Part shown: in pieces, positions 1 through 64,000 of the stretch
Layout of the letters: each line of letters starts with the position of its first letter
Numbering within the stretch: the stretch's first letter is position 1
NCBI GenBank assembly: GCA_029858505.1
Contig: JAOUEW010000002.1
Location: forward strand, 478,851-542,850
Source of the DNA: Deltaproteobacteria bacterium
GTDB lineage: Bacteria > SAR324 > JACQKK01
DNA length: 64,000 bases
Direction: 5' to 3'
Notes under the pieces: generated by a model
Told to the model about the DNA's origin: nothing
What the model saw: only the letters and a program-made list of their open reading frames with translations
The model's database searches: none
Position numbers and translations under genes: made by a program

Positions 1-2
1 CC

Positions 3-1241
3 ACACAAACCACCGACATGGCCCTGGACGGCGATGGGTTCTTTACCGTCAAAGACCCCGCCGGCCGTACCTTTTATACCCGGGCTGGAAACTTCCGCTA
101 CGACGACAAGGGGTATTTGGCCACCACCGAAGGGCAACAGGTGCTGGGTTGGCAGGTTGATCCGGCCACTGGCGAAAACCTGGGGTTTGCCAAACCCATG
201 CAGTTGGTGGGCTTTAGCGATCCGCCCAAGGCGACTGGCGATGGGATGAACGGTACGGGTGTGACCCTTGCCGCCAACCTGGATGCCGACGCCACCATTC
301 GGGAAACGGAGTTTGATCCCACCAACGTTCAGTCGGATATGTACAACTTCTCCTCCACGGTGAACGTGGTGGATGCCAACGGATCGGAGCACACCATGAA
401 CGTGGTGTTCCGCCGTCTGAAAGACCAGCCTGCTCAAATTGATCCGGCCACTGGTCAGGCCATTCCGGGAACAGCCCACACCAACCGCTGGGCCTGGTAT
501 GTGGTAACCAACGCTGGTGAGTTTGGCGGAACCCCTGGGGTGAACATTGCCCTGGGCGGCGGGTTCGCCGACTTTACCTCGAACGGCCGCTTGCTGAAAG
601 TGACCAACGGTCGGTTCGTTCAACCGCCCCCCCCGGCGGGTACCCCAGCGGGCCAGCCTGTGTTGCCTCAACCGCCTGTGCTGGTGGAGTCTCCCGTGGA
701 CCCCAACATTGGCATGCCCCAGGTGACCCTGCCCTATGGAGAGAACCCGATGATCGTCGGGATCAACTTCGGCAAGGGTTCCAACCCCATGGATCCCATG
801 GATGCCCGCACCGGTTTGGACGGCCTGACGTCCTTCTCCTCGGAGTCGAAGATTCTGAAACTGGAGTCCGACGGCCGCAAAGCGGGAATTCTGGAAGACA
901 TCGAGGTGGGCAAAGACGGTACCGTGCAAGGCCACTTCGACAATGGCCAGGTGCGTTCCCTGTATCGGCTGCAGCTGACCCGCTTCGTGAACCCGGGCGA
1001 CTTGCTGCGAAAAGGGGAAAACATGTTCGAAGAATCCATCACCTCTGGCAAACCCTTGCAGGGAAGCGGAGGCAAAGGCGGATTCGGCAACGTGCGCACC
1101 CGAAATCTGGAACGGTCCAACATCGATCTGGCTCACGAATTCGTGAAGATGATCGAAACCCAGCGGGCCTTCCAGTCGAACGCCAAGTCCATCACCACTT
1201 CCGACGAAATGTTGCAGGATCTGGTGAGCATGAAACGTTAA
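3..1241 (+). CDS. flgE: Flagellar hook protein FlgE (C-terminal part, 5' end outside window)
   Basis: The frame is open from the left edge, so the start codon lies outside the window. The first visible residues are the conserved rod/hook segment ending MALDGDGFF, followed by a YTRAGNF block. Both are typical of flagellar hook-basal-body proteins near residues 70-100. The C-terminus (SNIDLAHEFVKMIETQRAFQ) is the coiled FlgE/FlgG tail that polymerises in the hook. The middle holds a hook-type surface domain with a proline-rich loop around positions 625-700, probably lineage-specific. FlgE forms the universal joint outside the cell that links motor to filament. A strong terminator follows directly, so flgE closes its operon. 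FlgF/FlgG are less likely because the protein is too long (over 410 residues visible). Confidence 0.93.
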   Translation, partial: TQTTDMALDGDGFFTVKDPAGRTFYTRAGNFRYDDKGYLATTEGQQVLGWQVDPATGENLGFAKPMQLVGFSDPPKATGDGMNGTGVTLAANLDADATIRETEFDPTNVQSDMYNFSSTVNVVDANGSEHTMNVVFRRLKDQPAQIDPATGQAIPGTAHTNRWAWYVVTNAGEFGGTPGVNIALGGGFADFTSNGRLLKVTNGRFVQPPPPAGTPAGQPVLPQPPVLVESPVDPNIGMPQVTLPYGENPMIVGINFGKGSNPMDPMDARTGLDGLTSFSSESKILKLESDGRKAGILEDIEVGKDGTVQGHFDNGQVRSLYRLQLTRFVNPGDLLRKGENMFEESITSGKPLQGSGGKGGFGNVRTRNLERSNIDLAHEFVKMIETQRAFQSNAKSITTSDEMLQDLVSMKR

Positions 1242-1270
1242 TCGCGGTTAACGTAAATTCAATTCAATTG

Positions 1271-1306
1271 AACACCCCCTGCCCGTCCGGACAGGGGGTG
1301 TTTTTA
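1271..1306 (+). terminator. Rho-independent terminator of flgE
   Basis: A GC-rich stem (arms CACCCCCTG and CAGGGGGTG around a short GC loop) is followed by a T run. It sits 30 bases after the flgE stop codon. Confidence 0.9.
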
Positions 1307-1407
1307 TTTATGGGGAATGTATTTCACAAATGGGTGATTTAAAGCAAAAATGAAATAGAAGTATCCATTGGGATGATCTGAGAACTAAAAACGAGGAGAT
1401 TCTGAAC

Positions 1408-2010
1408 ATGCCTTCCCATGCGGAGGACCTGCAAAAAGCATTTGACTTGATTGACCAAGCCAACTCAGGGGATCCCCAGGTGGAAGATCACCAGGGCAAA
1501 TCTGCCCCCAAGGCGGTGTTGTATGGCCAGCGGATGAGCCAATGGCTGGAGCGGGTGGAACCACAGGCGAGTATGGCCCTGCGGCTGGCCGCCCGGGCCC
1601 AGCATATCCAGCGGTGGAGTATTCCTCGGGAGACCTATCCGGAGGGGAAAAAGGGCTATCACCAATGGCGGACGGCCCTGGGGCGGTTTCACGGAGAAAA
1701 AGCAGGGGAGATTCTGGCGGCCTGTGGGTTTGGCGGGGACCTGATCCAACGGGTGGCGGCCCTGTTGCGAAAAGAGGGCTTAAAAACCGATCCCGAGACC
1801 CAGACTCTGGAGGATGTGATTTGCCTGGTGTTTTTGCAGTACGAATTGGCTGAGTTTGCCCGCAAGCACGACAGGGAAAAACTGGTGGATATTCTGAGAA
1901 AGACTTGGGGGAAGATGTCTGCCCGGGGCCAAGCCCTGGCCTTGGCGCTGGAATACCCCCCAGAACTTCGGGCTGTTTTGAACAGTGCCCTAAGCGCGAA
2001 GGTTGAGTGA
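1408..2010 (+). CDS. DUF4202 domain-containing protein
   Basis: This 200-residue soluble protein matches what I recall of the DUF4202 family. It starts with a short helix containing FDLIDQANSGDP, then has RLAARAQHIQRWSIPR and a C-terminal helical part (EDVICLVFLQYELAEFA). The repeated His/Asp-containing helices recall an HD-like fold, but the biochemical role is unknown to me. The start is supported by a GAGGAG ribosome site about 10 bases upstream. It stands alone between the flgE terminator and the convergent cbbR gene, 24 bases away. Identification is by family-level motif memory only. Confidence 0.72.
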   Translation: MPSHAEDLQKAFDLIDQANSGDPQVEDHQGKSAPKAVLYGQRMSQWLERVEPQASMALRLAARAQHIQRWSIPRETYPEGKKGYHQWRTALGRFHGEKAGEILAACGFGGDLIQRVAALLRKEGLKTDPETQTLEDVICLVFLQYELAEFARKHDREKLVDILRKTWGKMSARGQALALALEYPPELRAVLNSALSAKVE

Positions 2011-2034
2011 CAACTCGCTGGATCGGGTAGTTTT

Positions 2035-3015
2035 TTAGTTTTTTGGGAGGTTGGTTGGCGGTTTGGTGTCTTTGCGGCCTTTTCCGCGGGTGGGGGAGCT
2101 CCTGCCAATCACGCCCTGGGCCACCACCTGTGCCCCTTGCTCCCGTAAAAAATCGAGGAAGGTGTGGGCCACGGGGTTCAATCGGCGTCCCTCCAGCATT
2201 ACCGCGTACCAGTGGCGGCGCAACGGAAAGCCCTCCACATTCAGGGCCACCAAGTATCCCTCGGCCAGTTCCAAGGCAATGTTGTGGGCCGACATCACCG
2301 ACAGCCCCAACCCCGCCATGACCCCGTGTTTCACCGCCTCGCTGGAACCTAGCTCCATGGACACGTGGAGCGGCAAATGATGCTGGGCAAAGAATTGCTC
2401 CATGGCCATTCGGGTTCCCGATCCTTCCTCTCGCAACACCCATTTTTCACCCGCCAAGTGAGCTACGGGAATGCTGCGCTCATGGGCCAGGGGGTGGCCG
2501 GGGGGGGCCGCCAGCACCAAAAGGTTTTCTAAAAAAGGTGTGGCTTGAACCGCAAGGCCGTCTGGCACCAGCCCCATAATAATGAGGTCGTCTCGGTTTT
2601 CCTTCAAACCTTCAATCAGGATTTCCCGGTTGGTGACCTGCATTCGCACATTGACCCCCGGGTAAAGGCGCAGAAAAGCTGCCAGCAATAAAGGGGCAAA
2701 ATATTTGGCGGCCGAAATAACAGAAATATTTAGATTTCCCTGAAGACCTCCCCGCAACTCGACAAATTTCTGCTCCAGTTGCTCCAAGCGATCCAGAAAT
2801 TCTAGGCTGGTGCGGAACATTTCCTTTCCGGCCCTAGTAAGCGATATCTTGCGACCCGTTTTTTCAAATAAGGGAAGCCCCACACTTTCTTCCAACAATT
2901 TTATCTGAATAGACACCGCTGGCTGGGTGAGGTGAAGTTCCTGGGCGGCACGGGTGAAGCTTTGATGGCGGGCCACCGCCTCGAACAAACTCAATTGTCG
3001 TAAGGTAAAATTCAT
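2035..3015 (-). CDS. cbbR: LysR-family transcriptional regulator, CbbR type
   Basis: The N-terminal 60 residues are a LysR winged helix (FTRAAQELHLTQPAVSIQIK). The substrate-binding domain follows (about residues 90-295), with the LysR pattern GLGLSVMSAHNIALEL near its end. The start was placed at the ATG giving MNFTLRQLSLF; further in-frame codons upstream give an atypical extension. It is divergent from the form II RuBisCO gene, the classic arrangement for CbbR, which activates Calvin-cycle genes in response to metabolites such as RuBP or NADPH. Regulation of cbbM is inferred from position. The last 30 residues are polar and basic and appear dispensable. Confidence 0.88.
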   Translation of the reverse strand: MNFTLRQLSLFEAVARHQSFTRAAQELHLTQPAVSIQIKLLEESVGLPLFEKTGRKISLTRAGKEMFRTSLEFLDRLEQLEQKFVELRGGLQGNLNISVISAAKYFAPLLLAAFLRLYPGVNVRMQVTNREILIEGLKENRDDLIIMGLVPDGLAVQATPFLENLLVLAAPPGHPLAHERSIPVAHLAGEKWVLREEGSGTRMAMEQFFAQHHLPLHVSMELGSSEAVKHGVMAGLGLSVMSAHNIALELAEGYLVALNVEGFPLRRHWYAVMLEGRRLNPVAHTFLDFLREQGAQVVAQGVIGRSSPTRGKGRKDTKPPTNLPKN

Positions 3016-3038
3016 CAACTTAATCTCTATGATAACAA

Positions 3039-3050
3039 ACAGATATCTGT
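3039..3050. promoter_or_regulatory. Palindrome in the cbbR-cbbM divergent control region
   Basis: A perfect 12-bp palindrome, ACAGATATCTGT, lies 24 bases upstream of the cbbR start in the 206-bp divergent region. The half ATATCTGT recurs near 3171-3178, upstream of cbbM. LysR regulators bind partly symmetric T-N11-A sites close to their own promoter, so this is a plausible CbbR operator. It is not proven; the surrounding AT-rich region (3075-3135) also holds T-N11-A candidates. Confidence 0.4.
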
Positions 3051-3221
3051 AAAAACATTGAGCGTAAAACGACGATTGCGGCATAAATATAACTTATCAA
3101 TATCATTAAAACAATTCATTTGTATTTATGCAACAACAGGATTAAAAAGAAGTCAGGAAGAGGCCGAATATATCTGTCTCTGAACCCCGCGCTTCGGCGC
3201 CTGAACCCCAAGGAGAATCCC

Positions 3222-4607
3222 ATGGATCAGTCAAACCGTTATGCCCGGTTAGATCTGAAAGAAGCGGATCTAATGAAGGAAGGGCGCCATGTGCTGTGCG
3301 CCTATATCATGAAGCCCAAGGCCGGTTACGGCTATTTGGAGACCGCCGCCCACTTTGCGGCCGAATCTTCCACCGGAACCAACGTGGAAGTGAGCACCAC
3401 CGACGACTTCACCAAAGGGGTGGATGCGTTGGTGTACGAAATTGACGAAAAGAAAGAGTTGATGAAAATTGCCTACCCGGTGGAATTGTTCGACCGGAAC
3501 ATCACCGACGGACGGGCGATGCTGGCCTCGTTCCTCACCCTGACCATTGGCAACAACCAGGGCATGGGCGATGTGGAATACGGTAAAATGTACGATTTCT
3601 GGATTCCGCCCAAACTGCTGGTGCTGTTCGACGGCCCCTCCATGGGCATCAAAGATTTTTGGCGTATTCTTGGCCGCCCCAGCGTGAATGGCGGGTTTGT
3701 CGTGGGCACCATCATTAAGCCCAAGTTGGGCCTTCGCCCCGAGCCTTTCGCCCAGGCCTGCTATACCTTCTGGAAAGGCGGAGACTTCATCAAAAACGAT
3801 GAGCCCCAAGGCAACCAGGTGTTCGCTCCCATGGAGCCCACCATTCGGGCCGTGGCCGACATGATGAAGCGCGTGCAAGACGAAACCGGTCAGGCCAAAA
3901 TCTTCTCCGCCAACATCACGGCGGACGATCCTTTTGAAATGATCGCTCGCGGAGAGATGATTCTGAAAATCTTCGGCGAGAATGCCTCTCACGTGGCCTT
4001 CCTGGTGGATGGCTACGTGGCCGGCACGACCTCCATCACCACCGCCCGGCGCTACTTCCCCAACCAGTTCCTGCATTACCACCGGGCTGGCCACGGGGCC
4101 GTAACGTCTCCTCAATCCAAGCGCGGCTACACCGCCTTCGTGCACTGCAAGATGTCTCGGCTGCAAGGGGCCTCTGGCATTCACACCGGCACCATGAGCT
4201 TCGGCAAGATGGAAGGCGAGAAGGAAGACCGCAACATCACCTACATGCTGGAGCGTGATTCCGCCGACGGACCGTACTTCCACCAAGAGTGGAACGGCAT
4301 GGCGCCCACCGCGTCGCTGATTTCTGGCGGCATGAACGCCCTGCGCTACCCTGGGTTCTTCACCAACCTGGGCCATGCCAACGTGGTGTCCACCGCTGGC
4401 GGCGGGGCCTTTGGCCACAAAGACGGCGGAACCGCCGGGGCCATCTCCCTGCGGCAAGCCTACGAAGCCTGGTCCAAGGGCATCAACCTGGTAGATTACG
4501 CCAAGGACCACAAAGAATTGGCCGGTGCCTTCGCTACCTTCCAGAAGGATGCCGATCAGTTCTACCCCGGCTGGCGTGACAAACTGAAAGTCGGGCGCTC
4601 CGCTTAA
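3222..4607 (+). CDS. cbbM: Ribulose-1,5-bisphosphate carboxylase/oxygenase, form II
   Basis: It fixes CO2 onto ribulose bisphosphate in the Calvin cycle. The 461-residue length and single-subunit organisation (no small-subunit gene) fit form II. Key residues fall exactly at Rhodospirillum numbering: Lys166 in TIIKPKLG, the carbamylated Lys191 with Asp193 and Glu194 in FIKNDE, His287 in HYHRAGHG, and loop-6 Lys329 in [10 protein letters not shown]. The start is the ATG seven bases after AAGGAG; the frame is open upstream but without a better start. It is divergent from cbbR and followed by its own terminator, so it is probably monocistronic. No CbbQ/CbbO or phosphoribulokinase genes are in the window. 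Confidence 0.98.
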
Positions 4608-4640
4608 TTTCTGGGCGGGTGTCTGATGGTCTTGAATGCG

Positions 4641-4682
4641 AAAACCCCCGGAACGGTTTAACCGTTGCCGGGGGTTTTTGTT
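4641..4682 (+). terminator. Rho-independent terminator of cbbM
   Basis: An AAAACCCCCGG arm and a CCGGGGGTTTTTG arm flank a loop that itself contains the small inverted repeat AACGGTTTAACCGTT. A T run follows. It sits 33 bases after the cbbM stop codon. Confidence 0.9.
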
Positions 4683-4848
4683 TGCAGGGGGATGACAAAT
4701 ACTTTTGAGCCTTCCTACTCCCCCCCACCTTCCTCCCTCCGATATATCCTTTCTGGCGACTCTCGTTCAGCTATGTTACATTTGGGCAAGTCGGGGGAGA
4801 ATATGAAAGCCAAAACAGCACAACCATCAATCATAAAAATGGGGTACT

Positions 4849-5268
4849 ATGTTCATTAAAAAAAAATTAACAATAGTATTCTTTTGCTTTTTATTCGCTT
4901 CGCCATTGTTTGCATATGATTTTAAAAATTTTAAATACGGTGAATTTGAGTTAGTAGGAATAACTCTGGCTGAAGCAGATACTTTTGATTTTCAAAAAAT
5001 AAATAAAATGAAACGTATAGTCATCACGGAAAAAAGATTTGAAATGTTTAATGGGGTGGTTCTTTGCGAGCCTCCTATTATAAATAAAATGAAGGCAGTT
5101 CAAGATAGGGGAAGCGGGCCATATTACGGCATAAAAACCCTTGCCACATTCAATATTGGATGCGAAGGAAATGGCCCACTTTATTTTGATGTTTTGGATG
5201 ATAGAACCATTCAAATATATTATTATGGTTGGTTCTTTGTGTATAAAAATCGAAACACTAATAACTGA
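4849..5268 (+). CDS. Small secreted protein of unknown function, AT-rich orphan
   Basis: I do not recognise a family. The 139-residue product begins with MFIKKK and a hydrophobic stretch ending LFA, a convincing signal peptide cleaved near residue 22. The mature part is mainly polar with two cysteines (in VVLCEPP and NIGCEGNG) that could form a disulfide in the periplasm. The reading frame is much more AT-rich than both neighbours, pointing to recent transfer. It lies on the same strand just before a fragment of an Rhs core. In Rhs loci, immunity genes sit between displaced toxin tips and leftover core fragments, so an orphan immunity role is possible. This is inference from position only. 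Confidence 0.6.
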   Translation: MFIKKKLTIVFFCFLFASPLFAYDFKNFKYGEFELVGITLAEADTFDFQKINKMKRIVITEKRFEMFNGVVLCEPPIINKMKAVQDRGSGPYYGIKTLATFNIGCEGNGPLYFDVLDDRTIQIYYYGWFFVYKNRNTNN

Positions 5269-5350
5269 TAATTTTGCAGGTTGAGTTTATTTATTTTTCT
5301 CCCCCTCCTCCAAAATTCCCAACTGAGGGGGGGGCGTTTCACAACTTTCC

Positions 5351-5551
5351 ATCCTCTTCCCCTTCGGGGAGACCTGGCTTGACCAGCACCATAACGTAGA
5401 CAAGACGAGTTATAGATTCACCGGAAAAGAGTACGACCAGGAGACGGGGTTATACTATTTTGGGGCGAGATATTACGAGCCGAGGTTGAGCGTGTGGGTG
5501 AGTGCGGACCCGATACTGGGAGAGCTTGTTACTCCCACAGGGGCAGAATGA
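5351..5551 (+). pseudogene. Fragment of an Rhs/YD-repeat protein core
   Basis: Read in one open frame, this stretch encodes PFGETW, then YRFTGKEYDQETGLYYFGAR and YYEPRLSVWVSADPILGE, followed by TVTPTGAE-like residues and a stop. This is the hallmark end of the Rhs core, the junction where the conserved shell meets the variable toxin tip. No start codon, no upstream YD repeats and no toxin domain remain. The frame runs into the tail of the opposing HtrA gene (overlap 5529-5551). It is a relic: either the remains of a full Rhs gene or an orphan tip whose toxin was lost. Recognition of the motif is firm; the history is inferred. Confidence 0.85.
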
Positions 5552-6899
5552 GGGTGACGGCTTGTTGATTGCGCCAGATGAGCAGCAGAGCCCGTGAGCC
5601 CTTGGTTTGGCGGAGCTTTTGAGAGAGCTCCTCGGGGGTGCGGACGGGGGAGCGGTTGACCTCCAGAATGACATCCCCCACCTTCAGGCCGATTTCCTGC
5701 CCCAGCCCTTCCGGCTGAACATCCTCCACCAGCACTCCGCCCTCTCCCTTCACCATCAGGCGTTTGCGCTGGGCTTCTCGCAGGCGGCCCGGTCGAATTT
5801 CCAGCCGCTGGATGGGGTCGCTGTCCGACAGTGCCGCCCTGGCTTCTGGCGCCCGGCCGAGGGGGAAGGTCACAGTGAGTTTATCCCAACCGCTGCCGTC
5901 CCTTTTTTGGCGGAGGAGTTCCATGTGCACCACTTTACCGGGGGTGGTCAGGGCCACCAGTTTTTGCAGATAGGGCACCTTGCGCAGGGGTTCACCTTCG
6001 AAAGAGATCAGCACGTCGCCGCGCTGCAGGTGGGAGGAGTCGGCGGGGGCGCCGGGCACCACGTCGTTCACCAGAATACCCTGCTGACCGGCCGGCAGCC
6101 CCACCGAGGCGGCCCAATCGGGGGTGACTTCTTGGATGACCACCCCCAGCCAGCCGCGAATGACCCGGCCGTTATCCTTCAGTTGGCGGATGACATCTGC
6201 CACCAAGTTGCTGGGCACGGCAAACCCAATGCCTTGCCCCACGCTGCTGATGGCGGTGTTCACCCCAATCACTTCGCCATCCAAGTTAAACAGCGGCCCC
6301 CCTGAATTTCCTGGGTTGATGGCGGCATCGGTTTGCAGAAATTCGCCATAGGCCACGTTTTCCGTGTCGAAAATATTCCGCCCCTTGGCGGAAATGATTC
6401 CGGCGGTAACGGAGTGGTCCAGCCCCAGGGGGTTGCCAATGGCCACCACCCAATCCCCCACTTCTACCTTCGAGGAATCGCCGAACTTGATGGCGGGCAG
6501 CCCCTGGGCGGGGATGCGGATGACCGCCAGATCGGTGCGGGCATCTACCCCCACCACTTGAGCGGTGTAGCGGCGTTCGTTTTCCAAGTGAACGATAATT
6601 TCACCGGCATCTTGGATGACATGAAAGTTGGTGACGATCAGCCCCTCCGGGTCCACGATAAACCCGGAACCCATGCCCTGAAATTGGTCGGAAGGCTGAG
6701 AAAGCAAGGGGTCTTCGGCCGGGCGGGAAGCACTGGGGGGAATGGTGGAAATATGCACCACCTTTCCCCGCTGGGCTTTCACCAGTTTGGCAAAACTATC
6801 GGGGTGGGCATACAACGGCCAGGCCAGCAGGGTCCACAGCAGAATCCCCCCCAGGAACAACCTGATTCTTGATGGCATGGGCCGCCTGCCGTGTTTCAT
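5529..6899 (-). CDS. htrA: HtrA/DegP-family periplasmic serine protease with two PDZ domains
   Basis: This envelope quality-control protease degrades misfolded exported proteins. An N-terminal hydrophobic segment (about residues 12-30, ending LYA) is a signal peptide; the start could also be Met8. The trypsin-like domain carries the full triad: His93 in VTNFHVI, Asp123 in RTDLAV and Ser199 in GNSGGPL. Two PDZ domains follow, roughly 250-345 and 365-450. The length of 456 fits the Do/DegQ class. It stands alone on the minus strand; its stop codon is overlapped by the Rhs fragment on the opposite strand, showing that the Rhs insertion or deletion stopped exactly at this gene. Confidence 0.96.
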   Translation of the reverse strand: MKHGRRPMPSRIRLFLGGILLWTLLAWPLYAHPDSFAKLVKAQRGKVVHISTIPPSASRPAEDPLLSQPSDQFQGMGSGFIVDPEGLIVTNFHVIQDAGEIIVHLENERRYTAQVVGVDARTDLAVIRIPAQGLPAIKFGDSSKVEVGDWVVAIGNPLGLDHSVTAGIISAKGRNIFDTENVAYGEFLQTDAAINPGNSGGPLFNLDGEVIGVNTAISSVGQGIGFAVPSNLVADVIRQLKDNGRVIRGWLGVVIQEVTPDWAASVGLPAGQQGILVNDVVPGAPADSSHLQRGDVLISFEGEPLRKVPYLQKLVALTTPGKVVHMELLRQKRDGSGWDKLTVTFPLGRAPEARAALSDSDPIQRLEIRPGRLREAQRKRLMVKGEGGVLVEDVQPEGLGQEIGLKVGDVILEVNRSPVRTPEELSQKLRQTKGSRALLLIWRNQQAVTLILPLWE

Positions 6900-7097
6900 T
6901 CAACCATTCTCTAATGAGAGTGAGACATTGGGGACTGTTCGACCATCCTTAGGGGCTTCAAAATGCAAACCATGAAACACGAGACCCCCGCATAACCTTT
7001 TGTTCCCCATCCCCCCTTTTCAGGGTAAAAGCCAGGGGTACGCAGAAGCCTCACGCGACTGGATGCCCGTGATGATGATGACCCAGGGGATGGGATG

Positions 7098-7955
7098 CTA
7101 CTTTAATAAGCTGCCTATGCGGCTTAAGTGGTATCCCTCCAGCAGGCTCAGGTCAGAATCGTGGGACCAATAAATAATCCAGGCCTTGCCAGCGACCTCG
7201 TTGACCGGAACAAACCCCCACACCCGGCTGTCGGCGCTGTTGAGGCGATTGTCTCCCATCACGAACAGGTGATCTGGAGGCACCTGGATAGGACCGTAGT
7301 TAAAAGCTTCATCCAATTGGTTGACCGCGGCGTAGCGAGACAACATGGTTTGATCCCAATAGGCATAGGGCTCGCTTAGGGGGGTTCCGTTGATGTAGAT
7401 CACCCGGTTGCGCATTTCCACGGTTTCTCCGGGCAGCCCCACCACCCGCTTGATGTAATCGACCGAAGGGTCTCTGGGGTAGGGAAAGATCACAATGTCG
7501 CCGCGGCTTACAGAGCGGGCCAGGATTTTTTTACCCCCCAACGGGTTATATAGACCATAGGAAAACTTGGTGGCAAAAATACGGTCCCCCACCAAAATGG
7601 TGGGTACCATGGAAACCGAGGGAATGACATAAGGGGCCACAATAAACGGGCGAATGATTAAAAACGCCACAAAAATAGCAAACCCAAGGGCTTCTACCCA
7701 TTCTCGGATTACCCGGTTGGGGATGACATGGTGAAGGCCGAACCAACCCAAATAGGCATGTTGTGCCAGCAACTTGCGGTCATCTTTCGGAATGGGGGAA
7801 GACACTTGGCCATCCAGGGCCTTCAGAAAGGATCGCCGAGAAGTAAAGCGACGATCAACCAGCTTGCTTAAGGCTTTATCCATGTTGTCGTCCAGCCCGA
7901 TTTGTCTGAGTTCTTTCAGGGTTTGTTGGTCCAACTTATATGTCGGTCTGAACAT
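7098..7955 (-). CDS. lepB: Signal peptidase I
   Basis: It is the membrane protease that removes Sec/Tat signal peptides. A transmembrane segment (EALGFAIFVAFLIIRPFIVA) precedes box B, IPSVSMVPT, where the second Ser is the nucleophile; the usual SGSM is SVSM here. The catalytic lysine is in DYIKRVVGLPGE. Box E (MGDNRLNSADSR) is also clear. The start was set at the ATG giving MFRPTYKLDQQ (285 residues); an in-frame ATG at 8090 would add 45 residues with no ribosome site. An unusual soluble N-terminal part of about 80 residues precedes the membrane anchor, and only one anchor is evident. Confidence 0.94.
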   Translation of the reverse strand: MFRPTYKLDQQTLKELRQIGLDDNMDKALSKLVDRRFTSRRSFLKALDGQVSSPIPKDDRKLLAQHAYLGWFGLHHVIPNRVIREWVEALGFAIFVAFLIIRPFIVAPYVIPSVSMVPTILVGDRIFATKFSYGLYNPLGGKKILARSVSRGDIVIFPYPRDPSVDYIKRVVGLPGETVEMRNRVIYINGTPLSEPYAYWDQTMLSRYAAVNQLDEAFNYGPIQVPPDHLFVMGDNRLNSADSRVWGFVPVNEVAGKAWIIYWSHDSDLSLLEGYHLSRIGSLLK

Positions 7956-8159
7956 GTCGGCATCCGAGATGAAAAGGGTTGATGACCCAAGGGGAAGGCT
8001 GTATGGGAGAAAATAAAGCGGGGAACCACCAAATCTTTTCCCTATCCCATCGATTTTAACTATATTCTTGAGAGGAAGAAACACCCCCATGGAAATTCGG
8101 GTTTCTTAGGGGCATTGAACATCGCGTCTCTATGATTTTATACCATAGAAAGGGCTGAC

Positions 8160-9518
8160 ATGCGTGTGGTGATCGCTGGGGTTGGAGAGGTGGGATACCA
8201 TGTGGTGGAAACGTTGTTCCGGGAAGGGGTGGAACTGACCGCCCTGGATACCCAGGAAAATCTGTTGGAAAATTTGGAACGAGAATTTCACCTGACGACG
8301 TTTCTTGGAAGTGCCACCGACGCCCTGCTGTTAGAGAAAGCCAGGGTGGGGGAAGCCGATTTGTTTTTGGCCGTGACCAACCATGACGAAACCAACGTGA
8401 TTGCCTGCATGATGGCGGCGGAAATGGGGGCCAAACGTAAAATTGCCCGGATCAAGTCTATAGACCTGGGGATGGAAACCGCCATGGCCGATTCCCCCAA
8501 CTTGGGGATTGACCTGATTATCAACCCGTTTGAGGTGGCTGCCGAACATTTGACCAGCATGGTGAAACACCCACAAGTCACCGACTACAACCGCTTTTTA
8601 TCGGACAGGGTCTTGTTGGTGCGGTTCAGGCTGGAAGCGGGCTGCCCCTTGGTGAACGAGAAGGTGTCTACCTTTGGGCAGGTGTCGGGCATTCCTCAAA
8701 CCCTGATGGCCTTGGTTCAGCGCGGCGGGGTTTCTCAAATTCCCCATGGAGAATATGTTCTGCAGGCGGGCGATCAGGTGTATTTCTTTTGCGAGCGTCA
8801 CCAACTTAAGCGGCTGTCTCACTACCTGGGGTTTCACACCAAACCAGGGCAGCGCATATTTATCAACGGCGGGGGGAACATCGGCTATGCCTTGGCCCGC
8901 AGGTTGGAAAAAGAGTTTGAAGACGTTCGAGTGCTGGAGATTTCCGCTGCCCGCTGCCAGTATCTATCTCAAGTGCTAGACAGGGCCCTGGTATTGAACA
9001 TGGACGGCACCGATGCCGATCTCTTGGCCTTGGAGGGGATTGGAGACGTGGATTATTTTATTTCCACCACCCAGCGGGAGGATGTAAACATGGTGAGCGC
9101 CATGATGGCCCACCGCTTGGGGGTGAAAAAAACCATCGCCCTGGTGGCCCAGCCAGAGTTCTTGCCCATTGTTCAGGAAAACCCCATGATCAGCGCGGCC
9201 TTTTGCCCGCGGTTGCTCACCGCCCGGAAGCTGATGCTGTATGTGCAGGGGCTGAATCTTCTTTCGTTTTTCGCGTTTCCTAACAGTGACATCGAGGTTC
9301 TTGAGTTGCAGGTGCCGGCAGGCTGCCAGGCCTTGAAAGGAACCATCTCTACCTTCCCATTACCCACAGGGGTGTTGGTGGGGGCGGTGGCCCGGGGAGA
9401 GCGTATTTTCATTCCCCGGGGAAATGATGAACTGTTAGAGGGTGACCGTATTCTTGTCATTCAGCACCGCAACAACCGGGCGGCCACCAAAGAATTCTTC
9501 ATGGAAGAATCTGCTTAG
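8160..9518 (+). CDS. trkA: Trk potassium uptake regulatory protein TrkA
   Basis: This cytoplasmic NAD(H)-binding subunit gates TrkH/TrkG potassium channels. Two RCK_N Rossmann halves are visible, beginning MRVVIAGVGEVGYHVVETL and RIFINGGGNIGYALARRLE. Each is followed by a TrkA-C domain, the second near the C-terminus (EGDRILVIQHRNN). The length of 452 is normal for the duplicated TrkA. No trkH gene is adjacent in the window. It is divergent from lepB with a short shared upstream region. Confidence 0.96.
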   Translation: MRVVIAGVGEVGYHVVETLFREGVELTALDTQENLLENLEREFHLTTFLGSATDALLLEKARVGEADLFLAVTNHDETNVIACMMAAEMGAKRKIARIKSIDLGMETAMADSPNLGIDLIINPFEVAAEHLTSMVKHPQVTDYNRFLSDRVLLVRFRLEAGCPLVNEKVSTFGQVSGIPQTLMALVQRGGVSQIPHGEYVLQAGDQVYFFCERHQLKRLSHYLGFHTKPGQRIFINGGGNIGYALARRLEKEFEDVRVLEISAARCQYLSQVLDRALVLNMDGTDADLLALEGIGDVDYFISTTQREDVNMVSAMMAHRLGVKKTIALVAQPEFLPIVQENPMISAAFCPRLLTARKLMLYVQGLNLLSFFAFPNSDIEVLELQVPAGCQALKGTISTFPLPTGVLVGAVARGERIFIPRGNDELLEGDRILVIQHRNNRAATKEFFMEESA

Positions 9519-9600
9519 ATTACCCCAGCGGTTGCACAAAAAATTCTCATCCCGAATGGGAACATTACCCCCTGCAGGCGCAGAACTCTCTCCACAACCC

Positions 9601-10458
9601 ATGGCTCTTATGCACTTTCCCCCGCCCAAAATCATTTATACCCTAGGCCCAGAGGGCACCTTCAGCGATATGGCGGCCGGGCGGCTGGCGGCAGGCTTTC
9701 CGGACCCCAAGCCCTCCATACGGCTGACCCACAACTTGGCAGAGGCCGTGGCCCTGGCCGAGCGGGATAGCGAGGGGTGGGGGGTGGTGCCCATCGAGAA
9801 CTCGGTGGCCGGTACGGTGGGCCAGGCCCAGGAAACCCTGGCCCGCCACCGGGTGGTGATCGAACGGGAGATCATCCTCCCCGTGCGGTTTGCCCTGCTG
9901 GCCCGGGGCCCCGCAGAAGAAGCCCCCCTGTGCTTTGCCCACCCCCAGGCCGCCGACCAGTGTAGCGATTTCATGGCCCGCCGCCTGCCCAAGGCCGCCA
10001 CGGTGTTTACGGCCAGCAACGTGGAGTCTGGCCGCCGCCTGCTGGCCCTGCCAAAGGAAGAAGCGGGGGCGGCCATTGTTCCGCTAGATTATGGCAAGGC
10101 CCACCCTGACCTGCTGGTGGGGGAGGACATTCAAGATTATTCCCACAACACCACCCGGTTTCTGGCGGTGCGCCAGCGGGGGGCCCAGGAGCAGTTCGAT
10201 TTCACCCGCCGAAAGACGTCTATTTTCGTGGAGCCAGAGGAAGACCGGGTGGGGTTGCTGCTGGACCTGTTGAATATCTTTAAGAAGCATCACATTAGTC
10301 TCACCCGGCTGGAGTCTCACCCGGCCCGCAACAAGCCCTGGGTGTACGTGTTTTTCATGGATTTCACCAATAATCCGCAAAGCCCCGCCTGTCTGGAGGA
10401 CCTTCACGCTTCCGTTCGCAAAATCACCGTGCTGGGCAGTTACGATACGCTGGAGTAG
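9601..10458 (+). CDS. pheA: Prephenate dehydratase with ACT domain
   Basis: It converts prephenate to phenylpyruvate in phenylalanine synthesis. The N-terminal half starts IIYTLGPEGTFSDMAA and contains the essential TRF motif in HNTTRFLAV. A C-terminal ACT domain (about residues 198-280, with LESHPARNKPW) gives feedback inhibition by phenylalanine. No chorismate mutase domain is present, so this is the monofunctional form. The start was put at the ATG giving MALMHFPPPK; an ATG at 9556 is an alternative and neither has a strong ribosome site. It converges with the AT-rich gene at 10467 with only eight bases between stop codons. Confidence 0.95.
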   Translation: MALMHFPPPKIIYTLGPEGTFSDMAAGRLAAGFPDPKPSIRLTHNLAEAVALAERDSEGWGVVPIENSVAGTVGQAQETLARHRVVIEREIILPVRFALLARGPAEEAPLCFAHPQAADQCSDFMARRLPKAATVFTASNVESGRRLLALPKEEAGAAIVPLDYGKAHPDLLVGEDIQDYSHNTTRFLAVRQRGAQEQFDFTRRKTSIFVEPEEDRVGLLLDLLNIFKKHHISLTRLESHPARNKPWVYVFFMDFTNNPQSPACLEDLHASVRKITVLGSYDTLE

Positions 10459-10466
10459 GGCGACAG

Positions 10467-11759
10467 TTATTGTTTTAATAGCCGGATAATAACCGTTCGA
10501 TTTTCTTCGTCCTGGCGGCGGGGGTTGTTATCATGATGCGACGCAGAAACGATATAAATTTTTCTGATTGTTTTTAATTCGTTTTTTCCTACCTTGTCCT
10601 TTAAAAAATCCCAAACGACATAAGCCCTTAAGTACCCAAGCTCAATATTACTGCCAAAGTAATATGTTTTATTTTGGTCTAAGGGCTTTAGGGTTCCGTC
10701 CGCATTGGAAATTTCTTTGTCTAAATTTTGTGCAACCCAATAATTACACCTGATCCTGTAATCTTTGCAATTTGAACGATAAATTATCCCGGCCATGGAG
10801 GCATGGCCCTCCACCATTATTGTATTGGCTTCATTGGCATATTCGTTAACCCCAACGATAATCTTTTCAAGTAGTTTATTTAATTGCTGATTTTGCTTAT
10901 GGCTAAATTTATAAGATCCATTTTCAAAGCCAGAGATTTCCTCTTCAAATGCGATATTTGTTTTTATGTTAATTTTATTTTCTATTATTGCAAATCTCAC
11001 AAACAACGAAAATCCAACTAGTGCAATTGCCCCGATATAGGCTTCAAGGTTGTTCTTGTGAAAATTAATTTTTATTACTTTATATGGGATGTAGATAAAT
11101 GCGAGGAAAATAAGTAAATAATATAGTAAATATATATACTCTCCGGATATGTGTTTGTAAATTAATACATCGTCAAGGTATATCCTTAATATATAAAGTA
11201 AAAAAATTACTGATGAAGCTATAACGATTTTTATGTAGAATATATTCGAAAGAGACTCTATATTAGTGTTCAGGATTAGAATGATAATCCCAAAAAGAAA
11301 CAACGCGAAGGAAAAAATATCTTTGAAGTTTGAGTATTCTACATGTACTTCTTGGTAAACCCCATCTAAGGGGCTGTATGAAAGGGTAAAGAAAGGCGAC
11401 TGAGTATCTTGGTGAGCGTTTTTTTGGAATCCAATATTACTTTTATCGAAAAGATTTTTGCAGGGTTCGTTTGGGCCTACAATAGAAGTAGTGGCAATAC
11501 AAAGTTTGTCATATCTGTCAAACCTTCTTTCCTTTGACCATCCAAAATCACTTGAGTACGTGGATGAAATAAGCACAAATAATATTTCAGATATAATTAT
11601 GGATAAAACAAATGAAAAATTTATGAATGATTTATTCTTGGTTGTTTTTTTAAAATAATTTACTAGGAAAAAAACAACCCGTAAAATTCTTTTCAACCTA
11701 CTTAAAAGGCGAAGATAGTATTTGTGAATTCTTTTTTGTACGTTATTTTGTTTTTTCAT
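10467..11759 (-). CDS. Multi-pass membrane protein with a C-terminal OmpA-like domain
   Basis: I do not recognise a named family. The first 40 residues are very basic. Predicted membrane segments lie near residues 47-67, 148-166, 173-194, 208-228 and 240-258, with a soluble loop around 70-145. From about 290 to 430 the sequence resembles the OmpA/MotB peptidoglycan-associating domain: a helix, a VEGHAS strand, ELGYLRAYVVWDFLKDK, the IYIVSASHHD strand, and RRQDEENRTVIIRLL at the end. This suggests a protein spanning the inner membrane and reaching the wall. Composition is far more AT-rich than the chromosome, indicating transfer. It is followed downstream by nothing on its strand; its upstream neighbour is a membrane protein seven bases away, so they form a pair. 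Confidence 0.7.
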   Translation of the reverse strand: MKKQNNVQKRIHKYYLRLLSRLKRILRVVFFLVNYFKKTTKNKSFINFSFVLSIIISEILFVLISSTYSSDFGWSKERRFDRYDKLCIATTSIVGPNEPCKNLFDKSNIGFQKNAHQDTQSPFFTLSYSPLDGVYQEVHVEYSNFKDIFSFALFLFGIIILILNTNIESLSNIFYIKIVIASSVIFLLYILRIYLDDVLIYKHISGEYIYLLYYLLIFLAFIYIPYKVIKINFHKNNLEAYIGAIALVGFSLFVRFAIIENKINIKTNIAFEEEISGFENGSYKFSHKQNQQLNKLLEKIIVGVNEYANEANTIMVEGHASMAGIIYRSNCKDYRIRCNYWVAQNLDKEISNADGTLKPLDQNKTYYFGSNIELGYLRAYVVWDFLKDKVGKNELKTIRKIYIVSASHHDNNPRRQDEENRTVIIRLLKQ

Positions 11760-11766
11760 TCTCAGA

Positions 11767-12456
11767 TTATTTTTTAAATCTTTCTGTCCATTTCCAAAAT
11801 GACTTTGAATGTATTATGTTCCAAAATGACTTTGAATGTATTATGTTTATGGCCATCATGAATAGAAAAATATATGGAATATTTTTAAAATCTTTGGAAA
11901 ATACAAAAAACAATGGGAAACAGAATATTAATATAGTCAGTGGGATGAAAACGTTAAAAAATTCATTGAAACGCCCATCTTTTTCAATAAAAATAAAACC
12001 AATTGCTTCGTTAAATACCGCCTCAAAAAGTATTATAATGAAATAAAATAGTATGACCAGGCATGAAGTGGTAATATTATGACTTAACTCTCCAGATAAG
12101 ATGGCCATAAATATGTTACTGATTAGCAATATGTTCAAAATAACATGCATTACCGCAAAGGGTAACCAGTATAATTTTTTGGGAGATTTAAAATCGACCC
12201 TATTGAAATATAGAGCCGCCATAAATATAAAAAATACAAGGTACCTTATTGAAAACAATCCCCATGGTATTTCTTGCGGGAAGTTTAATCCATAATGCTT
12301 TATGTCATAAGATAATGACATGATTATAGAAATTTTAATCAACGCCTCAACAAGCAAATATAATGGTTGTATTAATACAAAAAGAATCCAACAAATAAAC
12401 AAAACTAACAATAAATAACTTTCAAATGGATTTATGTCTTCTTTTTGTTTTGGCAT
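11767..12456 (-). CDS. Hydrophobic membrane protein paired with the OmpA-like gene
   Basis: No family is recognised. The 229-residue product has about six hydrophobic segments (roughly 13-45, 68-83, 98-118, 129-150, 168-186 and 192-206). The C-terminus contains a nine-residue tandem duplication, IIHSKSFWN twice, created by a 27-bp DNA repeat. It is the first gene of a two-gene, AT-rich minus-strand unit; its stop is seven bases before the start of the OmpA-domain gene, so co-translation is likely. It could be a membrane partner of that protein. Confidence 0.6.
   Translation of the reverse strand: MPKQKEDINPFESYLLLVLFICWILFVLIQPLYLLVEALIKISIIMSLSYDIKHYGLNFPQEIPWGLFSIRYLVFFIFMAALYFNRVDFKSPKKLYWLPFAVMHVILNILLISNIFMAILSGELSHNITTSCLVILFYFIIILFEAVFNEAIGFIFIEKDGRFNEFFNVFIPLTILIFCFPLFFVFSKDFKNIPYIFLFMMAINIIHSKSFWNIIHSKSFWKWTERFKK
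11792..11847. repeat. 27-bp perfect tandem duplication inside a gene
   Basis: Two adjacent identical 27-bp copies (11792-11818 and 11819-11845), plus two further matching bases, duplicate nine codons in frame near the 3' end of the membrane-protein gene. Identity of the copies suggests a recent replication-slippage event. Confidence 0.95.
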
Positions 12457-12615
12457 AAATAATTCCCCGTTTTTATTAAAATAATATCTTTAATAATACG
12501 CATATTTCCCCTGGGGGGTATTTATAAAAAATGGCAAGCATTTCTAATTGATATTCTATTTTATTGTGAAGGACAACAAAAAAGACACAGGCTTTAGGGT
12601 ATGTTCTCTCCCCCA

Positions 12616-12650
12616 CAAAATAAAACGGGCGCCCTTGCGTGGCGCCCGTT
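12616..12650 (-). terminator. Rho-independent terminator of pfp
   Basis: On the minus strand a nine-bp stem (ACGGGCGCC with GGCGCCCGT, loop CTTGCGT) is followed by a T-rich tract. It lies 30 bases past the pfp stop codon. Confidence 0.88.
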
Positions 12651-12679
12651 TCTATTTCTCTCTATCCTGCCATGACGTT

Positions 12680-13942
12680 CTATTTTTTAGATTCAAACGG
12701 AGGCAGTTTGGCCTTCACCAGTTCCTTCTTCAGGCGGTGATACACCGGCATCCCGTTCTTGAACTCCGGGAAGGACTCTCCCTCAATCAGCGGCTGGCAA
12801 TACTTGCGGAAGGCTTCGGTCATGTGGAAGCCGTCTTCCCGGATGAACTCCTTGGGGATGACTTTTTCCGTGTTGGCGATGTTGCCCGCGTCGGTGGATT
12901 CCAGGTGCCACTTGTAGGGGGCGTCTTGGGTGCGGATGATGGTGACCATGTGGCCGTTCAGCCCCTGGCCCGCCAGTTCCACCGCTTTGCGTCCGCAGGC
13001 TTCGGCCTGCTCCACGTCTACTTTAGACGACATGTGCCGGGCGGAGCGTTGGCAATAATCGGGGATGGCCCCGTGAGTTTTCAGCCCCAGGTCCTGCTTA
13101 ATCATGTCTTGCACGGTTTGCCCGGCACCGCCCAGTTGGGCGTGGCCAAAGGCATCCTTGGTTCCACTTTCCGCCAGGAAGGTGCCGTCGGGGTTTTTCA
13201 CCCCTTCGCTCACCGTGACGGCGCAGTAGCCAATCTTGTCCACGGTTTCTTTCACCTTGGCCATGAACTTGGCCCGGTCCAGTTTCACTTCGGGCAGCAG
13301 AATGATGTGGGGGCCGTCTTTCTCATCGCGCTGGGCCAGGGCGGTGGCGGCGGCCATCCAGCCGGCGTGGCGGCCCATGGCTTCCAGCACGAACACCTTG
13401 GTGGAGTCGCGGGCCATGGATTCCAGGTCGCGGCTGGCTTCGATCATGGACACCACCAAATACTTAGCGGCAGAAGCAAAGCCGGGAGAGGCATCGGTAA
13501 TGGGCAGGTCGTTGTCCACCGTTTTGGGCACGCCCATCACCTTCAGGCTGGAGCCGTTTTGCTTGGCGAAGTCAGACAGCTTCTTCACGGTGTCCATGGA
13601 GTCGTTGCCCCCGTTGTAGAAGAAATATTCCACGTCGTGGGCTTTGCACACGTCCAAAATCCGCTGGAACAGGGCCTTGTCTTTTTCCAGGTCCCGCAGC
13701 TTGCGGCGGCACGAGCCAAAGGCCCCTCCGGGCATGAATTTCAACCCTTCAATGGCTTCGGGAGATTCTTTAGACAGGTCAATCAGCTTCTCTTCAATCA
13801 CGCCATTGATGCCGTTCAGTCCGGCATAAATATGGCCGATAAAGTCGGAGGCCATGGCGGCCTTGATGACGCCGTAGGCGCAGGTGTTAATCACCGAGGT
13901 GACGCCGCCAGACTGGGCGTAAATGGCGTTCTTCTTTCCCAT
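12680..13942 (-). CDS. pfp: 6-phosphofructokinase, pyrophosphate-dependent type
   Basis: It phosphorylates fructose 6-phosphate, and can run reversibly when PPi is the donor. The start is the ATG giving MGKKNAIYAQSGG. Conserved blocks are GGNDSMDT, PKTVDNDLP and MGRHAGWMAA. The Lys in PKTVDND (instead of Gly in PGTIDND) is the established mark of PPi rather than ATP use; the usual GGDDS is GGNDS here, so the donor deserves a test. The 420-residue length matches short PPi-PFKs. A reversible enzyme suits an organism switching between CO2 fixation and glycolysis. It ends a minus-strand run with its own terminator. Confidence 0.93.
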   Translation of the reverse strand: MGKKNAIYAQSGGVTSVINTCAYGVIKAAMASDFIGHIYAGLNGINGVIEEKLIDLSKESPEAIEGLKFMPGGAFGSCRRKLRDLEKDKALFQRILDVCKAHDVEYFFYNGGNDSMDTVKKLSDFAKQNGSSLKVMGVPKTVDNDLPITDASPGFASAAKYLVVSMIEASRDLESMARDSTKVFVLEAMGRHAGWMAAATALAQRDEKDGPHIILLPEVKLDRAKFMAKVKETVDKIGYCAVTVSEGVKNPDGTFLAESGTKDAFGHAQLGGAGQTVQDMIKQDLGLKTHGAIPDYCQRSARHMSSKVDVEQAEACGRKAVELAGQGLNGHMVTIIRTQDAPYKWHLESTDAGNIANTEKVIPKEFIREDGFHMTEAFRKYCQPLIEGESFPEFKNGMPVYHRLKKELVKAKLPPFESKK

Positions 13943-14006
13943 GATGTGTTTTGCCGAAAGGGGTGGAGACAAAGGCGGGGGGTTCCCCCTGCCGGTTTTA
14001 AACCGT

Positions 14007-14023
14007 CAATTTGTAGCAAATTG
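14007..14023. promoter_or_regulatory. Inverted repeat upstream of pfp
   Basis: Perfect seven-bp arms CAATTTG and CAAATTG are separated by three bases, in the 104-bp space between the radical SAM stop and the pfp start. It could be an operator overlapping a pfp promoter. It is not followed by a T run on either strand, so a terminator is less likely. Confidence 0.4.
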
Positions 14024-14046
14024 GCCCTAAAAAAGGAAATTTCAGG

Positions 14047-14976
14047 TTAGCCCCCCTGGGCGGTTTTTTTGGCGGGGGTGCCAGCGGCAGGAAAGGGCTC
14101 GATGGGGGTGGCCCATTTGGAGAAATCCGTGCTGGTATAGGCATCGCATCGCTTGCACAGGTTCAGTTCGTCGCGGCGGCCTTTGTCTAGCAGGCTGCGG
14201 CAGCGGGCCAATTCTTGGCCTTTCCAGATGTCGATCAGCGTCTGCTTACGGATATCTCCCACCAACTGCCTGCCGGTGGAGTCCCAGCAGCACAGGGTGG
14301 CCGTGCCATCCACGTAAAAGAACATTTCCCGTTCCACCTTTAGGCAGGGCAGGTTCACCGCCTCGGTTTGGCCTTCCCAGGGGTAACGGTACAGGTCGGT
14401 GAGAATTACGTTGTCCGGTCCCCGCTCTTCCCAATACTTTTTAAAGTCCACCTGTTCCTCTTCGGTTCCTGGAAAGCGAATCATGCGAACTTCGGTGTGG
14501 GTTTTGGCCCCGGTTTCTTTCACCCGCTTCAGAAAATATTCCACGTTTCGGTACACGTTGTCGTAGGAAAGGCCGCGGGATTCATCAAAGGTCTCCCGTT
14601 TGAAGCCGTCTACGCTGAACCGGATGGTATCAATGCCAATCGAGATAACTTCATCGGCCAGTTTGGGGTGCACCACCGACCCGTTGGAGTTGAATTCGAT
14701 GCGGGCGGTGGGGTCTTGGCGGATGTAGCGCATGATGTCCGGCATCCGCTTGTCGAAGAACGGTTCGTTCAGCAGGAATGGCCGGTAGGTCACCCCCATG
14801 CCGCGGGATTCATCAATGATTTTTTTCCATACCTGTTCCTCCATGTAGTTCGGCTGCCGCAGGGTGTTATTTTGCGGGCAGAACCAGCACTTGGCGTTGC
14901 ACAATATGGTGGTCTCGATCTGGATGACCGAGGGGGTGTCTGGATATTGGTTCCCGGTGGGTTGTTTGGGATTCAT
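14047..14976 (-). CDS. Radical SAM protein with SPASM-type C-terminus
   Basis: The radical SAM cluster motif CNAKCWFC (CxxxCxxC) lies at about residues 26-33, followed by the usual TIM-barrel elements (LLNEPFFDKRMPDIMRYI, IEFNSNGS, IRFSVDGF). The C-terminal part has cysteines in LPCLKVER, LCCWDS and LCKRCDAY, typical of a SPASM auxiliary Fe-S cluster. Such proteins modify peptides, sugars or cofactors; the substrate cannot be told here. It is 50 bases downstream of waaA on the same strand, so a link to envelope sugar chemistry is possible but unproven. Confidence 0.85.
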   Translation of the reverse strand: MNPKQPTGNQYPDTPSVIQIETTILCNAKCWFCPQNNTLRQPNYMEEQVWKKIIDESRGMGVTYRPFLLNEPFFDKRMPDIMRYIRQDPTARIEFNSNGSVVHPKLADEVISIGIDTIRFSVDGFKRETFDESRGLSYDNVYRNVEYFLKRVKETGAKTHTEVRMIRFPGTEEEQVDFKKYWEERGPDNVILTDLYRYPWEGQTEAVNLPCLKVEREMFFYVDGTATLCCWDSTGRQLVGDIRKQTLIDIWKGQELARCRSLLDKGRRDELNLCKRCDAYTSTDFSKWATPIEPFPAAGTPAKKTAQGG

Positions 14977-15026
14977 GGGGGGCCTGGTGGGCGGAAATGG
15001 GTGAGACAGTTCTTGGGGGTTGGCGT

Positions 15027-16334
15027 TTACCGGTGTTGATCAAGGATCTGAAAGCATGTGTCCGAGGCGCCGCCGTGATCCTCGATAAACCGGGCGGCCC
15101 GGCGGCCCGTTTCCCGAACGCTCTTCGGGTCGGCCAGCAAGGCGGTCAGTTGTTTCTCCAGGCTGGGGCCATCGGCAATGGGGTAGGCCAGCCCTAACCG
15201 GGCCAGTTCCATGGCCTCTGGTGAGTTTTTATGGCGGGGGCCAAACAACGGGGGCACCCCCATGGCGGCGGGCTCCATGGTGTTGTGCACGCCGCTGGAA
15301 AATCCACCCCCCACATAGGCCAACAGGGCCAATTGGTACAACGTGGACAACTGCCCCACCGTGTCTACCAACACCACCCGGTGGGGTGAAGACCCAGGGG
15401 TCATGGCGGTCCAGCGAATAATGGAATGACCCGCCAACCCTTGTTCCACGGCCTTTAAGTGCGGTTCACCCACTTCGTGGGGCACCACCACGGCGACCAG
15501 TTCCGGGTGCTTCTCCAACGCCCGACGCAACACGGGCAACAGGTATTCCTCATCGGCGGGCCAAGTGGAGCCAGCCATAAACACCGGTGCCCTGGAAAGC
15601 CAGTCTGGTACCTGGGGGGGGGCCAGGGTTTTTTTCCTGTCCAGCACCGAGTCGAACCGGGTGTCTCCCCCATGGATTACTTGGGGGTGATTCGGCAGGG
15701 TGGATAAAAACCGTTGCCGGTCTTCTTCCGTCACCGCCAAGATGGCCGTAAAGCACTGGTGCAGAGAGGCCGAAAGAGACCGCCCCAGGGGGTTGTTGAT
15801 CCGCAAGCTATCGGCCCGCAGGGTTCCGGAAATTAAATACAATGGAACCTTGGCCCGGGCGATTTGCCACAGCATGTTGGGCCACAGGTCAAACTTTACG
15901 CAGACCACAACGTTTGGCCGAAGCAGCGCCAACATGCGGCGGGTGTTGCCGGGGAAATCCAACGGCAGATAATCCACCACAATGATATTTCCGGGGTTCC
16001 CCGGGGTGATATTTCTCGTGTTCCCCCGCCGCCTGGAGGCCCACTGGTAACCCGTCACGGAAAACACGGTGAGGGCGACCTGCCACCCCGCTGCGGTGAG
16101 GCGCTCCATCACGGGCTGGGCCTGAAGATATTCGCCCGCGCTGGACACGTGAAACCATGCCAGGGGTTTGGCGGGGTCCCGGTCCGCCAGTTGTGCTTCG
16201 ATGCGTTCCCAAAGCCCATGGCGGCCGCGCCACGAGGCTCCCACTTTGGGGTGAATCCGCGAGACGCCCCAGGCCAGCAGCCAAACCAGGGGCAGAAATA
16301 CCCCGTTGTAGGCAATCTTCCAAAACACGTTCAA
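15027..16334 (-). CDS. waaA: 3-deoxy-D-manno-octulosonic acid (Kdo) transferase
   Basis: It transfers Kdo from CMP-Kdo to lipid A precursor at the inner membrane. The N-terminus has one membrane anchor (residues 10-24). The catalytic Glu68 is in VSSAGEYLQA, matching the WaaA SxGE block. Later conserved parts are AGSTWPADEE, VPHEVGEPHL and the CMP-binding region GGGFSSGVHNTMEPAAMGVP. The usual ETELWPN box reads VKFDLWPN, closer to what I recall of Bacteroidetes-type enzymes. The length of 435 is normal. It may be transcribed with the radical SAM gene downstream. Confidence 0.92.
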   Translation of the reverse strand: MNVFWKIAYNGVFLPLVWLLAWGVSRIHPKVGASWRGRHGLWERIEAQLADRDPAKPLAWFHVSSAGEYLQAQPVMERLTAAGWQVALTVFSVTGYQWASRRRGNTRNITPGNPGNIIVVDYLPLDFPGNTRRMLALLRPNVVVCVKFDLWPNMLWQIARAKVPLYLISGTLRADSLRINNPLGRSLSASLHQCFTAILAVTEEDRQRFLSTLPNHPQVIHGGDTRFDSVLDRKKTLAPPQVPDWLSRAPVFMAGSTWPADEEYLLPVLRRALEKHPELVAVVVPHEVGEPHLKAVEQGLAGHSIIRWTAMTPGSSPHRVVLVDTVGQLSTLYQLALLAYVGGGFSSGVHNTMEPAAMGVPPLFGPRHKNSPEAMELARLGLAYPIADGPSLEKQLTALLADPKSVRETGRRAARFIEDHGGASDTCFQILDQHR

Positions 16335-16476
16335 GGGCCTGTTCTCAGTGTAGGGTCTTTCACGTTGCGGCCCCAGTCCGTTTTTAGCGTTCCCTCCAGG
16401 GTTTCCGGTTGTTCTTCTTATTTTGCCCCTTTATGGGGGGGCTGACAAGGCGAGTCTTGGCTGGGCCCTTGATCCC

Positions 16477-17265
16477 TTATCCCAGTGAATTCTCAAAGAC
16501 GGCCACCACGGGCACGTGATCGGAAGGCTTTTCGCCCTCACGCTCCTGTCGTTGGATGTCACAACCGGTGGCCAGGGCGGCCAGGGGGGGGCTTGTCCAA
16601 ATGTGGTCAATCCGTAGGCCTTTGTTTTTTTGGAAGGATCCGGCTCGGTAGTCCCACCAGGAAAACAGGTGGGGTTCGGGGTGAAAGGCTCGGAACTGGT
16701 CCACAAACCCCCAATTTCTCAGGCGTTCCAGGGCTTTTCGTTCTTGTGGATGGAACCCCACTTCTCCTTCCATGGCCTCCACGGAGTACACATCTTCCGG
16801 GGCGGGGGCCACGTTGAAGTCTCCACACAGGGCCAAGGGTTCGGCTGGGGTATGGTGTTGGCCCAGCCAGTCGGTCAGCCGGGCCAGCCAAGCCAGTTTA
16901 AAGGCGAATTTATCGCTGCCCACCGCTTGGCCGTTGGGGATGTAGGCGCTGATGACCCGAATATTGTGGGTGGTGGCGGATAGGATCCGTTTTTCTGGTT
17001 CGTCCACTCCCGGTTCAAATCCAGCCAGGGGCTGGTGGATGGGCGCGGTGGATAAAATCGCCACCCCGTTGAACCCCTTTTGACCGGAAAACGCAACTTG
17101 GTAACCCCGCTGGGCCAAGGGTTCCAGGGGGAACAGACTATCTTCTACTTTGGTTTCCTGCAGGCAGACGATTTCTGGATGATGATGGTCCAGCCAAGCC
17201 AAAAAACGTTCCATCCTGGCCCGGATTCCGTTCACGTTCCAAGTGGCCAGTCGTAAGGCGCTCAT
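16477..17265 (-). CDS. xthA: Exodeoxyribonuclease III (AP endonuclease)
   Basis: This base-excision repair nuclease belongs to the EEP fold. Motifs run in order: ATWNVNGIRAR, VCLQETKVED (metal-binding Glu), SAYIPNGQA, CGDFNVAPAPEDV, WWDYR and SDHVPVVAVFE at the end. The start at MSALRLATWN leaves a 10-base gap from the DUF4197 gene upstream; a longer form would overlap that gene. The length of 262 fits the family. Confidence 0.96.
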   Translation of the reverse strand: MSALRLATWNVNGIRARMERFLAWLDHHHPEIVCLQETKVEDSLFPLEPLAQRGYQVAFSGQKGFNGVAILSTAPIHQPLAGFEPGVDEPEKRILSATTHNIRVISAYIPNGQAVGSDKFAFKLAWLARLTDWLGQHHTPAEPLALCGDFNVAPAPEDVYSVEAMEGEVGFHPQERKALERLRNWGFVDQFRAFHPEPHLFSWWDYRAGSFQKNKGLRIDHIWTSPPLAALATGCDIQRQEREGEKPSDHVPVVAVFENSLG

Positions 17266-17275
17266 GGCGGAGAGA

Positions 17276-18052
17276 TTAGGGAGAAGGTTTGGCGTAATAC
17301 CCAAACACCCGCTGCAACAGTGGGGTGGTTCGGGCAGCCGATTCTTTGCGAATCCGGGATTCCTCTTCCGCTAGCAGCAAAAACATGGCCGCCAGGGTTT
17401 TATCGGTCACATATTTATCGAGATCCACCTCTACTTTTTTGACCAAGGGAAGAGAATTGTATTTCTGGGCCAGTTTCCGGTAACGCGCGGTGGAGCCCAC
17501 GCTTTCCAAGGCCTGATGAATGGGTGGGGTAAATGCTTTGGTCAGGTTTTCAGTGGTGTTTGTTTGAAAGTAGCGGGTGGCTTCATCCTCTTTTCCCTGA
17601 ATGATCTTGATGGCGTCCACCAGGGTCATCTTCTGCAGGGCTTCAATAAAAATATCTCTGGCTTTGGGGGCGGCCTGCTCGGCGGCTTGATTGAGGGAAA
17701 GGATGAATTCATCTACTTCTTGTTTCATTCCCAACTGGGTCAGGCGCTGGCCCAGGGCTTTTAATTCAGGGGGGAGAGGAATTGTCAGGCGGGGTTCCTT
17801 CATAAACACCCCCTGCTGAGACAAGTGATCCACCGTTTTCCCAGTGCCCACCCGCAGGGCTTCCTTTAGCCCATCCGCCACGGTTTTTTCATCCGGGGCA
17901 TCGGCTTTTTTGGTGGGAGCCAGGGTCTGTACCTGTTTTTTCAAACCCTGCAGCCCTTGGGCCGAAGCGTTGAAGACCCCGGATAGAAAGAGGACCACCA
18001 CCAAAGAAATGGGGAGCACAACCCACACCAACCGAGAAGAAACCTTGAGCAT
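17276..18052 (-). CDS. Exported DUF4197 family protein
   Basis: The product (258 residues) starts with a signal peptide ending NASAQ. The rest fits DUF4197: ADGLKEALRVGTGKTVDHL, ARDIFIEALQKMTLVDAIKI, then ATRYFQTNTTENLTKAFTP. The family is helical, periplasmic and of unknown function. The start is supported by a GGAGA site a few bases before the ATG. It sits between fabI (27 bases upstream) and xthA (10 bases downstream) in one run. Confidence 0.88.
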   Translation of the reverse strand: MLKVSSRLVWVVLPISLVVVLFLSGVFNASAQGLQGLKKQVQTLAPTKKADAPDEKTVADGLKEALRVGTGKTVDHLSQQGVFMKEPRLTIPLPPELKALGQRLTQLGMKQEVDEFILSLNQAAEQAAPKARDIFIEALQKMTLVDAIKIIQGKEDEATRYFQTNTTENLTKAFTPPIHQALESVGSTARYRKLAQKYNSLPLVKKVEVDLDKYVTDKTLAAMFLLLAEEESRIRKESAARTTPLLQRVFGYYAKPSP

Positions 18053-18078
18053 GGGAAATCTCCAATATGAGGAACCGA

Positions 18079-18858
18079 TTAGCCGTGGATGTTGTACCCA
18101 CAATCCACGTAAATGGTCTGGCCCGTCACGCCAGAAGCGGCGTTGGAGGAAAGGAAGGTGACCATGTTGGCCACTTCGGCCGGTTCCAGGTCGCGCTGAA
18201 GGGGGCTGTGTTCTTTGGCGTTGTGCATCAAGTTCAAAAAATCTTTAACCCCCGCGGAGGACAGGGTGCGGATGGGCCCGGCGGAAACGGCGTTGACCCG
18301 AATGTTGTCGGGGCCCATTTCCATGGCCAGATAGCGCACATTGGCCTCTAGTGCCGCCTTGGCGGACCCCATCACGTTGTAGTTTTTAACCGCCCGCTCC
18401 GCGCCAATGTAAGACAGGGTAACCACCGATCCACCGGAGGCTTGGAGCAAGGGCTTGGCGTGGCGGACCAGAGAAATCAGGCTGTAAGAACTAATCTGGT
18501 GGGCGTAGAGATAGCCATCTTGCGTAATATCCGAAAACTTTCCGTCTAATTCTCCACGCTTGGCGCTGGCGATGGAATGGATGAACACCTGCAACCCCCC
18601 CATGGTCTTTTGAATCTGCTGAAACACGGCGGCCATAGAGGCTTCGTCCGCCACGTCTAGGGGCATCACCAGTTCAGGGGCCAGGGCTTCGGTCAGGGTT
18701 TTGAATTTATCGGCGGCGCCGTCTTTGTCTAACGGCAGGTAGGTCAGGGCCAGCCGAACGCCTTGGGCTTTCAGCCCCTGGGCCACGGCAAAGGAAATGG
18801 AGCGCTTGTTGGCGATTCCGGTGACTAGGGCGATTTTGCCTTTCAAGTCTTCCAGCAT
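18079..18858 (-). CDS. fabI: Enoyl-[acyl-carrier-protein] reductase (NADH), FabI
   Basis: It catalyses the last reduction in each fatty acid elongation cycle. The start region LKGKIALVTGIANKRSISFA is the FabI variant of the short-chain-reductase nucleotide site. The active site has Tyr and Lys in YNVMGSAKAAL. The substrate loop VSAGPIRTLSSAGV and the ending VTGQTIYVDCGYNIHG are typical. At 259 residues it has standard length. Confidence 0.97.
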   Translation of the reverse strand: MLEDLKGKIALVTGIANKRSISFAVAQGLKAQGVRLALTYLPLDKDGAADKFKTLTEALAPELVMPLDVADEASMAAVFQQIQKTMGGLQVFIHSIASAKRGELDGKFSDITQDGYLYAHQISSYSLISLVRHAKPLLQASGGSVVTLSYIGAERAVKNYNVMGSAKAALEANVRYLAMEMGPDNIRVNAVSAGPIRTLSSAGVKDFLNLMHNAKEHSPLQRDLEPAEVANMVTFLSSNAASGVTGQTIYVDCGYNIHG

Positions 18859-18927
18859 GGGCGGGTTCCAGAAAATAAAGAGAATAATAATTGTTGATTT
18901 GGTGATGGCTGAAAGGGCTCCACCCAG

Positions 18928-19722
18928 TTAATCGGTAATGTCTTTGCGGTCCATGCGAATCACCAGCCAGCCCGATAGCACAACAAAGGAAACCAATGAA
19001 ACCGGCACCCCTTCATACAGCAGGGCGTCCCACTGGAAAGGCAAGCCCTTCCCCATTTTTTCCACCACGTCTACGGCCTTGGTGAGGTAGGTGCTGAAGG
19101 ACCATTTCCCCAGCCCTAGCATGTCGGAAACCGGCCCCAGCACGAACCACAGCATAAGGGTGACACCCACGGCGGCCCCAGAGGAGGTAAAGTAACTGCC
19201 CACCAGCAATCCCAGGGCGCACACGGGCAACACGAATAGGCAGGTTAACCCGATGGCCAGCAGCACGTTTTGCCAAACTTGGCCGCTGGTGTAGAGAACC
19301 ACCCCTTCCCGCACCACGTCTCCCCAGCCCAGGGTCAACGCCACCACCAACAGGCCCAAAATGACTGAGGTCAGCACGATCAGCAGGGCGAAGACAACAA
19401 GAGCCAGCAGTTTGGCCCCAACCCAATGGCGCCGTTCAATGGGCAGCACCAAAAAGGTTTTGATGGTTCCGAGAGAAAACTCCCGGGAAATGGCCATGGA
19501 CCCCACCACCAGAATTAAAAAAATGGAGAACTGCAGGCCCCAACCCACGCCCTGGCCCCATTGCTGGGGGCCGGTGACGATGTCGAGGGAGGTGGAGGGA
19601 GGGGTGAGCGCCTGCTTCAGCATGTTGCCTGTCTGAATGGCCAGCACCATGAAAATCATCAGGTAGGGGTATCGCTGGGTCAGCAGTTTAATGGCTTCCT
19701 GGCGGCTCAGTTCGGTCAACAT
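18928..19722 (-). CDS. ABC-2 type transporter permease
   Basis: This 264-residue membrane protein has about six hydrophobic segments. After the second is the ISREFSLGTIKTFLVLPIERR stretch, a signature of ABC-2 permeases near the coupling helix (here quoted in part). It begins 32 bases after the ATPase gene, so the two form an exporter. The substrate is unknown; relatives include NatB/bacitracin-type exporters and gliding-associated transporters. Confidence 0.88.
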   Translation of the reverse strand: MLTELSRQEAIKLLTQRYPYLMIFMVLAIQTGNMLKQALTPPSTSLDIVTGPQQWGQGVGWGLQFSIFLILVVGSMAISREFSLGTIKTFLVLPIERRHWVGAKLLALVVFALLIVLTSVILGLLVVALTLGWGDVVREGVVLYTSGQVWQNVLLAIGLTCLFVLPVCALGLLVGSYFTSSGAAVGVTLMLWFVLGPVSDMLGLGKWSFSTYLTKAVDVVEKMGKGLPFQWDALLYEGVPVSLVSFVVLSGWLVIRMDRKDITD

Positions 19723-19754
19723 AAGGCGTGTACCTGGATGAAGGTGGGTCTAGA

Positions 19755-20483
19755 TCAGGCGATGTGCTTGGCGGCGATTTCGGCAAAGGTGTCTTCAATT
19801 TTCTTGATGTCGGAACGCTGGTGCAGGTGGTGCTCCAGCATCAATTCTCCTTTGTGAATGATCATGGCCCGGTTACACAAGAAGGCCACCTCATCCAGCA
19901 TGTGGGTGGAAATCAGCACGCTAACGTTGTTTTCCACCACCAGGTCTTTGATCAGGTCACGGATTTGTTTGGAGCCCACCGGGTCCAGCCCATTGGTGGG
20001 TTCGTCTAAAATAATCAGCTCTGGGTGGTTGAGCAAAACGGCGGCTAGCCCCAGCCGCTGCTTCATCCCCATGGAATACCGGCCGAAGCGCTCTTGTGCC
20101 GCGTGGGAGATCCCGACCCGCTCCAGCAATTCCTCTACCCGCGTGTTGGGCAGTTGATAAATGCGGGCCAACAGTTCCAGGTTTTTGTAACCGCTTAAGT
20201 GGGGGAAAAACCGGGGAGATTCCACGATGACCCCAATTTTGCGCCGGGATTCGGCGTTGGAGGTCAGGATGGAGGTCCCCCGCAGCAGGATGTCTCCCGA
20301 TGTGGGCTTGATCAGGCGGGACAGCATTTTGATGGTGGTGGATTTTCCCGCGCCGTTTTGTCCCAGAAACCCTACAATTTCGCCCTCACCGATGGAGAAG
20401 GACAGGTCTTTGACCGCGGTGAAGGAACCGAACGTTTTGGTTAAGTGGGTAACTTTTAACAGTTCAGGGTGGCTCATGGGCAT
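19755..20483 (-). CDS. ABC transporter ATP-binding protein
   Basis: Walker A GQNGAGKSTT, a signature segment degenerate to YSMGMKQRL (as in many ABC-2 exporters), Walker B LIILDEPTNGLDP and a switch His in LISTHML are all present. The length of 242 is normal. Two ATGs (20483 and 20477) are in frame; neither has a clear ribosome site. It pairs with the downstream permease, and pyrF is 98 bases upstream. Confidence 0.92.
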   Translation of the reverse strand: MPMSHPELLKVTHLTKTFGSFTAVKDLSFSIGEGEIVGFLGQNGAGKSTTIKMLSRLIKPTSGDILLRGTSILTSNAESRRKIGVIVESPRFFPHLSGYKNLELLARIYQLPNTRVEELLERVGISHAAQERFGRYSMGMKQRLGLAAVLLNHPELIILDEPTNGLDPVGSKQIRDLIKDLVVENNVSVLISTHMLDEVAFLCNRAMIIHKGELMLEHHLHQRSDIKKIEDTFAEIAAKHIA

Positions 20484-20581
20484 TCTGGGGGTTCGGGTGA
20501 ATGTACGGTGATCTTAAACAGGTTGAAAGAAAAAACCAAGCCATGTTTGAAGGCAGATAACAGGGGGTGGTCACCCACCAG

Positions 20582-21304
20582 TCAAATGGTCGGTAAGCCG
20601 CATTCCTCCATTAACTTTCGACAGGCTTCTGCCGGGTCGGCGGCCTGGGTGACGGGGCGGCCCACCACCAACAGGCTGGCTCCCCCGGCCAGGGCCTGGG
20701 CCGGAGAGGCGGTACGGGATTGGTCATCGGGGGTGGTGTGCCAGGCTGGGCGAACTCCTGGGGTTACTCGCAGTTTTGTTCGGCCGGGGTCCAAGCGGTC
20801 CATTAGTGTCAATTCCTGGGGAGAGCAGACCAAGCCGTCCAAGTCTGCATCCAATCCCAGCCGGGCGAAGTGTTCCACCGTGTCGGCCAACCCCCGGCCG
20901 AACAATTCTTGAGCGGCGGCTTCATTGGTGGAGGTCAACACCGTGACCCCCAGCAATTTCGCGCTTCCGGCCCGGACGTTCAGCCCAGCGGACAGCATGG
21001 CCCGCCCACCGGCGCAGTGCAGGGTAATCAGGTCGGCTCCGGCCTGTTCCAACACCCGCACTTGGTTGGCCACGGTGTTTGGAATATCGTGGAGTTTGGG
21101 GTCGGCAAACACCCGGCCATAGGCTTTCAGCTGGGTGATGATCTGGGCCCCCTGGTCGAGTAGCAGGTCGTTGACTTTGAACCCCCACACCAAGCCAGTC
21201 AGTCCTTTGGCCAACGCCAGGGCCTGGGATGCGTCCATACCGTCCAGAGCGATGACCACGGGAGCGGGGATGATTTTGCCGGTGGATTTGGGGGCAAGGG
21301 GCAT
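20582..21304 (-). CDS. pyrF: Orotidine 5'-phosphate decarboxylase
   Basis: It makes UMP from OMP, the last step of de novo pyrimidine synthesis. The catalytic DxKxxD array is in FADPKLHDIPNTV, with VIALDGMD at the start of the barrel and TPGVRP and VVGRPVTQAADP in the phosphate-binding region. The 240-residue length is that of the standard bacterial group. It heads the minus-strand run and is divergent from nnrS. Confidence 0.96.
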   Translation of the reverse strand: MPLAPKSTGKIIPAPVVIALDGMDASQALALAKGLTGLVWGFKVNDLLLDQGAQIITQLKAYGRVFADPKLHDIPNTVANQVRVLEQAGADLITLHCAGGRAMLSAGLNVRAGSAKLLGVTVLTSTNEAAAQELFGRGLADTVEHFARLGLDADLDGLVCSPQELTLMDRLDPGRTKLRVTPGVRPAWHTTPDDQSRTASPAQALAGGASLLVVGRPVTQAADPAEACRKLMEECGLPTI

Positions 21305-21345
21305 TGGGTTCCAGTGGTCAACAAAAAATGAAATGATGGTTCTGC

Positions 21346-21359
21346 TAGAGTGTACTCTA
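21346..21359. promoter_or_regulatory. Inverted repeat between pyrF and nnrS
   Basis: TAGAGT and ACTCTA arms separated by two bases lie in the 84-bp divergent space, about 30 bases before the nnrS start. The size and place suit an operator for a dimeric regulator. NnrS genes are often under NO-responsive control, but this is not a recognised NsrR or Nnr box. Confidence 0.35.
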
Positions 21360-21388
21360 ACCTGTTCTCCTCTTTCCTCTCAAGTGTC

Positions 21389-22654
21389 ATGAACGAAACT
21401 CAAAAGTTGTCTCGCTGGGGGGTGTTTACCGCGGCTCCCCACCGGATGTTCTTTTTCTCCGCCGGGGCCACGGCTCTGCTTTCCATGGGCGGTTGGTTGC
21501 CCCATCTCACCGGGGGGATGCTGGGGCATGGGGCTTGGCCCCTGCCCCCATCGGTGGGGCATTTTTTGTTGATGGCCGCGGGGCCCTTTGCCATGGCCGC
21601 CCACGGATTTTTGTTCACCGCTTTGCCCCGTTGGCAAAATGCCAAACCCATTCAGCCACGGGTATATGTGCCCCTATGGGGTCTCCAATCTGCCGGATGG
21701 CTGGTGTTTTGGGGGGGAATCACAGGCTGGATGCCCGTGGATTCCAACTTGGCCGCCTGGGTTGGGGCGTTGATGTGTGGGAGTGCCATGGGCCTGGGGG
21801 CCATGGTGTTGGGGGGTAAAGTGATTTGGGGCAACAGCCCAGGCCGGTTACATGGCACCCTGGTGTCGGGCGCCCTGATGGGGGGAATGGCAGCCATGCT
21901 GTTGGCTGCCAGGGGCATGTTTGAATGGACAACGCCCAGTGGGCCGGGAAATCTGTTCGGTTGGGCCTCGGCGGTGGGGCTTTACGGGTTTCTGTTGCCC
22001 TTGTTTTTCTCGGTCACCCACCGCATGGTGCCCTTTTTTACCGGTTCTGCCCTGGGGGGGTATGACCTTCGCCGGACGGAATGGTTGCCGTGGGGATTGG
22101 TGGGATTGTCTGTGTGGCGGGGGATCATGGCTGGTGTGGGGGCCGCCCAGTGGTATTGGCTGGCCGACCTGCCCCTGGCCGTGATGCTGGGAAGAGAGCT
22201 GATTTTGTGGCGGTTTTGGCGGGCTAGGGGGGTGCCCCTGCTGATGGTGCTGTATCTGGGGTTGGGGTGGATTGTGGCTGGATTGATGTTGTCTGGGATG
22301 GATAGCCTATACACCTGGGTAGAAGGGGGCGGTGGGGTGACCCTCGACCTGGCTGCACGCCATCTGTTGACCGTGGGAGGGTTCTCTACCCTGTGGCTAG
22401 GGATGGTCACTCGGGTCAGTCGGGGGCACGGCGGGGTGGGGTTGTATGGGGGGCGGTTTGAAACCGCTCTGTTTTACGGGTTTCAACTGGTCCCCTTGAT
22501 GCGGGTGATTCCGGAGGGTCTGGCTGCCCTGGGACAAGATGGCCAGGGTTGGCTGGCCATGGCTGGGGTTGGCTGGTTTGCGGCCTTTGGGGCTTGGTTT
22601 GGAAAGTATGGGCCCATGTTTTGGCGCCCCCGGGCCGATGGCCAGCCGGGATAA
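21389..22654 (+). CDS. nnrS: NnrS family membrane protein
   Basis: About twelve hydrophobic segments span its 421 residues. NnrS hallmarks are APHRMFFFSAG at the N-terminus, HGFLFTALPRWQ, VTHRMVPFFTG, and HLLTVGGFSTLWLGMVTRV, with conserved histidines that bind haem and copper in the studied member. The family protects against nitrosative stress and accompanies denitrification genes. No NO reductase lies nearby. The start is the ATG giving MNETQKLSRWG; the frame extends upstream without a good site. Confidence 0.9.
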   Translation: MNETQKLSRWGVFTAAPHRMFFFSAGATALLSMGGWLPHLTGGMLGHGAWPLPPSVGHFLLMAAGPFAMAAHGFLFTALPRWQNAKPIQPRVYVPLWGLQSAGWLVFWGGITGWMPVDSNLAAWVGALMCGSAMGLGAMVLGGKVIWGNSPGRLHGTLVSGALMGGMAAMLLAARGMFEWTTPSGPGNLFGWASAVGLYGFLLPLFFSVTHRMVPFFTGSALGGYDLRRTEWLPWGLVGLSVWRGIMAGVGAAQWYWLADLPLAVMLGRELILWRFWRARGVPLLMVLYLGLGWIVAGLMLSGMDSLYTWVEGGGGVTLDLAARHLLTVGGFSTLWLGMVTRVSRGHGGVGLYGGRFETALFYGFQLVPLMRVIPEGLAALGQDGQGWLAMAGVGWFAAFGAWFGKYGPMFWRPRADGQPG

Positions 22655-22801
22655 TGAGATACGACATCCCTGAAAGTGAAAAGAGGAGATGTTTGGTGGC
22701 CTTGAACCTATTTGGCCCTGGAAAAAGTGTGTTAGAATGATTAAATCTCTTGGCCGGGGAAATCCTGGCGATTTGTCGTGAACCTCTCGGTGGAACCAAC
22801 G

Positions 22802-23683
22802 ATGGAAACGGGAACAATCCGGTTGAAGACGGGCTTGGCGGAAATGCTGAAGGGCGGGGTGATTATGGATGTGGTGAACCCCGAACAGGCCAAAATTGCC
22901 GAGGATGCGGGTGCCTCGGCGGTGATGGCCCTGGAGCGAGTTCCCGCCGATATCCGCCGGGACGGCGGGGTAGCCCGCATGAGCGATCCCTCCATGATCG
23001 AAGGCATCATGAAAGCGGTCACCATTCCGGTGATGGCCAAGTGCCGCATTGGGCATTTTGCCGAGGCCCAGATTCTTCAGGAATTGGGGGTGGATTACAT
23101 TGACGAAAGCGAAGTGCTGACCCCCGCTGATGACACCCATCACGTGGACAAACACGCCTTCAAAACGCCGTTTGTGTGCGGAGCCACCAATCTGGGGGAG
23201 GCCCTGCGGCGGATTGGGGAAGGCGCTGCCATGATGCGCACCAAGGGAGAGGCTGGAACCGGAGACATCGTGGAAGCCGTGCGGCATCTTCGTTCCGTGA
23301 CCCGGGAGATCAAACTGCTATCTACCTTGTCGGAAGCGGAATGGATGGCCGAAGCCAAGCGCCTGGGGGCCCCCTACGAGTTGGTGCGGTTGGTGGCCAA
23401 AGAAGGGCGGCTGCCCGTGCCCAATTTTGCCGCCGGGGGGGTAGCCACCCCCGCGGACGCGGCCTTGCTGATGCAGCTTGGAGCCGAGGCGGTGTTCGTG
23501 GGTAGCGGCGTGTTCAAGAGCGAGAACCCCGCGCGGATGGCCCAGGCCATTGTGAAGGCGGTCACGTTTGCCCGAAACCCAGAAGAACTGTTGAAAATCT
23601 CCAAAGGGCTGGGGGGCGCCATGGCGGGCCTGCCCCGTGACACCATTCAGCCGGAGGCCCGGCTGGCTGGCAGGGGGTGGTGA
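22802..23683 (+). CDS. pdxS: Pyridoxal 5'-phosphate synthase, PdxS (lyase) subunit
   Basis: It forms PLP from ribose 5-phosphate, glyceraldehyde 3-phosphate and ammonia supplied by PdxT. Catalytic Lys80 (MAKCRIGH) and Lys148 ([11 protein letters not shown]) and Asp23 (IMDVVNPEQ) are all in place. It is 293 residues, as usual. The ATG giving METGTIRLK was chosen over an upstream GTG. It overlaps pdxT through TGATG, so the two are coupled. This DXP-independent route replaces PdxA/PdxJ. Confidence 0.97.
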
Positions 23684-24279
23684 TGAACATTGGTGTGTTG
23701 GCCCTGCAAGGTGCCGTGGCGCCCCATCGTGAGAAAATCAGCCATCTGGGGGCGGACATGACCGAAGTGCGGTTGCCGGCAGACCTAGAAGGATTGGATG
23801 GGTTGATCTTGCCTGGAGGGGAAAGCACCACCCTGCTCAACCTGATGGCCGCGTATGGGTTGGAGGAGTCCATACGATTGTTTGGCCGGTTTCGCCCCGT
23901 GTGGGGCATATGCGCCGGGGCCATTTTGCTGGCCCAGCGGGTAGAAAATCCCACCCAGCGGTCTTTGGGGCTGCTTCCGGCCACGCTCCAACGCAATGCC
24001 TATGGTCGCCAAAACGAGAGTTTCATCGAAATGCTTCCGTTACGGTTGCCGGGGCGGGAAACCGCCCTGGTAGAGGGGGTGTTCATCCGGGCCCCGCGGA
24101 TTGCGGATATTGATTCAGGGGGGGAGGTGCTGGCCCGGCGTGGAGAAGAACCCGTGGCGGTGCAATTTGGCCATGTGCTGGCCACGACCTTTCACCCAGA
24201 ACTTGCCGCCGACGACCACCTGCATGGATACTTTCTGGAGCTATGCCGGAAGGCAGGGACACTGCGGGCGGCAGGGTAG
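23683..24279 (+). CDS. pdxT: Pyridoxal 5'-phosphate synthase, PdxT (glutaminase) subunit
   Basis: It releases ammonia from glutamine and channels it to PdxS. Features are LILPGGESTT, the nucleophile Cys77 in WGICAGAILLA, and the His-Glu pair in TTFHPELAAD. The start ATG shares a base with the pdxS stop codon. The length is 198, typical of the family. Confidence 0.96.
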   Translation: MNIGVLALQGAVAPHREKISHLGADMTEVRLPADLEGLDGLILPGGESTTLLNLMAAYGLEESIRLFGRFRPVWGICAGAILLAQRVENPTQRSLGLLPATLQRNAYGRQNESFIEMLPLRLPGRETALVEGVFIRAPRIADIDSGGEVLARRGEEPVAVQFGHVLATTFHPELAADDHLHGYFLELCRKAGTLRAAG

Positions 24280-24469
24280 GCGGGTTGGATTTTCCGAGGT
24301 CATTTCTTCCTTCTATGAACCACTTTTTTTCTCAATCAACGCCCTCTTCAAAGTGTTTAAAGAAAACAGATTCATTCCCCGGAATAGAATTGACTGGGGA
24401 ATGAGTGTTTATGGCGTTCAGTGATGTTATGGCGCTTTTTTGATGGCATCGGTTTAACGAAAAAACAAT

Positions 24470-25567
24470 TTACCTTCCGGTTTGCTCTAGCCTTAGTGTG
24501 GAGAACCACCCATAAAAACCGATGAGGACAGAGGGGAGGAACAACGTCATCGCTGGAACACGACCTGCCAGAATCAGGTCTCTGCTGGCTACCCATAGCA
24601 GCCAAAACACCATCACCAGTAAAAGTGCCCGCAGGAAACCCGCAGACTTTCCGGCCCTGGGGTCGACCACCGCCATGGGAAGGGCTGCCAACGAAAACGC
24701 CAAACATGAGAACGGAGAGCTTAAACGATTAAACAGCTCGAACAAATACAGGGAACGCTGATCATGAGTCATCCTTTGGCTGGATAACTCTTGAATTAAC
24801 TGCCAAGTGGAAATAGACCACATGGCACCCGCAGACATGATGGAGTAATCCAAAGAAGAAGGAAGCGTGAGGACGTAACTTAGGGTTTTAAATGAAGTTG
24901 TGGAGAGGGCTGGTTTGTCTGGGTCGCGTGTGTAAATGGCACCGTTTTGAATTTGGAAAACCACCTGCCGCATGGTTTCGTTTGTGTATATTTCCCCCTT
25001 CTGGGCCATGATGACCGGAGACTGCGAGGAGGGGTGCTGATCGGAAAGAAACACGTTGGTGAAGGTGCCATCTGGCTCCCGCCCTCCCACCCGAATGACC
25101 TTTGATCCAAACTCGAAATTCAACTCTCCCGGAATCAGGCTGTCTTGAGCGTGTTGTTTGATGACCTGCATTTGAAGGTTGCGGAATTTTTCGTTGAATA
25201 AAGGTTGAAGCCAAACCGAAAGGAGCAACCCGGCTAGACTGGCCCCCAGGCCAAACAGCCCGATGGGTTTGAGCAGGCGGCTAAATCCCATGCCAGAGGC
25301 CCGCATGGCTACAAGTTCTGAATCCAAAGATTGCCTGACAATGACCATGAAAACCCCTCCCAATACGCCCAGGGGAATGACCATGGCAATGGTCGGGGGG
25401 AGCATGTAGAGGGTCATTAGAAGGACTTCGGAAACGCTCAGCCGTTTGTCCACCATCCAGGTGACGAGCCGCTGGATTTTGGCCATCATCATCAGGAACA
25501 GCACGGTTCCCGAGGTCATCAGGAAAGGACGGAACAATTCAAGAAAAATCGCCCGTTGGAGAATCAT
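24470..25567 (-). CDS. lptF: LPS export permease, LptF/LptG family
   Basis: The 365-residue protein has the YjgP/YjgQ layout: three membrane helices at the N-terminus, a periplasmic beta-jellyroll (about 130-260) and three helices at the C-terminus. The conserved start ILQRAIFLELFRPFLMTSG and SELVAMRASGMGF are clear. LptF and LptG are paired in LPS extraction with LptB; only one is present here, so assignment to LptF rather than LptG is uncertain. Its ATG overlaps the Gfo/Idh stop codon by four bases, so it is the last gene of the envelope operon. Confidence 0.88.
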   Translation of the reverse strand: MILQRAIFLELFRPFLMTSGTVLFLMMMAKIQRLVTWMVDKRLSVSEVLLMTLYMLPPTIAMVIPLGVLGGVFMVIVRQSLDSELVAMRASGMGFSRLLKPIGLFGLGASLAGLLLSVWLQPLFNEKFRNLQMQVIKQHAQDSLIPGELNFEFGSKVIRVGGREPDGTFTNVFLSDQHPSSQSPVIMAQKGEIYTNETMRQVVFQIQNGAIYTRDPDKPALSTTSFKTLSYVLTLPSSLDYSIMSAGAMWSISTWQLIQELSSQRMTHDQRSLYLFELFNRLSSPFSCLAFSLAALPMAVVDPRAGKSAGFLRALLLVMVFWLLWVASRDLILAGRVPAMTLFLPSVLIGFYGWFSTLRLEQTGR

Positions 25568-26511
25568 GAGGCGCGGTTTCGGTGGATCTCTTGAATAATG
25601 CGTTCGGCGGCCTCTTGGGAAACCATGGCTTCACGGCCAGTGGCCACCGGTTGAGTTTTACCCGCAATGGCCTGCAAAAAAGATTCGGTTTCCACCAGCA
25701 GCGCATCCCCCTTCTCTGGCGATAGGGTTTCTTCGTCAATCTGTGGGGGGGAGCCGGGGCTGGCCGGGGGGCGGGCGGTGAAGATTTTCGCAGAGGGTGC
25801 GGAGAGATCGAGGGAAAAATATCCGTCTTCTTGAAACAGCCGGAATTTTCGTTCGGCTTTGTTGGAGATGCGGCTGGCTGTAAGGCTGGCCGTGATGCCC
25901 CCTTGAAACATTAATCGGACGTTGGCCAAGTCGGTCTGGCGGGTCATCAGGGAAATGCCCACAGCGTGAATATTTTCCAGGGGTGCAGAGACCATGGAAA
26001 ATATCAGATCCAGGTCATGAATCATCAGGTCCAGCACCACATCCACGTCGTGACCCCGTTCTTTGAAGGGGGATATTCGGAGTGTTTCGATAAAGCGGGG
26101 TTTTTGAACCCGAGATTTTACAGCCAGTACAGCCGGGTTAAATCGCTCCAGAAACCCCACCTGAAGGATCAACTTTTTTTTCTCGGCCAAAGCGGCCAAT
26201 TCAGCGGCTTCTTGAGAGGTTGAAGCCACCGGCTTTTCCATTAACACATGTTTTCCCGCATTCAGGCATTGCAGCCCCAACGCGTGGTGCAGGGTGGTGG
26301 GGGCGGCAATGCTGACTGCCTGAACATGGGGGAGAACATCTTCCAGTTGGGTATAGGCTTCTACCCCTAGCTCTTGGGCAACTTGTTTGGCCCGTTCGGG
26401 GTTGGCATCGACCACCCCCACCAATCGGCTTTGAGGTAAGGCTTTTAACTTTTGGGCGTGGAACCGGCCCAGGTAACCCACTCCGATCACCGCTGTGGCG
26501 ATTTGACTCAT
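25564..26511 (-). CDS. Gfo/Idh/MocA family oxidoreductase
   Basis: The N-terminal Rossmann domain has ATAVIGVGYLGRFHAQKL, and the family's catalytic region is HVLMEKPVASTSQEA. The C-terminal alpha/beta domain contains LDLMIHDLDLIFSMV. Located between fabZ and lptF, it probably acts on a sugar nucleotide in envelope synthesis. Relatives in lipid A clusters include GnnA, which oxidises UDP-GlcNAc at C3, but a GnnB aminotransferase is not adjacent. The specific substrate is an inference. Confidence 0.85.
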   Translation of the reverse strand: MSQIATAVIGVGYLGRFHAQKLKALPQSRLVGVVDANPERAKQVAQELGVEAYTQLEDVLPHVQAVSIAAPTTLHHALGLQCLNAGKHVLMEKPVASTSQEAAELAALAEKKKLILQVGFLERFNPAVLAVKSRVQKPRFIETLRISPFKERGHDVDVVLDLMIHDLDLIFSMVSAPLENIHAVGISLMTRQTDLANVRLMFQGGITASLTASRISNKAERKFRLFQEDGYFSLDLSAPSAKIFTARPPASPGSPPQIDEETLSPEKGDALLVETESFLQAIAGKTQPVATGREAMVSQEAAERIIQEIHRNRAS

Positions 26512-26549
26512 GGTGCCGCTCTCAACAAAAGGAAAGGAAAGCCGTCTGT

Positions 26550-26999
26550 TTAACGTTCCATGGTGACCATGCGGATTTCCGCCTGGGCAGCCAATTTTCC
26601 ATCAACGGTGGCTTTTCCGTTGAAGATCCACAACGTACGTTTTGTGGTGACCAATTCCGTGTCGAAAATCACTTGGTCTCCTGGAACCACGGGGCTTTTG
26701 AAACGGCAGTTTTCAATGCCCGCGAACAGCAGAAGAATTCCCTTTGGGTTTTCGGTGGCCGAATGGGCAATAAACCCGCAAGTTTGGGCCATGGCTTCAA
26801 TAATCAAAACCCCTGGCATCAGGGGATACCCGGGGAAATGCCCTTGGAAAAACGCCTCGTTCCCGGTCACGTTTTTTAGCGCTCGGGCACGCTTCCCCGG
26901 TTCCACCTCAAGAACGCGGTCGACCAATAAAAATGGATATCGATGCGGGAGGATTTGTTTGATTTCCTCCAAATTCATGATTCCTTTGCCGGTTTCCAT
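26550..26999 (-). CDS. fabZ: 3-hydroxyacyl-[acyl-carrier-protein] dehydratase FabZ
   Basis: It dehydrates 3-hydroxyacyl-ACP in fatty acid synthesis and competes with lipid A acylation for the same substrate. Catalytic His54 and Glu68 are in GHFPGYPLMPGVLIIEAMAQ. The start (METGKGIMNL) is supported by AAGGAT upstream. The length of 149 is normal. It follows ompH by 68 bases and usually lies next to lpxD and lpxA, both missing here. Confidence 0.97.
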   Translation of the reverse strand: METGKGIMNLEEIKQILPHRYPFLLVDRVLEVEPGKRARALKNVTGNEAFFQGHFPGYPLMPGVLIIEAMAQTCGFIAHSATENPKGILLLFAGIENCRFKSPVVPGDQVIFDTELVTTKRTLWIFNGKATVDGKLAAQAEIRMVTMER

Positions 27000-27067
27000 G
27001 ATTTATCCTTGGGGTGTGTTTTGAGCCGGATCCATTCCCCGCCCAGTGATTGCGTCTTTGTTATAGA

Positions 27068-27604
27068 TCAGCCGTCAAAATCAATGATCACATCATCGGT
27101 AATGTCGATAAATTCGAAGTTCGAGTAAAGAATAATTTGAGAGGCCCCCTTTTCCAACACAATATCCACCTTGCGTTTGGAGGCGATCTTCCGAACGGAT
27201 CGTTTGATTTCGTTGAACAGTTCTTCAGTGGCCTGCCGTTCCTCTTGCATCAACGCCATTTGGGCTTTTTGAACGTTTTGCCTTAGCGCCTGTTGGCGGT
27301 TCTGCAGATCTTGGATTTTTTGATCTCGTGCCGATTTGCTCAGCATCATGTTGGTCTGAATTTCCTGGTCCAACGCTCTCAACTGCTCTTCTTCTTTTTT
27401 TAGCGTTTTTTCTTTGGCGTCTTTGGACGCGGTGAGCTTGTCCTTTGAACGCTTCCCTTTTTTGCTTTCGTTGATGGCCTTGTTCATATCCACAGTGGCC
27501 ACAACCAATTTGTCCCCCTCGGCCAGAGCCAAAGGGGCGCTCCAAATGACAGCCAAACAAATCGCCGCTGCCAAAGCGGCATGTCGTTTCCGTGGGGTGA
27601 GCAT
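27068..27604 (-). CDS. skp: OmpH/Skp family periplasmic chaperone
   Basis: A signal peptide ends near ALAEGDK. The body is a long charged coiled coil (about 60-130) with the OmpH pattern of KLTASKDAKEKTLKKEEEQL. It ends with a short beta part (IILYSNFEFIDITDDVI). It binds unfolded outer-membrane proteins on the way to BamA, which is encoded just upstream. The length of 178 is standard. Confidence 0.93.
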   Translation of the reverse strand: MLTPRKRHAALAAAICLAVIWSAPLALAEGDKLVVATVDMNKAINESKKGKRSKDKLTASKDAKEKTLKKEEEQLRALDQEIQTNMMLSKSARDQKIQDLQNRQQALRQNVQKAQMALMQEERQATEELFNEIKRSVRKIASKRKVDIVLEKGASQIILYSNFEFIDITDDVIIDFDG

Positions 27605-27662
27605 AAAGTTGCCTTTCTAGAATGAAGGTGAAAACAGGTTGAAGGGATATGTGCCTATACAA

Positions 27663-30089
27663 TCAGAAGAGGGAACTAATCGTAAAGTCTAATTTTCCTG
27701 GCGTATCTCCCTTTTCGGGATTCAATTTGACTCCATACTCAAACCGGAACACCCCCATGGGGGTAATCATCCTCACGCCGAAGCCGGTGGATTGGTACAC
27801 ATCGAAAAACGCCGGCTGTTTTTCTTTGAGTAAAGCGTACTGATATGATTCCGCGTTCACGTTCCCTGCGTCATAAAAAACAACGCCGCGCAGGTTTTCT
27901 CCCGTCAGAGGAAACAACATTTCCATTGTAAACAAACGCATCATGGTTCCCCCACCCTTTAATTGGGCAATTTCAGAGGGGGTCATGCCCAGGGTACGTG
28001 TGTCTACGCTACCAAGTGAATTCATCCGTTGCCTATGAAGACCAAAGGGACCGCCAATTTCAGCGTAATCATATCCGCGTAAGGTGGTGATGCCGCCAAT
28101 ACGAAAGCGCTCTTGTTCTGGGATGGGGTTATTGCCAATGGTTTCAATCATGGCCAAATTCAATTTGGCCATCCAAACCAAGGTGGCATCTTCATTCAGG
28201 GCATGGAATTGCTGCCACAGGAAGCGGTAGGTACGGTATTCATGGGTGCCCGCCAGAATGGCACCCCCAGTTTGAGAGGCGGTCCAGCTGGCTTTGGTTC
28301 CTGAGGAGGGGAAAATTGGGTTGTTTACGCTGTTGTAGGTCAATCCCATAGAAAATGTGCGCAATAACTCATCCGAATACATGGAGTTCAAAAAGGTCCG
28401 GTTAATGGCCTCAATATTAAAAGAATGAATCCACAGTTTAAAGAAACGGTATCCCATCCCCTGCATCACGCGGGTTTGGTAAAACAATCCGCGATTGCTT
28501 TCGGTGTAGTCCACGATGGATTGCAGTGACAGATTGGATTCGTAGGTCAGGTCGGATCCAAACAAATGAGGTTCCTCGAAATCGAAAGAGTAATTTCGAG
28601 TCACCCCGTGCTGGCCAGTTTCTACTCTCAAGCGGATCGTTTGCCCCCGGCCAAACAAGTTCCCTTTGGAAAGCCCCAGGGCCATGGTGAGTCCATCCCG
28701 TTCCCCGTATCCCAATTGCGCTTGAAAGTTCCCCGTTTGGGTTTCTTCCAGCTTCACCGCGACGTCAAATTCGTTGTTCACGTCGGTGGCCTGGGTAGAG
28801 GCCCCCACGCCAGACCCGGATTTGAAATATCCCAACCTTTGAATGTTGCCGATGGATTCTTGGAGCTTTCCTCCGCTGAACAGTTCCTGCTCATGAATGG
28901 TAAATTCACGCCGAATGACGTAGTCGCGGGTTTCTTTGTTCCCCTGAATTTCAATTCTGCGAATGTAGGCCTTTTCTCCCTTCACCAAGCGATAGGTAAT
29001 GCTGACTACCCGGGTTTCATCATCTACCTGGGTTTGGGGAATCACCTTGGCAAAGGCATAGCCCTGGCTGGTATATAAAGAGCGAAGGGTTTGGATGTCT
29101 TGGTTTTGTTTAAATGGATTGAACGGGTCCCCTTGGTGCAGGGTGACCAACTCCATCAGTTCCTCTTTTTCACCAAGAATATCCCCATCGATATCCACCT
29201 TCCCGGTGGTATAGGCCAGCCCTTCTTCGATATCCAGGTCAATGTCTACCCGTGAATATTCGGGGTTGTGGTACATCATGACTTTGGGTTTTCGGATGTA
29301 CACACGGATATACCCCCGTTTCAGGTACTCCATGGCGATGTGCTGAAGATCTGCGTTTACTTTTCGCTCATTCAGCCCGCCGCCACTCATCCAGGTGAAA
29401 GCATCCACCTCAGAGGTTTCCATGAAGCGCTTGATTTCAGGCGTGGAGAAGAGGTGATTATTTTTTACCCGGATGTTGGTGATGAATATGTGTGGAAATT
29501 CCTTGACCAGGATCAATACGGCGATCTGGTTTTGGGAAATTTCTTTTGTCTCCGAGGTGACCATCACGCGGAGGTATCCGGCTTTTTTATAGGCCTCCGT
29601 GATTTTTTCGATCACATCCTGAACTTCTGAGGGATTGTATACCCCACCAGGTTTCAGAGTGATGGCTTTCTTTTGGGCGTCTTTGTCCAGCAGGGTAATG
29701 CCTTTTACGATGAGCGTTCCGATGCGGGGTTTTTCCGTGAGGCGAATAATGAGCTTGACCCTGTTGGGGCCCGTAGGCTCTGATTCGATGGTGACGGAGT
29801 CAAAATACCCCAAAGCATTCAGTGCTTTGATGTCTTTAGTGACTTGCTTCGGATCCAATGGGTCGCCAACCCGGCTTGAAATGGCCGATAAAATCATCCC
29901 GGGTTCAACCGTCAGAGTGCCTTCCAGGGTAATTTCAGAAATCTGGCGATCTTCCTGGGCCAGGACGGGAATAGGAGTGAGCAAAACCAACACCCCCACA
30001 AGGATTCCCCAGGCAATCCTAACAGGAAGGGATCCTTTGAATAATCGAGAAGAACAAGTTGTTTGGATGGCAATAAATCGGTTACCCAT
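27663..30089 (-). CDS. bamA: Outer membrane protein assembly factor BamA
   Basis: The 808-residue protein has a signal peptide, then five POTRA repeats (roughly 50-430), then the Omp85 beta barrel. Barrel hallmarks are GLSKGNLFGRGQTI, FRIGGITTLRGYDY (the RGY loop) and a terminal strand ending in LDFTISSLF with the C-terminal Phe. The ATG at 30089 overlaps the lolD stop by eight bases; a TTG farther upstream is less likely. It inserts proteins into the outer membrane. Confidence 0.97.
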   Translation of the reverse strand: MGNRFIAIQTTCSSRLFKGSLPVRIAWGILVGVLVLLTPIPVLAQEDRQISEITLEGTLTVEPGMILSAISSRVGDPLDPKQVTKDIKALNALGYFDSVTIESEPTGPNRVKLIIRLTEKPRIGTLIVKGITLLDKDAQKKAITLKPGGVYNPSEVQDVIEKITEAYKKAGYLRVMVTSETKEISQNQIAVLILVKEFPHIFITNIRVKNNHLFSTPEIKRFMETSEVDAFTWMSGGGLNERKVNADLQHIAMEYLKRGYIRVYIRKPKVMMYHNPEYSRVDIDLDIEEGLAYTTGKVDIDGDILGEKEELMELVTLHQGDPFNPFKQNQDIQTLRSLYTSQGYAFAKVIPQTQVDDETRVVSITYRLVKGEKAYIRRIEIQGNKETRDYVIRREFTIHEQELFSGGKLQESIGNIQRLGYFKSGSGVGASTQATDVNNEFDVAVKLEETQTGNFQAQLGYGERDGLTMALGLSKGNLFGRGQTIRLRVETGQHGVTRNYSFDFEEPHLFGSDLTYESNLSLQSIVDYTESNRGLFYQTRVMQGMGYRFFKLWIHSFNIEAINRTFLNSMYSDELLRTFSMGLTYNSVNNPIFPSSGTKASWTASQTGGAILAGTHEYRTYRFLWQQFHALNEDATLVWMAKLNLAMIETIGNNPIPEQERFRIGGITTLRGYDYAEIGGPFGLHRQRMNSLGSVDTRTLGMTPSEIAQLKGGGTMMRLFTMEMLFPLTGENLRGVVFYDAGNVNAESYQYALLKEKQPAFFDVYQSTGFGVRMITPMGVFRFEYGVKLNPEKGDTPGKLDFTISSLF

Positions 30090-30792
30090 GGGCCTGTCCA
30101 ATCCTCGCAGAATTTAGCCGACCGTCTTCAAGAAAATAAACATGATCCATTCGTTCCGCCAAATGGGAGTTGTGGGTTACAAGGATGAGTGTCAAACCCC
30201 GCCGTCGGTTCAATTCGAGCAGCAACGCAGAAACTTTTTCCCCCGTTTCTTGATCCAAATTTCCCGTGGGCTCATCGGCCAGCAAAACAGCCGGTTGATT
30301 GGCCAAAGCTCGGGCGATGGCCACGCGTTGCTGCTCACCGCCGGAAAGTTGAGATGGTTTCTGGCGGGCTCTGTGGTCCACCCCCACCTCTTCTAAAAGC
30401 GCCATGGCCTGGGATTGAAGGTTGGTGACCTTTCCCGCTTGGATCCATCCAGGCATCATCACATTCTCTAAGGCGGTAAAGTCGTTCAGCAGGTGATGAA
30501 ATTGAAACACAAATCCCACCGTGCGGTTTCGGAACTCGGCCATGGCATCTCCCTTCAACGAGGAAAGGGCGGTTCCGTTGACCTGCGTTTCTCCTTGGTC
30601 TGGCCGATCCAAAGCACCGAGCAGGTGCAGCAGGGTGCTTTTACCCGTTCCAGAGGCCCCCATGATGGCCACTGTTTTCCCCCGCTCCACGGCCAAGTCT
30701 ACCCCCCGCAAAATATGCAGTTTGTTCCCCTCGGCGTCTAAGTATGATTTATGAATCCCAGTGGCCTGAATGAAAGGGGAAGAAGTATTCAT
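30082..30792 (-). CDS. lolD: Lipoprotein-releasing ABC transporter ATPase LolD
   Basis: Walker A is GASGTGKSTLL, the signature is LSGGEQQRVAIARAL and Walker B is VLLADEPTGNLD. The LolD/MacB subfamily segment VGFVFQFHHLLNDFTALENV is clear (quoted at its limit). The start is the ATG with AAGGGA upstream, giving MNTSSPFIQ. No LolC/LolE permease lies beside it, so it must be elsewhere if this is LolD; FtsE or MacB are less likely given the HHLL segment. It starts the envelope operon. Confidence 0.9.
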   Translation of the reverse strand: MNTSSPFIQATGIHKSYLDAEGNKLHILRGVDLAVERGKTVAIMGASGTGKSTLLHLLGALDRPDQGETQVNGTALSSLKGDAMAEFRNRTVGFVFQFHHLLNDFTALENVMMPGWIQAGKVTNLQSQAMALLEEVGVDHRARQKPSQLSGGEQQRVAIARALANQPAVLLADEPTGNLDQETGEKVSALLLELNRRRGLTLILVTHNSHLAERMDHVYFLEDGRLNSARIGQAHG

Positions 30793-31210
30793 GGCCCATT
30801 CCCTTGGAAAACCTTTGGATAGCGGATGAAGAACCACAGGTGGCACTTTTCAGGTTGGCTTCCCCCCTTATCCTGGACTTGGGGCGGGAAGTTGCTGGAA
30901 AGAATGGTTCCTGGAAGGGCCAGAGGGGATCCAAAGGGACAGGGGTTCATCATCGAAGAGAGAAGATCACAATCTTTGAAGGTTAGCCAAAACATGGCGG
31001 AAAGGTCAAGGAAGCAGTTCACTTAGATTATGGGTCGTTCTTGATGGAGCGCGTTCAGTGCCAGAAATACAGCCGATGGATTTTAATCCTTCACCCATCC
31101 GGGGGATGCATTTAGCGAATTTTGATGTCATAAACTGTTTAGACTGGGATATAAAATGGGATTGCCTGGGTTTGGCGCAGAAGAATTCGTATTCCGTGGA
31201 ACGAAAAACG
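30793..31210. promoter_or_regulatory. Divergent intergenic region between lolD and the SpeE-like gene
   Basis: No convincing gene is seen in these 418 bases. A minus-strand promoter for the envelope operon must lie here. On the plus strand, TTTAGA (31138) followed by TATAAA (about 31150) is a poor sigma-70 match. No strong hairpins were noticed. Confidence 0.35.
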
Positions 31211-31999
31211 ATGAAGAATCCCGTGCAAAGGTTTTGGGAGAATCGAAAACTGGCGGTCAGCCCGGAAGCGGAGGGTGGCGTGCAGGTGGTGACACGGGGT
31301 GGGCGGTTGGAACTTCGGCTGGGAAGCACAGTTATTCAAAGTGCCTTGATGCCCACGGGAGAGGACCTTCCCTTGGCCTACACCAAAGCCATGATGGGCG
31401 TGCTGATGTTCAGCCCTGCCCCCACCCGGGTGCTGCACCTGGGGTTGGGTGGGGGGACCATGGCTCGTTTTTTACACCACAGGTTTCCCTGGGTGCATCA
31501 AACAGCCCTGGAGCCCAACCCGGAGGTGGTGACGGCTGCCCGTCGGTATTTTTCCATCCCCGATTCTCCCCGGCTGCAGATCATTCCTGCCAGGGGAGAA
31601 GATTTTTTAGAGGGTACCAAGGAACTTTACGATGTGATTCTGTTGGATGCCTATTCCGGCCAAGGGCCCGTGGAGGCTTTGCATACTCTCCGTGCCTATC
31701 AGCAACTGGCTGAGCGATTGACCCCCAACGGGTGGCTGGCGGATAACTTGTGGGGAGAAGACACCCCAAGGCTGAAAAGGCATCTTGGGGCCATGGCCAA
31801 CAGCTTTCGGCACCAACGGGCAATCGTGGTAGGAACGGGAGCCAATCTGATTGTATTCGCCTCCAACACCCCTGATATGCCGGGGCCCACCCGCCTAGCC
31901 AGGGAGGGGCACCGCTTGTCGGAATGGACGGGTTTGGACATGATGAACCTGTTTCGCCGGATTCGCCCCTTGGAAGGGATAAATTTAGAGGATCTGTGA
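31211..31999 (+). CDS. Spermidine synthase-like methyltransferase-fold protein
   Basis: The 262-residue product has the Rossmann site VLHLGLGGGTMARFLHH, an acidic TALEPNPEVV strand and YDVILLDAYSGQGP, which fit the spermidine synthase-like superfamily. The catalytic acidic loop of true polyamine synthases (DxxDP) is replaced by DAYSGQGP, and the N-terminal beta domain is short. A different aminopropyl- or methyl-transfer role is therefore likely. The start was chosen at MKNPVQRFWENR, with GGAACGAA ahead; the open frame extends upstream. It is monocistronic. Confidence 0.8.
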   Translation: MKNPVQRFWENRKLAVSPEAEGGVQVVTRGGRLELRLGSTVIQSALMPTGEDLPLAYTKAMMGVLMFSPAPTRVLHLGLGGGTMARFLHHRFPWVHQTALEPNPEVVTAARRYFSIPDSPRLQIIPARGEDFLEGTKELYDVILLDAYSGQGPVEALHTLRAYQQLAERLTPNGWLADNLWGEDTPRLKRHLGAMANSFRHQRAIVVGTGANLIVFASNTPDMPGPTRLAREGHRLSEWTGLDMMNLFRRIRPLEGINLEDL

Positions 32000-32159
32000 G
32001 AGGGGGGCAGGGAGGATGTGGGATAAGAGATTCAGCAACAATTGAGTTAAAATAGGGGCAGCGGGTTGCCAGCGCGCCGTTTGGAAAAATTAGATAGACC
32101 ATGTAATAATAATGATTCCTTTTTTATGTTAAAAACTCCCATCAAGGATACATGTCGCA

Positions 32160-33554
32160 ATGCCAGGAACGACCATGCAGTCCGAAAAAGGGTTAAAGCG
32201 GATCAAAGTTACGCAATTGGAGCCGGGGATGGTGATTCGCTCGGTGGTTGCCCTGTCTTTCGATTATTCGGTGCTGGACCCCAAAACCATCGAATTTCTG
32301 CAGAAAAATTTAGACGGTGCCACCGCCATGCTGGCGGGGAATTCGGGTGAGCGGACAGCTTCCATGAAAGACCTGAAACCCTTTGACCACTTGGTGGGGA
32401 TTTCCAACATTCCAGAGGGTCTGCCCTATTTTCAGTTTCGCCCCCAGTTGCCAGCGGCCTTGGAAAAGCAAGGCTTTGTTGAGGTGGAGGTGGCTGAAGG
32501 GAAGGGGTCTGGCGCCCCGGCTATTCGGATGGTGGACGAAGCTACCCGAAAGTTGGCCCAAGCCAGAGCCGCGGAAGCCAAGGCCATGATGGAAACCGTA
32601 GAAAAAGCCGTCGATCATCGCCATCAATCCACCAATGTGGTGGAAAACATGTTCGATCAAGGGCGTAAAGGGGCCTATACCTCCTCGGAAGTGGAGTCGA
32701 TGGTGGGGCAGATTATGGCGGTGGGGTCATCGCCTGCCATCAAAGCCATTTCTGGATTAAAGGGGAGTGACCAAACCTACGCCCATTGTGTGGATATGGC
32801 GGTGATTCTGCAGGAGTGTTACGGCGATATTATGAAGATGATCGGCAAGCCCCTGACCCCCGAAACCCGGCATTTTGTTTTGGTGGCGGGCTTCATGCAC
32901 GATATTGGAAAAAGCGAGGTGCCCAAGGAGGTGCTCGACAGCCAGCAACGCTTTATGCCCGACAGCCGGGAAATGATGATCATGCGGAACCACACCACCT
33001 ACGGGGCCCGGATCCTCTCTCAGATGGGGCTGAACAAAACGGCCATCAACGTGGCTCATTTTCATCACGTGAAAAAAGACCAAACGCTCTACACCAGTTA
33101 TCCAGACGTGAAATACGAAGAAGTGTTGCCTCTCACCCGGCTGGCGGCGGTGGTGGATGTGTATCAAGCGTTGATTGGCCGCCGGAAATACAAGAAAAAC
33201 TGGGTTCCGGGGAAAGCCATTGAGTATATTTTAAAACTATCCGGCAGCGAGTTCGATGACGCCGTGGTGGATAACTTTGTTCGGGTAATGGGGCATTACC
33301 CGGTGGGGTCCTTGGTGCGGCTTTCCAACAATGACTTGGGGTTTGTGGTTCGGCTGGCCCCCTACGAACAACCCACCCACCCCTTGGTGGCGGTGGTGGA
33401 AACCGCCGGGGGCCAACGGTTGACCCATGCCCACTTGGTGGATTTGCTGGTGGAGCAGGATATTTCCGTGAAGGAAGTGGTGGATCACTATGCCCATTTC
33501 AACGCTTCTGAAGACGAAGCGTTCAATATCTTCCGCTCCATTCAGATCTCTTGA
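32160..33554 (+). CDS. HD-GYP domain protein with a degenerate GYP motif
   Basis: The N-terminal 30 residues (IKVTQLEPGMVIRSVV) resemble the DUF3391 lead-in of HD-GYP proteins. A coiled linker follows. The HD domain has YAHCVDMA, His247-Asp248 in FMHDIGKSEVP, His278 in NHTTYGA, His302-His303 and Asp333 in VVDVYQALIGRR. The cyclic-di-GMP loop usually reading HHExxDGxGYP is HHVKKDQTLYTSYP here. Metal ligands seem intact but the GYP loop is not, so it may have altered nucleotide specificity. Met6 is an alternative start. It ends five bases before the glutathione synthetase gene. Confidence 0.85.
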   Translation: MPGTTMQSEKGLKRIKVTQLEPGMVIRSVVALSFDYSVLDPKTIEFLQKNLDGATAMLAGNSGERTASMKDLKPFDHLVGISNIPEGLPYFQFRPQLPAALEKQGFVEVEVAEGKGSGAPAIRMVDEATRKLAQARAAEAKAMMETVEKAVDHRHQSTNVVENMFDQGRKGAYTSSEVESMVGQIMAVGSSPAIKAISGLKGSDQTYAHCVDMAVILQECYGDIMKMIGKPLTPETRHFVLVAGFMHDIGKSEVPKEVLDSQQRFMPDSREMMIMRNHTTYGARILSQMGLNKTAINVAHFHHVKKDQTLYTSYPDVKYEEVLPLTRLAAVVDVYQALIGRRKYKKNWVPGKAIEYILKLSGSEFDDAVVDNFVRVMGHYPVGSLVRLSNNDLGFVVRLAPYEQPTHPLVAVVETAGGQRLTHAHLVDLLVEQDISVKEVVDHYAHFNASEDEAFNIFRSIQIS

Positions 33555-33559
33555 GGGTT

Positions 33560-34939
33560 ATGCCCCCTGCACTCGATTCAACGGTGGAGCCAGATCGCGT
33601 TCGTTTGGCGGTGGATTGGGCGTTGTCGCATGGTTTGGTGTTGATGACGGATGATCTACGGGCGGTTCACGCCCCATTTGCCCTGTCTCCCGCTCCCATT
33701 TCTCTCCCTGATTTGGAAGGCATGTCGGCCCTGACAGGGCTGGTGGGTCGGGCCTACCTGCGGGCGGCCGCGGACCTTCCATTTTTACTGGAGGCCCTGG
33801 GAGAGTCCTTGGCCGCGGATGCTTACACGGCCATGGTGGCCCGGCTGGCCCGGCCAGAACAAGGGGGGCGGAAGTCTCAAACCCTGCGGCTGCAGGTGTT
33901 CCGCTCCGACTATTATCGGAGACAGGGGAATCCGCCGGGGCAAATCGAAGTGAACACCGTGGCGGCTGGGTTTTTTACCCTGGCGGGTCGGGTGAACCGG
34001 CTTCATCGGTACCTGATGGCGGGAACCCCCCTGGGGCATCAGTTGGTGGAAAACGATCCGTTGGTTGGCGTGGCCGAAGGTTTTGCGCGGGCCTTCCGGG
34101 CCTATGGCCGGGAAGACGGGGTGGTGTTGATGGTGGTGCAGCCCCAGGAAAAAAACAGGACTGACCAACGGGGATTGGAGTTTGCCCTGGGGGCCCAGGG
34201 CATTCCCTGCGTGCGGATGACCCTGCAAGAAATCGCTCAAGCGGGCATCTTGCGTGAGGGCCACTTGATGGTTCACAACCGCCTAGCGGCGGTGACCTAC
34301 TTTCGGGCGGGTTACGCCCCCCTGGAATATCAAACCCCAGAGGCCTACCGGGCCAGGGAAATGATTGAGCAATCCTCGACCATTGCCGTTCCCGATGCGG
34401 CCACCCAACTGGCCGGCATGAAAAAAGTGCAGCAAGTGCTGGCCCGGCCTGGAGAGCTGGCCCGGTATCTGCCCCCAGAGGAAGCCAGCCGCTTGGCGGC
34501 TTCGTTTGTGGCCATGCATGGCGCCCAGGACACAGTTTCGGGAGAGGCTGGGCCCCAAGAAGCGTGGGAATTGGCCGTGAAAAAACCCGGGGCCTGGGTG
34601 GCCAAGCCCCCCCGAGAAGGGGGGGGCAACAATCTGTTTGATGAAGACATGGTGAAGTTTTTGAAAACCGCCTCCCCCCAGCAACGGGCCGGATGGGTGT
34701 TGATGGAGCGGATGGTTCCACCCCATCACCAAGCATGGCTAGTGAGGAATGGCGAGGTCCGTCAGGCGGCCTCTCATACGGAAGTGGGGCGGTTTGGGGT
34801 GTTGTTGGCGGAGGACCAGCGGGTGCTTTGGGAAACCGACGCGGGGTATTTGGCCCGAACATCTCCCCGAGAGGCCAAGGAAAGCGGGGTGTCTGCCGGA
34901 TTTGGGGTGTTGGACAGCCTGTATCTTGAAAAATCTTAG
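33560..34939 (+). CDS. Glutathione synthetase, eukaryotic type
   Basis: It joins gamma-glutamylcysteine and glycine to make glutathione. The 459-residue product follows the eukaryotic GSS family block by block rather than bacterial GshB: QIEVNTVAAGFFTLAGR, TYFRAGYAPLEYQ, IAVPDAATQLAGMKKVQQ, the ATP-grasp loop KPPREGGGNNLF, WVLMERMVPP, EVGRFGVLL and a glycine-rich end SAGFGVLDSLY. No gamma-glutamylcysteine ligase is adjacent. It follows the HD-GYP gene by five bases, so co-transcription is likely. The start was taken at the ATG; a TTG overlapping the upstream stop is less likely. Confidence 0.92.
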   Translation: MPPALDSTVEPDRVRLAVDWALSHGLVLMTDDLRAVHAPFALSPAPISLPDLEGMSALTGLVGRAYLRAAADLPFLLEALGESLAADAYTAMVARLARPEQGGRKSQTLRLQVFRSDYYRRQGNPPGQIEVNTVAAGFFTLAGRVNRLHRYLMAGTPLGHQLVENDPLVGVAEGFARAFRAYGREDGVVLMVVQPQEKNRTDQRGLEFALGAQGIPCVRMTLQEIAQAGILREGHLMVHNRLAAVTYFRAGYAPLEYQTPEAYRAREMIEQSSTIAVPDAATQLAGMKKVQQVLARPGELARYLPPEEASRLAASFVAMHGAQDTVSGEAGPQEAWELAVKKPGAWVAKPPREGGGNNLFDEDMVKFLKTASPQQRAGWVLMERMVPPHHQAWLVRNGEVRQAASHTEVGRFGVLLAEDQRVLWETDAGYLARTSPREAKESGVSAGFGVLDSLYLEKS

Positions 34940-35182
34940 GGGCGGAAAGTGTTTTATTCCGTTTTCAGGGTCCGGCATAAGATTGTTCTTCCAATCACCG
35001 CGAATTCATCCAGGATAAGTTTTGAGGGGTCCTCGCCAGGTAAATCCTGTTTTCGTGAATGATAACATAGATAAAATAAGGGTATTTATAGGACAGGCCT
35101 GCCTGGATTTGGTTTTGCTGGCGCGAGTCTGTTGACCACAAAATAAAAATCGTTGAAATACGATTTATTTTTCAATTCCCCA

Positions 35183-35212
35183 TTGACATTCCCCACGGAA
35201 CTTCGTTATTCA
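35183..35212 (+). promoter_or_regulatory. Sigma-70-like promoter before a structured region
   Basis: A perfect -35 TTGACA (35183-35188) is followed 18 bases later by TATTCA (35207-35212) as a -10. The expected start of transcription, about 35219, falls just ahead of the first hairpin at 35226. Confidence 0.6.
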
Positions 35213-35218
35213 TTGGAA

Positions 35219-35467
35219 AAGTTTTCCGCGCCTTCGGGGCGCGGGGCCTGTCGGCCGCCAGGGAAGGAGGCCGATGGGGCGTGATGGAAACCGGTCGCTG
35301 GGTTAATTTGTGTAGCGTTTCGGTAAAACCATCACGGTGGAAAGCCAGGCAGTTTTCAGGGACGAAAACGCATGCCGGGTGACACCCTTTCGTTGAAGAC
35401 CAGAGTTACGTGGTTGGCCTAGGGTGTTGAAAGAAACTGGTTTCCCCCAACAGAATTATTCTTGGGG
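35219..35467 (+). ncRNA. Candidate structured non-coding RNA or long ftsA leader
   Basis: No open frame explains this GC-rich stretch, but four hairpins follow one another. H1 is 35226-35244 (CCGCGCC with GGCGCGG). H2 is 35251-35274 (TCGGCC with GGCCGA, loop holding GGGAAGGA). H3 is 35281-35335 (GTGATGG with CCATCAC, inner stems ACCG/CGGT and CGCT/AGCG). H4 is 35348-35376 (GGCA-GTTTTC with GAAAAC and TGCC, loop AGGGAC). A later weak hairpin (CCCCAA 35445-35450 with TTGGGG 35462-35467) might mark the end but lacks a T run. I found no match to RNase P, SRP, tmRNA or 6S signatures. Confidence 0.5.
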
Positions 35468-35583
35468 TTCATGCCAGTTCCCGCTCCATTGCATTTCCCT
35501 CCGTTGTTGCTGGCCTTCCCCCCAAAACAAACGCAATATTTTTAATCCTTCCCGGATGTTCACCCCTTTTCCGGGAGGCTGAT

Positions 35584-36834
35584 ATGTCGGTTGTCACCCA
35601 GGATGAACGGGGAATCCTGTTCGCTCTTGATATTGGCACCACCAAAATATGCGCCCTGGCGGCCACCGCCACCCCCGGAGGACTGCTGAACATCATTGGG
35701 TTCGGCCAAGCTCCTTCCATGGGAATGCGGAAGGGGGTGGTGGTTAATATCGAAAAAACCGTGGAATCCATCCGCCAGGCCGTGCGGGAGTGCGAGTTGA
35801 CCAGCGGCGTGGCCTTTAACCGGGCCGCCACCGGGGTGGCTGGCAGCCACATCCAGGGACGCAACTCCCGGGGCATGGTGACCGTGCAATACAACCGCAC
35901 CGTGTCCGAGGACGACATTCGCCGGGTGATTGAAGCGGCCCAGGCGGTGAATATTCCGAATGACCGAGAGGTTCTCCACATTCTGCCCATGGAATTCATC
36001 GTGGACGACCAGAATGGGGTGCAGAACCCCCTGGGCATGTCTGGGATTCGCCTGGAGGTGAACGTTCATATCGTCACTTGCTCTGCCACCGCGGCTCAAA
36101 ACATCGTGAAGTGCTGCAATCTGGCGGGGTTGGAGGTGTCGAGCTTGGTGTTAGAGCCCCTGGCCAGCGCCCATGCGGTGCTGACCCCCGATGAGCGGGA
36201 GCTGGGGGTGGCCGTGGTGGACATTGGGGGAGGAACCACCGACATCGCGATTTACTCTGAAGGAAGCATTGTTCACACCTCGGTGCTGGCGGTGGGGGGA
36301 AACCACCTGACCCACGACATCGCCATTGGCTTGTCCACGCCCATCGCCGATGCAGAGATTTTGAAACACAAATACGGAATTGCCCTGTCATCCCTGGTGG
36401 AACCGGAAGAACGAATTGAAGTGCCCTCGGTGGGGGGGCGCAAGACCCGTCTGCTGGACCGCCATCTTATCGCCGATGTGATTGAACCCCGCTTCCGGGA
36501 AATATTTGAGCTGGTCAACCGGGAGTTCGATCAGTCGGGACTGCGGTCGGCTATTGCCTCTGGGGTCATTATTACCGGGGGCTCCAGCCTCATGGCCGGA
36601 GCCGATGAACTGGCCGCGGGGATATTAAAACTCCCCGTCCGGGTGGGATTCCCGGAGGGAATGACTGGGTTGGATGACACCCTTCATTCCCCCATGTATG
36701 CCACTGGCGCCGGGTTGCTACGCCACGCTCTTTCTCACGCCCCTCAAATGCAGGCCCCTGGGCCCCATGTGGAGGAAGCCATGCTAAACCGATTCTCCCG
36801 CCGCTGGCGGGAATGGGTCAATGAGTTGTTTTAA
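35584..36834 (+). CDS. ftsA: Cell division protein FtsA
   Basis: This actin-like ATPase tethers FtsZ to the membrane. Phosphate-binding loops are FALDIGTTKICAL and VVDIGGGTTDIAIY; the connecting 1C subdomain lies around 90-165. The C-terminal amphipathic tail (MLNRFSRRWREWVNELF) is the membrane-targeting helix. The ATG is preceded by GGGAGG. It is 24 bases ahead of ftsZ. No ftsQ, ddl or mur genes precede it. Confidence 0.97.
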   Translation: MSVVTQDERGILFALDIGTTKICALAATATPGGLLNIIGFGQAPSMGMRKGVVVNIEKTVESIRQAVRECELTSGVAFNRAATGVAGSHIQGRNSRGMVTVQYNRTVSEDDIRRVIEAAQAVNIPNDREVLHILPMEFIVDDQNGVQNPLGMSGIRLEVNVHIVTCSATAAQNIVKCCNLAGLEVSSLVLEPLASAHAVLTPDERELGVAVVDIGGGTTDIAIYSEGSIVHTSVLAVGGNHLTHDIAIGLSTPIADAEILKHKYGIALSSLVEPEERIEVPSVGGRKTRLLDRHLIADVIEPRFREIFELVNREFDQSGLRSAIASGVIITGGSSLMAGADELAAGILKLPVRVGFPEGMTGLDDTLHSPMYATGAGLLRHALSHAPQMQAPGPHVEEAMLNRFSRRWREWVNELF

Positions 36835-36858
36835 CAAACCTTTTATTAGGAGTTCCCC

Positions 36859-38265
36859 ATGGGCATGACTTTGCTGAAAGACACGATCAACCGGGATTCC
36901 TACAACACGGATAAAGTGCGCCCTGCCGTTATCAAAGTGATCGGCGTGGGTGGCGGCGGCGGAAACGCCGTCAACCGGATGATCAGCCAAGGATTGAAGG
37001 GGGTGGATTTTATCGTGGCCAACACCGACCTGCAGGACGTTCGCTCGTCGCTGGCCACCCACCGCATTCAACTTGGAGCCAAGTGCACCCGTGGATTGGG
37101 TGCCGGTGCCAAGCCGGACACCGGTCGGGAAGCCGCCCTGGAAGACCTGGACATGATTCGTGAGTATTTGGCCGATGCCGACATGGTGTTTGTCACGGCT
37201 GGCATGGGCGGCGGCACGGGTACCGGCGCCGCGCCGGTGATTGCCGGCTTGGCCAAAGAAATGGGCTGCCTGACCGTGGGCGTGGTGACCCGGCCCTTTA
37301 CCTTCGAGGGAAAAGTTCGCCGTCGGAATGGGGACCACGGAATCAACGAGCTGAGAAATCACGTGGACACCCTGATTGTTATTCCCAACGACAACCTGCT
37401 GGGACTGGCCAACAAAAACACCACCATTATCGAGGCCTTTACCATGGCCGATGACGTGTTGCGGGTGGCGGTGCAGGGGATTTCGGATCTGATCAATACC
37501 GATGGTCTGATCAATCTAGACTTCGCCGACGTTCGCACCGTGCTCTCTGGGATGGGGCAAGCCATCATGGGCATTGGTGAAGCGACCGGAGAAGGCCGGG
37601 CCCTGAAGGCCGCCCAGAAAGCCATTCAAAGCCCCCTGTTGGATAACGTAAATATCAACGGTGCCAAAGGGGTGCTGGTGAACGTGACGGGGTCCCGCTC
37701 CATGACTCTCCATGAAGCCTACGAGGCAGCTTCCTTTATAGAAGAGCACGCCGATGAAGATGCCAACATTATCTTTGGCGCCTGCATTGATGAATCTTTG
37801 GAAGACCGGGTGGAAATCACCGTGATTGCCGCCGGGTTTGGGGAGGGTTCTCCCGTTCGGGCGGGAAAGGATGCCCGTCATGTTGAACCAGAAACGGTGC
37901 GTGGACGCCCCACTCTGACTTCTTATCCGGGCGGGCGGGCGGCAGCTCCGGCACAGCCTACGCCCTCTTTCGCTCAACCCGTGGCGGCGGTCGTTCGCCC
38001 CAAGCCCGTGGTGATGGAAGAATTGTTCCCCCCCACCCACGAAGAACTGCGGCCGATGGCAGGGAAAGTTACACCAACCGAAGAGGAGGATTATATTTTT
38101 GAATTGGATGAACCCATGATGGAGCCCATTGAAACGCTGCCCAGGGTACCTGGCTACACATCCGGATACCCCAATTCCCCTGCGGGTCACGATCTTCAAG
38201 ATGGATCGGACCTGGATGTTCCTGCCTTCATTCGACGGGGCCCTTCCCGGTTCCCCAAAGACTGA
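36859..38265 (+). CDS. ftsZ: Cell division protein FtsZ
   Basis: This tubulin homologue forms the division ring. The GTP-binding signature GGGTGTG is at residues 117-123, with [12 protein letters not shown] near the start and the T7 synergy loop INLDFADV. After a variable linker (about 330-440) the conserved tail [10 protein letters not shown] (452-461) contacts FtsA and ZapA-like partners. The start is supported by TAGGAG ahead of the ATG. The length of 468 is within range. Confidence 0.98.
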
Positions 38266-38283
38266 AGATTCCCTCCCCCTCAG

Positions 38284-38309
38284 CGCCGATGGTGGAAACA
38301 CCATCGGCG
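38284..38309 (+). terminator. Terminator-like hairpin after ftsZ
   Basis: A perfect 11-bp stem (CGCCGATGGTG with CACCATCGGCG) closes on a GAAA tetraloop, 18 bases after the ftsZ stop. The following CCCCTCTTGTTCG is only moderately T-rich, so termination may be partial. Confidence 0.65.
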
Positions 38310-38592
38310 TCCCCTCTTGTTCGTACTTTCCTGTTTGAACCCCCGTGCTTCTATGATAGTTACAATATAAGGGTGTATGGATGCTGGACCTCTCTGAAAA
38401 CGCTTAACATTTGGTTTGTGAAGTCGGCTAATCTGTATTTTGAACCGGAAGGACTGGCGAAATCCATGGATTGAATCCATTGAATTGAGAACCAAACCTC
38501 ACAGGTTGGATGGAATGAAACGTTTTTCTAGCGAAAAGCCTTTAAAAGATTGAAATAGGAAAATTTCAACAGGGCAGGGAAGAGAACGCCGA
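38310..38592. other. Gene-free spacer between ftsZ and the FHA operon
   Basis: No convincing reading frame or RNA is seen. It ends with short A/T-rich segments (38500-38570) that may hold the promoter of the FHA-argB unit. Confidence 0.4.
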
Positions 38593-39441
38593 ATGAATTG
38601 GAAAACCCGTTTGTTATGGAAACGCAGCGCGGGAATGCTGTTGCTGTCACCTTTGGCGGCATGGGCAGCCCTGTTTTTAGCCCAATTGGCTTATTTGCTC
38701 ACCAAGGATTCGGACTTGTCTGATTGGCAGGGATTGTTTCAGACCGGTTTGTTGGGCCTGATGTTAGGCGGGTTATTTGGCTTTTTGGAAAATCTCTCCA
38801 TTACCCCCCCCCGAAACCTGTGGAAACCCCTGTTGTGGGGGGCTGTTCCTGGCATGGGCTTGGCCCTGGCTTTCCACCAGATCACGGACGGCAATGGCCT
38901 TCCCTTCATGGTGGGGGGGGCCTTGGGGGGCGGGTTGCTGGGGGGGCGGCTGCAACGCCGGGAACCCTTGGCTCGATTGGCCCAGGTGCTACTAATCATG
39001 GGCTTATGGTATGGCATCCCGCTGTTTACGGAACAGGTGCTCCAGTTTTTTCCTCAGGATTTCATCGGATATTTAATTTTGTTGTCGGTTTGGACCTTGG
39101 GGGCCGCCCTGTTGGTGCAAGGGGTGAACCTGCTCACTCTGCGACGGTGGTTTCGGCTGGTGGTGGGGGGGCAGGAAGAAACCATTTACCCCTTGTGGGG
39201 CCAACGGATTGTGGTGGGGTATCATCCGGGATGTCAGGTGAATCTTTCTCCCAAGGGAGAGGTCTTTCCTCGCCATTGCGTTTTGCAATGGGAAAACGGT
39301 CACTTTGAAATCATTGACGATGAGCAAGGGGGGATCGTGTATGTGAACTTCCGCCCGGTGCAATCTCACACCCTTAAGCATGGCGATATGGTCCGTTTGG
39401 GTACCGTGCTGCTGCAATATGGCGAGCGAGGCGGGCCATGA
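38593..39441 (+). CDS. Membrane protein with C-terminal FHA domain
   Basis: The first 190 residues are hydrophobic, with about five membrane segments and glycine-rich stretches (GLMLGGLFGF, VGGALGGGLLGGRL). The C-terminal 85 residues look like a forkhead-associated fold: RIVVGYHPGCQVNLSPKG, then VFPRHCVLQWENGHFEIID and LKHGDMVRLG. FHA domains bind phosphothreonine peptides. The usual GR at the start of the core is GY here. It overlaps the next FHA gene by four bases (ATGA), so both belong to one complex or pathway. No kinase is nearby. Confidence 0.8.
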   Translation: MNWKTRLLWKRSAGMLLLSPLAAWAALFLAQLAYLLTKDSDLSDWQGLFQTGLLGLMLGGLFGFLENLSITPPRNLWKPLLWGAVPGMGLALAFHQITDGNGLPFMVGGALGGGLLGGRLQRREPLARLAQVLLIMGLWYGIPLFTEQVLQFFPQDFIGYLILLSVWTLGAALLVQGVNLLTLRRWFRLVVGGQEETIYPLWGQRIVVGYHPGCQVNLSPKGEVFPRHCVLQWENGHFEIIDDEQGGIVYVNFRPVQSHTLKHGDMVRLGTVLLQYGERGGP

Positions 39442-40517
39442 GGTCTATTCTCGGGTATTTGGGGGCTATGGCTGGTTTGTTTTTGTGGGCCGGGCCTGCA
39501 GGGGCTTACGAGGAAATCTATTATTTTCCCGGTGAAGGAGACATTCTTCCGGTGACCCATTCGGTGGTGCAGGGGGAATGGATGGGATGGGCCGGGATAT
39601 TTGTTGTAGTGGCCGCCACCTTGGCCGGATTTTTAGGCTGGTCTAGGGTTCGATTGCTGCCCCAGCGCGGCCTAGAGCCAGGCTTTGAACTGGTATCCAC
39701 CAACAAACCAAGAACCTTCATCCCTCTGCCAGGGAAATACCTGACATTAGAGTTTGTGGGAGAGGTTGCGGCAGCTCATCAATTGCGGGTTCCGGCCAAT
39801 TTGGGCAAGGTTTCTTTGTCCATCCGCCGAAACGGATACCTGCTGGAGGATAAAAATTATCGCAACGTATTGCTGGTGAACCGTCGGCGGGTGCGGCGAA
39901 CCCTGCTGAAAGATGGGGACCTGCTGGATGTGGGTGAGTTGACCCTGGTGTATCGGGATATTCGGGTGCAGCACCATGCTTCTACCAGCCCTGGTGAATC
40001 CCATCAGGTAGAACAGGAAAAAGCTTACCTTCGGTTTCACCGGCCCCGGGGCCCCATTCGGAAGGGCATTCCCATGCTGATTCCGCATCAAATGCCCAAC
40101 CGGGTGTATTACATGACCAAAAACATGATGTTCATTGGCCGGTCGGAGTCGAACGACCTGGTGGTGAAGGCCGCCAATATTCACCTGCGGCATGCTAAAA
40201 TTTTAAGAGTAGGGGGGCGCTACAAACTGTTGGACTTGGCCCTGGCTGGATCTACTTTTGTGAACAACCGCCGGGTGGAACAAAAGTTCCTTAAGGATGG
40301 CGACGAACTGGCGTTTGACCTGCAAAAGTTTCGGTTTCAATTGGTCACCCGGCCATTGAAAGAATTTATGCCGGTGTCTTTCCCCGACCGGTTCCAAGAT
40401 GCCCTGGCTTTGAACCTGCCCAAAGAAGACCAGGAGGAAGGCCTGACTGAAGAACAGGGAGAGGAGCCTTCCTTGTTGGATGACCCCGAGGAGATTCATC
40501 CCTCGGTTTCCACTTAA
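39438..40517 (+). CDS. Membrane-anchored protein with two FHA-like domains
   Basis: A signal-like N-terminus (to about residue 23) and a second membrane segment (51-68) precede a cytoplasmic part. An FHA-like unit at about 100-175 (RRNGYLLEDKN, LLKDGDLLDVGELTLVY) lacks the Arg and Ser core. A better one at 225-305 keeps IGRSESNDLVV, LRHAKILRVGGRYKLLDL, GSTFVNNRRV and LKDGDELAF. The C-terminus is acidic. It is translationally coupled to the preceding FHA protein and 22 bases from argB. The first domain may be structural, the second the phosphopeptide reader. Confidence 0.82.
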   Translation: MRSILGYLGAMAGLFLWAGPAGAYEEIYYFPGEGDILPVTHSVVQGEWMGWAGIFVVVAATLAGFLGWSRVRLLPQRGLEPGFELVSTNKPRTFIPLPGKYLTLEFVGEVAAAHQLRVPANLGKVSLSIRRNGYLLEDKNYRNVLLVNRRRVRRTLLKDGDLLDVGELTLVYRDIRVQHHASTSPGESHQVEQEKAYLRFHRPRGPIRKGIPMLIPHQMPNRVYYMTKNMMFIGRSESNDLVVKAANIHLRHAKILRVGGRYKLLDLALAGSTFVNNRRVEQKFLKDGDELAFDLQKFRFQLVTRPLKEFMPVSFPDRFQDALALNLPKEDQEEGLTEEQGEEPSLLDDPEEIHPSVST

Positions 40518-40539
40518 TCTAACCCCATCTAAAATAGAA

Positions 40540-41430
40540 ATGGCTGATACTAAACAAGATAACGCTCTTGCCCCTGCCGAGCGCAAACAGTTGTTGATTG
40601 AGGCACTGTCTTACATTGGGCGGTTTCAGGGGAAGATTGTGGTGGTGAAATACGGCGGGGCCGCCATGGTGCGGGAGGACATCCGCGTGTCGTTTGCCCA
40701 GGATGTGATGCTGCTGCGCTCGCTGGGCATGCGCCCGGTGGTGGTGCATGGCGGCGGTCCGGAAGTGAGCCGCGCCATGGAGGCCATGGGCCAGAAGCCT
40801 GAGTTTGTGGAGGGCTTGCGGGTCACCAGCCAAGAGAGCCTGCGGGTGACCGAGATGGTGCTGTCTGGCACCATCAACAAAGAATTGATTTCCCACCTGA
40901 ACCACCATGGGGGCAACGCCGTGGGGCTAAGCGGCAAAGACGGCCACCTGATCAAAGCCCGCAAAATGAGCCATGTGAAGGGGGTGGACCTGGGCTATGT
41001 GGGAGAAATTGTGCAGGTGAACCCGGAGGTGGTGAGCCTGCTGCTCAACAACGGCTACATCCCGGTCATTTCACCCATTGGGATGGGGGACGACGGCCAG
41101 ACCTATAACATCAACGGAGACACGGCCGCCGCCCATATCTCTTCCGCTTTGAAGGCCCACAAGGTCATCTTCCTCACCAACGTGGATGGCGTGCTGAAGG
41201 ATGGCAAACTGCTGCCCACCCTGACCCAGCAGGAAACCCAGCGCCTGATTGCCGCGGGTGTTATCCACGGGGGGATGCTGCCCAAGGTGGAGGCCATGCT
41301 CTACGCCTTGGCTCACGGGGTGGGGTCCGCTCATATCATCAACGGCTCCGATCACCACGCCCTCATTGCCGAACTGTTTACCGACAAGGGAACCGGCACG
41401 GTGATTACCGGTGACAACGGGAGCCCGTGA
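40540..41430 (+). CDS. argB: Acetylglutamate kinase
   Basis: It phosphorylates N-acetylglutamate in arginine synthesis. Blocks are VVKYGGAAMV, VVVHGGGPEVSRAMEAMG, YNINGDTAAAHI and GGMLPKVEAML. The length of 296 includes an N-terminal helix like that of arginine-inhibited forms. The start is the ATG giving MADTKQDNA. The stop overlaps the start of the DnaQ-like gene by TGATG. Confidence 0.97.
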   Translation: MADTKQDNALAPAERKQLLIEALSYIGRFQGKIVVVKYGGAAMVREDIRVSFAQDVMLLRSLGMRPVVVHGGGPEVSRAMEAMGQKPEFVEGLRVTSQESLRVTEMVLSGTINKELISHLNHHGGNAVGLSGKDGHLIKARKMSHVKGVDLGYVGEIVQVNPEVVSLLLNNGYIPVISPIGMGDDGQTYNINGDTAAAHISSALKAHKVIFLTNVDGVLKDGKLLPTLTQQETQRLIAAGVIHGGMLPKVEAMLYALAHGVGSAHIINGSDHHALIAELFTDKGTGTVITGDNGSP

Positions 41431-42203
41431 TGGCCTGGGCCGATACCCTCTACAAAGCCCTGAAAACCCGCCCCACGCCCTCTGCCGAGGATGACCTGGC
41501 CCACCTTCTGCGCCGCAAGAAACAAGCGCCCCAGGGCCATTTAGGGGCCCTGCTGGCGGCGGAAGGCCGCTTCCGCCGGGAAGACACCGGCTGGCGGGCC
41601 CTGGAACTGGAGGAGCTTCACCCAGACGTGCCCCTGGCAGACATGACCCTGGCGGTGGTGGACCTGGAAACCACCGGTGGTTATGCCCACCAACACAGCA
41701 TTTTGGAAATCGGCGTGGCCATGGTGGGGCCGGGGGGAATTTCTACCTGGGAAACCCTGGTGAACCCCCAGGAACCTATTCCCTACTTTATTCAGCAGAT
41801 GACCGGCATTACCCCCGACATGGTGGAAGACGCCCCCCTGCTCAGCGATGCCCTCCCCGCCTTTGCCGCCTTCGTGGCTGGGTGCCCCCTGGCCGCCCAC
41901 AACGCCCCTTTTGATTTCGGCTTCCTCAACGCCGTGGTGGCCCAGCAGGGGCTGCCCGCCCTGCCCCACCCCCGCCTCTGCACACTGGCCATGGCCCGCC
42001 GCCTCTACCCCCAGCTCCCCAGGAAGGGCCTCGATGCCCTCACCGAAGCCTTCGGCATCACCGTCACCCACCGCCACCGCGCCCTGGGCGATGCCCTGGC
42101 CACCGCTCAACTGTTCCAAATCATGATTCCCGAACTGGCTTTGCGGGGGGTGACTACGCTGCACCAACTGGTGGCGTTTCTGGGGGAGAAAAGAAGGGGG
42201 TGA
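41430..42203 (+). CDS. DnaQ-like 3'-5' exonuclease (DEDDh)
   Basis: The catalytic acids are in VVDLETTGG (Exo I), AHNAPFDFGFLN (Exo II) and HRALGDALATAQLF (Exo III), the DEDDh order. The first 65 residues are an extra helical lead. It is either a DNA polymerase III epsilon paralogue or a stand-alone proofreading or repair nuclease; the adjacency to argB is probably only convenience of transcription. Confidence 0.88.
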   Translation: MAWADTLYKALKTRPTPSAEDDLAHLLRRKKQAPQGHLGALLAAEGRFRREDTGWRALELEELHPDVPLADMTLAVVDLETTGGYAHQHSILEIGVAMVGPGGISTWETLVNPQEPIPYFIQQMTGITPDMVEDAPLLSDALPAFAAFVAGCPLAAHNAPFDFGFLNAVVAQQGLPALPHPRLCTLAMARRLYPQLPRKGLDALTEAFGITVTHRHRALGDALATAQLFQIMIPELALRGVTTLHQLVAFLGEKRRG

Positions 42204-42221
42204 GGGGCGATTATAAAAAAT

Positions 42222-42249
42222 GGGCGGGCCAACAACGGCCCGCCCTTTT
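42222..42249. terminator. Bidirectional terminator
   Basis: A perfect nine-bp stem (GGGCGGGCC with GGCCCGCCC, loop AACAAC) has a T run after it and an A run before it. It serves the exonuclease gene and the convergent outer-membrane gene. Confidence 0.92.
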
Positions 42250-42257
42250 GCAACCAG

Positions 42258-42277
42258 ATATCCATCACGGGTTGGTT
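42258..42277. repeat. First copy of a 20-bp motif shared by two gene ends
   Basis: It matches 43231-43250 at 18 of 20 positions. This copy straddles the stop codon of the outer-membrane gene. Confidence 0.6.
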
Positions 42278-42986
42278 AGAAGTGGTAAATGCCCCCAACG
42301 GACATGACGATAAAATCTCCCGCACCGGATTTTTTAACGTCGATCGCGTAGTGTTCCAGTTCACCGCGAAGGCTTATATTGTTATCCAGTTGAGTCTCTA
42401 CACCCAAACCCAAAATTGGTGCGATTCCATTTTCGGAAACCGTGAATGTTTTTAATAATGCCCCCCCCACACCGTAAACGCTCACTGTCGAATCTGATCG
42501 CCAATTGATAAATCCAAATTTTATCAGGAAATCCGTTTGTTCATCCATTGGCAATGAACCAACACCCGATACGAACGTCCCGATGACCTCGAAATCGAAG
42601 GTGTCTCCCCAGATCAATTCCTTCGCGCCGACTTTTCCAAAATCAACGAGCCCCAGTTCTAAGGCAAAATTCCTGTTTAGATGAAACCCGCCGAAAAGTT
42701 TGAAACTCGCGCTACTTTCATTCACCGAAAGGATGGGAGAAGGAACTCCTATGAAATTTTCAAAGTCTTTTATGCCGGCTTTATCAATGCTCGCCATTGA
42801 CAATCCAACTCCCCCGCCAAGATACCAACCCTGCTCCTGTTGGTCACCTACGGGCGGAGTGGAACTTACGTCTGGGGCGGGTGGCGGAACCACGGCACCT
42901 TGGGCGTAAGCCAGGGAAGGAAGGGTGAAGGCGAGAAAAAAAAACGCGGCCATCACGCGATAAATGTTTATGCGATACAGGTTCAT
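42276..42986 (-). CDS. Outer membrane beta-barrel protein
   Basis: A signal peptide ends near SLAYA (residues 1-28). A proline-rich linker (PPPAPDVSSTPP) follows. From about residue 52 the sequence alternates as in small OmpA/OmpW-type barrels: GWYLGGGVGLSMASID, FKLFGGFHLNRNFALELG, and the last strand FIVMSVGGIYHF ending in Phe, the barrel assembly signal. The start has a strong AAGGAGG. No C-terminal OmpA peptidoglycan domain is present. Function unknown. Confidence 0.8.
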   Translation of the reverse strand: MNLYRINIYRVMAAFFFLAFTLPSLAYAQGAVVPPPAPDVSSTPPVGDQQEQGWYLGGGVGLSMASIDKAGIKDFENFIGVPSPILSVNESSASFKLFGGFHLNRNFALELGLVDFGKVGAKELIWGDTFDFEVIGTFVSGVGSLPMDEQTDFLIKFGFINWRSDSTVSVYGVGGALLKTFTVSENGIAPILGLGVETQLDNNISLRGELEHYAIDVKKSGAGDFIVMSVGGIYHF

Positions 42987-43184
42987 ACATCCTCCTTAAA
43001 TTTTATTGGTTGTGAGTTTCCGCAAGGCCCAGCCTAGATATTTCGCAAGGTTTTGCGGTTCCCAGCAGAATTGACTGGGAAGCCGGTTCTGTCAGCCCGA
43101 TAAAATATACAGCAGGGGGTGGACAGAATAGGTCACTACCATTGAATGGACTTCTAGCACGGGGGGGAGGGGGCAATAAAAAAA

Positions 43185-43219
43185 CAATCAAAAAAGACGG
43201 ACCGTTTTGGGTCCGTCTT
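43185..43219 (-). terminator. Terminator of the small exported protein gene
   Basis: On the minus strand the stem AAGACGGACC/GGGTCCGTCTT (loop AAAAC) is followed by a long T-rich tract. Confidence 0.85.
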
Positions 43220-43230
43220 CTTGAAGCCTA

Positions 43231-43250
43231 ATATTCATCACAGGTTGGTT
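43231..43250. repeat. Second copy of a 20-bp motif shared by two gene ends
   Basis: Nearly identical to 42258-42277. It lies just before the terminator of the small exported protein gene, in the same order motif-terminator as the first copy. Confidence 0.6.
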
Positions 43251-43279
43251 TAAAGCGGGAAGCCAAACCAAGAGGGCTG

Positions 43280-43594
43280 TTACTTCACCCAGGGCATCAA
43301 CGGAGCGGCTTCAGGGTAACCTTTTTTCACCGCTTCGCAGGGAACCAAAATAGCGGTTGCTCCAACGCTGCCACCCAAACTTGACGTACATATCTGGGTA
43401 TTTTGGTCAATCACATACCAAACCCATCCATTTTTAATGATAAAAATCTTACCTTTATCAGCATCAAAATTAACGGAACCGCCTTTTTCCAATTCGCTCT
43501 TGGCCTTGGCCACGTTTTCCGGCGTAAGGTCCATCGCCATGGCAAAACTCCCTACCAACATCGCAAACAAAAACACGGCAATCAGCTTTTTCAT
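43280..43594 (-). CDS. Small exported protein of unknown function
   Basis: The product has 104 residues. MKKLIAVFLFAMLVGSFAMA is a typical signal peptide. The mature part is about 84 residues with two cysteines (ICTSS and VPCEAV) and a FIIKNGWVWYVID strand pair. The start has GAGGAAC ahead. No family is recognised. It follows the outer-membrane gene region on the same strand but has its own terminator, so it is probably monocistronic. Confidence 0.75.
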   Translation of the reverse strand: MKKLIAVFLFAMLVGSFAMAMDLTPENVAKAKSELEKGGSVNFDADKGKIFIIKNGWVWYVIDQNTQICTSSLGGSVGATAILVPCEAVKKGYPEAAPLMPWVK

Positions 43595-43747
43595 GGTTCC
43601 TCTTTTTTAGCGGAATGGAAGAAAAACAGAGTGTAAGTTGAGTTCTGAAATACCCCCACGCTGGAGGCAGAATACTAGAGTCTTTTTATATCGTCAATTT
43701 TCCCCCCGCCCCTACCCCTTCCCCCCGTCTCACGGTATCCTTGTGAA

Positions 43748-45730
43748 ATGGAAACCCAGCCCCAAACGTTAAAACTAAACCCGCAGCAGCAGCGGATTGT
43801 GGATCACCTGGACGGCCCGGCGCTGGTGGTGGCGGGGGCGGGCAGTGGCAAGACGCGGGTGATTATTCAGCGGGCGGCGCGGCTGATTCAGCGGGGGGTG
43901 GCGCCCTCCAGCATTCTGCTGGTGACCTTCACCAACAAGGCGGCGGCGGAGATGACCCGGCGGCTGGAGGTGCTGACGGCGGGGGAGGGGCGGGGGGAGC
44001 ACGTGCAGAACGGAACGTTTCACTCGTTGGGGCACCGATTTTTGCGGCGGCACGCCCCCCTGGCGGGTTACGCCCACAACTTCACCATATTAGACGACGG
44101 CGACGCCAAGGATTTGATGAAAGCGGCCCTGCTGGAAACGGTGGGCAAGGCCAAGGGAGACTTCCCCACGGCGGCGGTGTTGCAAGACATCATTTCGCTG
44201 GCCTTTAACCGGCAGATGCCCCTGGAGGAGCTGATTCGGGGGGAGTATTTCTGGCTTGAGCCGATGACGGATGATTTGGTAAAGGTGGCCCAGGTGTACA
44301 CCCGCAAGAAGCGGGAGAACCAAGCCATGGACTTTGATGACCTGCTGGGGGTGTGGCTGCGGCTGCTGAAAGAGCACCCCGACCTGGAGATGACCCGGCG
44401 CATTCGTTACGTGATGGTGGACGAATATCAGGACACCAACAAGGTGCAGTCCGACATTCTGGACAACCTATGCCAGGGGCACCGCAACCTGATGGCCGTG
44501 GGAGACGATGCCCAGTCAATTTACAGCTGGCGGGGGGCGCACTTCGATAACATCTACAAATTCACCGACCGGTTTGGCGGCGAGTTGTTCCGGCTGGAGG
44601 AAAACTACCGCTCCACGCCGGAGATATTGGAATTGGCCAACCAGGCCATCTCACACAACGCCCACCGGTTAGACAAAACCCTGCGGGCGGTGCGCCCGGC
44701 GGGAGAGCTTCCCCGCATTACCCACCTGTACGATATGCGGGAAGAAGCCGAGTGGATTTCTGACCGCATTTTGGAGGCCCACCACCACGATGGCCTGCCC
44801 TACGCCGCTCTGGGGGTGTTGTACCGCAACCATGCCCAATCCGCCGAGCTGCAAATCTGGCTGACCGAGCGCAACATTCCCTTCCTGGTGCGATCCGGGG
44901 TGAAGTTCTTCGAACAGGCCCACATCAAAGACATCCTGGCCCTGGTAAAGGTGGTGTTCAACCCCCTAGACGAAGTGGCCTGGACCCGCCTGTTGAAAAT
45001 GCTGCCGGGGGTGGGTCCCGCCACGGCGGGGAAAATCTTTGCCCTGTTCCGCGCCCAGCGGGCGGTGCGTTTGTCGCCAGAGAACCACGCGCTGGAAGAC
45101 CTGATCCCCGCCAAAACCAAGGCCCGCTGGCACACCCTGGCCGCCACCTTTAAAGACATGCTGGCCGATGGCGTTCCTCCGGGGCGGATGATTGCCCTGG
45201 CCCACGAAGGGTTTTACAAAGAGGAATTGTTCCGCTCCTTTGATAACCCCGCCGAACGGGAGAATGACATCCGCTATCTGGCGGAGTTTGCCGGGCGGTA
45301 TAAGTCGGTGGAGTCCTTCCTGACCCAGTTGGCGTTGGTGGGGGGCTCTTTGGTGCGAGATCAGGAGGAAGACGACATGGACAAGGACCACCTGACCCTT
45401 TCCACCATTCACCAAGCCAAGGGGCTGGAGTGGGAAAGGGTGTTTGTGATGGGGTTGGTCGAAGACCAGTTCCCCCATGCTAAGTGCGTGAAACATATGG
45501 ACAAACTAGAGGAAGAGCGCCGTTTGTTCTACGTGGCGGTCACCCGGGCTATGCGGCGGCTCGACATCACCGTGCCGGTGGTGTCGCTGGTGCAGGGCCA
45601 GATGAAGATTTGCCGTCCCTCCCGCTTTGTGGAAGAATTGCCTTCAGGCGTGGCCGAGGTGGTGCGGGCCGAAAACCTGGAAGAGTTGACCCAGGACAAT
45701 TGGTCCCACGGTGGGTTTACGTTTGAATAG
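43748..45730 (+). CDS. UvrD/Rep/PcrA-like SF1A DNA helicase
   Basis: Motifs in order: Q-motif LNPQQQRIVDH, Walker A GAGSGKT (residues 30-36), Ia TFTNKAAAEMTRR, II VDEYQDTN, III GDDAQSIYSWRGA, IV LEENYRS, V TIHQAKGLEWERVFV and VI EEERRLFYVAVTRA. The 660-residue length resembles Rep or PcrA without the extra RecB nuclease domain. A role in replication restart or nucleotide repair is usual for this class. The 5' region is shared with the divergent small-protein gene. Confidence 0.95.
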   Translation: METQPQTLKLNPQQQRIVDHLDGPALVVAGAGSGKTRVIIQRAARLIQRGVAPSSILLVTFTNKAAAEMTRRLEVLTAGEGRGEHVQNGTFHSLGHRFLRRHAPLAGYAHNFTILDDGDAKDLMKAALLETVGKAKGDFPTAAVLQDIISLAFNRQMPLEELIRGEYFWLEPMTDDLVKVAQVYTRKKRENQAMDFDDLLGVWLRLLKEHPDLEMTRRIRYVMVDEYQDTNKVQSDILDNLCQGHRNLMAVGDDAQSIYSWRGAHFDNIYKFTDRFGGELFRLEENYRSTPEILELANQAISHNAHRLDKTLRAVRPAGELPRITHLYDMREEAEWISDRILEAHHHDGLPYAALGVLYRNHAQSAELQIWLTERNIPFLVRSGVKFFEQAHIKDILALVKVVFNPLDEVAWTRLLKMLPGVGPATAGKIFALFRAQRAVRLSPENHALEDLIPAKTKARWHTLAATFKDMLADGVPPGRMIALAHEGFYKEELFRSFDNPAERENDIRYLAEFAGRYKSVESFLTQLALVGGSLVRDQEEDDMDKDHLTLSTIHQAKGLEWERVFVMGLVEDQFPHAKCVKHMDKLEEERRLFYVAVTRAMRRLDITVPVVSLVQGQMKICRPSRFVEELPSGVAEVVRAENLEELTQDNWSHGGFTFE

Positions 45731-45863
45731 GGTTGGCTTTAGAGAATGTCCCCTGCCAAGGGTTGCTGCCCCCTGACGGAAACGTCGGTCAAATCATACT
45801 GGGTTTCCAGTCTCACTTCTTTTATCTTACAGCTCTCGTCTCACTTCTCTCTTCCATCGAATC

Positions 45864-47639
45864 ATGGCCAAAGTCGCCCCGTCTGCGCCTGCGTCTGCTC
45901 CGGTGGAGGAAACCCCCCCTCCCCTGCACCCGCTGCTGGGGCGTTTGCTGGCCGAGCATCATCTCACGTCTCAAGACCTAGATACCCTCCTCAAAGAAAA
46001 GAGCCCCCTTCCCAGGGAGATGGCCCCCTTGAAGGCCCTGTTGGTCCAATTGAAACTGGTGCCGGAGGAAACCCTGCAACAGGCCCAGGCCGAGTTGTTT
46101 GGGTTGGAATATCGGGCCCAATTGGAGGATGTAATCCCCGACCCAGTGTTTGCCAAGGAAATTCCCATCCGTTACGCCAAGCGGTTTATGTTTTACCCCC
46201 TTCAGCTAACCCCGGAGGAACTGGTGGTGGCGGTGGAAAACCCGGAGGAGTTTGAACCGGTGGAAGATGCTGGGCGGAAGTTTCGGCGGCCCGTGCGGCA
46301 TGTGGTGTCTACCCGGCAGTCGATCATGTCGCTGATTAACCGGGCTTACAACATGGCCAATCGGGGCACCGAGCAGGCCATTGAAGGGTTTGAAGCCCCC
46401 GATGATGGCGCCCCCCCCGGCCCCGGCGGCTGGGGCATTGAAGAACCGGAAGACCTGATCGACGCGCGGGATGAAGAGCCCATCAAGCGGCTGCTGAACA
46501 GCATTTTGTATCAGGCGGCCCGCTCTAACACCAGCGATGTGCACATTGATTCCACCCCCTCCGAGGTGGTGATTCGTTTTCGGGTAGACGGCGAGCTTCA
46601 TACCGTGACCACCCTGCCCAAGGCGGTGCACCTCACCATGATTAACCGCATTAAAGTGATGAGCCGCCTGGATATCTCTCAGCGTGGGCTTCCCCAAGAC
46701 GGCCGCACCCTCATCCTCATCGCCGGACGGCGGATAGACATCCGGGTCTCTACCCTGCCCACGGTGCACGGCGAAAAAGCCGTGATGCGTCTGTTGTATC
46801 AAGACCAGGAGATGTTCGACCTGCGAAAGCTGGGAATGCCGGAAGACATATACGCTCATGTGAAAAAGCTCATTCGCCAGTCGGGGGGAATCATTCTGGT
46901 CAGCGGCCCCACTGGCAGCGGTAAGACCACCACCCTCTACGCCGCCCTGCGGGAAATTGACCACCACACCAACAACATCATGACCATTGAAGACCCGGTG
47001 GAATACAAAATTCCCGGGTATGTGCAAACCGAGATCAACCCCAAACTGGGGCTGACCTTTGCCAACGCCCTTCGCTCGGTGCTGCGCCAAGACCCCGATG
47101 TCATCATGGTGGGGGAGATGCGCGACCGGGAAACGGCCATTATCGCCATTCAGGCGGCGCTGACGGGCCACACGGTGTTTTCCACCGTGCATACCAACGA
47201 TGCCCCCTCCACCATCACCCGCTTGGTGGATATGGGCATTGAACCCTATTTGGTGTCTTCCACGGTGATGGCGGTGCTGGCCCAGCGGCTGCTGCGGCGG
47301 ATTTGCTCGCATTGTAAAGTTCAGGTGGAACCCGATGAAGTGCTGCTGCTGGAACTGGGGCTGACTTCGAAAGAGATCAAGGCGGTAAAAACCTTGTACA
47401 AAGGGGCTGGCTGCGGCCAATGCCGGGGGAGCGGGTATTTGGGGCGGGTGGGGGTGTATGAACTGCTGATGATGTCTGACCCGGTGAAGAAACTGCTGCT
47501 CACCTCCAACGAAGCCAACCAAATTCGCGATGCCGCCACCGCCAATGGCATGGTCACCATGCGGCAATACGGCCTGCAAATGGTCATGGCCGGCATGACC
47601 ACCGTGGAAGAATTGGTGAGCGCCGCCAAAGAAGAATAA
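45864..47639 (+). CDS. GspE/PilB-type secretion or type IV pilus ATPase
   Basis: The N-terminal T2SSE domain (about 55-165) is followed by a flexible linker and the ATPase: Walker A GPTGSGKTT (348-356), Asp box TIEDPVEYKIPGY, Walker B QDPDVIMVGEMRD and His box STVHTNDAP. A zinc tetracysteine (CSHC and CGQC) and GRVGVYELL follow, as in GspE/PilB. The length of 591 fits. No GspD, GspF or pilins adjoin, so type II secretion versus pilus cannot be decided. Confidence 0.9.
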   Translation: MAKVAPSAPASAPVEETPPPLHPLLGRLLAEHHLTSQDLDTLLKEKSPLPREMAPLKALLVQLKLVPEETLQQAQAELFGLEYRAQLEDVIPDPVFAKEIPIRYAKRFMFYPLQLTPEELVVAVENPEEFEPVEDAGRKFRRPVRHVVSTRQSIMSLINRAYNMANRGTEQAIEGFEAPDDGAPPGPGGWGIEEPEDLIDARDEEPIKRLLNSILYQAARSNTSDVHIDSTPSEVVIRFRVDGELHTVTTLPKAVHLTMINRIKVMSRLDISQRGLPQDGRTLILIAGRRIDIRVSTLPTVHGEKAVMRLLYQDQEMFDLRKLGMPEDIYAHVKKLIRQSGGIILVSGPTGSGKTTTLYAALREIDHHTNNIMTIEDPVEYKIPGYVQTEINPKLGLTFANALRSVLRQDPDVIMVGEMRDRETAIIAIQAALTGHTVFSTVHTNDAPSTITRLVDMGIEPYLVSSTVMAVLAQRLLRRICSHCKVQVEPDEVLLLELGLTSKEIKAVKTLYKGAGCGQCRGSGYLGRVGVYELLMMSDPVKKLLLTSNEANQIRDAATANGMVTMRQYGLQMVMAGMTTVEELVSAAKEE

Positions 47640-47670
47640 CCCAAACACAACCTCCTCAGAGCCTGCCCCC

Positions 47671-48342
47671 ATGGCGATTGCCATTGGAGACATTCACGGC
47701 TGCCTGGCCCCGTTGGAAAAACTGGTGTCGCGGCTGCCACCCGGCCGGGAACTGGTGTTTCTGGGCGATTACATTGACCGGGGGCCAGACTCCGCCGGGG
47801 TGGTGGCGTTTCTTCTAACGCTGGCCCAGACCCGCCCTTGCCGGTTCCTGATGGGCAACCACGAGGACATGCTGCTGAAGGCCCTCCGCTCCCCCGATCA
47901 CATCGGCCAATGGATCATCAACGGGGGCACCGCTACCCTGAAAAGTTACGGTTCCAATGTGGAGGATTGGCGCCTGCAACCCAGCCGTGGGGCCTTGTTT
48001 GGGGAGCATGGGGAGTTTTTCAAAGGTCTGGCGATGTTTTACCAAGACCCACATGCCATCTACGTCCATGCCGGAATCAACCCGGCCCTGGAAGACATGC
48101 CCCAACAGAAGGCGAACACCCTGCTGTGGGTTCGAGAGGAGTTTTTTAGCAAGCCTGAACGCTGGCGGGGGAAGCCGGTGGTGTTTGGCCACACCCCCAC
48201 CCGTTTCATGGGGCTCTCTGGGCGGGAGATATACAAAAACCCGCCTTACTTTGGCATTGACACGGGCTGCGTGTATGGCGGGTTTCTCACCGCCTTCGAC
48301 CCCGCCACGGGCGAAATATGGCAGGCGAACAACATGGGGTAG
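47671..48342 (+). CDS. PPP-family metallophosphatase (serine/threonine or dinucleotide)
   Basis: All three signature blocks are present: GDIHGCL, GDYIDRGPD and GNHEDM, with HAGINP and FGHTPT farther on. The length of 223 matches bacterial PrpA/ApaH-like short forms. It could dephosphorylate proteins or diadenosine tetraphosphate. It lies 31 bases after the GspE-like gene, so they may be co-transcribed. A link with the FHA proteins is possible but unproven. Confidence 0.88.
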   Translation: MAIAIGDIHGCLAPLEKLVSRLPPGRELVFLGDYIDRGPDSAGVVAFLLTLAQTRPCRFLMGNHEDMLLKALRSPDHIGQWIINGGTATLKSYGSNVEDWRLQPSRGALFGEHGEFFKGLAMFYQDPHAIYVHAGINPALEDMPQQKANTLLWVREEFFSKPERWRGKPVVFGHTPTRFMGLSGREIYKNPPYFGIDTGCVYGGFLTAFDPATGEIWQANNMG

Positions 48343-48834
48343 CCACTTCTCGGTGGTATTCTTTTCCCAGCGGTTTCTTTTTTTGTCAGGATTTGAGACA
48401 ATCATTCTGCCTTGGGGCTCTGGTTGATCGGCACGGTTCCAGACGCAAGCGGGTCAGCCGTCTGAAATACTGGCCCAGCCCCAGGGTACTCTCTGAATAC
48501 CTTCATCCCTACTTGTTCTGAAACTCAATTCCCATCCCCTCCATGGCCAGGACCTGTTTCAGGATGGCCATGAATTCAGCATTGGTTGGTGTTTGGGGGG
48601 GGCATGGAACAACGAACAGGCCCTGAGGTTCTGGGAAAAACGCCCTCTCCCAGAGGAAAGATCGTCAAGAGGATACGTGGTTGGCGTAACCTTGGGGTTT
48701 CTTTCAGCGTGGAAAGTTACGTAGAACGTTGGTCAGCTTCCCTCCCTATTTTTGGCCCATAGGTGTAAGCAACGCCCTCCGTTGTGCCCATCCATTGCTT
48801 GAAACCTCCACGGCGGGATACAGTATTTCCTTCG
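48343..48834. other. Gene-free region before tRNA-Ile
   Basis: No supported gene. Short open pieces exist on the minus strand, for instance one around 48517-48590 reading EFMAILKQVLAMEGMGIEFQ and ending in a stop, but without start, ribosome site or known match. It may include worn-out coding DNA. Confidence 0.4.
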
Positions 48835-48908
48835 GGGCCAATAGCTCAGGTGGTTAGAGCGGCCGACTCATAATCGGCTGGTCGCAGGTTCAAGTCCTGC
48901 TTGGCCCA
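48835..48908 (+). tRNA. tRNA-Ile with CAU anticodon (lysidine-type, reads AUA)
   Basis: A 7-bp acceptor stem (GGGCCAA with TTGGCCC), D arm (GCTC...GAGC), anticodon arm GCCGA-CTCATAA-TCGGC and T arm with GTTCAAGTC form a full cloverleaf. The anticodon at 48869-48871 is CAU. The segment CTGGTCGCAGGTTCAAGTCC resembles E. coli ileX rather than elongator or initiator tRNA-Met, so I call the minor tRNA-Ile whose C34 is made lysidine by TilS. The CCA end is not encoded. Confidence 0.9.
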
Positions 48909-48952
48909 CTAGATATCAATAACTTAGGTTGATTTACCCGCTTAAAACAAAA

Positions 48953-49009
48953 TGCTAACCACTGCTAACCGCCTTATTTATCCCCTAAAACTGCTAACAA
49001 AATGCTAAC
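48953..49009. repeat. Cluster of four TGCTAAC direct repeats beside the tRNA
   Basis: TGCTAAC occurs at 48953, 48963, 48992 and 49003; the outer two sit in the longer copy AAAATGCTAACCA. Spacings are 10, 29 and 11 bases. Paired short direct repeats next to the 3' end of a tRNA are what arm-type sites of a tyrosine integrase look like. No integrase gene is nearby. Confidence 0.55.
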
Positions 49010-49086
49010 CAATTTCACCCTCTAGCGGCCATCACTTTTCCAGTGGTTGAAGTCTTTCTAAGAAAAGCCTGAGAATTGAAATTCCC

Positions 49087-50646
49087 CTAGGATTCCTTTT
49101 GGGTTAATCGGCGAGCCAGATCGACCACCAACCGAATTCCAGAGGCGGTGCCCCCTTTGGGCAGCAAGGGATGTTCGCCATCGCTCCATTGGTAACAGTC
49201 CAGATGGGCCCAGGGGGTGTCTCCCACAAATTCTTGCAGAAACAACGCCGCCGTAATCGCCCCGCCAAACCCAGAGCTGGACGCATTGGCCAAGTCGGCC
49301 GAATTCGATTCCAGTTGATTCCCGTACTCTTTCCATAAAGGCAAGGGCCACACCGGCTCGGCCACCGCCTGGGCAGAGGAAATCACCGCCTGTTGCAGCC
49401 CTGGGTGGTTCGAAAACAGCCCCATGATGTTTTTCCCCAGCGCGGTGCGGCAGGCGCCGGTGAGGGTGGCCATGTCCACCATCCAATGGGGTTGAAACGA
49501 TTTCGCCAGGGCGAAACAATCCGCCAGCACCAGCCGTCCTTCAGCGTCGGTGCTGGTCACCTCCACGGTAAGCCCCATCTTGGTGTGAAGCACATCTCCC
49601 GGTTTGAACGAGCCCGGCCCCACGGCGTTTTCAGCCAGCCCCACCACGCAGAGGACCCGCAACGGAAGGTTAAGTTGAACCACCGACGAGAAAGCCCCCA
49701 GCACTGCGGCGGCGCCCCCCATGTCTTTCCGCATCAACTGCATGCCGGAGGATGTTTTTATTTCCAACCCACCCGAATCAAACGTGACCCCTTTGCCCAC
49801 CAAGGCCAGCAGAGGGAGGTCCTTCTTTTCTGGTGGATCGTGAATTAAACAGGCCAAAACGGGAGGAACCGAGGCCCCTTTTCCCACGGCCCACATGGCC
49901 CCATAACCTTGTTTCAGCAGGTCATTTCCAATGATGACCTGAAGTTTGCTTCCGGTTGCGGCGGCGATTTCCTCCACCCGTTGGGTCATGAACCCCGGGT
50001 CGGCTTCACTGGCTGGCCAATGAATCCAGTCTCGGCTGCGCCAAATGGCTTGGCCCACAATCTGAGCCTCCTTCAGAGCTTGGGCCATGGCATCGGGGTG
50101 GCCCGGGCCCACCCATTCCAACATTAGTTTTTCTGGCGGTTGAGAGCGGGTCAGGTAACGGTCAAACCGGTACTCTGCCATCCAGGCGGCTTCCATGGCC
50201 AAGCGCCAAGCCAGGGCCAAGGGGTCCTGGGTGCCCTTTACGCCTTGACCACCATAGCCGCCGGAGAAAATCGGTTGGTCTTCCCGTGTTCTGAGCAAGC
50301 CCTCCGCCCAACCCTGGGGAGATTCCGGCGGCACCAAACTGATTTGCTTGGCGCCAACAGAACCCAGAGCTTTGAATCCCACCCCCAGGCTGTTTAACCA
50401 TATGCCAGAGTGAATATCTTCCGCTTTTCCCAGCCCCACGATGACCCAACACCCAAGAGGGCTCTGCAAAATGAGGCATTGGCCCGGTTTCCCGGAGAAA
50501 TCTTTACGTTTGATTTCTTTCTGAGCCAGATCTTTTAGCGTTGGCGGAAGGTCTGGGGGAAAGAGAGAAGAGTCCTGCCAGCAAAAATGAAGACGGTTGG
50601 CATGGGAGGGAGAGGGAGAAATGGAAAAGGTGGGTTCCTGTGCCAT
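49087..50646 (-). CDS. pepA: Leucyl aminopeptidase (M17)
   Basis: This metal-dependent aminopeptidase turns over peptides in the cytoplasm. Its C-terminal domain has LVGKGVTFDSGGLEIK (metal and Lys), LMRKDMGGAAAVLGAF and STDAEGRLVLAD, where NTDAEGRL is usual. The length of 519 is normal. Some family members also bind DNA, which is not testable here. It begins six bases after the sucD stop, making it the third gene of a sucC-sucD-pepA unit. Confidence 0.95.
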   Translation of the reverse strand: MAQEPTFSISPSPSHANRLHFCWQDSSLFPPDLPPTLKDLAQKEIKRKDFSGKPGQCLILQSPLGCWVIVGLGKAEDIHSGIWLNSLGVGFKALGSVGAKQISLVPPESPQGWAEGLLRTREDQPIFSGGYGGQGVKGTQDPLALAWRLAMEAAWMAEYRFDRYLTRSQPPEKLMLEWVGPGHPDAMAQALKEAQIVGQAIWRSRDWIHWPASEADPGFMTQRVEEIAAATGSKLQVIIGNDLLKQGYGAMWAVGKGASVPPVLACLIHDPPEKKDLPLLALVGKGVTFDSGGLEIKTSSGMQLMRKDMGGAAAVLGAFSSVVQLNLPLRVLCVVGLAENAVGPGSFKPGDVLHTKMGLTVEVTSTDAEGRLVLADCFALAKSFQPHWMVDMATLTGACRTALGKNIMGLFSNHPGLQQAVISSAQAVAEPVWPLPLWKEYGNQLESNSADLANASSSGFGGAITAALFLQEFVGDTPWAHLDCYQWSDGEHPLLPKGGTASGIRLVVDLARRLTQKES

Positions 50647-50652
50647 GCAACG

Positions 50653-51525
50653 TTAACCTTTCAATAGTTCTTTCATCCGTTGGCCAATCAAATCTGGGGT
50701 GGGAACAATGTGAATGCCCGCTTCTTCCATCACCTGGACTTTTTCTTTGGCCGTGCCATGGCCCCCCGAAATAATGGCTCCGGCATGCCCCATGCGGCGG
50801 CCAGGGGGTGCCGTGCGGCCAGCGATGAACCCAACAATGGGTTTCGTCATGTAGGCTTTGGCGAACAGGGCGGCTTCCTCTTCGGCCTCTCCGCCAATTT
50901 CACCAATCATAACAACGCCTTCGGTGTCAGGGTCTTCCTCAAACCAAGACAGGCATTCCACAAAACTGGTGCCGTTGACCGGGTCTCCCCCAATGCCAAT
51001 GCAAGTGGACTGACCCAGCCCCAATTGGGTGAGCTGCCACACCGCCTCATAGGTTAACGTTCCCGAACGGGACACCACCCCAACTGTTCCCGCTTTGTGA
51101 ATATAGCCGGGCATGATTCCAATTTTGCATTGTTCCGGGGTGATGATGCCAGGGCAATTGGGGCCAATCAACACCGCGTCGCGCGCGGCCACATAGTCCA
51201 CGGCCTTCACCATATCCACCACCGGAATGCCTTCGGTAATGCACACAATCACCCCGATGCCCGCGTCGGCGGCTTCCATGATGGCATCGGCGGCAAAGGG
51301 AGGGGGAACGAAAATCATGGAAGCATTGGCTCCGGTGGCCTCCACCCCTTCCGCCACCGTATTGAACACGGGGATCCCATCAAAGGTCTCTCCCCCCTTT
51401 CCGGGAGTTACACCGGCGACCACTTGGGTGCCATAGGCCGCGCAGGCCCGGGTATGCAGAGACCCTTGCGCGCCAGTCATTCCCTGAACCAACAGGGTGG
51501 TGTCTTTGTTCACTAACACGGCCAT
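50653..51525 (-). CDS. sucD: Succinyl-CoA synthetase alpha subunit
   Basis: It carries the CoA site and the phosphohistidine in [13 protein letters not shown]. The N-terminal [21 protein letters not shown] is the CoA-binding Rossmann start. The length of 290 is standard. It is 22 bases after sucC and translationally close to pepA. Confidence 0.98.
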
Positions 51526-51547
51526 GGGAATTCCTTTGAATGGGATT

Positions 51548-52729
51548 TTATTGGCCAGAAGCCGCGTGTACGCTTTTTTCGGCGGCTTCTTTCAGCCCCT
51601 GGGCCTGAATCAATTTTCCAGATAATCCAGCTTGCTGAATGATCGTCAACGCTTTGTCGGCGTTGGTACCTTCTAACCTCACCACCACAGGAATACCCAT
51701 GTGCAGGTTTTTAAAGGCGGCCACCACCCCTTCGGCCACCAAATCACAGCGAACAATCCCGCCGAAAATATTGATAAGAATGCACTTTACGTTGGGGTCT
51801 TTGGTGATGATTCGGAAGGCGGTTTCCACCCGCTTTTGATCGGCGGTTCCGCCTACGTCCAGAAAGTTGGCGGGCTTTCCCCCATGGGCCTGAATCATAT
51901 CCATGGTGGCCATGGCCAAACCAGCCCCGTTCACCATGCAACCAATGTTTCCCTCTAGCCGGATGTAATTCAACCCGGCATCGGCGGCTTCTACTTCTAA
52001 GGTTTCTTCTTCATCTAGGTCTCTAAAGGCCACGTTGTCGGGGTGCCGGAACAGGGCGTTGTCGTCTAAGGTGATCTTGGCGTCCAACGCCAGCAGTTGA
52101 TTGTTTTTGGTGATGACCAGGGGGTTGATTTCAATCATGCTGGCATCTTCTTCGGTAAACACGCGATAGGCCGAAAGAAGCAAGCCGCTCATGGCCCGGA
52201 CCAGCTTGGGGTCAATTTTATCTAAGCCCAGTCGGTAGGCTAGGCGAGCCCCCTGAAAGGGGCGGAACCCCAGCACCGGGTCGGCTTCCTCGCGAATGAT
52301 TTTATCAGGATGGTTGGCGGCCACTTCCTCAATTTCCATTCCCCCTTCGGTCGAGGCCAATGCCACCAAGCTTTTGTTGGAGCGATCCACCAGCATGGAG
52401 AAATACAGTTCTTTTTTAATGTCCAACCCTTCTTCAACCAACACTTTTTTGACGACCCGGCCTTGGGGGCCCGTTTGAGGCGAGACCAGCGTCATCCCTA
52501 AAATGTTTCGCCCCTCTTTCTCCAACGCGTCTTTGGTTTTGCAAACTTTGACCCCTCCCGCTTTGCCCCGGCCCCCGGCATGAATTTGCGCTTTGACCAC
52601 CCAGGTTTGGCCGCCCAATTTTTCAGCAGCCAGCGCGATGTCTTCTGGGTTGAAGGCCATTTCACCCCTTGGAATCGCCATTCCATGCTTGGCCAACAGA
52701 GATTTGGCCTGGTATTCGTGTATTTTCAT
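51548..52729 (-). CDS. sucC: Succinyl-CoA synthetase beta subunit
   Basis: The ATP-grasp domain begins [17 protein letters not shown] and includes the lysine-rich [15 protein letters not shown] stretch; the C-terminal part has [13 protein letters not shown] and [11 protein letters not shown]. The 393-residue length is standard. The start was placed at the conserved MKIHEYQ; upstream codons are not conserved. It heads the sucC-sucD-pepA operon. Confidence 0.98.
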
Positions 52730-52849
52730 AAATCGGGTGCCCCAGGAATGGAGAGAAGGATGAGACGGTTGAAACCAAAGGATAGGATTGAAACCAAAAG
52801 GTGGTGCCGCCATTAACCTAGCAAACCCTGGGGCTTCCGCCAACTGTAA

Positions 52850-52867
52850 ACAAGTTTATAAACTTGT
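52850..52867. promoter_or_regulatory. 18-bp perfect palindrome upstream of sucC
   Basis: ACAAGTTTATAAACTTGT reads the same on both strands. It lies 120 bases before the sucC start and about 97 bases before the plus-strand CNNM gene, inside the divergent control region. Size and perfection suit an operator for a dimeric regulator. No T run follows, so it is not a terminator. Confidence 0.6.
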
Positions 52868-52963
52868 CTCCCCATGCGGGTCGAGTTGCCCCAAAGTTAG
52901 GAATCAGATAGAATACTTTTCTCAAAATAAATCATTATCCCCATCACCATTTTTAGGAGTTAC

Positions 52964-54322
52964 GTGGACATCCCCCTTTGGGAAACGGCTGGCATTATCG
53001 CGAGCATTGTTTTTTCCGCTTTTTTTTCGGCTTCCGAAACCGCCCTCACCAGTCTTACCGACTTTAAAACCCGCCAATTGATGGAAACCCGAGGCCGGTT
53101 GGCCCGTCCGCTATGGGTTTGGTTAGAGCACCCCAACCAAGTGTTGACCACCATTCTTATTGGAAACAATCTTTCCAATATTACGGCCTCTATTCTGGCC
53201 TCCAGCATTGCCAATCATTATTTTGACGATCAGGCGATTCCCTACACCATTGGGGTGATGACCTTCGTGCTGCTGGTGGTGTCTGAGATTACCCCCAAAA
53301 CCTTCGCGCGTGCCTTTCCAGAAACTTCTTCGTTGGTGTTGGTTCATTTTATCTATTTGTTTTTTCTGATATTCTTCCCCATCAGTTGGGGGGTGGCCAA
53401 ATTTACCCGGGCATTGATTCGCCTGACCGGGAAAAAGCATGAAGGCCCAACTGTGACCGAGGAAGACCTGTCTTATTTGGTACGCATGGGATATCAGTCT
53501 GGGGTCCTCGATAAAAACCAAAGTGATTTGCTGCACTCGGTGATTGATTTTTCCGATACCATTGCCCGGGAAATCATGACTCCCCGCACCACTATGCTGG
53601 CCCTTCCAGAAGACAGTTCCTACGAGGAAGTCGTCAAGGCTTTCCAAGAGACCCGTTTCAGCCGCATACCGGTCTACCGGGAAAATAGGGATCAAATTGT
53701 TGGGGTCATCTACTCCAAATATTTAATCCCTCCGCCCTCTCGCAAAGAGCAAAAAACCTTTCTTTCCGCCAGAATGCGGAAACCCGTGTATATTCCTGAA
53801 ACGATGAAAATCCAGGACTTGATCCAACTGTTTCAAGCCGAACGAATTCACTTGGGCATTGTGGTGAATGAATTCGGGGGAACGGAAGGGTTGGTCACCT
53901 TGGAGGATGTGGTGGAAGAATTGTTTGGTGAAATTCGAGATGAGTTCGATCAGGAGGAAATGGATCTGCTTTCTCGAAAGAAGGATGGCTCTATGCTGGC
54001 CAACGCCCGGGTGGGCGTAGAAGCCCTGGAAGATGAATTGAAAATTCGGTTTCCCTTGGAACGCCAGTACGACACCTTGGGGGGATTTTTAATGGAAACC
54101 GCTGGAATGGTTCCAGAAGTGGGTTGGAAGCATGCATATGAAGGGTATTTGTTCCAGGTTGAAGAAGCCGACCAAACCAAGGTGATTCTGGTTTCCCTGC
54201 GGAAACAGCAACAGGAGGATTCATCTTCACGAAAAGCCGCTTCAGCTCGAAAAAAGCCTGTTGAGAAAAAAAACCGCCAGAGGAAATACGGCCAAAGAAA
54301 CGTGGAATCATCGGCCCCTTGA
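52964..54322 (+). CDS. CNNM/CorC-type hemolysin-family transporter
   Basis: A DUF21/CNNM membrane domain (about 1-185, with AFFSASETALTSL and ILIGNNLSNITASILAS) is followed by two CBS domains (about 200-320, EIMTPRTTMLALPED and VVNEFGGTEGLVTLEDVVEE) and a CorC_HlyC domain (about 340-420). Such proteins mediate magnesium or cobalt efflux; the hemolysin name is historical. The start is a GTG with TTAGGAG ahead. The last 35 residues are lysine- and arginine-rich. Confidence 0.92.
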   Translation: MDIPLWETAGIIASIVFSAFFSASETALTSLTDFKTRQLMETRGRLARPLWVWLEHPNQVLTTILIGNNLSNITASILASSIANHYFDDQAIPYTIGVMTFVLLVVSEITPKTFARAFPETSSLVLVHFIYLFFLIFFPISWGVAKFTRALIRLTGKKHEGPTVTEEDLSYLVRMGYQSGVLDKNQSDLLHSVIDFSDTIAREIMTPRTTMLALPEDSSYEEVVKAFQETRFSRIPVYRENRDQIVGVIYSKYLIPPPSRKEQKTFLSARMRKPVYIPETMKIQDLIQLFQAERIHLGIVVNEFGGTEGLVTLEDVVEELFGEIRDEFDQEEMDLLSRKKDGSMLANARVGVEALEDELKIRFPLERQYDTLGGFLMETAGMVPEVGWKHAYEGYLFQVEEADQTKVILVSLRKQQQEDSSSRKAASARKKPVEKKNRQRKYGQRNVESSAP

Positions 54323-54418
54323 AAAACAAGACTGGAACAATTCAAAGTTTTTCCGGTACAATGACATCCTACGTTCACGTTTAGGTCAAACCTTCACCCG
54401 TTTCTAAGTCCATCTGCC

Positions 54419-54742
54419 ATGAGCAAGTTTTCCTTCGGATTTCAAGTTGTTCCCCCCGGGGGTCGGCCTGCGGAAGTTCAGGCCGATATCGTCCGTAACC
54501 TATTGGAAAAAGAGATCAATCCATCCGTGGCCGGGCACGGGGGATTCTTCACCTTGGTGAAGGTAGAGGACAACAACGTGTATGTTTCTTTAGGCGGAGG
54601 GTGCCAGGGATGCGGAATGGCCAACGTGACTTTAAAGCAGGGCCTGGAAAAGCGGTTGCGGCAAGTTCTCCCGGAGTTGAACCAAGTGGTGGATGTGACC
54701 GACCATGCGGCGGGGACTCAGCCTTATTACACCCATAGTTAA
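54419..54742 (+). CDS. NifU-like Fe-S scaffold domain protein
   Basis: The product has 107 residues. It comprises only the NifU C-terminal (Nfu) domain: INPSVAGHGGFFTLVKVED then the cluster-binding CxxC in GGGCQGCGMANVTLKQGLEK. It delivers Fe-S clusters to target proteins. The A-type NfuA N-terminal domain is missing. Confidence 0.92.
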   Translation: MSKFSFGFQVVPPGGRPAEVQADIVRNLLEKEINPSVAGHGGFFTLVKVEDNNVYVSLGGGCQGCGMANVTLKQGLEKRLRQVLPELNQVVDVTDHAAGTQPYYTHS

Positions 54743-54996
54743 AGTCATTTTAGAAAAAAGTTTTTCTCCCCATTATTCTCCCTTCCTGTCCGACTCCCTT
54801 CCTATTTTTGCCCTGTTTCTATTTTTCCCTGTCTCAGCAAGGGGGGGGTGTTATTTGGGGTCTTTCGAATCAATCAACCGAACTGCCGGTTGGTGAGCAG
54901 AGGGCCCACCGGAACCTCTGGTTTGTATGCGCTCCAAAAAAATGGCCCCATATTTTTATTCCCTGTCACGGCAAAATAGGAATAATATAGCCCTCT

Positions 54997-55329
54997 CTAT
55001 CCCTTCGATCGAATGGCTGTTTCTTTGCGAATCCAGGCCATAAAGTCTGGGTTCCCCCCAAGGATGGGAACCGCCACCACACAGGGGCATGAATAACTGT
55101 GCAGCTCTTTGATTCTGCCGATAAGGGCATCCAGCCGATCTCCGCTGGTTTTCATAATCATCGGCACTTCTTTTTCTTGCTGTACTTTATCCTCCCACCA
55201 ATAAATAGAATCCATGTTTCCCAGCAGATTGGCGCAAGCCGCCAGCCGTTCTTCCACTACCTTTCGGGCAATGACCAAGGCTTCTTCATGACTAGAGGCC
55301 GTGACATACACAAGAAAAGTTTTCTCCAT
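54997..55329 (-). CDS. cutA: Divalent-cation tolerance protein CutA
   Basis: This trimeric small protein shows the CutA pattern: FLVYVTASSHEEALVIAR, ERLAACANL, SIYWWEDKVQQEKE, MIMKT and LHSYSCPCVVAVPI. At 110 residues it is full length. It lies two bases after yjbQ, so they share a transcript. Its cellular role remains poorly defined although copper tolerance was the first report. Confidence 0.95.
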   Translation of the reverse strand: MEKTFLVYVTASSHEEALVIARKVVEERLAACANLLGNMDSIYWWEDKVQQEKEVPMIMKTSGDRLDALIGRIKELHSYSCPCVVAVPILGGNPDFMAWIRKETAIRSKG

Positions 55330-55331
55330 GG

Positions 55332-55751
55332 TTATTCCCCGATGATTTTCACCAACACCCGTTTTTTACGGTGGCCATCAAATTCGCCATAAAAAATCTG
55401 CTCCCAGGGGCCGAAATCCAGCTTTCCCTGGGTTACGGCCACCACCACCTCACGCCCCATGACTTGCCGCTTCATATGGGCATCGGCGTTGTCTTCCCCT
55501 GTTCGGTTGTGAAGATAACCCGCCACGGGTTCATGGGGAGCCAGCTTTTCCAACCATTTGTCATAATCCTGGTGCAGCCCCCGTTCGTCATCGTTAATAA
55601 ACACCGATGCGGTAATGTGCATGGCATTGACCAGGATCAACCCTTCCTGAACGCGGCTTTCTTTCAAGCAATCGGTGACTTCCCCGGTGATGTTCACGAA
55701 TCCCCTCCGGGAAGGAACATTGAACCATAATTCCTTGCGATAACTTTTCAT
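55332..55751 (-). CDS. YjbQ/UPF0047 family protein
   Basis: Residues [15 protein letters not shown] and the [12 protein letters not shown] motif, with [19 protein letters not shown] at the end, match the YjbQ family (139 residues). Members have been described as a side-activity thiamine phosphate synthase. Conserved histidines likely form the active site. It is transcribed just before cutA. Confidence 0.92.
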
Positions 55752-56115
55752 GTTATTGATATGTAAAAGATATATCGTGATAAGGGGTGTCTCTTGTTGT
55801 TTTTTTTAGGGTACACAAGAGGCGGTAGAAGACTTTCTAAAGGATCCGTTCAACCCCACCGCATGTTCCCCCGCTCGATTTTTCCTAGGGGTTGCATCAC
55901 ACCTATCGGTGTCGGATATCATTCCGGGTGATCGGGCGTGAGGAAAATGGATTCTCCCAAAAACATACGGTTCATTTCTTCTATCACGTCAGGATGAAAA
56001 ATATCTATAATCCCCAGGTCTTTTTATGTTATGAAATGAATAACAATTCAGGTTCCTCGGCTTCCCAAATCGTATGGGGTACCCGGTTCATCCAAACCTT
56101 TCGTGAGGCGAATCC
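55752..56115. other. Gene-free region before the chemotaxis receptor
   Basis: I see no supported gene. A short inverted repeat ACACCTATCGGTGT lies at about 55901-55914, and the minus-strand yjbQ promoter must lie near 55760. Confidence 0.35.
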
Positions 56116-57894
56116 ATGTTTCAACGGATACGTGACCAAAAAATCGGCGTCAAAGTTTCACTCGCCTTTTCTTCCATCCTATTTCTGTTGGGGGTAATTG
56201 TATTAACGGTGTTTTTCTTAACCAACCAGGTTCAGAAAAAAACCAACGAAATGCGGGAGAAAAGCTTTGTTTATTCCAAGCTGGCCTTGCAAATGAAAAT
56301 GGACGTGATTCAGGTGCAGCAATGGCTAACCGATATTTCGGCCACCCGGAGCCAGAATGGTTTGGATGATGGATTCAAAAAAGCGGATGAAAGTGCCAAT
56401 CATTTTTTAGCCTCTCTGGCCAAATTCCGATCCTACTACCAGCACGAAAACCCAGAAAATCTGCCGATTGTGGACGAGTTGGAATCCCGTTTCCACCCTT
56501 ACTATGAAACGGGGAAACGGATGGCCCAGGCCTATATTCAAGGCGGTGCGCCGGCAGGGAACCGAATGATGGGGGCTTTCGATAAAGAAGCCGAACGGTT
56601 ATCGGAGTCTTTGGAAAAATTTGTAGACCATGAGACCGAGGATTTGGAAGAACACGTAGGTCATGTCGCGGGTTCGATCAATTTATTGAAAGTCGTGATC
56701 GTGTCTTCCGGCGCTTTGTCCATGCTGTTGGGAATATTCTTGACCATTCTGATTACCCGCTCTCTAACCAAGCCGTTGCATCAGGTGGTGGCCCAATTAG
56801 AAGAAATGAGCAAGGGTCACATTGATGGGCGTTTGGTGGTGACGTCCCACGATGAGATCGGGCATATGATCGAATCCATTGATCACTTTGCCGAGGATTT
56901 GCAAACTGGAACGGTGAACTCCCTGAAAATGCTGGCGTCTGGAGATCTGACCTTTGAATCTATCCCCAAGGATGAAAAGGATGTGATCGGGATTGCCTTG
57001 AAGCTGGTGGGAGAGAACCTGAACCGCCTTATATCCGACATACGAGTGGGCAGTGAATACATTGCCACCAGCTCCAACCAGGTTGCCAACGCGGCCAGCA
57101 GCGTGTCTCAAGGAGCGGTGGAACAATCCGCCGCCTTGGAGGAAATCTCTTCGTCGCTCTCTGAGCTTACCGGGAAAACCCGCATTAACGCGGAGAGTGC
57201 CAGCAAAGCCAATGGGCTGATGCAGGAGTCTAAAAAACTGGCCGACACAGGCCGAAGCCAGATCAACCAAATGATGAATGTTATGGCAAAAATCAACTCC
57301 AGTGGAGAAGAGGTAGCCAAAGTCATCAAGTTGATTGACGAAATAGCGTTTCAAACCAACCTATTGGCTCTAAACGCCGCGGTAGAGGCCGCTCGGGTTG
57401 GAAAGTATGGCACCGGCTTTGCCGTGGTGGCGTCTGAGGTTCACTCCCTTTCCGAGAAAGCCGCCGCAGCTGCAAGGGAATCGGCGGAGTTGATCGAAAA
57501 ATCATCGACTTTCATTCACGAAGGCATGGAATCGGCTAGTCAGACGTCCTTCTCCTTCGAGCAAATTCACAACAGCGTGGATACGGTATCCAGGTTGGTG
57601 GGTGAGATTGCCCGATCGTCCAATGATCAAGCCTTGGCTATTTATCAGGTAACAGAAACCGTTACCCAAATTCATAAGATCGTGGAACAAAACTCCGCCA
57701 ACTCCGAGGAATCCGCATCGGCATCGGAAGAACTGGCCACCCAGGCCCGGCAGATGAAGGACATGGTTTCTCGCTTTAAGGTGAAAGACCATCCGGCCCC
57801 CACGGCGGTCATACGGATGAAACCACGCCCTGGGGCCAAAGACTGGGTGCATCACGCGGAAGATGATAAAAAGTCGGAAGAAAAAAAGAAGTAA
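56116..57894 (+). CDS. Methyl-accepting chemotaxis protein
   Basis: Membrane helices at about 12-36 and 190-212 bracket a periplasmic four-helix-like sensor domain of 150 residues with no clear PAS or Cache motif. HAMP follows (213-265). The cytoplasmic signalling hairpin has the highly conserved tip [20 protein letters not shown], with [19 protein letters not shown] instead of AGExGxGFAVVAxEVRxLA. There is no obvious C-terminal pentapeptide tether. The ligand is unknown. Confidence 0.95.
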
Positions 57895-57919
57895 AAGATA
57901 GGACGTACAGGGGGGGATT

Positions 57920-59776
57920 TTAAGCGTGGAGAGAATTCCCTGATTCTTTTGGAAAGGAATTGAATAGGATTTGGAAGGAAGTCCCTTGTTGAACCTTGGA
58001 GGTGAACGTGAGTTTTCCTCCGATAGACTCCACGATGGATTTGCTGATGTTTAATCCCAAGCCGGTTCCCCCTTTTTTTCGGGTGGATGAACTGTCGGCT
58101 TGGGAAAATGGCTGAAAAATTCGATCTTTAAATTCATCTGGAATTCCCTCTCCATGGTCGGTGACCCACACCAATGGATTTCCGTCTCGGTTCTCGGCCC
58201 CGATTTCTACCTGATCCCCCGGTTTTGAAAACTTCACCGCGTTCGAAATCAGGTTGGCCAATACTTGCATCAATCGCTCCCGATCCGCGGAAACAACCAT
58301 GGGAATCAAGGGTTGTTTTAAAACCAAGGCCACTTGAAATTGGTCGGCAAACCCTTGATTGGCCTGCACCGAGTCGGCCAAGACTTCGTCCAAGCGGAGG
58401 TCGGTCAGGTGCATGTCCAACTTGCCAGCCCTGAACTTTTGAATGTCGAGCAGGTCGTTGACCAGCCGAACCAGTTGCTCCGCGTTTCGCTTGGTGATTT
58501 TCAGCAGATCAGCTTCCATGGCCGTTTGGCTGGGATTTTTGAGCCCAATTAACAACCCCACCGAACCCAAAATGGACGTGACGGGGGTGCGAAGCTCATG
58601 GCTGACCATGGAAACAAATTCATCCTTCAGGTGTTCCATGGATTTTCTCTGGGAGATATCTTCAATCGCATGAATGAAGTATCCATCCCCGCTCCCCTGG
58701 GGGGGAATCCAGGCGGCGGTGAGCTGAACCCACAGGGTTTTTCCATCCCTTTGAATCAATTGTTTTTCTAATTGGAAAATCTCTTTGTTTCCATGGATGA
58801 GCTCGGATAATAGATTTTCTTCCTCAGGATGATGTTCGATTCTGCTAATGCGCCGCCAATTGATCCCGGTTAAAGACAGGGCGTCATACCCCAGCATGTC
58901 ACACAACCGATGGTTCACTTGTAGAAACCTCCCAGATGTATTCACCAAGGCCATACCAATGGCGGCTTGCTCAAAGGTCACCCGAAATTTTACCTCACTT
59001 TCCTTCAATTGATTTTCCCGGGCTTGGATTCTTGTAGCCATTTGATCAAACACCCGCCCCACTTGGCTGAATTCGTCTCGTCCCTGCAGGTCCGATCTGG
59101 CTGAGTAATTTCCCTGAGCCCATTGGGTCCCCGCATCCACCAGGGGTCTGACCCTTTTTTTAATTCTCCACGCCCCGATAACCCAGGCCAGCAAGGTAAT
59201 GGTTCCCGTGGCTGTCATTAACAAAACAAAGGAACGGGTGCCACTTTCTCGGGCTTTGTCTGTGATGGGCTGCATGTTTTTCACCAAAAACAATACCCCC
59301 ACTTTATTTGCCCGCAATTCGCCAGGGCGAATGCCCATTTTCACGGGCAGGCCCACCCATACTCGGTCAGAGGAGGCGTCGAGTTGATGTTGGTTTTTTC
59401 GGGTGTGTTGAATGCTCTGAATCCAAGGTTGGCTTCCCGGAAAGATATCCTCCATGTCTTTCCCTTTCCAATCGTAACGAGAGGAAAAGTGAACTTTTCT
59501 ATGTTCATCCAGCAAAACCACCAAATCCAAAGAGGGATCGGTCATCCATTGGCCAATCAGTCCTTCTGCAATTTCCGAGTTGTTGGTCAGAAAAAATTTT
59601 TCCAGGGCTGTGGCCATTCGGTTGCCTTCCCGAATGGCGTGGTCTTGCAATTCCTCCTCCAAGGTTTGATGGACCAGGGCGGCTTCTCGAAAGAAAAACA
59701 ACATGCCTTGAACCATCATCATCCCCAGCCCAATCAGCAGGAAGGACGTTTGAATGGAAATGTGAATTTGTTTCAT
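57920..59776 (-). CDS. Sensor histidine kinase (HAMP-PAS-HisKA-HATPase)
   Basis: Two membrane helices (12-30 and 182-202) flank an extracytoplasmic sensor of about 150 residues. HAMP lies at 203-256, PAS at 265-375 (IGMALVNTSGRFLQVN), HisKA with phosphorylated His393 in VSHELRTPVTS, and the ATPase with N-box NLISNAVKFS and G boxes GEGIPDEFKDRIF and GGTGLGLNIS. No response regulator is next to it. It begins 49 bases after a substrate-binding lipoprotein gene on the same strand, so the lipoprotein may present the ligand to the sensor. Confidence 0.93.
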   Translation of the reverse strand: MKQIHISIQTSFLLIGLGMMMVQGMLFFFREAALVHQTLEEELQDHAIREGNRMATALEKFFLTNNSEIAEGLIGQWMTDPSLDLVVLLDEHRKVHFSSRYDWKGKDMEDIFPGSQPWIQSIQHTRKNQHQLDASSDRVWVGLPVKMGIRPGELRANKVGVLFLVKNMQPITDKARESGTRSFVLLMTATGTITLLAWVIGAWRIKKRVRPLVDAGTQWAQGNYSARSDLQGRDEFSQVGRVFDQMATRIQARENQLKESEVKFRVTFEQAAIGMALVNTSGRFLQVNHRLCDMLGYDALSLTGINWRRISRIEHHPEEENLLSELIHGNKEIFQLEKQLIQRDGKTLWVQLTAAWIPPQGSGDGYFIHAIEDISQRKSMEHLKDEFVSMVSHELRTPVTSILGSVGLLIGLKNPSQTAMEADLLKITKRNAEQLVRLVNDLLDIQKFRAGKLDMHLTDLRLDEVLADSVQANQGFADQFQVALVLKQPLIPMVVSADRERLMQVLANLISNAVKFSKPGDQVEIGAENRDGNPLVWVTDHGEGIPDEFKDRIFQPFSQADSSSTRKKGGTGLGLNISKSIVESIGGKLTFTSKVQQGTSFQILFNSFPKESGNSLHA

Positions 59777-59825
59777 ACCGTGCGTTTCTTCCCATCTCTC
59801 CCCAGAGCGTGTGAAACGGATAAAT

Positions 59826-60806
59826 CTATGGAACGTTGACCATTCCTAAAATTTTCCCATCCAACAAACTTGCACCGTCTACCTTTTGTTGAAGTAGTTT
59901 ATTTTTTGCCATGACTTGAGCCAGTTTTTCTGTTCGACGTAGAAAATCTTCTCGCTCTTCTCCAAACCATCTCAGGTTTTCTTGCGGCGTGAGAATGTGA
60001 ATGCCCTCCAATCCCTGTTGAAACTCCTCCATCGTTACTCCTTCTCGACGGGCAGAAAATTCAGCCGCGATGGTAAATTGATTGGATTGCATATCTAAGG
60101 CTTTGAAGTACCCGGAGATCAGGCTGGCCACCATCTTTGGATTTCGTTCCAGGTAATCTGTCCTGACCAACAATACATCCACGATTTCCCCAGGAATTTG
60201 TCTGGAATCAAATACCTTCGAATAGCCCTTGGCCAACAATTTGGCGCTGACCGGGCCAAAGGTCACCACCGCGTCTACCTCGCCTTGAATCAAGGCGTTT
60301 TCCTGCTCGTTCAAATCGCGGTTGACTGGAATGATGTCTGACGGGCCCAGGCGATTGATTTCCAAGGCTCGGCTGAGCATGTAGGCCCCTAGGGCGTTGG
60401 ATTCTAGGGCAATCTTTTTTCCTTTTAATTGGGAAAACCGCCGGATTCCCTTGCGGGCGATAATGACATCTCCCCCATGAGAAACGTCGAACACCATAAC
60501 CACTTTGAAGGGGACCCCACCGCCGGATTGCAGCAGGGTTTCATCCATGGTCAGGGGAATGGCTTCCAGCAATCCCTCTTGAAAATCCCGAATGGCTGCC
60601 GAAGCGGATGGGTATTCAATCACCCGAATGGGAAGACCCTGGTAATAACCTAAGTGATTGGCCAGATAGATTCCCTCATATCCAGGCCAAATGGTGCCCC
60701 CCACCCGCAGCATTTGTGGTTTCGAGTCTTGGCAGCCCGCCAACGCTGCCGCAAGTATCAAAACTTGGAGCCACCCTACCCATGGAAGCCAATGGGAACG
60801 TTTCAT
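59826..60806 (-). CDS. Periplasmic substrate-binding lipoprotein (NMT1/SsuA-like)
   Basis: A lipobox LAGC at residues 22-25 marks lipid attachment. The mature part has the NMT1/SsuA pattern: GGTIWPGYEGIYLANHLGYY, GVPFKVVMVFD, LKGKKIALESNALGAYMLSR and GEVDAVVTFGPV. Relatives bind sulfonates, nitrate, or thiamine precursors for ABC import, but no permease or ATPase is adjacent; a histidine kinase follows instead. The start is the ATG giving MKRSHWLPWV. This points to a sensing rather than uptake role. Confidence 0.88.
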   Translation of the reverse strand: MKRSHWLPWVGWLQVLILAAALAGCQDSKPQMLRVGGTIWPGYEGIYLANHLGYYQGLPIRVIEYPSASAAIRDFQEGLLEAIPLTMDETLLQSGGGVPFKVVMVFDVSHGGDVIIARKGIRRFSQLKGKKIALESNALGAYMLSRALEINRLGPSDIIPVNRDLNEQENALIQGEVDAVVTFGPVSAKLLAKGYSKVFDSRQIPGEIVDVLLVRTDYLERNPKMVASLISGYFKALDMQSNQFTIAAEFSARREGVTMEEFQQGLEGIHILTPQENLRWFGEEREDFLRRTEKLAQVMAKNKLLQQKVDGASLLDGKILGMVNVP

Positions 60807-60910
60807 GTGATTGCCTCTCTTTCGTTGGCACATGTGGATCGCATGCCCAGTTCTACCCCCATGACAGGGGTTCTTTTCATGGAACGCAGGAAAAAAAGGG
60901 GAGTTCCTGG

Positions 60911-60941
60911 AAAAAAAAATGGCGGCCTTGTGGGGCCGCCA
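60911..60941 (-). terminator. Terminator of rpsU
   Basis: On the minus strand the stem TGGCGGCC/GGCCGCCA is followed by a run of T (nine A on the plus strand). It lies 94 bases beyond the rpsU stop. Confidence 0.88.
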
Positions 60942-61034
60942 AAACAGTAGGGGGGATGACCAATATGTAGAGCAGAAAGGGAGGGCTGCCGTAGCCGCCA
61001 ATATAATATTCCGAGTAAAGAACGGTTAAAAAAA

Positions 61035-61241
61035 TTACCGTTCCATCCGCTCCCGCTCACGGCGGGCTTCTTTTTTGCGGACTTTCTCTGCCTGGGCTTG
61101 CTTGATGCGCTTGGCCATGGAGGGTTTGATGAAAAACTTCCGGCGGCTCAATTCTTTGAACAGACCTTCCTTGATCAGTTTGCGCTTCAAATCCCGAATG
61201 GCGCGGTCTACCTGGTCGTTGTTTACTTTCACTTCAATCAT
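61035..61241 (-). CDS. rpsU: 30S ribosomal protein S21
   Basis: The 68-residue, very basic product has the S21 pattern: MIEVKVNNDQVDRAIRDLKR, EGLFKELSRRKFF and a K/R-rich tail. S21 sits on the small subunit near the anti-Shine-Dalgarno end of 16S rRNA. It is divergent from pheS with its own terminator. Confidence 0.97.
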   Translation of the reverse strand: MIEVKVNNDQVDRAIRDLKRKLIKEGLFKELSRRKFFIKPSMAKRIKQAQAEKVRKKEARRERERMER

Positions 61242-61505
61242 GACATCTCCCGTGGAGGTGGCTTGTTTTAAGGTAAATCCAACTAAAGCCTATAATTACA
61301 TTGCTTTAACGTTTAATTCTCGACAAATTGTTTCATTCTGTCCTGAACTTGAATAATTAACATGGCCATATAAAAACAACAAGCCCTTTGGATGGGGGCT
61401 CTCTTTTCTTGCCACCAGAACGGTTTCGGGCTATACAAAGAAATCATCTTTACATCCGTTTCACCTGTTTTTATTGGCTCGCCTTCAAATCCTGCTCCCA
61501 TTCCC

Positions 61506-62528
61506 ATGCTGCCCAACCTGTCTTCGTTGAAAACCGACGCCCTCTCCCAACTGGAACAAATCCAATCCCCCGATGACCTGCCGGTGTGGTACCGCGCTTG
61601 GTTGGGAAGAAAGGGCCATCTCACCGAAGCGTTGCGGGGATTGGGCGGCCTGTCGGCGGAAGACCGGCCAAAAGCAGGGCAACAGGTCAACCAACTGAAA
61701 GAAGAACTGGAGCAGGCCTTTCAAGCACGGCAGGAAGCGGTGAAAAACCTTGCCTTGGCGGCTTCATTGGCCGGGGGGGCGCTGGATATCACCCTGCCTG
61801 GAAGGCCCCTGCAAGGTGGGCATTTGCATATCACCACCCGCACCCTGCGGAAAATCCGGCAGATTTTTGGGGAAATGGGGTTTCAAGTGTACGAGGCTCC
61901 GGAGGTTGAAACCGATGAGACGAATTTCGGTTTACTGAACATTCCCCCTTACCACCCCGCCAGGGATATGTGGGACACCTTCTGGGTGGATGACGGTGTG
62001 GTGCTGCGCACCCATACCTCACCTGGGCAAATTCGCTGCATGAGGGAATACCACCCCCAGCCCATTCGGGTGATTCTGCCGGGAAAATGTTACCGCTACG
62101 AGGCCATAACACCCCGGTCGGAACACCAGTTTTTTCAGGTGGAGGGGCTGGCCATTGGCCGTAATATCACCATGACCGACTTGATCGGCACCATGCGTGA
62201 ATTCACCCTCAAAATGTATGGAGAATCCCGCCGTTTGCGCCTGCGGGGAAGTTACTTTCCCTTCACCGAGCCCAGCATAGAAATCGACATGGATTGCATG
62301 ATTTGCCAGGGAAAGGGCTGCCGGGTGTGTAAACACACCGGCTGGCTGGAGGTGGGGGGGGCTGGCATGGTGCATCCGGTGGTGCTGGAAAACGGGGGGT
62401 ATGATCCGGGGGAGTGGACTGGATTTGCCTTTGGCATGGGGGTCGAACGGCCCGCCATGCTGCATCACGGCATTGAAGACATCCGATATTTTTACAGCAA
62501 CGATCTGCGGTTTCTGCATCAGTTTTAA
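61506..62528 (+). CDS. pheS: Phenylalanyl-tRNA synthetase alpha subunit
   Basis: The product has 340 residues. The N-terminal coiled coil is followed by the class II core: motif 1 near IFGEMGFQVYEAPEVE, motif 2 VILPGKCYRYEAITPRSEHQ and motif 3 GFAFGMGVERPAMLHHGI. An HTHTSPGQIR-like acceptor segment (RTHTSPGQIRCM) is also clear. The start was placed at MLPNLSSLKTDALSQ; the open frame reaches 114 bases farther up. It forms a heterotetramer with PheT, encoded 47 bases later. Confidence 0.97.
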   Translation: MLPNLSSLKTDALSQLEQIQSPDDLPVWYRAWLGRKGHLTEALRGLGGLSAEDRPKAGQQVNQLKEELEQAFQARQEAVKNLALAASLAGGALDITLPGRPLQGGHLHITTRTLRKIRQIFGEMGFQVYEAPEVETDETNFGLLNIPPYHPARDMWDTFWVDDGVVLRTHTSPGQIRCMREYHPQPIRVILPGKCYRYEAITPRSEHQFFQVEGLAIGRNITMTDLIGTMREFTLKMYGESRRLRLRGSYFPFTEPSIEIDMDCMICQGKGCRVCKHTGWLEVGGAGMVHPVVLENGGYDPGEWTGFAFGMGVERPAMLHHGIEDIRYFYSNDLRFLHQF

Positions 62529-62575
62529 TGATTCCAGGTTTCTTTTATTCACGGTGATTCTCTTTTTCGGTGGCC

Positions 62576-64000
62576 ATGGCTTTGCGTATTCCCCTCAGTT
62601 GGATGAAAGACTTTGTGGATGTGGACCTGTCTGCCTCGGAATTGGCCGAACGGTTAACCGTGGCCGGAATGGAGGTGGAAAAAATCCACACCATCGGCGG
62701 AGACTGGGCGCCGGATTTGATCAAGGTGGGAAAGGTCTTGTCGGTTTCGGCGCACCCCGATGCCGACCGGCTGTGCTTGGTGTCGGTGGATCATGGCGCC
62801 TCGGCTCCCCTCACGGTGGTCACCGGAGCCCCCAATCTGGTGAGCTTGATCGGCAAACCTTTGCCAACTCTTAAGGTAGCCTTGGCGCTGGTGGGGGCCG
62901 AGGTGATTGACGGCCACGCCACCGATGGACGGAAGATCAAACTGAAACCCGCCAAACTGAGGGGAGTCCCTTCCGAGGGCATGGTCTGCTCGGAGTATGA
63001 ATTGGGGCTGAGCCAGGAACACGAGGGGATTTTGTTCCTGCCGGATGACGCCCCGGTGGGGGCGCCACTTGCCCAGGTGTTGGGAGACACCGTGTTGGAG
63101 TTCGACATCAAAGGCGGGTTTGCCCACTTGCAAAGCGTGTTTGGTATTGCCCGAGAAACCGGGGCCATTACTCGCAAGGCATTGAACAAAAACAAGATTA
63201 TGCTTTCTGCCCCCCCCGCAGGCCAAGCCGACCCCGGCTTTGTAAAGCTGGAAATTACCGACCCTGCCCTATGCCGCCGTTACATGGCCATGAGGTTGGA
63301 AGGTGTGAAGGTGGGGCCTTCTCCTTTTTGGATGCAGCAACGCCTTACCCGGGCCGGGATGCGCCCCATCAACGTGGTGGTGGACATCACCAATTATGTG
63401 ATGCTGGAACTGGGGCAGCCGCTGCATGCCTTTGACCTGGACAAACTGAAAGGGAGCAAAAAGGGAGAGCCCCCCTTGATTCGCGTGCGGCGGGCTACCC
63501 CCGGCGAAACGATCACCACGTTGGATGGGGTGGAACGAAAACTGGAAGATCACATGCTGCTGATAACCGATGGCGGGGGGCCGGTGGCGGTGGCTGGGGT
63601 CATGGGCGGCCAAGAATCCGAGGTGGATGCTTCTACCACCAGGGTGCTGCTGGAATCGGCCAACTTTGAGTTTTTGAACAACCGGCGCACCAGCCAAGCT
63701 CTCAAACTGCGCACCGAAGCCAGCGATAGGTTTGGGCGGAACCTGGAACCAGAACTTTGCCAAACCGCGATTCATCGCGCTGCCGGGCTGTTGGTGGAAT
63801 GGGCCGGGGCAACTCTCCATCCCGTGGTTGGAGATGTGTACCCCGCACCCCAAACCCGTCCTGCGATCTCTCTATCTGGGGCTTTTATCCGCCGGGTGTT
63901 GGGGGTAGAGGTTCCCCAAAAAGAGGCCCAGGCCCTGCTGACCAGCTTAGAGTTCTCCTGCCAGCCTACCGACCCAGATACCCTGGCGGTGACCCCCCCA
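62576..64000 (+). CDS. pheT: Phenylalanyl-tRNA synthetase beta subunit (5' part; runs off the window)
   Basis: The frame is open for 475 codons to the right edge. It starts MALRIPLSWMKDFVDVDL, followed by the EMAP/tRNA-binding domain (about 40-150, VLSVSAHPDADRLCLVSVD) and the B3/B4 domains (VVVDITNYVMLELGQPLHAFD, VAGVMGGQESEVD). The B5 domain begins near the edge. A usually conserved NRPD-type motif before GIARE is replaced by KGGFAHLQSVFGIARE. The EMAP and editing portions look intact otherwise. Confidence 0.95.
   Translation, partial: MALRIPLSWMKDFVDVDLSASELAERLTVAGMEVEKIHTIGGDWAPDLIKVGKVLSVSAHPDADRLCLVSVDHGASAPLTVVTGAPNLVSLIGKPLPTLKVALALVGAEVIDGHATDGRKIKLKPAKLRGVPSEGMVCSEYELGLSQEHEGILFLPDDAPVGAPLAQVLGDTVLEFDIKGGFAHLQSVFGIARETGAITRKALNKNKIMLSAPPAGQADPGFVKLEITDPALCRRYMAMRLEGVKVGPSPFWMQQRLTRAGMRPINVVVDITNYVMLELGQPLHAFDLDKLKGSKKGEPPLIRVRRATPGETITTLDGVERKLEDHMLLITDGGGPVAVAGVMGGQESEVDASTTRVLLESANFEFLNNRRTSQALKLRTEASDRFGRNLEPELCQTAIHRAAGLLVEWAGATLHPVVGDVYPAPQTRPAISLSGAFIRRVLGVEVPQKEAQALLTSLEFSCQPTDPDTLAVTPP

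Follow-up and report, generated by a model that had tools for sequence, protein, structure and literature searches.

CsrA is a dimer that is able to bridge two sites, and the form of site that it prefers is a hexaloop on a short stem; in the hag leader of Bacillus subtilis there are two ANGGA sites, one of which lies on the Shine-Dalgarno (SD) sequence. The recognition motif of CsrA/RsmA is A(N)GGA, and leaders repressed by these proteins through multiple sites include those of glgC, pgaA, hcnA and others (PMC4066749), while the CsrA-FliW/hag system of B. subtilis has been described in PMC6529632. Among conserved predicted CsrA functions, a 2026 preprint on gamma-proteobacteria gives ftsZ as an example, and it stresses that few CsrA targets are common to different species (PMC12889724). 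CsrA-controlled leaders are well known as a kind; the literature searched contained no case of direct control of ftsA by CsrA, in the lineage considered here or elsewhere.

We analyzed the region preceding ftsA on the forward strand of the window, i.e., the whole 64,000-nucleotide stretch of DNA from genome G000, and consider it probable that this region serves the ftsA(-ftsZ) mRNA as a long, structured 5′ leader in which two hairpins present ANGGA to CsrA. Rather than a new class of RNA, it seems to be a further example of a kind already known. The leader is headed by a putative forward-strand promoter (35183-35212) comprising TTGACA (35183-35188), an 18-nt spacer and a weak -10 element, TATTCA (35207-35212). 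Of the promoter proposed in an earlier, sequence-only reading, the perfect TTGACA and the 18-base spacing hold, but the -10 is poor: it has three of six matches to TATAAT and is absent from the promoters listed by a consensus scan. Nevertheless, TATTCA occupies the exact place of TATAA(N) in the ftsA leaders of relatives, with the configuration TTGACA-18 nt-TATAA(N) lying before ftsA in eight members of the same family (as the variant TATAGA in one of them). Transcription presumably starts near 35219.

Of this region, 35219-35400 folds with z = -4.1, the strongest point in a 120-nt fold scan of 33000-38000 is at 35220 (z = -5.2), and the entire 368-nt leader yields z = -2.3. The four consecutive hairpins that had been proposed from the letters alone do fold at or close to those positions, each with a z-score between -2.9 and -3.9. 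Hairpin 1 (35226-35244; z -3.9) is of the CCGCGCC-UUCG-GGGCGCGG type, and folds of several relatives place a hairpin of other sequence there. Hairpin 2 (35247-35278; z -3.3) displays the loop AGGGAA (35260-35265) with CC/GG closing, within overlapping AGGGA and AAGGA motifs at 35260-35268, and is the candidate CsrA site 1. The compound hairpin 3 (35280-35336; z -3.7) contains an AUGGA (35284-35288) that is not presented. Hairpin 4 (35344-35380; z -2.9), the candidate site 2, contains GUUUUC[AGGGAC]GAAAAC at 35352-35369, an ANGGAN hexaloop on a 6-bp stem with AGGGA at 35358-35362. The earlier observation of GGA runs in two loops is borne out for both 35260-35268 and 35358-35362. Further downstream, the leader fold includes a hairpin (35549-35575; UCCCGG...CCGGGA) that adjoins and partly covers the ftsA Shine-Dalgarno sequence GGGAGG; the only near-SD candidate in the window is a degenerate CGGAUGU in this hairpin, whereas ANGGA is found near the start in relatives and in a sister family. 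As had been claimed, no reading frame accounts for the hairpins (no ORF of at least 50 aa covers 35183-35400), and an Rfam search of the window, also at a relaxed threshold, gave no credible match to a known RNA family. A repeat element was ruled out by the stretch being single copy in its genome.

Downstream of the leader, ftsA (35584-36834, forward strand) matches TIGR01174 with 451.5 bits, the cut-off being 175.85, and ftsZ (36859-38265, forward strand) follows directly on its 3′ side with 417.8 bits to TIGR00065. Several other features of the neighborhood were recorded: The gene 5′ of the leader (33551-34939), which overlaps an HD-domain gene (32160-33554), codes for a eukaryote-type glutathione synthase (PF03917, PF03199) with 305.8 bits to TIGR01986, below its cut-off of 329.8. 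After ftsZ come two FHA-domain proteins in succession (38593-40517), the first of which has membrane-like segments, and this pair is also kept in the related genome G004. Another relative, G001, encodes a second, shorter FtsZ-like protein near argB (L143:175-1161), besides its normal ftsZ.

None of the relatives returned belongs to the same genus as the window genome, the nearest being other genera of the same family, and a DNA search with 35150-35470 across 58 relatives recovered short chance matches only. Thus, leader DNA similarity has been lost between the window and its relatives; a common plan is nonetheless visible in the regions upstream of ftsA in eight family members, with leaders of 330-570 nt, measured from the -35, bearing widely spaced hairpins. 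A GCAA[ANGGAN]UUGC hairpin, with small variants, occurs in all eight, its ANGGA beginning 65-78 nt downstream of the first base of the -35; the ANGGA of the window's hairpin 2 lies at +77. A second site, GUC[ANGGANN]GAC, is present in several of the eight at about 185-214, to be compared with +175 for hairpin 4 of the window. Nearer the ftsA start the relatives have a third hairpin, in which ANGGA is constant while the stems differ (GCCC/GGGC, AUUC/GAAU, GGCUC/GAGCC). These ANGGA-loop hairpins at matching offsets, together with the csrA gene of the genome, uphold the idea of the CsrA motif in loops before ftsA. The Rfam search at the relaxed threshold, run on the relatives too, returned nothing credible, which speaks against interpreting their conserved 5′ element as a riboswitch. 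RNAalifold on the relatives recovers the 6-bp site 1 stem only, where both partners of a single pair have changed, and since this stem is nearly invariant among them its covariation says little. A covariance model (R1) built on the 5′ domain of the relatives finds the ftsA leader as best match in the eight other genomes, these being self-hits by construction, and gives no match in the window up to E = 10. The window's own leader is therefore divergent, both in failing the relatives' model and in having no clear site near the ribosome-binding site.

The presentation of ANGGA in loops can also be evaluated statistically. Under a strict rule (a loop of 6-7 nt containing ANGGA, on a contiguous stem of at least 3), the nine leaders contain 21 sites, against 1.35 +/- 1.1 in dinucleotide shuffles (maximum 6 in 500). 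With a stem of at least 4, 15 of 36 leader ANGGA motifs lie in hairpins as opposed to 41 of 931 in the background (Fisher P = 9e-11, a value inflated by relatedness). ANGGA itself is 2.6 times denser in the leaders than in the background, which here comprises the other sequence of the window and the fetched family loci. Relatedness inflates the enrichment P-values, even though little of the leaders can be aligned beyond the motifs themselves.

Beyond the family, a rearranged version of the theme is seen in the sister family f2, where 23 of the 24 ftsA starts carry CAUGGAUGCC, nearly always within GAGGAGCAUGGAUGCC, the motif at the start being summarized as CAUGGAUG. With the starts lying inside GAGGAGCAUGGAUGCC, the ANGGA overlaps the spacer between the Shine-Dalgarno sequence and the start codon. 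Seventeen of those 23 have another ANGGA at -82 to -94, whose flanking arms differ by genus and mostly pair: UUUUAC[AUGGAU]GUA, GCUUC[AUGGAA]GAAG and the imperfect UUAAC[AUGGACA]GUAAA. This arrangement is separate support for the predicted control of ftsA by CsrA. It is not consistently present in the more distant families f3 and f4. In one f2 genus (g11; L043:1-1510 and other loci), a conserved AACAUGGACAGUAAAUUGCA located some 90 nt 5′ of ftsA has a potential pairing partner in a downstream UGCAAUUA, giving a possible long-range helix.

The regulator itself is encoded throughout the family: csrA of the window genome matches PF02599 with E 2.4e-25, every other genome of the family has the gene, most of them as one copy, and fliW likewise occurs in the window genome and all its family. 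In the window genome the gene order is flgL-csrA-fliW. Contig C8 of that genome bears six flagellin-like genes (L177-L182), one of which (L179) has ANGGA at -33 and -14, one on the SD (UUACAAGGAGGUA), resembling hag; the other flagellin genes vary. We infer that CsrA binds the window hairpins, that repression is the sign of its effect and that FliW is linked to it. Bound CsrA would act on the ribosome-binding site or on message stability, the most likely effect being lowered synthesis of FtsA (and FtsZ), and FliW, whose gene adjoins csrA in the flagellar operon, would act by titrating CsrA, thereby tying division-gene expression to flagellar assembly. As a broader and more tentative proposal, for which we see somewhat less than an even chance, the flagellar CsrA-FliW switch might, throughout an entire SAR324-like order, directly control ftsA-ftsZ via a long multi-site leader, coupling flagellar assembly to division.

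The sequence-only reading had left the choice between a stand-alone small RNA and a control leader for division genes, and the evidence comes down on the side of the leader, given the relatives' ANGGA loops, and against the small RNA, given the lack of a terminator in eight of the nine leaders. A CsrB/RsmZ-like RNA that starts at about 35219 and sequesters CsrA without controlling ftsA could indeed explain why a promoter is followed by several GGA hairpins and no ORF, and the relative L037 does have a weak terminator-like hairpin within its leader. However, neither the window nor seven of the eight relatives has an intrinsic terminator, no Rfam CsrB/Rsm match was obtained in the window or the relatives, the relatives have a site close to the ftsA start, and the element keeps to ftsA while the genes upstream vary among genomes. 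The absent terminators and this fixed linkage despite changing upstream genes favor a cis-acting leader and make the stand-alone RNA quite improbable. We accord an equally small probability to a leader residing in the ftsA mRNA that serves mainly to titrate CsrA and less as a target of its regulation; multiple sites far 5′ of the start in relatives and the single csrA copy of most genomes would suit such a sponge, but the near-start sites of the relatives and the sites in the SD-start spacer of the sister family argue for control of ftsA itself.

A further alternative, unlikely but a little less so than these two, is that the relatives' leaders are CsrA targets and the regulation has been lost in the lineage of the window, with its hairpins now having another role, such as hiding the ribosome-binding site or stabilizing the message. 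The failure of the window under the covariance model and the hairpin adjoining the SD (35549-35575) are in keeping with such a loss, as is its single site under the strict rule (P ~0.06 for the window alone). Against it, the AGGGAC hexaloop on its 6-bp stem (35352-35369) fits the CsrA motif, and both window offsets agree with those of the relatives: 0.06% of 5000 window shuffles combine an ANGGA hairpin (stem of at least 2) at the offset of site 1 with another (stem of at least 4) at that of site 2, in a test defined after seeing the relatives.

If the CsrA-controlled leader is real, a CsrA target that two families have retained, with the sites rearranged, would represent a rare long-lived link between CsrA and division. 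It would also offer, in an uncultured and poorly known lineage, a connection between motility and division that is simple to test, with the suggestion that the same regulator controls cell division and flagella. Compared with the sponge RNAs CsrB/CsrC and RsmX/Y/Z, the element shares the repeated GGA hairpins but differs in lacking a terminator and an Rfam match, in having fewer sites and in being fixed to ftsA. With the glgC, pgaA and hcnA leaders it shares several A(N)GGA hairpins, one of them near the start codon in the relatives, unlike these, the window is without a clear site at the ribosome-binding site, and CsrA binding is predicted here. The hag leader of B. subtilis offers a likeness in the csrA-fliW pair within the flagellar operon and in the ANGGA leader sites; unlike hag, the target here is ftsA rather than flagellin, and the leader extends over 330-570 nt from the -35 with its hairpins widely spaced.
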